From contig CALBMZ010000096.1 in NCBI GenBank assembly GCA_937896225.1, positions 1 through 33,823 of the forward strand: a DNA stretch of 33,823 nucleotides, read 5' to 3'. Position 1 is the stretch's first letter. Each line of letters begins with the position of its first letter. Shown here in pieces: positions 1 through 33,823 of this stretch. A program made the position numbers and the translations under genes. This DNA is from an uncultured Alcaligenaceae bacterium. Its GTDB lineage: Bacteria; Pseudomonadota; Gammaproteobacteria; Burkholderiales; Burkholderiaceae_B. The notes beneath the pieces were generated by a model. It was not told the DNA's origin and ran no database searches. It saw only the letters and a list, made by a program, of their open reading frames with translations.

Positions 1-343
1 GAAGTGGGTATGCCTCATCAACGGCTTTGACTGATGCAAGTTGCAAATCACCTGTGGGTCTACCCACCATTGAAGGAAACAGCCAACTTCTCGCCACCGT
101 TAAGTCTTGCTCACGTGCAAAGTCAAGCCACAAATCGTTTGCTTGTTGGGGGGTTTCAACGACAAGGTCTGCCCCCAGCATACGGGCCGCATCACGCTCG
201 AGTGCACGCCCCACCCGATCAGACAAAAAACCAACGCTACTGACTGCCGCGACAGCGATAAAGACAGCGAGCGCCAGCATGCGAACATCTGGTGATCTTA
301 AGTCACGCCAAAACTGTCTGAGGGCCAGTTGCAGTATGTGCAA
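1..343 (-). CDS. FtsX-like ABC transporter permease (YbbP/COG3127 type), N-terminal part
   Basis: Partial gene reading leftwards off the window edge; 114 residues are visible. The start is a TTG at 341-343, with AAAGGA seven bases upstream, so an ATG-only search would miss it. The protein opens with a short basic segment containing RQFWRDLRSPDVR, then a hydrophobic membrane helix at about residues 22-40, then the stretch ERDAARMLGADLVVETPQQA typical of the periplasmic part of the large YbbP-like permeases. Family members have about 800 residues, an FtsX/MacB-type fold and an ATPase partner; many are thought to move lipophilic molecules or act on the envelope, but substrates are mostly unknown. 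It follows radA by 71 bases with no clear terminator, so it may be cotranscribed with alr and radA. Family call is fairly sure; function is not. Confidence 0.75.
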   Translation of the reverse strand, partial: MHILQLALRQFWRDLRSPDVRMLALAVFIAVAAVSSVGFLSDRVGRALERDAARMLGADLVVETPQQANDLWLDFAREQDLTVARSWLFPSMVGRPTGDLQLASVKAVDEAYPL

Positions 344-414
344 TTAAAAATCCTTTATCTGATGTGTTTGCAAAACCGCTTGTTAGCTTCGCAGTTTGCT
401 TTTGATTCGTTACT

Positions 415-1782
415 TTAGTCGTTTAATTGCCTAGCCGCCTCAATAGCCTGAGATAGCCGATCAATTGGAATGACATTTAAGCCTTCAATAGGGCTTTTAG
501 GGGCATTAGCAGAAGGAATAATAGCGGTCGAAAAACCCAATTTAGCCGCCTCACGCAATCGCTCTTGACCACGCGGTGCGGGTCGCACTTCTCCTGCCAA
601 ACCAATTTCGCCAAACGCAATTAAGCCTGCTGGAAGTGGACGATTACGCAATGAAGACAAAACAGCCAAGAGTACGGGTAAATCGGCAGCGGGCTCTGAA
701 ATACGAACCCCACCCACTGCATTAATAAACACATCTTGATCGGCGGTTGCCACGCCAGCATGGCGGTGTAACACCGCGAGCAACATCGCAAGCCGATGCC
801 CCTCAAGACCTAATGCGAGACGTTTCGGGCTTTGTGACTGACAATCGTCTAAAAGCGCTTGTATTTCAACCAGCAACGGGCGAGTACCCTCTTGTGTGGC
901 CATCACGCAAGTGCCTGAAACCCTTTCAGTATGGTGCGACAAAAATAAAGCTGAGGGGTTGCTAACGCCTTTCAAACCACGGTCTGTCATGGCAAACACA
1001 CCCAGCTCATTGACCGCCCCAAAACGATTTTTAAAGGCGCGCACGAGACGAAAAGATGAATGTGTATCACCTTCAAAATACAGTACGGTATCAACCATGT
1101 GTTCCAACACACGGGGGCCCGCTAATGCCCCGTCTTTGGTGACATGCCCAATCATAAATAAGGGAACACCCAACTGCTTAGCCAAACGCGTTAACTGTGC
1201 GGCACACTCTCTAACCTGAGCCACAGAACCGGGCGCCGATGTGAGTGCACTAGAGTAAATAGTCTGAATTGAATCAATCACCGCCATGCCAGGCGGGTTA
1301 TCACGCAGCGCCGCCTCGACAATATCAAGGCGAATTTCTGCCAACAGGTCAATTTGAGGGTTATTCAGTGACAGTCGTCTCGCCCTTAATGCCACTTGTT
1401 CGGCCGATTCTTCGCCTGTTACATACAACACCCGAGATTGGCCCGACATCGCACCAGCAGCTTGCAGCAACAAGGTTGACTTACCAATACCTGGGTCGCC
1501 ACCAATTAATGTCACGCCACCTGAAACCAGCCCCCCACCCATTACCCGATCAAGCTCACCGATGCCAGTTGAAACTCTGGGTAAATCGCGTGCTTGAACG
1601 TCGCTTAATTTGACAACCTCTGAGGTTTGCGTCAAAGGGGCAAATCGATGTGCTGTTTCGGCTGGGTCTTCGCGAGACTCTTCAAGCGTATTCCATGCTT
1701 GGCACGACGAACACTGACCTTGCCATTTAGCTGTGATGGCACCACACTCAATACAAACATAACGCGTTTTGATTTTAGACAT
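415..1782 (-). CDS. radA: DNA repair protein RadA
   Basis: RadA/Sms is a RecA-related ATPase that helps branch migration and processing of recombination intermediates. All hallmarks are present: an N-terminal zinc finger with Cys10, Cys13, Cys24 and Cys27; a Walker A motif GDPGIGKST at residues 95-103; the RadA signature KNRFG at 251-255; and a C-terminal Lon-protease-like domain from about residue 290 to the end, without a need for protease activity. The length of 455 residues is normal for the family. The start ATG lies inside the end of alr (8-base overlap), which suggests coupled translation. The alr-radA pairing is common in Burkholderiales. Cytoplasmic. Confidence 0.97.
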   Translation of the reverse strand: MSKIKTRYVCIECGAITAKWQGQCSSCQAWNTLEESREDPAETAHRFAPLTQTSEVVKLSDVQARDLPRVSTGIGELDRVMGGGLVSGGVTLIGGDPGIGKSTLLLQAAGAMSGQSRVLYVTGEESAEQVALRARRLSLNNPQIDLLAEIRLDIVEAALRDNPPGMAVIDSIQTIYSSALTSAPGSVAQVRECAAQLTRLAKQLGVPLFMIGHVTKDGALAGPRVLEHMVDTVLYFEGDTHSSFRLVRAFKNRFGAVNELGVFAMTDRGLKGVSNPSALFLSHHTERVSGTCVMATQEGTRPLLVEIQALLDDCQSQSPKRLALGLEGHRLAMLLAVLHRHAGVATADQDVFINAVGGVRISEPAADLPVLLAVLSSLRNRPLPAGLIAFGEIGLAGEVRPAPRGQERLREAAKLGFSTAIIPSANAPKSPIEGLNVIPIDRLSQAIEAARQLND

Positions 1783-2914
1783 GACTTACCTGATGTTTCA
1801 CTCTGGGTGCGACCGCGCATAAAAGCTCGTAACCAATGGTGCCGGCTTGCTGCGCCACGGTATCAACGCTTGGGCCATTTTGCCCCCAAAGAACGACTGG
1901 GGTACCCACTTGAACGCTAGGTAAGTCGGTTAAATCAATGGTGAGCATATCCATTGAAACCCGACCCACCAAATCGGTTAACTGCCCTTGCACACCGACT
2001 GGGGTGAAATCTGGCGCATGACGTGGGTAGCCATCAGCATAACCGCACGAAACAATACCGATACGCATATCACGAGGAGCTATAAATCGATGGCCATACC
2101 CAACCCCTAGACCTTGTTTAACCTGCTGAATAGCGATCACCTCAGCACTTAATGTAAGCGTAGGTTTAAGACTAAAAGAAGCCGCTGTTAAATCAGAAAA
2201 AGGACTTGAACCATACAAACAAATGCCTGGTCGCACCCAGTTTGGCGTACCCTCTGCACGGGGTCGCAAACGTTTAGCCAGTGAGCAGTGACGCAACGAT
2301 GCAGCAGAGTTACAAATTGACTCACCGCCAGGTAAGTGGCTTGTCACGTTGTCAAACTCGCGCAATGGAAGGTTTGTACCATCAGGCTCATCTGCACAAG
2401 CAAAGTGAGTCATATGTGTGATGTGACGCACTTTGCCAGCCGCCTGTAAGGCTTGAAGCTGCTTAAAAGCCAGAGCATAATCAGCGGCTACAAAGCCCAA
2501 TCTTTGCATGCCTGTATTGCTTTTTAAGTACACATCAATAGGTTGAAAAAACATATGTTGACCCAACCATTGAATTTGATCAAAACGATGAACGACTGGC
2601 GTTAAAGTGAGACGTTCAACCTCATGCAAATCAGCCGCTTGAAAAAAACCTTCAAGCATAAGCAAAGGTTTGCACCAACCCACTGCTCGGCATCGTGCAG
2701 CCTCGTCAAAGTCAAGCATAGCCAAGCCATCAGCTTGTGCAAAAGCTAAGACAGCGTTTTCAATGCCATGCCCATAGGCATTGGCTTTAATGACGGCCCA
2801 TATTGAGGGGGCGGTTTCATGTAAGCTAAGATTGGCAGAGATATAACGCCGAACATTCACCAAGTTGTGCTTGAGCGCTTCGAGATGAATAGTCGCTAAA
2901 ATAGGTCTGGGCAT
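1775..2914 (-). CDS. alr: alanine racemase
   Basis: PLP-dependent racemase that makes D-alanine for peptidoglycan. The PLP lysine is Lys43 within AVIKANAYGHG. The second catalytic base, the tyrosine of the VGYGHRF segment, is Tyr273, followed by the conserved CGYADGYPR at about 290-298 and VSMDML further on. The length of 379 residues covers the N-terminal TIM barrel and C-terminal beta domain of the family. It is first in the alr-radA-permease run and is divergent from hpnC across 115 bases. A GAGG lies 11 bases before the ATG, which is a little far. A biosynthetic rather than catabolic (DadX) role is inferred from the neighbours: no dadA is seen. Confidence 0.96.
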   Translation of the reverse strand: MPRPILATIHLEALKHNLVNVRRYISANLSLHETAPSIWAVIKANAYGHGIENAVLAFAQADGLAMLDFDEAARCRAVGWCKPLLMLEGFFQAADLHEVERLTLTPVVHRFDQIQWLGQHMFFQPIDVYLKSNTGMQRLGFVAADYALAFKQLQALQAAGKVRHITHMTHFACADEPDGTNLPLREFDNVTSHLPGGESICNSAASLRHCSLAKRLRPRAEGTPNWVRPGICLYGSSPFSDLTAASFSLKPTLTLSAEVIAIQQVKQGLGVGYGHRFIAPRDMRIGIVSCGYADGYPRHAPDFTPVGVQGQLTDLVGRVSMDMLTIDLTDLPSVQVGTPVVLWGQNGPSVDTVAQQAGTIGYELLCAVAPRVKHQVSHV

Positions 2915-3029
2915 GTGATCAAATTCCTCAAGTCATTAGTCTACCTCAGCCCTTTAACAACCCACACGATTGTGATTCACTCATTACAATTTGATTTCAT
3001 TTTTTCATAAGTTTAGGTATTTATACGGT

Positions 3030-3863
3030 ATGGCTGTTGACCATTACGAAAACTTTCCTGTTGCGTCTCGTTTGATGCCTTCATCGATACGGCAAGACGT
3101 GATGAATTTATATCGTTTTGCTCGATATGCTGATGACGTGGCTGACGAAGGGCAAGACACCCCTGCACAGCGTCTGCAAAAGCTAAAATTGCTTCATGTA
3201 GCCGTAAACAGCATGGCGCTGAGTAACGATTCACCCCCACCCCCGCCATCATTTGACGCCAACCTAGACGCGGTTTGCGTTTCCATGGCGGCTACCGTTA
3301 AGCGCCATCACTTGCCTATCAGCTTACTCAGCGATTTGCTGAGCGCTTTTGAACAAGACATTCAAGTTCATCGTTACCCGAATAATAAAGTATTACTCGA
3401 ATATTGCAGCCGCTCTGCCAACCCTGTTGGCCGACTGATGCTGTGTTTATTTAAACATCAAACACCCCAAGCCTATGAACAGTCAGATCAAATTTGCACA
3501 GCGCTTCAGCTCATTAATTTTTTACAGGATGTCGCAGTCGACTATCAAAAAGGTCGTATTTACCTTCCCCAAGAAGATCTACAAAAATATGGTGTCACTG
3601 AGGCAAACTTAGCTTCTGGGCAGACGACTGAGGGTTGGCAACAATTGATGAAACAGCATGTTGCTCAATGCCGAAACCTACTAAAATCAGGTAAACCGTT
3701 GGGTCGCGCTTTACCCGGCCGCTTAGGCCTCGAACTTAGACTGATTATTCAAGGTGGTACAAGAATATTAGATAAAATTGAATCTGTGCAATACGATGTA
3801 TTTCGTAAGCGACCCATACTCAAACCTTTTGATTGGTTGCTCATTTTTTGGCGAGCTATTTAA
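3030..3863 (+). CDS. hpnC: hydroxysqualene synthase HpnC
   Basis: Trans-isoprenyl diphosphate synthase family (squalene/phytoene synthase fold). In the three-enzyme HpnCDE route, HpnC converts presqualene diphosphate to hydroxysqualene. Both Asp-rich motifs are visible: DDVADE at residues 35-40 and QDVAVDYQKGRIYLP from 166, with Asp167 and Asp171. I chose the ATG at 3030 because MAVDHYENFPVAS is the usual HpnC N-terminus; an in-frame TTG at 2991 would add 13 unconserved residues. That gives 277 residues, normal for HpnC. An unusual run SPPPPPS occurs near residues 68-74, probably a surface loop. First gene of hpnC-hpnD-hpnE, with three bases to hpnD. Confidence 0.93.
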   Translation: MAVDHYENFPVASRLMPSSIRQDVMNLYRFARYADDVADEGQDTPAQRLQKLKLLHVAVNSMALSNDSPPPPPSFDANLDAVCVSMAATVKRHHLPISLLSDLLSAFEQDIQVHRYPNNKVLLEYCSRSANPVGRLMLCLFKHQTPQAYEQSDQICTALQLINFLQDVAVDYQKGRIYLPQEDLQKYGVTEANLASGQTTEGWQQLMKQHVAQCRNLLKSGKPLGRALPGRLGLELRLIIQGGTRILDKIESVQYDVFRKRPILKPFDWLLIFWRAI

Positions 3864-3866
3864 TTT

Positions 3867-4739
3867 ATGAGTCCTGAACAGTATTGTCAAAACAAGGCCG
3901 TTAAGAGCGGTTCGAGCTTTTACTACGCCTTTCTTTTTTTACCTGCACCCCGTCGCCGCGCGATTACGGCGTTGTATGCATTTTGTCGAGAAGTCGACGA
4001 CGTTGTCGATGAATGCTCTGATGTTTCGGTGGCACGAACTAAATTAGCTTGGTGGCGCAATGAAATTCAAGCTTTATTTAATGGCAAACCTAACCACCCT
4101 GTGACACGAGCCCTAGAGCCATTTATCAACGACATGGGGATCACCTATGATCGTTTGATAGCAATTGTCGACGGCATGGAAATGGATCTTGACCAAAATC
4201 GTTATCTTGATTGGCCCGCTTTAAGAAAATATTGCTGGCATGTCGCGGGCGTGGTGGGGGAGTTGTCGGCCAGTATTTTTGGCTATAAAAACCCAAAAAC
4301 ACTTGAGTACGCCAGCGAACTTGGCATTGCTTTTCAGCTAACCAATATTATTCGCGATGTCGGTGACGATGCACGTCGGGGCCGAATTTACTTACCCATT
4401 GAAGACTTACAAACTTACCAAGTCAGGGCTGCTGATATTTTAAATGCAAAATATGTACCCGGTTTTGAAGCCTTAATGGCCTTCGAAGCCCAGCGGGCGC
4501 GCGACTTATATGCCAATGCTGTTTCACTATTACCTGCTGAAGATCGGCGCACCCAACGCCCCGGCCTGATGATGGCAGCCATTTACAACACGTTGTTAGA
4601 CGAAATTGAACATGAATCATGGCAGGTGCTTGATCAACGCATTTCACTGACACCTGTTAGAAAAATGTGGTTAGCTTGGAAAAACTGGGTGGGGGGTGGC
4701 AAGCCTGCTATCGTTCAACTTTCACGTGTCCAACCCTAA
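3867..4739 (+). CDS. hpnD: presqualene diphosphate synthase HpnD
   Basis: Joins two farnesyl diphosphates into presqualene diphosphate, the first committed step to squalene and hopanoids. The first Asp-rich motif is REVDDVVDE (Asp44, Asp45, Asp48) and the second is NIIRDVGDDARRGRIYLP, with Asp164 and Asp168. The 290-residue length fits the family (about 280). It resembles phytoene synthases too, but its place between hpnC and hpnE decides in favour of HpnD. The substrate is made by IspA, encoded about 15 kb away in this window. It starts three bases after the hpnC stop with only a weak ribosome site, so translation is probably coupled. Its 3' end overlaps the hpnE start. Confidence 0.93.
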   Translation: MSPEQYCQNKAVKSGSSFYYAFLFLPAPRRRAITALYAFCREVDDVVDECSDVSVARTKLAWWRNEIQALFNGKPNHPVTRALEPFINDMGITYDRLIAIVDGMEMDLDQNRYLDWPALRKYCWHVAGVVGELSASIFGYKNPKTLEYASELGIAFQLTNIIRDVGDDARRGRIYLPIEDLQTYQVRAADILNAKYVPGFEALMAFEAQRARDLYANAVSLLPAEDRRTQRPGLMMAAIYNTLLDEIEHESWQVLDQRISLTPVRKMWLAWKNWVGGGKPAIVQLSRVQP

Positions 4740-6186
4740 AAAAATAGCAATCATAGGGGCTGGTTGGGCGGGTACAGCCAGTGCGCTGGCCCTTCATGAG
4801 CAGGGCCATTTGGTAACAGTCTTTGATTCATCTCGCCTTTTAGGGGGGCGTGCCCGGGGTGTATCAGACCCCGCCTTTGGTATGCTTGATAATGGTCAAC
4901 ACTTGCTGTTGGGTGCTTATCAAGAAACGCTTAAACTCATTGCGAGCCTTAACCCTGACACAACTGAACACCAACTGCTTAAAAGAACCCCACTTTATTT
5001 GATGTCCGCTTCGGGCAATATTCATTTAAAAGCCTCAAGGTCTTTACCTGCGCCACTGAACACCTTTTTAGCTTTATTAACGGCAAAGGGTTTGTGTTGG
5101 GCCGACAAATTCAGCATGATTCGTTTGATGGTCAAGCTCAACGCTTCAAAGCCAAAACTGACTACTCAGGTAAGCCAAAACAAGCAAGACAGCGAACGAA
5201 ACGACCCACCACAAAACTTAACTGTTTTACTTTGGTTAATTCAACAAAAGCAAAGCCCTCACCTCATCCATAAAATTTGGCAACCACTTTGCTTGGCCAT
5301 GCTCAACACCCCCGTTGACACCGCATGTGCACAACTCTTTCAAAATGTTTTACGTGACAGTTTAGGCAGTTTGATGACTGGGGCGACCGATATGATTTTG
5401 CCCAAAACCGATTTATCGACCTTAGCGCCTCAACGCTTGGTCGAGCTTCTTGATTGCCGCCTTGGGCACACTGTACGAGACATCCAGTGCGTTAACAAGG
5501 GTGTTGAAATTGATGGGGAACAGTTTGATAGGTGCGTGATTGCGACCCCTCCCCTTAATACATTACGATTGATTAAAAACTGCTTGAAGCACACGATAAA
5601 TTATGAAAAGCTGGAAAACCAACTTAAGCAATTTACTTACGCCCCCATCACAACGTGTTACTTGCGACTGTCACAGCACTTTCAAATGCCCGCACCGATG
5701 CTGATGCTAGATGAAGACCCCAGCAAAGGGCATGTTGGGCAGTGGGTATTTGAGCGACAGACACAAACAGAGTCTTACCAATCAACTGATTTGGCTGTCA
5801 TCATCAGTGATTCGTCTGCACAGTTAAAAAATGCTGAAGAATGGGTTCATCCCTTAACGAATCAAGCTCACGCCTTGGCAACTGATGATAAATCAGTCGC
5901 CCACACAAAACATGAAGTTTTAGCGCAAGCCCTGCATCAACAAATTTCAAAACAATTGATGCAACGCCCCAGTTATGCCAACCGACCCTTACCTTACCTG
6001 CTTGACTTTCGAGTTATCACCGAAAAACGCGCAACGTTTGTTGCCAAACCGGGGCTAGAACGGCCAACTAATGAAACAGGTGACGCCAGAGTCATGTTGG
6101 CTGGCGACTGGACTCATACAGGCTACCCCTCTGTCATTGAGGGCGCGGTGTTGAGTGGGTTACAAGCTGCAAAAGGGCTTATTTAG
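4696..6186 (+). CDS. hpnE: hydroxysqualene dehydroxylase HpnE
   Basis: FAD-dependent amine-oxidase/phytoene-desaturase family enzyme that removes the hydroxyl of hydroxysqualene to give squalene. The N-terminus carries the dinucleotide-binding motif KKIAIIGAGWAG followed by a beta strand ending VFDSS, and the C-terminus has the second FAD signature LAGDWTHTGYPSVIEGAV. The 496 residues are slightly long for HpnE; residues about 155-175 look like a polar insertion rich in Lys, Gln and Asn. The start is uncertain: GTG at 4696 sits after a G-rich run, while GTG at 4726 would put the FAD fold right at the N-terminus and reduce the overlap with hpnD to 14 bases. The stop overlaps the crcB stop on the other strand. 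Confidence 0.9.
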   Translation: MASLLSFNFHVSNPKKIAIIGAGWAGTASALALHEQGHLVTVFDSSRLLGGRARGVSDPAFGMLDNGQHLLLGAYQETLKLIASLNPDTTEHQLLKRTPLYLMSASGNIHLKASRSLPAPLNTFLALLTAKGLCWADKFSMIRLMVKLNASKPKLTTQVSQNKQDSERNDPPQNLTVLLWLIQQKQSPHLIHKIWQPLCLAMLNTPVDTACAQLFQNVLRDSLGSLMTGATDMILPKTDLSTLAPQRLVELLDCRLGHTVRDIQCVNKGVEIDGEQFDRCVIATPPLNTLRLIKNCLKHTINYEKLENQLKQFTYAPITTCYLRLSQHFQMPAPMLMLDEDPSKGHVGQWVFERQTQTESYQSTDLAVIISDSSAQLKNAEEWVHPLTNQAHALATDDKSVAHTKHEVLAQALHQQISKQLMQRPSYANRPLPYLLDFRVITEKRATFVAKPGLERPTNETGDARVMLAGDWTHTGYPSVIEGAVLSGLQAAKGLI

Positions 6187-6578
6187 CTTTTAAAGAAATG
6201 AACTGTCAGCATACCTAAACCTGTCAAAGCAATTGAACTGACCAAACTCACTAATACATAAAACACTGCCAGACCGATGCGACCTTCTTCAAAAAAAGTA
6301 ACCGTTTCAGCTGAAAATGATGAAAAAGTTGTGAGGGCCCCCAAGAAACCTGTAATTAAAAACAATCGTACCGATGGGGGCCACTCGGGGTGGGCGGCCA
6401 CCACAGCAATGGCAACCCCTATGATGTAACCGCCCACCATATTGGCGACAAATGTACCCGTTGGAAACTGATCACTGCCGCGATTTAGCCATAACGACAA
6501 CCCCCAACGAGACCATGCTCCCAACATGGCGCCCAAACCAATTGCAACAAAATTTACCAGTGAAAAGACCTGTGTCAT
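6183..6578 (-). CDS. crcB: fluoride channel CrcB/Fluc
   Basis: Small membrane protein of the Fluc/CrcB family, which exports fluoride as a dual-topology dimer. Of 131 residues, four hydrophobic helices can be drawn (about 7-27, 38-60, 68-88, 100-125). Family motifs: GAMLGAWSRW near the N-terminus (Arg24), GTFVANMVGG with the pore Asn46, and GFLGALTTFSSFS at about 77-89, which carries the Phe/Thr/Ser residues of the pore. Its ATG overlaps the thrC stop by four bases (ATGA), so it is probably translated as the last gene of alaC-hom-thrC-crcB. No fluoride riboswitch-like leader can precede it, because it has no 5' untranslated region of its own. Confidence 0.95.
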   Translation of the reverse strand: MTQVFSLVNFVAIGLGAMLGAWSRWGLSLWLNRGSDQFPTGTFVANMVGGYIIGVAIAVVAAHPEWPPSVRLFLITGFLGALTTFSSFSAETVTFFEEGRIGLAVFYVLVSLVSSIALTGLGMLTVHFFKS

Positions 6579-7993
6579 GAAGGATGAGCTTGCGCATGTT
6601 CGACAATGTAGTCACGTACAGACGCGACATCGCAAGGCAAAACCGTAAAACGTTGTGGCAATGACTCAAGGTCTTCTAAGCCTGGTGGTAGCGGCGCAGG
6701 TTGCCCCAATGCTTCCTCAATCGTTTCCGTAAACTTGGCTGGCAAGGCCGTTTCAAGCACCACCATGGGAATACCTGGCTCAACAAACTGCTCAGCCACT
6801 TTGACACCATCAGCCGTGTGCGGGTCGATCAGGACGCCCGTTTCATTAAACACTCGACGAATAGTGTGTAGTCGATCTTGGTGGGTACTGACGCCCGCCA
6901 CAAAACCGAACTCACTATTGAGCCGTGCATGTAGGGCAGATAAATCAAATGCCCCTTCAGTGCTTAATTGTTGCCACAATGCTGTCACACGCTTAGGGTC
7001 ACGATCGACCAAATCAAACACAAAGCGTTCAAAATTGGAGGCACGAGAGATATCCATAGACGGGCTTGAAGTCGCGAGCGTTTGAGCGGGTGTGCGGGGT
7101 CGATACAGGCCCGAACTGAAAAACTCTTCTAAAACATTGTTTTCGTTAGTGGCTAACACTAGGCGACGAATAGGCAAACCCATTTGACGCGCAAGGTGGC
7201 CAGACAAAATGTTGCCAAAGTTACCCGTGGGTACGGCAAACGAAACCAGCTGACCAGGACCTGTCGTAGCTTGCAACCAACCCTGAAAGTAATACACAAT
7301 CTGAGCAGCGATACGCCCCCAATTAATTGAGTTCACCGCGCCCAATCGATAACGATTTTTAAATTCCAGGTCAGAGGAGAGCGCTTTGACAATATCTTGC
7401 GCCTCGTCAAAGACACCCCGCACGGCAATATTGTGAATATTAGGATCTTGCAAAGAATACATTTGCGCACGTTGAAAAGCACTCATACGGCCATGAGGCG
7501 ACAACATATAAACGGCTAATGCAGACTTACCCCGCATAGCATATTCAGCGGCAGAACCGGTATCACCAGAAGTGGCACCTAAAATATTGAGGGTTGTGCC
7601 CTTGGCTTGCAGAATATGAGGAAAGGCCTGCCCTAAAAACTGCATGGCCATATCTTTAAAAGCCAACGTGGGGCCTTCAGACAAACCTAACAAACTTAAT
7701 CCATTCATGAGTGGGCGCAATGGCACAATCAACTCACTGCGAAACAGCTGAGGTTGATACGCTTGATGCGTCATACCTTGAAGCGTCGAAAACGGTATAT
7801 CGGTCGCAAACAAACTCAACACGTTTGCCGCCAGTGCGTCATAGCTCAAACCGCGCCAACTCTCTAAAGTTTCAGACGAGACATGAGGCAGACTTTCTGG
7901 CAAGGCCAAGCCCCCATCAGGGGCCAAACCTTCAAGTAATACGTCAGAAAATAATTGGGGTTCTAAACCACCTCGTGTTGATATATATTTCAT
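6575..7993 (-). CDS. thrC: threonine synthase
   Basis: PLP enzyme that converts O-phosphohomoserine to threonine. The N-terminus MKYISTRGGLEP and the PLP-lysine segment TLAFKDMAMQFLG (Lys113) are diagnostic, as is the phosphate-binding LGATSGDTGSAA. The length of 472 residues fits the long bacterial/fungal class of ThrC. It overlaps hom by four bases upstream and crcB by four bases downstream, so the three are probably translated in step. Homoserine kinase (thrB), the step between Hom and ThrC, is not in this window; in Burkholderiales it usually lies elsewhere. Cytoplasmic. Confidence 0.97.
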   Translation of the reverse strand: MKYISTRGGLEPQLFSDVLLEGLAPDGGLALPESLPHVSSETLESWRGLSYDALAANVLSLFATDIPFSTLQGMTHQAYQPQLFRSELIVPLRPLMNGLSLLGLSEGPTLAFKDMAMQFLGQAFPHILQAKGTTLNILGATSGDTGSAAEYAMRGKSALAVYMLSPHGRMSAFQRAQMYSLQDPNIHNIAVRGVFDEAQDIVKALSSDLEFKNRYRLGAVNSINWGRIAAQIVYYFQGWLQATTGPGQLVSFAVPTGNFGNILSGHLARQMGLPIRRLVLATNENNVLEEFFSSGLYRPRTPAQTLATSSPSMDISRASNFERFVFDLVDRDPKRVTALWQQLSTEGAFDLSALHARLNSEFGFVAGVSTHQDRLHTIRRVFNETGVLIDPHTADGVKVAEQFVEPGIPMVVLETALPAKFTETIEEALGQPAPLPPGLEDLESLPQRFTVLPCDVASVRDYIVEHAQAHPS

Positions 7994-9294
7994 TGCAAAG
8001 CCTCAACTCTAATGCGCATCACACTAGACCGCACAAACGGCATTTTTTCAATCGCCTCAATAGCCTCATTGATGTCGGCCTCAAGCGCTTGATGTGTCAG
8101 AAAAATAAGTTTCGCACCACCCAACTCGGTTGGTTTTTGAATCATTGACTCAATTGAAATGCGAAAGTGAGCCAGTTCTCGAGAAATATCAGCCAAAACA
8201 CCAGGCTGATCATCAACATTCAAGCGTAAATAATAAGGTGTAACAATTTGATCAATTGGCAAAATGGCTGTGTCAATCAAAGCATTCGTTTTGAAAGCAA
8301 GATGTGGCACACGATGTTCTGGGTCAGCCGTGTGCAAACGCGTGACATCGACCAAGTCAGCCACGACAGCTGAAGCCGTTGGCTCGGCTCCCGCGCCTTG
8401 ACCGTAATATAACGTTTGACCTACTGCGTCACCACTTACCACGACAGCGTTCATAGGCCCTTCAACACTGGCCAACAATGATTCAATAGGCACCAATGCA
8501 GGGTGAACCCGAAGCTCAATACCGTGGTCTCGGCGACGTGTAATGCCTAATAGCTTAATACGATAGCCCAAACGTTCAGCTTGAACCATATCTTCGTCTT
8601 CAATCGCGCTAATACCCTCAATGTAGGCACCCGTAAACTGAACCGGAATACCAAAGGCCATGGAAGCGAGCAACGTTAATTTGTGTGCAGCATCTATACC
8701 TTCCACATCACCGGTGGGGTCTGCCTCAGCGTAACCCAAACCTTGTGCTTGGCTTAAAGCTTGAGCAAAGCTTAAGTGCCGGGTTCGCATTTCAGACAAA
8801 ATATAATTGGTGGTGCCATTGATGATGCCAACGACCCATTCAATACGATTTGCAGTTAAACCTTCACGCATCGCTTTGATGATGGGGATGCCACCTGCCA
8901 CAGCCGCCTCGAAAGCAACCATCACCCCTTTGCGAGAGGCTGCTTCAAAAATCTCAGTACCGTGAAGCGCTAACAAAGCCTTATTAGCGGTCACCACATG
9001 CTTACCATTTTCAATAGCTTTTAAAACCATATCGTAAGCCAGCGTGACCCCTCCCATCAGCTCAACCACAATTTCAATGGTTGGATCACATACAACCTCT
9101 TCAGGTCGGTCGGTAATCAACATATTGGGGCCCACAATGGATCGCGCTTTGGCGACATCGCGTACTGCAACATGCGTGACTTCAATGCCGCGCCCTGCTC
9201 GTCTTGCAATTTCTTGTGCATTGCGGTTTAACACGTGCCAAGTACCCGCACCAACAACGCCTAAGCCTAATAAACCAACTTTCATAGCTTCCAT
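7990..9294 (-). CDS. hom: homoserine dehydrogenase
   Basis: NAD(P)H-dependent reduction of aspartate semialdehyde to homoserine, at the branch to threonine and methionine. It shows the Rossmann motif GLGVVG at residues 10-15, the catalytic domain with GINGTTNY and the active-site region DPTGDVEGIDAAHKL, and a C-terminal ACT domain (about residues 350-425, containing DQPGVLADISREL), which usually senses threonine. This is the monofunctional 434-residue type without an aspartokinase domain. ATG at 9294 shares its first base with the alaC stop (TAATG), suggesting re-initiation; ATG at 9285 is an alternative start that brings the Rossmann strand to the very N-terminus. Confidence 0.97.
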   Translation of the reverse strand: MEAMKVGLLGLGVVGAGTWHVLNRNAQEIARRAGRGIEVTHVAVRDVAKARSIVGPNMLITDRPEEVVCDPTIEIVVELMGGVTLAYDMVLKAIENGKHVVTANKALLALHGTEIFEAASRKGVMVAFEAAVAGGIPIIKAMREGLTANRIEWVVGIINGTTNYILSEMRTRHLSFAQALSQAQGLGYAEADPTGDVEGIDAAHKLTLLASMAFGIPVQFTGAYIEGISAIEDEDMVQAERLGYRIKLLGITRRRDHGIELRVHPALVPIESLLASVEGPMNAVVVSGDAVGQTLYYGQGAGAEPTASAVVADLVDVTRLHTADPEHRVPHLAFKTNALIDTAILPIDQIVTPYYLRLNVDDQPGVLADISRELAHFRISIESMIQKPTELGGAKLIFLTHQALEADINEAIEAIEKMPFVRSSVMRIRVEALQ

Positions 9295-10478
9295 TAAAGC
9301 AAACCGTCCTTTCGAAACATTTCTTTAATACCCCGCACGGCTTGTCGCGTGCGCTGTTCATTTTCTATCAGAGCAAAGCGAACGTAGTCGTCGCCCTGGT
9401 CACCAAAGCCAATACCAGGTGATACAGCAACTTTTGCATCTTGCAGCAGTTTTTTTGCAAATTCAAGCGAACCTAAATGGCGATAAACGGGAGGAATGAG
9501 TGCCCAAATGTACATAGAAGCTTTAGGAATTTCTACCATCCACCCAGCTTCATGAAGACCACGTGCCAAAACGTCGCGGCGGTTTTGATAGATTTGTACC
9601 ACTTCTTTGACACACTCTTGCGGCCCTTCTAGTGCTGCAATTGATGCCACTTGAATTGGGGTAAACGTACCGTAATCGTGGTAGCTTTTAATGCGAGCAA
9701 GCGCATTTACCAATTCAGAATTACCCACCATAAAGCCGATGCGCCAACCCGCCATGCTGTAGCTCTTGCTCATCGTAAAAAACTCAACAGCCACCTCACG
9801 TGCACGGGGCACTTGCATAATTGATGGTGCCTGATAACCATCAAAACAAATATCGGCATACGCCAAATCATGCACCACTAAAATTTCGTGCTGCAACGCC
9901 AATGCAATGACTCGTTCAAAAAACGATAAGTCAACACATTGAGCGGTTGGATTACTGGGGAAACCCAAAACAATCATTTTAGGTTTTGGAATGGATTCAC
10001 TGACTGCACGCTCGAGTTCTTCAAGGAAATCAACCCCAGGGGTCATGCGAACGGAGCGAATGTTAGCGCCCGCAATCACGGCACCATAAATATGGATGGG
10101 GTAACTGGGGTTAGGCACCAAAACGGTGTCGCCCGCATCAAGCGTGGCCAACATTAAGTGCGCTAAACCCTCTTTAGAACCAATGGTCACAATCGCTTCT
10201 GTATCTGGGTTAAGTTCAACCTGATAACGGCGATGATACCAATCAGTGATGGCACGCCTTAAACGAGGAATACCTTTAGAGACGGAATAACCATGATTGG
10301 TCGGTCGACTGGTCGACTCAATCATTTTGTCAACGATATGCTGTGGTGTTGGGCTATCAGGGTTACCCATTGACATGTCAATAATATCTTCACCGCGCCG
10401 GCGAGCCGCCATCTTTAGTTCGGCTGTAATGTTAAAAACATAAGGGGGTAAGCGTTCAATTCGAGAAAACGTTCTCAT
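9294..10478 (-). CDS. alaC: alanine transaminase, AlaC-type class I/II aminotransferase
   Basis: Fold-type I PLP aminotransferase of the AlaC (YfdZ) group, which makes alanine from pyruvate with glutamate. The PLP lysine is Lys238 in [15 protein letters not shown]. The segments [22 protein letters not shown] (substrate-binding Asn) and [13 protein letters not shown] are characteristic, and the conserved Arg near the C-terminus is in [10 protein letters not shown]. Length 394 residues, normal. It heads the alaC-hom-thrC-crcB run, an arrangement typical of Burkholderiales. Assignment to alanine rather than another keto acid rests on similarity to AlaC and is known biochemically only for relatives. 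Confidence 0.88.
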
Positions 10479-10528
10479 TTAATTTATATTCCTTAGGCGC
10501 GCAACAAAGTTAAATCTGTTTAATTACC

Positions 10529-10558
10529 ATTACATTTGAGCTCACAAACCTCTGTAAC
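10529..10558 (-). promoter_or_regulatory. candidate sigma-70 promoter for alaC-hom-thrC-crcB
   Basis: On the minus strand, GTTACA (fwd 10553-10558) and TGTAAT (fwd 10529-10534; five of six bases of TATAAT) are separated by 18 bases and lie about 50 bases upstream of the alaC ATG. The -35 match is only four of six. Reasonable but unproven. Confidence 0.3.
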
Positions 10559-10599
10559 CCACATAAAGTAGCATTTAGAGTTAGAGTTTCTATTATCGC

Positions 10600-10613
10600 T
10601 GATTTTAAAATCA
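10600..10613. promoter_or_regulatory. 14-bp perfect palindrome in the alaC/Mth938 divergent region
   Basis: TGATTTTAAAATCA reads the same on both strands. It lies roughly midway between the divergent alaC and Mth938-like genes. This could be an operator for a dimeric regulator, or chance in AT-rich DNA. No regulator gene is next to it. Confidence 0.3.
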
Positions 10614-10651
10614 ATCGCTTTCAGCCGTTTTCTATTTTTTTGTCTCAAAAA

Positions 10652-10663
10652 ATTCAATTGAAT
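10652..10663. promoter_or_regulatory. 12-bp perfect palindrome upstream of the Mth938-like gene
   Basis: ATTCAATTGAAT is a perfect palindrome. It ends five bases before TATTAT (10668-10673), a possible -10 element for the plus-strand gene, although no good -35 box is spaced from it. If that -10 is real, a protein bound here would cover the promoter. Confidence 0.3.
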
Positions 10664-10697
10664 ACGGTATTATCATCAAAAATAGTCGGAGTTTTTT

Positions 10698-11141
10698 TTG
10701 AAGCTACATCAAGATACCAACGCATCGTTTAATACCATCACAGGTTACGGTAGCGGTTTTATAGAAATCAACCAAGTTCGCTTTGATCACGCGATTGCCT
10801 TCGGGGCTGAAGGCGAGATTAAACGTTGGTCTGCACTCAGCCCAGCAGACATATCGACAGCGCTTCTCTTACAAGCTTGTGGCTTGACCCTAGCTAAACG
10901 CAGCCCACTTGATTTTTTAAACGAAAAAGATGATTCAGGACCCAATTTTGAGGGCGATCGCCCTGAAGTTTTGTTGGTGGGCACGGGCGTCAAACAAATC
11001 ATGCTACCGCATGATGTGACCAGACCTCTTCTACAAGCGGGCATTGGAGTAGAAAGCATGTCAACACAAGCAGCAGCCCGAACATTCAACATATTAATGG
11101 CGGAAGGCCGACGCGTCATGACCGCCCTTTTAACGGAGTAA
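10698..11141 (+). CDS. Mth938-like domain protein (DUF498 family)
   Basis: A 147-residue protein of the Mth938/DUF498 family, whose eukaryotic member NDUFAF3 helps assemble respiratory complex I. Features seen: an N-terminal beta segment (NTITGYGSGFIEINQVRF), the core EVLLVGTGVKQIMLP, and the C-terminal helix segment AARTFNILMAEGRRVMTALL. The bacterial function is not established. The start is TTG at 10698, supported by GGAG six bases upstream; no ATG fits. It is first in a run with bcp, the PIN-PhoH gene and pdxA, six bases before bcp. The pairing with bcp is common in Betaproteobacteria and suggests a redox or assembly role, which is inference. Confidence 0.88.
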   Translation: MKLHQDTNASFNTITGYGSGFIEINQVRFDHAIAFGAEGEIKRWSALSPADISTALLLQACGLTLAKRSPLDFLNEKDDSGPNFEGDRPEVLLVGTGVKQIMLPHDVTRPLLQAGIGVESMSTQAAARTFNILMAEGRRVMTALLTE

Positions 11142-11147
11142 ATAGAT

Positions 11148-11615
11148 ATGGAACCCTTGAATATTGGCGATATGGCCCCCAACTTCAGTGCAGAAAGTAC
11201 TTTAGGCACCGTTGAGAGCACAGACACGCTAGGTCACCCGTTTGTTATATATTTCTACCCAAAAGACAATACCCCAGGGTGCACCACAGAAACAGGCGAT
11301 TTTAAAGACCTTCACGAGCAGTTTCGACAAGCGGGTTGTTACGTGGCAGGGGTTTCACGCGACACCTTAAAGTCTCACCAAAATTTTAGCCAAAAGCTAG
11401 ACTTGCCATTTACATTAATTGCTGACCCTGATGAAACGGTTTGCACTTTATTTGGTGTCATGAAATTAAAAAACATGTATGGCAAACAAGTACGTGGCAT
11501 TGAACGCAGTACTTTTTTGATTGACCGATCAGGAAAAATCGCCCAAATTTGGCGTGGTGTCAAAGTGCCCGGTCACGCCCAAGCCGTTTTAACCGCATTA
11601 CAAAATTTAGCGTAA
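11148..11615 (+). CDS. bcp: peroxiredoxin, Bcp/PrxQ family
   Basis: Thiol peroxidase that reduces hydrogen peroxide and organic peroxides, recycled by thioredoxin. The thioredoxin fold holds the peroxidatic motif NTPGCTTE with Cys45, preceded by IYFYPKD. In E. coli Bcp the resolving cysteine is five residues on, but here position 50 is Gly. Other cysteines are Cys64 and Cys99, so this is either a one-Cys form or uses another partner. Length 155 residues, normal. The gene lies between the Mth938-like gene (six bases) and the PIN-PhoH gene (17 bases). Cytoplasmic; no signal peptide. Confidence 0.94.
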   Translation: MEPLNIGDMAPNFSAESTLGTVESTDTLGHPFVIYFYPKDNTPGCTTETGDFKDLHEQFRQAGCYVAGVSRDTLKSHQNFSQKLDLPFTLIADPDETVCTLFGVMKLKNMYGKQVRGIERSTFLIDRSGKIAQIWRGVKVPGHAQAVLTALQNLA

Positions 11616-11632
11616 CCCGGAGAATTAACGAT

Positions 11633-13312
11633 ATGCCTTTACCCAAGCTACCCACACGACCCGCATCAATACTTAATGTTGATGATCTTGACGTCGAAGT
11701 GGTCAAACCTGCTCGACCGTTAGGCAAACAGCCCGAGCGCAAAGCACCGGTACCGAGCATATCAACCTCAACGCCTGCACCCCAAATCAAACGCGCAGTG
11801 GCAGGCAAACAAGCGCCTGCCACTCAGCGTAAAACAATCACTGCTGAGCCAGCCCCCACCCAATCAAGGCTGGAATCAAGCCCAACTAAAACACGCCGTG
11901 GTACAAAACGAAGTGGAACCGGTCCAAGTACCGGACTCAAGTTATTTGTGCTCGACACCAACGTTTTACTTCATGACCCTTCAAGCTTGTTTCGTTTTCA
12001 AGAGCATGATGTGTACTTGCCGATGATGACACTTGAAGAGCTTGATCATCACAAGCAAGGCATGTCTGAGGTGGCCCGTAATGCCCGTCAAGTCAGTCGA
12101 ACACTTGATGCACTAGTCGGTGACACCGCAAACCTTGAACAAGGTGTGTTGCTTTCGCACTTGGGAAATAAAGAAGCTAAGGGCAAACTTTTTTTTCAGA
12201 CATCGTCTATCTCTAACGCACTTCCTGCAGATTTACCCATTGGTAAAGCTGATAACCAAATTTTGGCAGTGGTTAAGGCGCTGCAAGACAGCATGGCCCC
12301 CCGTGAAGTTGTTTTGGTGTCTAAAGACATCAACATGCGACTTAAGGCTCGTACGTTAAGCCTTGCCGCAGAAGACTACTTCAACGATCATGTTTTGGAA
12401 GACTCTGATTTACTCTACAACGGCGTGTTAGAACTTCCCGATAATTTTTGGACACGGCACGGCAAAGACATTGAATCTTGGCAGCAAGGGGGCACCACGT
12501 TTTATCGTATCAACGGCCCGTTGTGTAACCAGTTTTTGGTCAATCAGTTTGTGTATTTTGAAGGGTCAATGCCCCTTTACGCACAAGTAAGAGAAGTCAA
12601 CGGCAAATCAGCCGTCTTGGCAACCTTACGTGACTATTCTCACGCTAAAAACAATGTTTGGGGTGTGGTGGCACGCAACCGCGAGCAAAACTTTGGCATG
12701 AACTTGTTGCTCAACCCCGATTGTGATTTCGTCACCTTGTTAGGACAAGCGGGCACCGGTAAAACACTGATGGCTTTAGCCGCAGGTCTCACCCAAGTGC
12801 TTGAAACCAAACGCTATACTGAAATCATTATTACTCGCGTCACGGTATCAGTTGGCGAAGACATTGGTTTCTTACCCGGTACTGAAGAGGAAAAAATGTT
12901 GCCTTGGATGGGTGCTCTTGAAGATAACCTTGAAGTGCTGAATATGGGTGATGGAGACGGTAATAACGAATGGGGTCGTGCATCAACCATGGAACTGATT
13001 CGCTCACGCATTAAAGTGAAATCATTAAACTTCATGCGCGGTCGCACCTTTTTAAACAAATACCTCATTATCGATGAAGCGCAAAACTTAACCCCTAAGC
13101 AAATGAAAACCCTGATTACTCGTGCAGGACCAGGCACTAAGGTCGTGTGCTTAGGCAATATTGCACAGATTGACACGCCCTACCTTACCGAAGGCAGCTC
13201 AGGCTTAACCTTTGTAGTCGATCGGTTCAAGGGTTGGCCACATTCTGGGCATGTCACCCTGCAACGTGGCGAGCGTTCACGTCTGGCTGATTATGCGGGT
13301 GAGGTGTTGTAA
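11633..13312 (+). CDS. PIN-domain/PhoH-like ATPase (PhoH2 type)
   Basis: Fusion of a PIN ribonuclease domain with a PhoH helicase-like ATPase, as in YlaK/PhoH2 proteins, for which RNA unwinding and cleavage have been shown in some relatives. Residues 1-100 are rich in Pro, Lys, Thr and Ser and look disordered. The PIN domain starts with FVLDTNVL (Asp108) and contains LEELDHH and KADNQI (Asp207). The ATPase has Walker A GQAGTGKT at 371-378, Walker B YLIIDEAQN, and the C-terminal LQRGERSRLADYA. ATG at 11633 has GGAG ten bases upstream. Length 559 residues. Cellular role in Betaproteobacteria is unclear; the old name phosphate-starvation protein is not evidence of function. Confidence 0.93.
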   Translation: MPLPKLPTRPASILNVDDLDVEVVKPARPLGKQPERKAPVPSISTSTPAPQIKRAVAGKQAPATQRKTITAEPAPTQSRLESSPTKTRRGTKRSGTGPSTGLKLFVLDTNVLLHDPSSLFRFQEHDVYLPMMTLEELDHHKQGMSEVARNARQVSRTLDALVGDTANLEQGVLLSHLGNKEAKGKLFFQTSSISNALPADLPIGKADNQILAVVKALQDSMAPREVVLVSKDINMRLKARTLSLAAEDYFNDHVLEDSDLLYNGVLELPDNFWTRHGKDIESWQQGGTTFYRINGPLCNQFLVNQFVYFEGSMPLYAQVREVNGKSAVLATLRDYSHAKNNVWGVVARNREQNFGMNLLLNPDCDFVTLLGQAGTGKTLMALAAGLTQVLETKRYTEIIITRVTVSVGEDIGFLPGTEEEKMLPWMGALEDNLEVLNMGDGDGNNEWGRASTMELIRSRIKVKSLNFMRGRTFLNKYLIIDEAQNLTPKQMKTLITRAGPGTKVVCLGNIAQIDTPYLTEGSSGLTFVVDRFKGWPHSGHVTLQRGERSRLADYAGEVL

Positions 13313-13319
13313 GTCAATC

Positions 13320-14339
13320 ATGGTTAAAAGTCCATCCTTTAACGCTTTGAATCGGGCTGCCCTACCCCTAGGCATCACTTTGGGTGACCCATTGGGTATT
13401 GGGCCTGAAATCGTTTTAAAGCTTCATACACAAGCACTTCCTAGACCATGCGTGGTGTATGGCGACGTAGGTGTTTTGAGGCGAACAGCCCAGCATTTAG
13501 GTATGGCGGTTCAGATTCACCCGCTTGAACAGTTGTCTGACATGCCCTTGCAAACCATGAACCCAAATGAACTATTTGTTTTGCAGTCGGGGGCCTTACT
13601 TGATGCTCATTTACCTATTGGATCGGTGCATGCAGCAGCCGGGCAAGCGGCTTATGATGCACTTAATCAAGCCATTGACGACACTTTATCTGGCCAACTA
13701 GCTGGCATAGTGACTGCGCCCTTAAGTAAAGAGGCCATGCATTTGGCAGGGGTACCTTTTCCCGGTCACACTGAGATTTTGGCACACCGTTGTGGTGACA
13801 TACCCGTTGCCATGGTGTTGGTGAACCCCCAGCTGCGTGTCATTTTAGTCACCATTCACTTATCACTAGCCAAAGTGCCCGCTGCCATCACAACAGAACT
13901 TGAACTACAAACCATCACGTTAGCTCATCACGTCTGCCTGCAATTGGGTCTTGAAAAACCGCGTATTGCTGTCGCCGGCCTAAACCCTCATGCCGGGGAA
14001 TCAGGTCGCTTCGGGCGTGAAGAAATTGAAATCATTGAGCCAGCCATTCAGCTCGCTCAAGCACAGGGCATCGAGGTTTCAGGCCCATGGCCGGGCGACA
14101 CCGTCTTTTTTAGGGCACGAAAGGGTGAATTTGATATGGTTGTCGCTCAATACCATGACCAGGGCCTCATTCCCATTAAGTATATGGGTATAGACGAAGG
14201 CGTGAATATGACGGCAGGTTTACCTATCGTACGCACAAGCGTTGACCACGGTACCGCTTTTGATATTGCTGGCCAAGGCATTGCTCAGGCAGAGTCGTTG
14301 CGCTGCGCATTTGATTTGGCGCATCAATTGGCACAGTAG
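13320..14339 (+). CDS. pdxA: 4-hydroxythreonine-4-phosphate dehydrogenase
   Basis: NAD-dependent, metal-requiring step of the DXP-dependent pyridoxal phosphate pathway; its product is condensed with DXP by PdxJ. Motifs: ITLGDPLGIGPEI near the N-terminus, VTAPLSKEAM and the metal-binding FPGHTEILA, and the C-terminal YHDQGLIPIK and DHGTAFDIAGQG. The usual GDPAGIGPE reads GDPLGIGPE. Length 339 residues, typical. Start ATG at 13320, seven bases after the phoH-like gene; an in-frame ATG far inside that gene was rejected. DXP for the pathway is made by Dxs, also in this window. In some Burkholderiales pdxA sits with ksgA or surA, which are not seen here. Confidence 0.95.
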   Translation: MVKSPSFNALNRAALPLGITLGDPLGIGPEIVLKLHTQALPRPCVVYGDVGVLRRTAQHLGMAVQIHPLEQLSDMPLQTMNPNELFVLQSGALLDAHLPIGSVHAAAGQAAYDALNQAIDDTLSGQLAGIVTAPLSKEAMHLAGVPFPGHTEILAHRCGDIPVAMVLVNPQLRVILVTIHLSLAKVPAAITTELELQTITLAHHVCLQLGLEKPRIAVAGLNPHAGESGRFGREEIEIIEPAIQLAQAQGIEVSGPWPGDTVFFRARKGEFDMVVAQYHDQGLIPIKYMGIDEGVNMTAGLPIVRTSVDHGTAFDIAGQGIAQAESLRCAFDLAHQLAQ

Positions 14340-14370
14340 TCATTACAGTAGTTATTACAGTAGTTATTAC
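14335..14370. repeat. 12-bp unit tandemly repeated three times
   Basis: AGTAGTCATTAC (14335-14346) is followed by two exact copies of AGTAGTTATTAC (14347-14358, 14359-14370). The first copy contains the pdxA stop TAG (14337-14339). It lies between the convergent ends of pdxA and dnaB. A loss or gain of units would not affect either protein. The 12-base period is a multiple of three but noncoding here. Confidence 0.85.
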
Positions 14371-14407
14371 ATGACTGCGCGGAGTAGGCAGCGTGACAGT
14401 CTTGAGC

Positions 14408-15784
14408 TTAATAACCTGACGAGCCACCCGCAAAGTTTTGAAACCGTGTACTTGAACCTTGAAAAGTCAGGCGAACCGTGCCGATAGGCCCATTTCGTTG
14501 CTTACCAATAATAATCTCAGCCGTGCCTTTATCGGGTGAGTCTGGGTTATAAACCTCATCACGATAAATAAAAGTGATTAAATCAGCATCTTGCTCGATT
14601 GCACCCGACTCACGCAAGTCACTCATAATGGGCCTTTTATTTGGCCGTTGTTCAAGGCTTCGATTAAGCTGTGACAGTGCAATGACGGGGCAAGCCAGTT
14701 CTTTAGCTAGCGACTTTAGCGAACGACTGATCTCAGAAATTTCAGTGGCGCGATTTTCACCCGCACCTGAAGCTGTCATCAACTGCAAATAGTCAATCAC
14801 AATTAAGTCTAATCGGCCACATTGTCGTGCTAACCTTCGCGCTCTTGCACGCAATTCAACGACGGTTAAGCCTGGTGTTTCATCAATAAACAGTTGTGCG
14901 TTTTGCATACGCTGCACCGCATGTGTGACGCGAGGCCAATCATCAGCCAGTAATTTCCCTGTGCGCATACGGTGCTGGTCTAACATGCCAACCGAACCCA
15001 GCATACGCATAGCAAGCTGAACCGCACCCATTTCCATTGAAAATACAGCGACGGGTAAACCTTGCTCGATGGCAACATGCTCAGCAATATTCATTGAAAA
15101 TGCAGTTTTACCCATTGAAGGGCGCCCGGCCACAATCACTAAGTCGCCTGGGTGTAGGCCTGAAGTCATGCGATCTAGGTCAGTGAAACCTGTGGGTATA
15201 CCGGTGATGTCACTGCCACCCTCACGATGGTAGAGCTCATCAATACGCTCAACCACTTGTGACAAAAGGGGTTGAATTTCTTGAAACCCCACCGAGCTAC
15301 GTGCACCCTCTTGGGCAATTTTAAAGACGCGTGATTCTGCTTCATCGAGAAGTTGCCTGGCTTCTTTACCCTGAGGGTTAAAAGCCATATCTGCAATATC
15401 GTCTGCTACGGCAACCAATTTACGCAACATCGAACGTTCACGCACAATTTCAGCATAACGACGAATGTTTGCGGCGGAAGGTGTATTGTGAGCCAAAGCA
15501 TTGAGGTAGCCCAAGCCACCGACTTCTTCAGCTTTGCCCATGCTAACTAATGATTCGTTGACTGTCACCACGTCAGCTGGGCGAGATAGATTAACAAGAC
15601 GCGCAATATGCTGCCAAATGAGTCGATGATCATGACGATAAAAGTCATTTTCATTAACTAAGTCTGTAAGCTTTTCAAATGCAGCGTTATCTAACAACAA
15701 ACCACCCAAAACAGATTGCTCGGCTTCGATAGAATGAGGTGGCACGCGTAAATAATCAAGCTGTTGGTTAGGGGGTAAGTTCAT
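14408..15784 (-). CDS. dnaB: replicative DNA helicase
   Basis: Hexameric 5'-3' helicase of the replication fork. An N-terminal primase-interacting domain (about residues 15-115, beginning VPPHSIEAEQSVLGGLLLD) is joined by a linker to the RecA-like domain with Walker A GRPSMGKT at 220-227, Walker B LIVIDYLQLM, and the DnaB motif near LSQLNRSLE. There is no intein, a common insertion in dnaB. Length 458 residues, normal. It lies 117 bases downstream of rplI, beyond a strong terminator, so it probably has its own promoter between 15785 and 15848. There, TTGATC and TAATTT 17 bases apart are a weak candidate. Confidence 0.97.
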   Translation of the reverse strand: MNLPPNQQLDYLRVPPHSIEAEQSVLGGLLLDNAAFEKLTDLVNENDFYRHDHRLIWQHIARLVNLSRPADVVTVNESLVSMGKAEEVGGLGYLNALAHNTPSAANIRRYAEIVRERSMLRKLVAVADDIADMAFNPQGKEARQLLDEAESRVFKIAQEGARSSVGFQEIQPLLSQVVERIDELYHREGGSDITGIPTGFTDLDRMTSGLHPGDLVIVAGRPSMGKTAFSMNIAEHVAIEQGLPVAVFSMEMGAVQLAMRMLGSVGMLDQHRMRTGKLLADDWPRVTHAVQRMQNAQLFIDETPGLTVVELRARARRLARQCGRLDLIVIDYLQLMTASGAGENRATEISEISRSLKSLAKELACPVIALSQLNRSLEQRPNKRPIMSDLRESGAIEQDADLITFIYRDEVYNPDSPDKGTAEIIIGKQRNGPIGTVRLTFQGSSTRFQNFAGGSSGY

Positions 15785-15848
15785 ACTTAGATAGTAAACC
15801 GAATAGATAAATTATTGCAGTGACGTGTTGAGATCAAAACATAGCACT

Positions 15849-15877
15849 AAAAAAAAACGGCATGCCAAAGCATGCCG
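15849..15877 (-). terminator. intrinsic terminator after rplI
   Basis: On the minus strand a perfect 8-bp stem (CGGCATGC with GCATGCCG) and a 4-base loop are followed at once by nine T residues. It ends the rpsF-priB-rpsR-rplI transcript 25 bases after the rplI stop and separates it from dnaB. Confidence 0.9.
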
Positions 15878-15901
15878 CTCTGTCAAAATTGAAACTTAAG
15901 A

Positions 15902-16357
15902 TTAGTTCAAATCGCCAGAAACCGTGACAGTAATATCAGTTAACACATCAGGGTGTAGAGCAACTTGCACGGTATAGTCACCAACAGCCTTAATGGCACC
16001 GTCGATCATGCGAACTTGTGACTTAACTAAACCGGTGAAGCCTTGGGCAACCAATAATGTGACGACATCCATATTGGTGACTGAACCAAACAAACGGCCA
16101 TCTACACCAGCTTTTTGTGACATTTTTAAAATAAAACCCTCTAGACGCTTAGCGTCTGCTTGGGCTTGTGCCAACTTTTCAGCTTGTACGCGCTCGAGTT
16201 CAGCACGGCGAGCTTCAAACTCGGCCAATGCAACGGGTGTTGCACGACGAGCCTTGCGCTGTGGAATGAGGAAATTACGAGCATAACCGTCGCGAACACG
16301 AACCACTTCGCCAAGGTCACCCAAGTTTACAACTTTTTCAAGAAGAATAATTTGCAT
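15902..16357 (-). CDS. rplI: 50S ribosomal protein L9
   Basis: L9 binds 23S rRNA near the base of the L1 stalk and has two globular domains joined by a long helix. The N-terminal domain [19 protein letters not shown] with the [11 protein letters not shown] signature is clear; the helix is around residues 40-75; and the C-terminal domain begins near [11 protein letters not shown]. Length 151 residues (E. coli 149). Last gene of rpsF-priB-rpsR-rplI, 13 bases after rpsR, with a terminator directly downstream. Confidence 0.98.
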
Positions 16358-16370
16358 GAGTAGCCCCTAA

Positions 16371-16646
16371 TTAATTATGGTTATCGGTGAATGGCAACAA
16401 CGCTAAGAAGCGTGCGCGCTTGATTGCGGTATCAAGCTGACGCTGATAGTGCGCTTTTGTGCCAGTCAAACGAGCAGGAATAATCTTGCCGTTTTCTTGA
16501 ATGAAGTCACGCAAAGTGTCTACATCTTTGTAGTCAACTTGAGCGATACCTGCTGCGCTAAAGCGGCAAAACTTACGACGCTTAAACAACGGGTTCTGTT
16601 GCGTAAATTTTTTCTTTTCAGTATTACGTTTTGATGCGAATGCCAT
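16371..16646 (-). CDS. rpsR: 30S ribosomal protein S18
   Basis: S18 binds the 30S platform together with S6. The conserved core is present: FKRRKFCRF, the segment [34 protein letters not shown] and [13 protein letters not shown]. The N-terminal extension of about 15 residues is Lys-rich. Length 91 residues. The start is separated by one base from the priB stop. S6 is encoded two genes upstream, and the S6-S18 complex is the known feedback regulator of such operons in many bacteria. Confidence 0.98.
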
Positions 16647-16647
16647 G

Positions 16648-16959
16648 TCAGTTACCTTTTAAATTCGTTTCAATCGGTCGAATGTGCTGCCCATGTAGGG
16701 TTAAACGTGCAGCGTTTTTTCGGGTAGGGGCTATAAAACCTTCAATTTCAAATTCAGCATTGATAGGCAAGTGCTGATGCATATTTGCTAAATCACCTAA
16801 CAAAACGACATTCATTTCAAAAGCGACTTGTCTTTCCAGACCAGCCTCAATGACGGTTTCGTTATGACTAAGTTGAAACTGCAAGACAGGCAAGCCAGCT
16901 GGGGTATACCGAATCGCTTCGCGCTCGACTACCTTGCCAGTAATGACTGTACGGTTCAA
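16648..16959 (-). CDS. priB: primosomal replication protein N (PriB)
   Basis: OB-fold single-strand DNA-binding protein related to SSB; with PriA and PriC/DnaT it reloads DnaB at stalled forks. The sequence [20 protein letters not shown], then [10 protein letters not shown] and IEGFIAP, matches the Betaproteobacterial PriB pattern. Starts are TTG at 16959 (AGGG six bases upstream; protein begins MNRTV, like known PriB) or TTG at 16965; I prefer the first. That gives 103 residues, as usual. It sits between rpsF and rpsR, the standard Proteobacterial position, and dnaB, the helicase it helps load, follows beyond rplI. Confidence 0.9.
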
Positions 16960-16972
16960 ACCCAAGCCCTAT

Positions 16973-17353
16973 TTATTCGGCCTCATTCTCGGTTGTGTTC
17001 GAATCAGCGACTGCTTTACGCGCTTCGTCACGCTCGACTGATTTCATCATGATTGAAGGTGCGGTTTCCGCTGTTTTGGTTTTAATAACCAAATGACGTA
17101 AAACTGCATCGTTGTAGCGAAATGAGTGCTCAAGCTCATCAAGCGTAGCTTGATTACACTCGATATTGACGCAAACATAATGCGCTTTAACTAATTTTTG
17201 AATGGGGTAAGCCAATTGACGACGGCCCCAGTCTTCTAGGCGATGTATGACACCACCGTGACCAGTAATGAGAGATTGATACCGCTCGATCATGGCGGGC
17301 ACTTGCTCGCTTTGATCGGGGTGCACAATGAATACGACTTCGTAGTTACGCAT
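16973..17353 (-). CDS. rpsF: 30S ribosomal protein S6
   Basis: S6 pairs with S18 on the 30S platform. It begins [18 protein letters not shown], contains [14 protein letters not shown] and [11 protein letters not shown], and ends with an acidic tail (NTTENEAE), as in enteric S6, where the tail can be modified with glutamates by RimK; whether that occurs here is unknown. Length 126 residues. First gene of the ribosomal operon, 132 bases after dxs. AGGA lies 12 bases before the ATG, so initiation may be weak or controlled by the leader. Confidence 0.98.
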
Positions 17354-17377
17354 AAGTAAAAATATTCCTAAGGTTAC

Positions 17378-17395
17378 CTCGGGTTAAACACCGAG
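17378..17395 (-). promoter_or_regulatory. hairpin in the rpsF leader, possible S6:S18 control site
   Basis: CTCGG (rev strand) pairs with CCGAG across an 8-base loop, ending 24 bases before the rpsF ATG. An S6:S18-binding leader with conserved CCG bases is known before rpsF in many bacteria. I cannot confirm that this hairpin matches that model. Confidence 0.35.
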
Positions 17396-17485
17396 CAGTA
17401 GCCCGCCACCTTTTAAAGGCAATCGAGCAAGATCGAACCCAAAGTTAGTAAAACCGACTTCGGGTTAGCCCGCTATTGTCGCAGG

Positions 17486-19345
17486 TCAGGCCAAGTCTTG
17501 CAAGCGCGTTAAAATTGAGGCTTCAATTCCCGCAGAATCAAGCCCTACTGAAGCCAATAAAGCGACCGGGTCACCATGGTCAATGAACACATCAGGCAAA
17601 CCAAGTTGTAACAGTGGTTTCAATAACCCATGCGCCTGCATCGCCTCTGAAACCGCGCTACCTGCCCCACCCATAATACTGGCTTCTTCTAGTGTGACGA
17701 TTAGCGCATGGCTGTCAGCCATTTCACGAACAAGAGCGTCGTCTATCGGTTTAACAAACCGCATGTCTACTAAAGTGAACTGATGCTTCTCAGCCACGTG
17801 TTGCGCAGCGGTTAACAGCGTACCAAATACCAAAATTGCAACGCGTTGCCCAGTTTGTCTAACCAAACCTTTACCAAGCGTGACAGCGTCTAGCTCACGC
17901 CCAGCTAATACGCCTCTTCCGGCACCTCTGGGGTATCGCACTGCGGCAGGCCCAGGGTACTCGTAACATGTGGTTAATAACAAACGCGCTTCATGCTCGT
18001 CAGACGGAGTAGCTAACACCATGTTGGGAATGCAACGAATAAACGCAATATCGTAGTTGCCTGCGTGGGTGGCACCGTCGGCCCCAACTAAACCCGCTCG
18101 ATCTAATGCAAACGTAACATCAAGATTTTGGAGCGCGACGTCATGGATTAACTGATCATAACCCCGTTGTAAAAACGTGGAATAAATGGCGACAACTGGC
18201 TTTTGACCCTCACAAGCCAACCCTGCAGCGAAGGTCACAGCATGTTGTTCGGCAATACCCACATCAAAATAACGTTTGGGGAACTTCTGCTCAAACTCAA
18301 CCAAGCCACTGCCTTCGCGCATAGCCGGTGTAATGGCTACCAACCGCTCATCGGCCGCACCCATGTCACACAACCACTGCCCAAAAATCTGGGTAAAGGT
18401 TGTTTTTGGGGGCGTCGTTGCCTTTTGAATGCCCACTTTTGGGTCAAACTTGCCCGGACCATGATAGAGCACAGGGTCAGCCTCGGCTAATTTGTAACCT
18501 TGCCCTTTTTTAGTTATCACGTGTAAAAACTGAGGGCCTTTTAACTGACGCATGTTTTGAAGCGTGGGCACTAAGGCGTCGAGGTCATGCCCATCTATGG
18601 GACCAACATAGTTAAAACCCAACTCTTCAAACATCGTTGCTGGGGTCACCATACCTTTAGCATGCTCTTCAAAACGCCTCGCGAACTCAAGTACAGGGGG
18701 CACGTGCTGCAAAACGGCTCGGCCCATATTACGAGCGGTATTAAATAGGCTGCCTGATAATAAACGCGCTAAGTAACGATTTAAGGCCCCAACGGGTGGT
18801 GAAATAGACATATCGTTGTCATTTAAAACCACCAACAGGTTAATGTCAGGTGTCACACCAGCATTATTCATCGCTTCGAAAGCCATACCTGCTGACATGG
18901 CACCATCGCCGATGACTGCAATATGCTGACGCGCAATACCCGCATTTCGCGATGCAACAGCCATACCTAATGCAGCTGAAATTGAGGTTGAAGAATGCGC
19001 CGTACCAAATGCGTCGTAAGGTGACTCAACGCGACGCGGAAAACCTGAAATGCCACCAGCCTGACGCAAAGTTGACAAGGCTTCGCGACGTCCCGTCAAA
19101 ATTTTATGCGGGTAAGACTGATGACCGACGTCCCAAACAATACGGTCATGGGGCGTATCAAATACATAATGCAGGGCAATGGTAAGCTCAACCGTACCTA
19201 GGTTTGACGACAAGTGTCCACCCGTATGCGAGACCGAATCGAGCAAATACTGCCTCATTTGGTTTGCTATCGGCTCAAGTTGCTTGCGGTCAAGTTGCCG
19301 CAAGGCTTGGGGCGAATCAATCAACTCTAAGCGTGCTTCTGTCAT
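17486..19345 (-). CDS. dxs: 1-deoxy-D-xylulose-5-phosphate synthase
   Basis: TPP enzyme joining pyruvate and glyceraldehyde 3-phosphate to DXP, the entry to the MEP isoprenoid route and a precursor of PLP and thiamine. Seen: [13 protein letters not shown] near the N-terminus with the catalytic His; the TPP motif starting GDGAMSAG at about 146 and ending with NDNDMSI; the pyrimidine-binding DVGIAEQHA with Glu at about 366; and a C-terminal transketolase domain. ATG at 19345 has GAGG ten bases upstream; ATG at 19354 has it only one base upstream, so I chose the former (619 residues). It follows ispA by 30 bases in xseB-ispA-dxs. Confidence 0.97.
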
Positions 19346-19375
19346 ACCAACCATACCTCAATACAAAAATTTTCT

Positions 19376-20332
19376 TTAATTTGAACGGTAAACAATGAAA
19401 TGCGCCAAACCTCTTAATGCGGCACCTTGCTCACCGAAAGACTGAATGGCCTCAACGGCCTGATCATAAAGCTCAATCGCAAAGTCTTGGGCTCGCTCAA
19501 CACCCATTAAACTCACGTAGGTAGATTTGTGATCTTGCTGGTCTTTACCAGCAGTCTTACCTAACTGGTTTGTATTAGCGGTCACATCTAGTACGTCGTC
19601 AATCACTTGAAACGCCAGACCAATAGCCCTTGCATAAATTTTTAAAGCTTCGCGTTGCTTTGAGTTTGCAGCCGTAATGATGGCACCCATCACAACGCTT
19701 GCCTCTAATAATGCGCCCGTTTTAAGCCTATGCATCTGAGCCAACTCAAGCTCAGTTTGTATTTTTCCAGTCGAAATCAAATCAATCGCTTGACCACCAG
19801 CCATACCCAAACTACCCAGAGCATGAGAAAAACATTGTATAGATTGCACAATTAAAGCAGGCGCAACCGGCAGCTGAGCTAACCACTCAAAAGCTAATGG
19901 TTGCATGGCATCGCCCGCTAATAAAGCGACGGCTTCACCAAACTGCACATGCGTGGTCGGTTTACCTCGTCGCAAGATGTCGTCATCCATACAAGGCAAA
20001 TCGTCATGAATAAGGGAGTAGGCGTGTACCAACTCAACTGCTGCTGCAGCAGCATTTAAACTTGTAAGGGTGGCCAAGTCAATTGAAGGGTGACATGCTT
20101 GACCGGCAGCTAACAACAAAGCTCCCCGCACTCGCTTGCCACCTCCGAGCACGGCCCAACGCATGGCTTGATGCAGATCGGTGGGCGAAACGTCAGGTTT
20201 AGGCATGAAAGCGTCAAGCGTTTGCTCAACTTGATTTTGGTGCTCGCTTAACCAAGCATCAAACCATGGCGCGTCAAACGTATGACGGTTATGAGGTTGC
20301 AATAAAGACAAATGGTTTGAGTCTGATTGCAT
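19376..20332 (-). CDS. ispA: farnesyl diphosphate synthase (geranyltranstransferase)
   Basis: Head-to-tail prenyl transferase that builds FPP from IPP and DMAPP. First Asp-rich motif DDLPCMDDD starting at Asp110, with RRGKPTTH right after; second motif FQVIDDVLD at 241-249; GGGKRVRG at about 63-70. Two bulky-to-small changes before the first motif (YSLIHDD) fit the FPP class. Length 318 residues, with a somewhat long N-terminal tail of about 20 residues. It lies six bases after xseB and 30 before dxs. Its product supplies quinones, undecaprenyl diphosphate and the HpnD reaction. Confidence 0.96.
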   Translation of the reverse strand: MQSDSNHLSLLQPHNRHTFDAPWFDAWLSEHQNQVEQTLDAFMPKPDVSPTDLHQAMRWAVLGGGKRVRGALLLAAGQACHPSIDLATLTSLNAAAAAVELVHAYSLIHDDLPCMDDDILRRGKPTTHVQFGEAVALLAGDAMQPLAFEWLAQLPVAPALIVQSIQCFSHALGSLGMAGGQAIDLISTGKIQTELELAQMHRLKTGALLEASVVMGAIITAANSKQREALKIYARAIGLAFQVIDDVLDVTANTNQLGKTAGKDQQDHKSTYVSLMGVERAQDFAIELYDQAVEAIQSFGEQGAALRGLAHFIVYRSN

Positions 20333-20338
20333 GAATTT

Positions 20339-20602
20339 TTAACCAGATATGGCTGAGTTGTCGCCCGAAAAAGGCTTGAGCAAGTCAGCCTCCAGCATGC
20401 GAACCTGCTGTTCGGCTTGCGACAACTGTTCTTGACATATTTTAGACAAGGCAACCCCTTGTTCATAAGCGAGAAGGGAAGCTTCAAGTGACAAGTCGCC
20501 TGATTCCATCTTGGCAACCAACGCTTCAAGAGCGGCCAAAGCGGACTCAAAATCTTTTGGCTGTTCAAGCGTTTGATCAAGCTGGGCAGGTTTAACAGGC
20601 AC
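20339..20602 (-). CDS. xseB: exodeoxyribonuclease VII small subunit
   Basis: Small subunit of ExoVII, which degrades single-stranded DNA; it packs as helical hairpins along XseA. The 87 residues form the typical coiled helices: DFESALAALEALVAKMESGD, then LSLEASLLAYEQGVALSKIC. GTG at 20602 is chosen because AAAGGAA lies eight bases before it (20611-20617 on the forward strand). The ATG at 20644 would add 14 residues and has no ribosome site. First gene of xseB-ispA-dxs; xseA is not in the window. Confidence 0.93.
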   Translation of the reverse strand: MPVKPAQLDQTLEQPKDFESALAALEALVAKMESGDLSLEASLLAYEQGVALSKICQEQLSQAEQQVRMLEADLLKPFSGDNSAISG

Positions 20603-20678
20603 TGTAAGGTTTCCTTTAAATACAAATTTATTTGCAACTTGCATATGCTAATCAACCGTATTGTAAAGGAACACTGAA

Positions 20679-20696
20679 CCCCAATATCTGCTGGGG
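20679..20696. promoter_or_regulatory. small hairpin in the xseB/Rieske divergent region
   Basis: CCCCA pairs with TGGGG across an 8-base loop. It lies immediately before the candidate -10 box of the Rieske gene, where it could be a regulator site; it is upstream of the likely transcript start, so an RNA role is unlikely for the plus strand. Confidence 0.3.
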
Positions 20697-20702
20697 TACA
20701 AT
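20697..20702 (+). promoter_or_regulatory. candidate -10 element for the Rieske oxygenase gene
   Basis: TACAAT matches TATAAT in five of six bases. The -35 region 17 bases upstream (CTGAAC, 20674-20679) is poor, so an activator may be needed. Transcription would begin near 20709, just before two hairpins. Confidence 0.35.
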
Positions 20703-20715
20703 AATTTGGAAATAG

Positions 20716-20734
20716 ATCGGAGAGTCCGATTTTT
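20716..20734 (+). terminator. leader terminator-like hairpin 1
   Basis: ATCGGA and TCCGAT form a 6-bp stem (8 bp with one G-T and one A-T pair) over a 3-base loop, followed by TTTTT, interrupted by C after 20734. On the plus strand this is a short intrinsic-terminator shape inside the leader of the Rieske gene. Confidence 0.5.
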
Positions 20735-20740
20735 CTTCGC

Positions 20741-20771
20741 GCCAGCTAGATTTTTTGCTGGCTATTTTTTT
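20741..20771 (+). terminator. leader terminator-like hairpin 2
   Basis: GCCAGC and GCTGGC form a 6-bp GC-rich stem over a 10-base T-rich loop, followed by TA and seven T residues (20765-20771). It ends 16 bases before the Rieske ATG. Because the only gene upstream is divergent, this would act on the Rieske transcript itself. Confidence 0.6.
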
Positions 20772-20787
20772 CTTTGCGGGGGGAATC

Positions 20788-21939
20788 ATGTCTGATGTGG
20801 GTCAGAACAAACATCTAGAGCCAGCCAACTCTCAACCAAATCTTGCCAACTACCTTGACGAGAAGCAACTTGCTGTTGAACGCGATTTTATTTTCAACCA
20901 AGCAAGTTTGTACATTGGCCACGAAAAAGGCGTCCCTCAACTAGGCGACTGGCGTGCACTTTCCCAAGAAAATATGGGACGTGTGATGGTGCGCACCCCC
21001 TCTGGCTTAGAATTGGTTTCAAATATCTGTCGGCATCGCCAAGGCTTAATGTTGGGTAATCAAGCAGGCTGGGGCAACCGTACCGCCTCGATCACAGGCA
21101 ATTTATCTGAAACGGGTGGGAATATTGTCTGCCCTTTGCATCGTTGGACATACAACCCAAAAGGCGAATTGCTGGGCGCGCCCCACTTTCCACAAAATCC
21201 CTGCTTAAATCTTGAGCGTTTTAACTTGCAAAATTGCCATGGCCTGCATTTTGAGGGGCCCCGCGACCCGAACCTAGATATTGGTAAGTTATTTAAACGA
21301 CCCGAATTTGACTTTTCAAATTATGTATTTGATCGGGCCGAAGTTCACCCCTGCCATTACAACTGGAAGACTTTCATTGAGGTGTATTTAGAAGACTATC
21401 ATGTCGAGCCCTTTCACCCGGGATTAGGAAGCTTTGTAAGCTGTGACGATCTCACTTGGGAATTTGACAAACAATTTAGTCTCCAACGTGTCGGGGTGCA
21501 CCGAGCCTTGTCGCAACCTGGCTCCGAAGCCTATCGTATTTGGCACGATAAATTACTGTCATTTCGTCAGGGCCAAGCCCCTAATTTTGGGGCTATCTGG
21601 GTCACTTACTTTCCAACCCATATGATTGAGCTCTACCCTCACACGTTGGTTTTATCTACTCTCTACCCCGTTTCAGCCCAAGAAACCCTCAATGTAGTCG
21701 AGTTTTATTACCCCGAAGAAATCGCTTCCTTTGAACGTGAGTTCGTTGAGGCACAACAAGCGGCCTATATGGAAACTGCAGTGGAAGACGATGAAATAGC
21801 GGAACGCATGGATGCAGGAAGAAAAATCTTGCACGCTCGAGGTCAAAATGAGGTGGGGCCCTACCAGTCACCTATGGAAGACGGTATGCAGCATTTTCAT
21901 GAATGGTATGCCCGTATGATGCGGGAACAAAAAGACTAA
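20788..21939 (+). CDS. Rieske non-heme iron oxygenase, alpha-subunit type
   Basis: Oxygenase of the aromatic-ring-hydroxylating dioxygenase alpha-subunit superfamily. The Rieske [2Fe-2S] ligands are Cys81/His83 (CRHRQG) and Cys115/His118 (CPLHRW), with 31 residues between the pairs, longer than usual. The catalytic domain has NWKTFIEVYLEDYHVEPFH with Asp203, His205 and His210 as likely iron-site residues. Length 383 residues. ATG at 20788 follows GGGGGGAATC; an upstream TTG at 20755 lies in a hairpin and was rejected. No beta subunit, ferredoxin or reductase is nearby. It is divergent from xseB-ispA-dxs, a linkage that recurs in Burkholderiales. The substrate is unknown. Confidence 0.9.
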   Translation: MSDVGQNKHLEPANSQPNLANYLDEKQLAVERDFIFNQASLYIGHEKGVPQLGDWRALSQENMGRVMVRTPSGLELVSNICRHRQGLMLGNQAGWGNRTASITGNLSETGGNIVCPLHRWTYNPKGELLGAPHFPQNPCLNLERFNLQNCHGLHFEGPRDPNLDIGKLFKRPEFDFSNYVFDRAEVHPCHYNWKTFIEVYLEDYHVEPFHPGLGSFVSCDDLTWEFDKQFSLQRVGVHRALSQPGSEAYRIWHDKLLSFRQGQAPNFGAIWVTYFPTHMIELYPHTLVLSTLYPVSAQETLNVVEFYYPEEIASFEREFVEAQQAAYMETAVEDDEIAERMDAGRKILHARGQNEVGPYQSPMEDGMQHFHEWYARMMREQKD

Positions 21940-21956
21940 AAAACAGTCATAATCAA

Positions 21957-21983
21957 AACAAATTTTTTGTTCCTATTTTTTAC
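21957..21983 (+). terminator. weak AT-rich terminator-like hairpin after the Rieske gene
   Basis: AACAAA and TTTGTT pair over a TTT loop, followed by CCTATTTTTT. The stem has only one G-C pair, so termination may be weak and htpX could be partly cotranscribed. Confidence 0.3.
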
Positions 21984-22031
21984 ACACCATAAATTGACTT
22001 TTCCACCCTTCAATTTTTTCAGGAAGCGTTC

Positions 22032-22904
22032 ATGAAACGTATTGTTCTGTTCCTTGCCACCAATCTCGCGGTAATCGTGGTGTTAGGTATTGTTCTAAAT
22101 TTACTCGGCGCTGACCGCTTTTTAACGGCACAGGGTTTAAATATTGAAATGCTGTTGGTTTTTTCAACCGTCATTGGTTTTGGCGGAGCCATTATTTCTC
22201 TCTTAATTAGTAAACGCATGGCCAAATGGTCTACTAAGGCGCGCATCATTGATCCCCAGGCGCCAGCCACATCAGAAGAACGATGGCTCGTTGAAACCGT
22301 TCACCAGTTAGCTGACCGGGCACAGATTGGTCAGCCAGAGGTTGCCATTTACGATGGTGCACCCAATGCTTTTGCAACCGGTGCATTTAAAAATAATGCC
22401 CTTGTGGCGGTTTCAACAGGCCTATTACAAAGCATGACGCGCGAAGAAGTCACGGCTGTGTTGGGTCACGAAGTTGCCCATGTCGCAAACGGTGACATGA
22501 TTACTTTGACACTCATACAAGGTGTAGTGAACACCTTTGTTGTATTTTTTGCCAGACTCGTTGGCTACTTTGTTGACCGCGTCATTCTGAAAAATGAGCG
22601 TGGCGTCGGCATGGGTTATTTTGTTGCCGTGATTGTTTCAGAAATTATTTTTGGTATCTTGGCTAGTATTATTGTTGCTTGGTTTTCACGCCAGCGTGAA
22701 TACAGGGCAGACGAGGGTTCTGCACGACTGCTTCAATCACGTGAACCTATGATTAAAGCCTTGGCACGTTTAGGGGGCTTAACACCGGGCGATTTACCTA
22801 AAAGCTTTGAAGCATCAGGTATTAGCGGTGGCAAAGGCATTGCGGCATTATTCTCAACTCACCCACCGATTGAACAACGCATTGCAGCTTTGAAAAATCT
22901 TTAA
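22032..22904 (+). CDS. htpX: membrane zinc metalloprotease HtpX
   Basis: M48 protease of the inner membrane that degrades misfolded membrane proteins together with FtsH. Two N-terminal helices (about residues 5-25 and 38-60), the zinc motif HEVAH with His146, Glu147 and His150, two more hydrophobic segments (about 158-178 and 190-215), and the third-ligand region [10 protein letters not shown]. Length 290 residues, typical of Proteobacterial HtpX. AGGAAGCG precedes the ATG at 22032. In enterics it is controlled by CpxR and heat shock; I see no clear sigma-32 site in the 92 bases upstream. Confidence 0.96.
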
Positions 22905-22935
22905 GAACATTCTTTCACTCGCAAGCTTTGCCGTT

Positions 22936-22974
22936 CGCCTGACACCAAGCGTTGACTTGGGTCAGGCGTTTGTT
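22936..22974 (+). terminator. intrinsic terminator after htpX
   Basis: CGCCTGACACCAAG pairs with CTTGGGTCAGGCG (13 bp with one bulged A) around the loop CGTTGA, followed by TTTGTTCT. The T-rich tail runs into the polA stop at 22975-22977 on the other strand. There is no T run on the minus side, so it acts on htpX only. Confidence 0.75.
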
Positions 22975-25827
22975 CTAATGGGCTTGTTCCCAGTTCATGC
23001 CCGAACCCACTTCAGCTAATAAAGGTACGTTCAACTGTGCGACGCTACACATAAGTTCCGGAATTTTGAGCTTGATCAACTCAAATTCAGCTTCTGGCAC
23101 CTCAAGCACCAACTCATCATGCACCTGCATCGTAACTTTGCTTTTAAGGTTTTGTGTGTGCAACCATTTTGAAATTACCACCATTGCCATTTTAATCAAG
23201 TCAGCTGCTGTGCCTTGCATGGGAGCATTAATGGCAGCCCTCTCAGCACCCGCCCGCCGCGCACCTGACCCCTGTATGTCAGGAAAATATAAGCGACGAC
23301 CAAAAACAGTCTCAACCCAACCTTGTTCATGTGCTTTAGCTTTAATTTCAGCCATATATTGAGCCACGCCAGGGTAACGCGCAAAATATCGGTCAATATA
23401 AGACTGTGCAGCATCGCGGGTAATGCCTAAATTACTGGCCAAACCAAAGGCTCCCATGCCGTATATGAGCCCAAAATTAATTGCCTTGGCAGCACGGCGT
23501 TGATCGACTGTGACGTCTATTAAAGGGGTGCCAAATACTTCAGAAGCGGTTGCACGGTGAATGTCTTCGCCTGCAGCAAATGCTTGTTGCAAACCTGCGT
23601 CGCCCGAGACATGCGCCATCACACGAAGCTCAATTTGAGAGTAGTCAGCTGACACTAAGAAACAGCCTGGCGCGGCAATAAAGGCGCAACGCACCTGACG
23701 ACCTTCAACCGTTCGTACCGGAATATTTTGTAAGTTAGGGTCTGACGACGATAACCGCCCAGTAATAACCGACGCTTGAGAGTAATGGGTGTGCACGCGA
23801 CCCGTATCAGCGTTGACCATTTTAGGCAGTTTGTCGGTATAGGTTGATTTTAACTTCGCTAAACCCCGATAACTGAGTAACACCTGCGGCAAGGGGTAAT
23901 CTTGCGCCAGTTTTGTGAGTACTTCTTCATCAGTTGATGGTGTGCCACCCGGCGTTTTACGCACAACTGGCAGTTTCATTTGACCGAATAAAATCTCAGC
24001 CAACTGTTTGGGCGAGTTTAAATTAAACGGCTGACCTGCCAACTCGTAAGCTTTTTGCTCAATAGCTAATAATTGCAGGCCCAAGCCGTGACTTTGTTTA
24101 GCCAACTCTTGCACATCAATCAATACACCCTGGCGCTCAATTTCGAACAACACTTTTGAAACATCACATTCCAAATCATAAATTGATTTTAAAGAGGGAA
24201 CAGCTGCGATCTGCGGAAATAAAGCCTGATGCAACCGCAAGGTAAAGTCTGCATCTTCGCAGGCGTAATGCGTTGCAAGCTCAAGATTAACTTCGTCAAA
24301 GCCAATTTGATTTGCTCCTTTGCCACAAATAGACTCGTAGGTAGCACCCTTTAGGCCCAACCAACGCTGAGACAACTCGTGCAGTGAAACACTTTTATAA
24401 GACTCAAGCACGTACGCTTCAAGCATGCTGTCATGAGCAATGCCGTCTAGGTGAATGCCTTCATTCGCTAAAACATGGGTATCGTACTTAGCATGGTGTA
24501 ACAACTTTGTGGGGTTTGAAGACTCAAACCAAGGCTTAAATAACTCAAGCACAACAGATTTTTGCAGCATGTCATGGGCATCAGGCCCAAGGTGAGCGAC
24601 AGGCACATAGCACGCAATACCCGGTTCGATACTCAATGAAAAACCCACTAATTTGGCTTTCATGCCATCAAGAGATGTGGTTTCAGTGTCGAAAGCAACG
24701 ATTGATGCTGCCGTGATTTTTTCAAGCCATAGCTTGGCTTCTTCAATCGTTTTTATACAACTATAAACGGGTTGCACTTCTACTGTTTCGGAACATAATG
24801 GACTAAGCAAAACAGGACTATGCTCAGGGGCTTGGGTCGATTTGTTGGGTTCTGCTGAGTCAAAAAGGTTTGCCTGAGTTGCCTTATTAACCGACGCTGG
24901 ATGTGTGGCTGGCAAGCCTTGCGATGCAGACAACGCAACCCGTGCATCGCCACTAGGCACACGACTGCTATCTTGTGTGATTTCGCGTAACCAAGACCTA
25001 AACCCAAAGCGTTCGTAGTTAGCAATCAACGTCTCTTTGTCAGCTGAACGCATAAGCAAATCATCAAAACTTGTCATAACATCTGACAAATCGCAATTTC
25101 GACGCACAGTCAGTAAATCTCGTGTCAGTTCAAATTGGGGCAAGGCCACACGCAGGTGCTCGCCTACTGCACCCTTAATATCAGCCGCATGCGCAACAAT
25201 TTCATCAACTGAGGCATACTGATCTAACCATTTGACTGCTGTTTTAGGCCCCACTTTATTCACACCGGGAACGTTATCGACGGTGTCACCCACCAACATT
25301 AGATAATCAACAATTTGATCAGGACGCACCCCAAATTTTTTATGCACCGCTTGTGGGGTTAGGGTTTCATTACTCATCGTGTTAACCAAAGTCGTTTGCT
25401 CGGTTACCAACTGCGCCAAATCTTTATCGCCCGTTGAAATAATACTTTTCCAACCTTTTTGTTCCGCCATTTCAGCCATGGTAGCAATCACATCGTCTGC
25501 TTCAACGCCAGCCACCCCCACTACAGGCCAACCCATTGCTTTGACCACATCGTGAATGGCTTCAACTTGATGCGCTAAATCTTCTGGCATAGAGGGCCTA
25601 TGAGCCTTGTATTCAGGGTAAAGTTCATCTCTGAAGGTTTTACCCCGAACATCGAAAATACATGCAGCATACTGAGGCTGATAGTCATGAGCCAGTTTAC
25701 GCAACATATTAATGACACCATATATGGCGCCCGTTGGTTCGCCTTTTGCATTGCGCAAATCGGGCATGGCGTGAAATGCGCGGTACAAATAGCTAGAACC
25801 ATCGACTAACAATAAGGTTTTATTCAT
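22975..25827 (-). CDS. polA: DNA polymerase I
   Basis: Okazaki-fragment maturation and repair synthesis. Three domains: 5'-3' exonuclease (about 1-290; starts LLLVDGSSYLYRAFHA, with GVEADDVIA and STGDKDLAQL), an apparently active 3'-5' exonuclease (DTETTSLDG at about 378, YACEDADFT further on), and the polymerase with motif A SADYSQIELR at about 725, motif B RRAAKAINFGLIYG, and motif C VHDELV at about 900. Length 950 residues, usual for Betaproteobacteria. An Ala/Ser/Gln-rich linker of about 60 residues (300-355) joins the first two domains. The ATG overlaps the ATG of the divergent LOG gene. Confidence 0.98.
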   Translation of the reverse strand: MNKTLLLVDGSSYLYRAFHAMPDLRNAKGEPTGAIYGVINMLRKLAHDYQPQYAACIFDVRGKTFRDELYPEYKAHRPSMPEDLAHQVEAIHDVVKAMGWPVVGVAGVEADDVIATMAEMAEQKGWKSIISTGDKDLAQLVTEQTTLVNTMSNETLTPQAVHKKFGVRPDQIVDYLMLVGDTVDNVPGVNKVGPKTAVKWLDQYASVDEIVAHAADIKGAVGEHLRVALPQFELTRDLLTVRRNCDLSDVMTSFDDLLMRSADKETLIANYERFGFRSWLREITQDSSRVPSGDARVALSASQGLPATHPASVNKATQANLFDSAEPNKSTQAPEHSPVLLSPLCSETVEVQPVYSCIKTIEEAKLWLEKITAASIVAFDTETTSLDGMKAKLVGFSLSIEPGIACYVPVAHLGPDAHDMLQKSVVLELFKPWFESSNPTKLLHHAKYDTHVLANEGIHLDGIAHDSMLEAYVLESYKSVSLHELSQRWLGLKGATYESICGKGANQIGFDEVNLELATHYACEDADFTLRLHQALFPQIAAVPSLKSIYDLECDVSKVLFEIERQGVLIDVQELAKQSHGLGLQLLAIEQKAYELAGQPFNLNSPKQLAEILFGQMKLPVVRKTPGGTPSTDEEVLTKLAQDYPLPQVLLSYRGLAKLKSTYTDKLPKMVNADTGRVHTHYSQASVITGRLSSSDPNLQNIPVRTVEGRQVRCAFIAAPGCFLVSADYSQIELRVMAHVSGDAGLQQAFAAGEDIHRATASEVFGTPLIDVTVDQRRAAKAINFGLIYGMGAFGLASNLGITRDAAQSYIDRYFARYPGVAQYMAEIKAKAHEQGWVETVFGRRLYFPDIQGSGARRAGAERAAINAPMQGTAADLIKMAMVVISKWLHTQNLKSKVTMQVHDELVLEVPEAEFELIKLKIPELMCSVAQLNVPLLAEVGSGMNWEQAH

Positions 25828-26506
25828 GAATCAAGACCCAAATTTAATTTTACCGGCTGTTCAACAGGCACCTGTCATTATGTCAGAGCTGATCACTGCT
25901 GCCGATGCCTTAAGCCATATTGGCCCAGCTGTCAGTGTTTTTGGTAGCGCACGCATCAACTCTTCGTCACCTTACTACGCATTAAGCCAAGACGTTGGTG
26001 CAAGGTTAGCCCAAGCTGGTTTTGCCGTCATCGCTGGGGGTGGGCCAGGCATCATGGAAGCTGCGAATAAAGGTGCTTTTGAGGCAAACGGTACGAGCGT
26101 GGGCTTAAACATCAAGTTACCTTCAGAAAAGAAAAACAACCCCTATCAAACCGTAAGTTTATCGTTTGAATACTTTAATTCAAGAAAAACAACATTTTTC
26201 ATGCATAGTATGGCCTACGTCGCCCTACCGGGTGGTTTTGGTACATTAGATGAATTATTCGAAGCGTTAACTCTCATACAAACCGGCAAACTGGCCAAAG
26301 GCCCTGTTATTCTGATGGGCAGTCACTTTTGGCAAGGTTTAATTGAATGGGTAAAAGCAGAGCTTTTACCGACTGATATGATTACACAAGCCCATCTTGA
26401 CTTATTTTGTGTTGAAGACGACCCCGTTAAGGTGGTAAATATGATTGAATCATTCTCATCAAAACATTTAATTGACGCCAACCGACCCAGCTCTTTACCA
26501 AAATAA
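25826..26506 (+). CDS. LOG-family protein (TIGR00730; nucleoside 5'-monophosphate phosphoribohydrolase-like)
   Basis: Rossmann-like protein of the LOG/YgdH lysine-decarboxylase-fold group. Members cleave AMP or other nucleotide monophosphates to base and ribose 5-phosphate; the decarboxylase name is historical. Motifs: AVSVFGSARI, GGGPGIMEAANKGA from residue 71, and PGGFGTLDE at 135-143. Length 226 residues. ATG at 25826 has AAGG eight bases upstream and yields an N-terminus of the length seen in relatives; ATG at 25880 is possible. Eleven bases before gabD, so probably cotranscribed. Real physiological role (nucleotide salvage is a guess) unknown. Confidence 0.88.
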   Translation: MNQDPNLILPAVQQAPVIMSELITAADALSHIGPAVSVFGSARINSSSPYYALSQDVGARLAQAGFAVIAGGGPGIMEAANKGAFEANGTSVGLNIKLPSEKKNNPYQTVSLSFEYFNSRKTTFFMHSMAYVALPGGFGTLDELFEALTLIQTGKLAKGPVILMGSHFWQGLIEWVKAELLPTDMITQAHLDLFCVEDDPVKVVNMIESFSSKHLIDANRPSSLPK

Positions 26507-26517
26507 GGTTTTTAATC

Positions 26518-28002
26518 ATGCAAAAAGTTAACTTTCCCGCCCAAATCAATCATCCAGAATTACTGCGTACTCAAGCTTACATTGATGGCAAATGGGTCGA
26601 TGCTGATGATGGTGCTTTGTTTGAAGTTGACAACCCTGCAACGCAGTCCGTCGTTGCCCATGTCGCTAATTTAGGCCCTCAAAGCGCGCTTCAGGCGATT
26701 GCTGCGGCTGAGCGCGCCCTACCCGCCTGGCGTGCATTAACTGCCAAAGCGCGTTCTGTTATTTTGAAAAAATGGTTTGATCTAATCAACCTTCATGCCG
26801 ATGATTTGGCTCGTATCATGACGGTTGAGCAAGGCAAGCCTTTTGCTGAGGCCAAGGGTGAAATAACCTATGGTGCATCATTTGTAGAATGGTTTGCTGA
26901 GCAAGCCAAACGCGTTATGGGCGACACCATTGCCTCACCCATTCCCAATGCTCGAATCTTAGTTCTAAAAGAGCCTATTGGCGTTTGTGCAGCCATTACG
27001 CCCTGGAATTTTCCCAGTGCGATGATTACTCGTAAAGTTTCACCCGCTTTAGCGGCAGGGTGTACCGTGGTGTTAAAACCTGCTGAGCAAACCCCTCTGT
27101 CAGCTTTGGCTTTGGCGCAATTGGCGCATGAAGCAGGTATTCCCCCAGGCGTACTCAACATTTTAAGTGCTGATAGTGAACGCTCAATTGCAATCGGCAA
27201 AGAACTATGCGAGAGCAGTGTTGTGCGTAAATTAACCTTCACCGGTTCGACTCAAGTTGGGCGTATTTTGATGCAACAATGTGCCCCAACCATCAAAAAA
27301 CTATCGCTTGAGCTCGGTGGCAATGCACCCTTTATAGCGTTTGAAGATGCTGACATTGATGCCGCTATTGAGGGCGCCATGGCGTCTAAGTACCGTAACG
27401 CGGGTCAAACATGTGTGTGTACTAATCGTTTTTATGTTCACACCTCCATATATGACACATTTGTACAAAAACTGGCACAAGCTGTTGAAAGTCGCCTAAA
27501 AGTAGGCGACGGTTTTGAAGACGCTGTGACAACAGGGCCTCTGATTGACAATGATGCGATTAAAAAAGTTGAAGCACATTTGGCTGACGCTCTTTCAAAA
27601 GGCGCACGTATTGTGACCGGCGGCAAACCTGACTCGCGTGGTGGGCGTTTCTTTCAACCGACCGTTTTGGCTGATGTCAACAGCGACATGATTTGTATGC
27701 GCGAAGAAACTTTTGGCCCCGTGGCACCCATTGTTAAATTCACTGATGAAGCCGATGTCATCAAATTAGCCAATGATACTGAATTTGGCTTAGCGGCTTA
27801 CTTTTACAGCCGAGATATCGGTCGTATCTTCAGAGTCGCTGAAGCCCTCGAATACGGCATTATTGGTGTAAATGCTGGCATCATTTCAAACGAGGTTGCA
27901 CCCTTCGGTGGTGTGAAACAATCTGGTTTAGGTCGAGAAGGTTCGGTATTTGGTATTGAAGAGTTTTTAGAAATGAAATATGTTTGCTTAGGCGGAATTT
28001 AA
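26518..28002 (+). CDS. gabD: NAD(P)-dependent succinate-semialdehyde dehydrogenase (GabD type)
   Basis: Aldehyde dehydrogenase superfamily enzyme, best matched to GabD/glutarate-semialdehyde dehydrogenase, which oxidises succinate semialdehyde to succinate. Catalytic residues: Cys299 in NAGQTCVC, Glu265 in LELGGNAPF and Asn164 in TPWNFPSAM; NAD-binding FTGSTQVG at 241-248; and C-terminal APFGGVKQSGLGREG. Cys301, next to the catalytic Cys, occurs in GabD and can make a redox disulfide in E. coli GabD. Length 494 residues. No gabT or gabP nearby, so the true aldehyde is not certain. AAGG nine bases upstream of the ATG. Confidence 0.88.
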   Translation: MQKVNFPAQINHPELLRTQAYIDGKWVDADDGALFEVDNPATQSVVAHVANLGPQSALQAIAAAERALPAWRALTAKARSVILKKWFDLINLHADDLARIMTVEQGKPFAEAKGEITYGASFVEWFAEQAKRVMGDTIASPIPNARILVLKEPIGVCAAITPWNFPSAMITRKVSPALAAGCTVVLKPAEQTPLSALALAQLAHEAGIPPGVLNILSADSERSIAIGKELCESSVVRKLTFTGSTQVGRILMQQCAPTIKKLSLELGGNAPFIAFEDADIDAAIEGAMASKYRNAGQTCVCTNRFYVHTSIYDTFVQKLAQAVESRLKVGDGFEDAVTTGPLIDNDAIKKVEAHLADALSKGARIVTGGKPDSRGGRFFQPTVLADVNSDMICMREETFGPVAPIVKFTDEADVIKLANDTEFGLAAYFYSRDIGRIFRVAEALEYGIIGVNAGIISNEVAPFGGVKQSGLGREGSVFGIEEFLEMKYVCLGGI

Positions 28003-28033
28003 CGCCTTTAACAGCTTTTTAACGTTTAAGTAA

Positions 28034-28072
28034 AAAAAGCCTACCGAACAGATTGAGTTCGGTAGGCTTTTT
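28034..28072. terminator. bidirectional terminator between gabD and typA
   Basis: GCCTACCGAAC pairs perfectly with GTTCGGTAGGC over a 7-base loop, and flanking A5 and T5 extend the stem to 16 bp. The A and T runs give a U tract for both strands, ending gabD (plus) and the infB-rbfA-truB-typA run (minus). Confidence 0.93.
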
Positions 28073-28088
28073 ACAACTTTATTAAGTT

Positions 28089-29903
28089 TTAATCGCGTGA
28101 AACACGACGACGATCACTTTCTTGAAGATAGCGCTTACGCAAACGAATATTTTTAGGCGTCACTTCAACGAGCTCGTCATCGCTAATAAACTCAACGGCA
28201 TACTCTAAAGAAATACGAATTGGCGTGGTTAAGTCAATGTGCTCATCTTTACCTGAGGCGCGCACGTTGGTCAGTTTTTTCTCTTTAATGGGGTTGACCA
28301 CCAAATCATTGTCACGGCTATGAATACCAATGATCATGCCTTCATATAACTCTTCACCAGGCGACACAAACATACGACCACGCTCTTGCAATTTCCATAA
28401 AGCGTAAGCCACTGCAGGGCCATTGTCTTGACTAATCAGTACACCATTACGACGCTCACCTACACCGCCTTCACGAACGGGTGCATACTCGTCAAATATA
28501 TGGCTCATCAAGCCTGTGCCACGAGTTAAAGTTAAGAACTCACCCTGAAAACCAATTAAGCCACGAGCGGGTACACGATACTCTAAACGCGTACGACCCC
28601 GGCCATCAGGTTGCATGTCTTGCAAGTCACCCTTACGACGACCTAACTCCTCCATAACCGCACCTTGATGAACATCTTCAACGTCACATGTCAACAATTC
28701 AAAAGGCTCTTGCTTCACACCGTCTACTTCACGATACATCACACGTGGTCGGGAAACGGCTAACTCATAACCTTCACGACGCATATTTTCGAGCAAAATG
28801 GTCAAGTGCAATTCGCCACGACCGGCCACTTCAAATACCGTGTCATCATCTGTTTCACGCACACGAAGGGCAACGTTTGCTTTAAGTTCACGGTCAAGAC
28901 GGTCGCGTAATTGACGGCTGGTAACAAACTTACCATCACGACCAGCCAAAGGTGATGCATTCACCATAAAGTTCATCACCAATGTTGGCTCATCAATACG
29001 CAACATAGGCAAAGCATCGGGGTGGTTCACATCGGTCACGGTACAACCAATACCTAAGTCTTCAATGCCGTTAATTAAAACAATGTCACCCGCTTCTGCC
29101 TCATCAACCAAAATACGCTCAAGCCCTTTGAACTTAAGCACTTGATTGATTCGTCCTTTTTGTAAAGGTGCGTCTGGGCCAAACTGAAAGGCCACATCCA
29201 TTGCCGGTTTCACACGACCACGGTTCACGCGACCCACACCAATTTTGCCAACATAACTGTTGTAATCAAGTGAAATGATTTGCAACTGTAATGGCGCATC
29301 GACATCATCATCGCGAGAAGGCACATGCTCAAGAATGGCGTTAAACAAAGGCTTCATGTCGCCTTCGCGAACGGTGTCAACCAAGCCTGCATAGCCAGAC
29401 AAGCCCGACGCATAAATGATCGGAAAATCAAGTTGCTCGTCAGTTGCGCCCAGTTTGTCAAACAAGTCAAATGTCGCATTCACAACATATTCAGGACGTG
29501 CACCGGGTCTGTCAACTTTGTTGACAACAACAATGGGTCTGAGACCTAAGGCAAGCGCTTTTTTGGTCACAAAACGGGTTTGTGGCATGGGACCTTCAAC
29601 GGCATCGACTAAAAGCAATACACCATCAACCATCGAGAGTACCCGCTCGACTTCACCACCAAAGTCAGCGTGACCAGGGGTATCAACAATATTAATATGC
29701 GTACCTTCAAAATTAACCGCACAGTTTTTAGCCAAAATAGTGATGCCGCGTTCGCGTTCAATATCACCAGAGTCCATCACTCGTTCGCTGAGCGCTTGGT
29801 GTTCTTCAAAAGTACCTGACTGGCGTAGCAACTGGTCTACGAGTGTGGTTTTACCATGATCGACGTGGGCAATAATTGCGACGTTACGAAGGGCGCGTGA
29901 CAT
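28089..29903 (-). CDS. typA: ribosome-associated GTPase BipA/TypA
   Basis: Translational GTPase related to EF-G, involved in 50S assembly and in stress or cold adaptation. G motifs: AHVDHGKTT at 12-20, [12 protein letters not shown], and [11 protein letters not shown]; a switch region with ERERGITI. The EF-G-like domains III and V and the BipA-specific C-terminal domain follow ([13 protein letters not shown] and the Lys/Arg-rich tail RLRKRYL). Length 604 residues, typical. It lies 17 bases after truB and is the last gene of the infB run. Confidence 0.98.
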
Positions 29904-29920
29904 GTAATTTCCTTTAGGGT

Positions 29921-30688
29921 TTAAGCAGATAAGTTGCTTGTGGCAACTTTCTGGGGTACAAATATAAGCAATTCAGGTGGAAGACTTTCAACAGGCATAA
30001 TGACCTGCTGAGCATCAGCCATCTCGTTTATTTCATCAAGCGTAACCGCCTGATCAAGTAGAAAAGGGCCAACGCGGGTACGACGTAAAGCGATCAAATG
30101 TGCAAAAACACCCAATTGTCGACCAATATCTTGAGCCAACGTACGAATGTATGTGCCTTTACTGCATTCAATATGAACCGTTGCAGTTTTACCCTCGCAC
30201 GCTAACAACTCAATTTGATGAATCTTAATGTGACGTGGTTCACGTTCAAGCTCAATGCCCTCACGCGCATAGGCATAAAGTGGTTTACCATTTCTCTTTA
30301 AAGCTGAGGTCATTGGGGGAATTTGTGTTTGCTCACCCATAAAATTCTTTAAAGTGGCCTCTAGCTTGGCTCTGTCAACCCCTTCAAAGGTATCGGGTGC
30401 TTGTTGCGTTCGTACACCTGTTAGATCACCTGAGTCAGTTTCAACACCAAACAGTATGGTTGCCAAATAGCCTTTATCAGCATCAAGCATGTGGCCAGCA
30501 ATTTTGGTTGCTCGGCCTAAGCAACAAATCAACAGACCTGTTGCAAAAGGGTCTAAGGTACCTGTATGACCCGCTTTTTGAGCATCAAGCTTACGTTTGA
30601 CTCGCTGCAAGGCGTGATTACTCGACAAGCCTTCAGGTTTGTCGAGAAAAACTAAGCCATCGAGCACTTGCCCGCGTTTTCTAGCCAT
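29921..30688 (-). CDS. truB: tRNA pseudouridine(55) synthase
   Basis: Makes pseudouridine 55 in the T-loop of nearly all tRNAs and helps tRNA folding. The catalytic Asp46 is in AGHTGTLDPFATGLL, followed by LGRATKIAGH. Further motifs are KRNGKPLYAYAREG and CSKGTYIRTLAQDIG. At 255 residues it lacks a large C-terminal PUA domain such as in E. coli TruB (314 residues) but is complete for the catalytic core and a short C-terminal domain. 27 bases after rbfA. Confidence 0.96.
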   Translation of the reverse strand: MARKRGQVLDGLVFLDKPEGLSSNHALQRVKRKLDAQKAGHTGTLDPFATGLLICCLGRATKIAGHMLDADKGYLATILFGVETDSGDLTGVRTQQAPDTFEGVDRAKLEATLKNFMGEQTQIPPMTSALKRNGKPLYAYAREGIELEREPRHIKIHQIELLACEGKTATVHIECSKGTYIRTLAQDIGRQLGVFAHLIALRRTRVGPFLLDQAVTLDEINEMADAQQVIMPVESLPPELLIFVPQKVATSNLSA

Positions 30689-30715
30689 TTTATGTGTACC
30701 CAGAAAAACGCCAGC

Positions 30716-31117
30716 TCAAGACTGGACGTCTGGCTCTTCAGGCAGAGGAACTGAAACGGATGGCGCATTTGCTTGGTCAATTAACCGTGACATCTCAATG
30801 CCACGCTCAAGTTGCGGGTCATGAAAAAACCGCAAAGAAGGCACAGTATGAATGTGTAACAATTTGAACAACTGAGAATGCAACCAACCCGCTTTATCTT
30901 GCAAAACCTGCAAAGCCAAGTCAGGTTCAGCGCCAATAACAGTGAAGAATACTTTTGCGTGGGCGTAATCAGCTGATAACTCAACGCCTGACAAGGTAAT
31001 CATGCCTACTCGCTTAGTATCAAGCTCTCGCTGTATCAGCACAGCGAGATCTTTTTGAATTTGGTCAGCCAGACGAACGATTCGATCACCTGTTGATTTT
31101 TGCTTATGTCGACTCAT
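30716..31117 (-). CDS. rbfA: 30S ribosome-binding factor A
   Basis: KH-fold protein that binds immature 30S subunits, helps process the 16S rRNA 5' end and is important at low temperature. Typical features: start MSRHK, helix [20 protein letters not shown], the segment [19 protein letters not shown], and the C-terminal [19 protein letters not shown]. The acidic and Pro-rich tail ([10 protein letters not shown]) is longer than in E. coli. Length 133 residues. Fourteen bases after infB, as in most Proteobacteria. Confidence 0.97.
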
Positions 31118-31131
31118 GATTTCGTTTGACG

Positions 31132-33823
31132 TTACAGAGAACGAGCAACCTCTTTAATTTCAAAGACTTCAAGCTGATCGCCTACTTTTAGATCGTTGTT
31201 GCCTTTCAATGTGATGCCGCAATCAAAACCAGCCTTAACTTCTTTGGCATCATCTTTAAAGCGACGTAATGAGTCGATGTGGCCTGTCCAAGTGACGACA
31301 TTGTCACGAAGCAAGCGAACCTGCGAATCGCGACGCACTAACCCTTCAAGCACCATACAACCGGCTACGGTGCCTATACGAGAAATGGTATACACCTCTC
31401 GAATATCAACCAAGCCAAGCGTTTCTTCACGGCGCTCGGGTGCTAGCATGCCAGACATGGCCGCTTTGACTTCGTCTACTGCATCGTAAATAATATTGTA
31501 ATAACGCAAATCAACGCCGTTAGACTCAGCCAGTTTACGGGTTGCTTGATCAGCACGCACATTAAAGCCTATCACTACCGCACCTGCAGCAATTGCCAAG
31601 TTCACGTCGCTTTCAGAAATACCACCCACGGCAGCATGCACAACCTGAACACGAACTTCCTCAGTTGAAAGTTTAAGCATGGCATTAACCAGCGCTTCTT
31701 GTGAACCTTGCACATCAGTTTTAACGATAAGCTGAAGGGTTTGTGAACCCTCAACCGTTGGATGAAACATACCCTCAAGCTTTGCAGCCTGTTGCCGTGC
31801 TAACTTCACATCGCGGAATTTACCTTGACGGAACAATGCAATTTCTCGTGCTTTGCGTTCGTCAACCATACACATGATTTCATCGCCCGCGGCTGGCACT
31901 TCAGTTAAACCTTGAATTTCAACTGGAATCGATGGGCCTGCACTTTGAATGGGTTTACCATTTTCGTCAAGCATGGCACGCACACGACCATAGCTTGAGC
32001 CCGCCAACACCACATCGCCACGATTTAACGTGCCGCTTTGGACCAAGATAGTTGCAACTGGGCCACGACCCTTGTCAAGACGAGCCTCAATTACGATACC
32101 TTTTGCAGGGCTCTTAACTGGAGCTTTCAATTCTAATATTTCGGCTTGTAATAAGACGTTTTCTAATAAGTCATCAATACCAAACCCAGTTTTAGCCGAA
32201 ACGGATACAAATGGTACATCACCACCGTATTCTTCAGGCACAACCTCTTCGACCACCAACTCTTGCTTAACGCGCTCAGGGTTGGCATCGGTTTTATCAA
32301 TTTTATTGACGGCAACCACCAATGGAACACCGGCAGCTTTAGCGTGGTGAATGGCTTCTTTGGTTTGTGGCATGACACCGTCATCTGCAGCGACGACCAA
32401 AATGACAATATCGGTCGCTTTAGCACCCCGCGCCCGCATGGCCGTAAAGGCTTCGTGACCTGGTGTATCTAGGAACGTAACCATGCCACGATCAGTTTTA
32501 ACGTGATAAGCACCGATATGTTGGGTAATACCACCCGCTTCACCCGATGCTACTTTTGCGCGACGAATGAAGTCAAGCAACGACGTTTTACCGTGATCAA
32601 CGTGACCCATAACGGTCACAACGGGTGCACGAGGCAATACCTCGGCATCGGTCTCAGCCGGCGCAAAATCAAGAAAGGCTTCAGGATCATCTAATTTAGC
32701 TGCAATGGCAGTATGACCCAATTCTTCAACCACAATCATGGCAGTTTCTTGATCAAGCACCTGGTTAATGGTGACCATTTGACCCAACTTCATCAAATGC
32801 TTGATAACTTCAGCCGCTTTGACTGACATTTTGTGTGCTAAATCTGCAACAGAAATGGTTTCAGGAACATGAATTTCACGAGCAATGAACTCAACGGGGG
32901 CGACTTCGCGCACGACTTCAGCTTGACCGCGGCCACGACGACCGCCCGCACGACCAGACTTACCTGAACTGCGCCAGCCATCACGACCCGCAGGCGTTGT
33001 AGCGGCTTTACCCGCAGGTTTTTTACGTGACGCATCATCAGACCAAGATGCAGGCAACTCACCCGCTTTAGCAGTCTTTTTACCGGCTTCTGTTGCTTCT
33101 TTTTTAGCACCTTTTGCAGGTGCCACAGGCTTGTGAAGCGTGCCTTTTAAGGCTGGCGCTTCTTCTTCTGGTGCTTTAAGAACCTTCTTGGGGCGATTAA
33201 GCATATCGCGCAAAGCAGAAGCTTCAGCCTCAGACTTACGACGAGCCTCATCACGTGCAGCTGTTGAAACAACCGGTGCAACCACTGTTGAACTTGGCGC
33301 ACGACCACGGGTTTGTTTTTTAACAGCTGTCTTTTGAGGCTCAATATTTGTTAGCGTTTCAGCCACTACCTGAGCTTCAGACTTATCAGACTGGTTTTTA
33401 AGCTTCTGCACTGTGGCATCAGCAGGTTGATCGACCTCGGAATTTGGAGAGCTCGTTTGATTAAGCTCACTAGCCTGTGCAGGGTTACTAGACTGATTTT
33501 TATCTTCGACTTTCGCGCTTGTAACAGTCGCATCAGCCTGAGTGGACGGAGCAGTTTGAGTTGTCTCTGATTTCACATCTGATGAATCGGATGCTGCAGC
33601 ACGGGTAGATTTGGCGTCAAGATTCGGAGCCTCTTCATTCACTGCCTGTACATTCGATTCTTCTGGGGCGTTCAAAGGAGCAACACCAGTATTAACAGTG
33701 TTTTTAAGATCGTCACCAACTATATTCACTTCAGATTGCACAGCTTCTGAATTGGAGCCTGCATTGGTCTCGGTGTTTGACACATTAACAACACCAGCAG
33801 CAGCGGCTTTGTCAACAGAATTA
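31132..33823 (-). CDS. infB: translation initiation factor IF-2 (5' end beyond the window)
   Basis: GTPase that positions initiator tRNA and joins subunits. The frame is open to the right edge, 13 codons past a GTG at 33783 that might be taken for a start; so the gene is cut and about 80-100 N-terminal residues (first IF2_N domain) are missing. 896 residues are visible: a long low-complexity part rich in Ala, Glu, Lys and Ser (about 1-310), a second IF2_N-like region ([20 protein letters not shown]), and the GTPase with GHVDHGKT at about 406, DTPGHEAF at about 452 and NKID at about 506, then the C-terminal barrels. nusA, usually next upstream, would lie outside the window. Confidence 0.97.

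Follow-up and report, generated by a model that had tools for sequence, protein, structure and literature searches.

A structured mRNA leader before a Rieske oxygenase-like gene in the Alcaligenaceae

The Rieske gene and the layout of its leader

The window, by which the whole analysed stretch of 33,823 nucleotides is meant, carries on its plus strand a gene for a protein resembling Rieske oxygenase alpha subunits (20788-21939; open reading frame and profile comparison), which is preceded by the leader considered here. The protein scores below the cut-off of every curated NCBIfam model; the best of these, that of glycine betaine monooxygenase, gives 50.8 bits where 670 are required. In the PDB the best relative is a carnitine monooxygenase (E 8e-9). 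The product is an orphan enzyme that only distantly matches known Rieske oxygenase alpha subunits. On the minus strand xseB (20339-20644) diverges from the Rieske gene; ATTGTA at 20660-20665, which reads TACAAT on the minus strand, is a possible divergent -10 box of xseB, and by eye ATTGTACGAGA recurs near the equivalent of this position in many relatives. Downstream, htpX (22032-22904) starts 92 nt behind the Rieske gene on the same strand.

The elements of the leader all lie on the plus strand. They begin with a -10 box, TACAAT (20697-20702), recognised in the sequence and present, unchanged or as close variants, in relatives, whose search pattern demanded a -10-like hexamer; a mechanical scan gave no promoter of the sigma-70 type at TACAAT. 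Judged from this box, transcription would start near 20708-20710, a few nucleotides before hairpin 1 (H1, 20715-20731), the arms of which, AUCGGA and UCCGAU (20716-20721 and 20725-20730), form seven base pairs if the outer G-U is counted (-6.5 kcal/mol). A run of five T follows at 20730-20734, its last three letters being part of the 5' strand of helix P1. This strand, UUUCUUCGC (20732-20740), is the putative anti-Shine-Dalgarno, and nothing else between the hairpins is as well conserved. Hairpin 2 (H2, 20741-20762; arms GCCAGC and GCTGGC at 20741-20746 and 20757-20762; -9.9 kcal/mol) has a highly variable loop and is predicted to stack directly on P1, and behind it a U-rich 3' internal loop (20763-20775) contains, after TA, a run of seven T (20765-20771). 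The 3' strand of P1, GCGGGGGGA (20776-20784), is the Shine-Dalgarno (SD) region, as indicated by the sequence, the consensus fold and the minimum free energy (MFE) folds, and GGGGGG precedes the start codon ATG at 20788. As a separate observation, the promoter spacer holds an inverted repeat CCCC..GGGG (within 20679-20696), which is common to the nearest relative (L002/L083); runs resembling it were seen by eye in only some other relatives.

The original prediction had read the two hairpins with their T runs as terminators in tandem, the run of seven T belonging to the second, which would act on the gene's own transcript. Checked against the sequence, the -10 box, both stems, both T runs and the divergent xseB lie where it had placed them, and the leader 5' of H1 is as short as it had said; absent from it was the 9-bp complementarity of 20732-20740 with 20776-20784 in the predicted fold. 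A mechanical scan of 6 kb listed seven terminator-like sites, compared with 8.3 +/- 3.0 in shuffled sequence, and within the leader only H2 was among them. As the scan shows no excess of such sites, which argues against termination here, the window sequence alone is unconvincing; it is the conservation in relatives that raises the hairpins above chance.

Distribution and covariation among relatives

Relatives of the Rieske protein were drawn from 80 named loci and nine genomes of the window's genus. By eye, many loci of the Alcaligenaceae share one order of elements, namely -10 box, H1, T run, CUUCGC, H2, GCGGRGGGAA and ATG. A covariance model of the leader, built from 33 sequences, gave 142 matches in 140 of the 268 genomes of the family and in 28 of its 43 genera. 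Positions were cross-checked for the 102 matches from genomes with a listed protein row, the other 40 lying outside this check: 94 end on the Rieske start codon, including those of all nine genomes of the window's genus, eight lie 67-120 nt before it, and none of the 102 lies elsewhere. The Rieske gene likewise adjoins the leader match in each of the 33 longer loci (L094-L126). The window's own genome has one match, and no convincing copy was found at its other genes, the second match reaching 13.4 bits (E 9). Among 399 sampled genomes of the order eight had a match, seven of them in the family. The protein itself occurs in most genomes of the family (219 of 268) and of an order sample (139 of 160). 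The gene thus has a wide distribution in the order, and the leader is a feature of the family. It is a structured mRNA leader of about 80 nt, specific to one bacterial family, which is the Alcaligenaceae by its named members.

Several weak matches were inspected by eye. The eighth match in the order, outside the family (29.5 bits, L127/L236), seems to be coding DNA; the match in genome G182 (27.1 bits, L209), one of the 40 outside the position check, seems not to stand before the Rieske gene and looks false; and the second match in G062 (26.6 bits, L210) seems not to precede it either. Genome G078 has two matches (28.2 and 26.6 bits), both just before the Rieske gene. With such weak matches discounted, slightly fewer than 140 family genomes have the leader at the model threshold, a count that omits long-looped leaders missed by the model, such as L224 and L226 in Achromobacter-like genomes with no match.

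In a pattern screen of 203 loci 154 matched and 49 did not; the matches reduce to 114 distinct leaders, and with three from the alignment A1 a set of 117 was obtained. The comparison shows, upstream of the same Rieske gene in relatives, two predicted hairpins flanking the nearly invariant UUUCUUCGC. This block contains most of the invariant alignment columns upstream of the SD, an invariance that is overstated because the leader pattern fixes much of it. The H2 loop is greatly enlarged in Achromobacter (L010, L012, L013, L022, L025, L026, L032, L224, L225), where H2 plus tail takes up to 263 nt, and a further insert lies between H2 and the ribosome site in the Achromobacter copies L012, L225 and L231.

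Covariation was analysed on the sequence-only MAFFT alignment A1 and on alignment A2 (98 matches from 100 sources, 95 distinct rows), whose fit to the structure biases it in favour of that structure. Two-sided changes are seen in seven of nine H2 pairs, both in A1 and in the 95 distinct rows of A2; for H1, two-sided changes in at least one row affect three of six pairs on A2 and one of six on A1. H2 thus covaries strongly and H1 weakly, and for P1 (one of nine pairs on A2, none of nine on A1) covariation is hardly a test, since the helix is nearly invariant. The structure as a whole has 98 two-sided cells on A2, against 28.8 +/- 4.1 in shuffled alignments, and none of 500 shuffles came as high; it beats all 500 on every measure and also exceeds versions slid along the alignment. 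On A1 the corresponding figures are 26 and 8.7. The stems on which the original prediction was built are therefore conserved in relatives, and the covariation it had proposed to look for was found in H2, with less in H1 and hardly any in P1.

Predicted H1 loops range from 3 to 7 nt in relatives, by eye other H1 stem sequences occur in L234 and L067-L069, and the stretch bearing H2 varies from a few tens of nucleotides to over two hundred. By these sequence criteria both elements behave like RNA hairpins, not like DNA operators or coding sequence: a leader peptide is disfavoured because no single reading frame survives the range of 3 to 7 nt in the H1 loop, and a DNA operator because the spacer between the arms of the palindrome differs among relatives.

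T runs and the predicted helix over the ribosome site

Classical transcription attenuators consist of leader hairpins followed by T runs, a likeness which the present leader shares. Transcription attenuation, in which H1 and/or H2 would cut the majority of transcripts short unless a signal or protein permitted read-through, was weighed with the T runs of the 117 distinct leaders, the end of H2 being located by pattern. In the 9 nt that follow H2, the maximum T run amounts to at least 5 in 66 leaders, the window's included, which speaks for attenuation, to 4 in four and to at most 3 in 47, among which are Pigmentiphaga, Alcaligenes and the Pusillimonas group; as a principle common to the family, tandem attenuation is not upheld by these counts. 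Behind H1 most leaders (75 of 117) have a run of five T, some one of 3-4, and before CUUCGC a T run of 3 to 8 is found in 115 of 117, but it doubles as a strand of P1 and persists in L076, where H1 is absent. In the modelled fold the first T run largely forms one strand of the SD-covering helix P1, and the second lies in the internal loop between P1 and H2. Reckoned from the -10 box, a stop at H1 would moreover yield an RNA of only about 25 nt.

The competing antiterminator pairing proposed in the original prediction was looked for in the 83 short leaders, i.e. those of the 117 that are under 125 nt. With the SD forced open, CUUCGC was partnerless in 59 of the 83 and had mixed partners in the other 24, so that no conserved competing helix and, CUUCGC having no conserved partner, no built-in two-state switch was found in this set. 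The leader thus differs from classical attenuators in that mutually exclusive helices were not found, in that its second T run is not conserved and in that its H1 loop lengths are unfit for the frame of a leader peptide. What attenuation can further claim is an H2-like hairpin with T5-6 that by eye survives in L189, L221, L222 and L223, where H1 and/or the anti-SD are lost or altered; as it outlasts the rest, its T run may serve alone in some clades, and H2 may terminate part of the transcripts in clades with at least five T, the genus of the window among them. As a general account of the leader, attenuation is considered unlikely. Of the original interpretation, a conserved leader acting in cis on its own gene stands, and tandem terminators as the common principle do not.

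The nine letters of UUUCUUCGC are complementary to GCGGRGGGA in the SD region, and the predicted helix P1 runs unbroken into H2, the sequence 3' of H2 being left as a 3' internal loop. A conserved helix covering the SD region is present in the RNAalifold consensus fold and in the MFE folds of 75 of the 83 short leaders, in which at least four letters of CUUCGC pair with that region. All nine block letters do so in 65 of 83 leaders, whereas controls reach this in 88 of 996 cases when the block is permuted and in 4 of 996 when it is random; as the rows are related, near-identical in the block and picked by pattern, the 65 of 83 is close to one observation. On A2, 97.2% of the P1 cells are paired. 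Three U-G wobbles of the helix are retained almost throughout (90 of 95, 87 of 93 and 94 of 95 rows), as though selection acted on a weak helix or on the sequence as such. UUUCUUCGC is also kept in L076, the leader lacking H1. Other results speak against P1. GCGGGGGG persists in relatives lacking CUUCGC; in the untrimmed set no more than 90 of 117 leaders pair the SD chiefly to the block, with some bases directly downstream of the -10 box competing for it; and in 111 of 500 shuffles of the window the SD is no less paired, with an MFE z of only -1.57.

No clear support for the SD helix came from compensatory changes, strand swaps or opening energy when set against strong-SD controls. With 13-nt strands, own anti-SD/SD pairs had no binding advantage over swapped ones, 4721 of 5000 permutations equalling or surpassing them, and with 10-nt cores the advantage was slight (160 of 20000 permutations); lengths of U runs and purine runs showed no positive correlation (rho -0.27, n 54). 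Co-evolution of the two strands was thus not detected by swaps or run lengths. Relatives with altered blocks (CUUCAC, CUUCUC and CGUCGC classes) can pair partly or in another register, which is suggestive only. Opening the SD costs 7.9 kcal/mol in 22 leaders, compared with 7.3 in 267 control starts (Mann-Whitney p 0.04), which were called mechanically and are noisy, and with 8.4 in the 69 strong-SD controls (p 0.51 against the leaders); an excess of closure over other strong-SD genes was therefore not detected. The window's own cost of 5.8 kcal/mol is equalled or exceeded by 166 of the 267 control starts.

These costs, ordinary for the genomes concerned, and the position of H1 at the inferred 5' end would suit an ordinary 5' UTR, in which the hairpins stabilise the mRNA and regulation plays no part, but an internal block of 9 nt conserved across 28 genera goes beyond what stability seems to need, and of the explanations weighed this one is held to be the least probable.

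In RNA thermometers of the FourU and ROSE types a U-rich strand pairs with the Shine-Dalgarno region, and a U-rich strand with conserved wobbles opposite the SD is likewise seen in the Alcaligenaceae leader, where the U-A and U-G pairs of P1 might melt on warming as in a FourU element. The predicted helix nevertheless stays mostly closed up to 50 C, the unpaired fraction of the window's SD being 0.11 at 37 C, 0.14 at 42 C and 0.21 at 50 C, a prediction of a weak type, and the leader differs from the known thermometers in having no Rfam match at the gathering score, nor is a thermometer family among the weaker matches. A thermometer is judged highly improbable.

Regulation in trans would have a putative protein, perhaps the Rieske product, or a small RNA recognise UUUCUUCGC or H1. 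Consistent with it, no exchange of C and U occurs in the block among the 117 leaders, though pairing with G would tolerate some and the pattern had fixed most of the letters, and each genome comes close to a single leader target. Yet the complement of UUUUCUUCGCGCC has nine exact matches in the nine genomes of the genus, all of them the leader itself, and no candidate protein was identified; such a factor is regarded as very unlikely, if slightly less so than a thermometer.

Proposed mechanism, known motifs and other leaders

As a conserved competing helix was not found and the second T run is not conserved, a leader working on translation is preferred, with attenuation as the main rival. We infer, with about even confidence, that the leader acts by covering the SD rather than as a tandem attenuator. 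H1 would fold first and cap the 5' end of the mRNA, probably protecting it from decay, and H2 would fold second; once GCGGRGGGA emerges, it would zip with UUUCUUCGC into P1, continuous with H2, and thereby cover the SD. Between H2 and P1, the U-rich internal loop might offer the ribosome a landing (standby) site. Translation would be set by how often P1 opens, be it spontaneously, driven by the ribosome or through a putative factor reading UUUCUUCGC; in clades where five or more T follow H2, a degree of transcription termination may contribute as well. It is quite unlikely, if somewhat less so than recognition in trans as such, that the leader constitutes a new class of cis-regulatory RNA for one core Rieske oxygenase of the Burkholderiales, with UUUCUUCGC recognised by a putative sensor that opens or locks the ribosome site. 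If the leader does control translation, it offers a handle on when the orphan Rieske enzyme is needed and hence on its role.

At the gathering score Rfam gave no match for the window, for 20 relatives' loci or for 18 further loci, which bears out the earlier statement that no known riboswitch class matches the leader; permissive scans of two leaders yielded three matches, all far below gathering scores. In the portions of the articles covered, no account of the leader was found (PMC11722255, PMC8386462, PMC2864571, PMC11109978, PMC8632094), and within that literature a conserved mRNA leader in a family including Bordetella, Achromobacter and Alcaligenes appears without prior description. According to Weinberg et al. 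(2010, PMC2864571), the msiK motif is the leader of one gene and consists of a long hairpin with an 11-nt bulge, with a ribosome binding site predicted in its basal 3' strand; the protein encoded downstream is suspected of exerting feedback. The logic of a ribosome site in the basal 3' strand of a bulged hairpin is the same here. The msiK motif is nevertheless a different RNA from a different phylum, belonging to msiK genes of Actinobacteria, and the Alcaligenaceae leader has in addition a hairpin at its 5' end and, on the 3' side, a U-rich internal loop. The same article lists the Burkholderiales-1 motif, a candidate RNA of the same order with no Rfam accession in its table; the leader may be identical with this motif or may already be described in the supplement.

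Other leaders stand before the same Rieske gene. In three genera (g3, g39 and g25, with Advenella and Taylorella among the named loci) a different hairpin with an invariant UGACCCUUGG loop is found, the stem of which covaries, with two-sided changes in six of nine pairs over seven distinct rows. A model of this leader (R2) gave 18 strong matches in 18 genomes (E below 1e-11), beyond which a long tail of weak matches begins at 28.4 bits; in all 18 strong loci the leader precedes an open frame which by eye encodes the same Rieske protein. The loci concerned are L237-L254 together with L050, L060, L063, L211-L213, L219 and L220, and those scanned had no Rfam match. This leader also has a U/A-rich linker and a CGGGGG ribosome site, and CCCUU could pair with GGGGG; on the unlikely reading of a new class of cis-regulatory RNA, this second, unrelated leader in sister genera would look as if control of the Rieske gene at the RNA level had been reinvented.

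By eye, further seemingly conserved leaders occur in L135-L137 and L144, from other families of the order, and in L132-L134 and L077-L080; they comprise a hairpin AUCGA..UCGAU with GGUUGGRUUGKU behind it, and also CCUCCCUGUGGGGAGUCUUUAGGUCAGGUCA, in this or a variant form, ahead of ATG.
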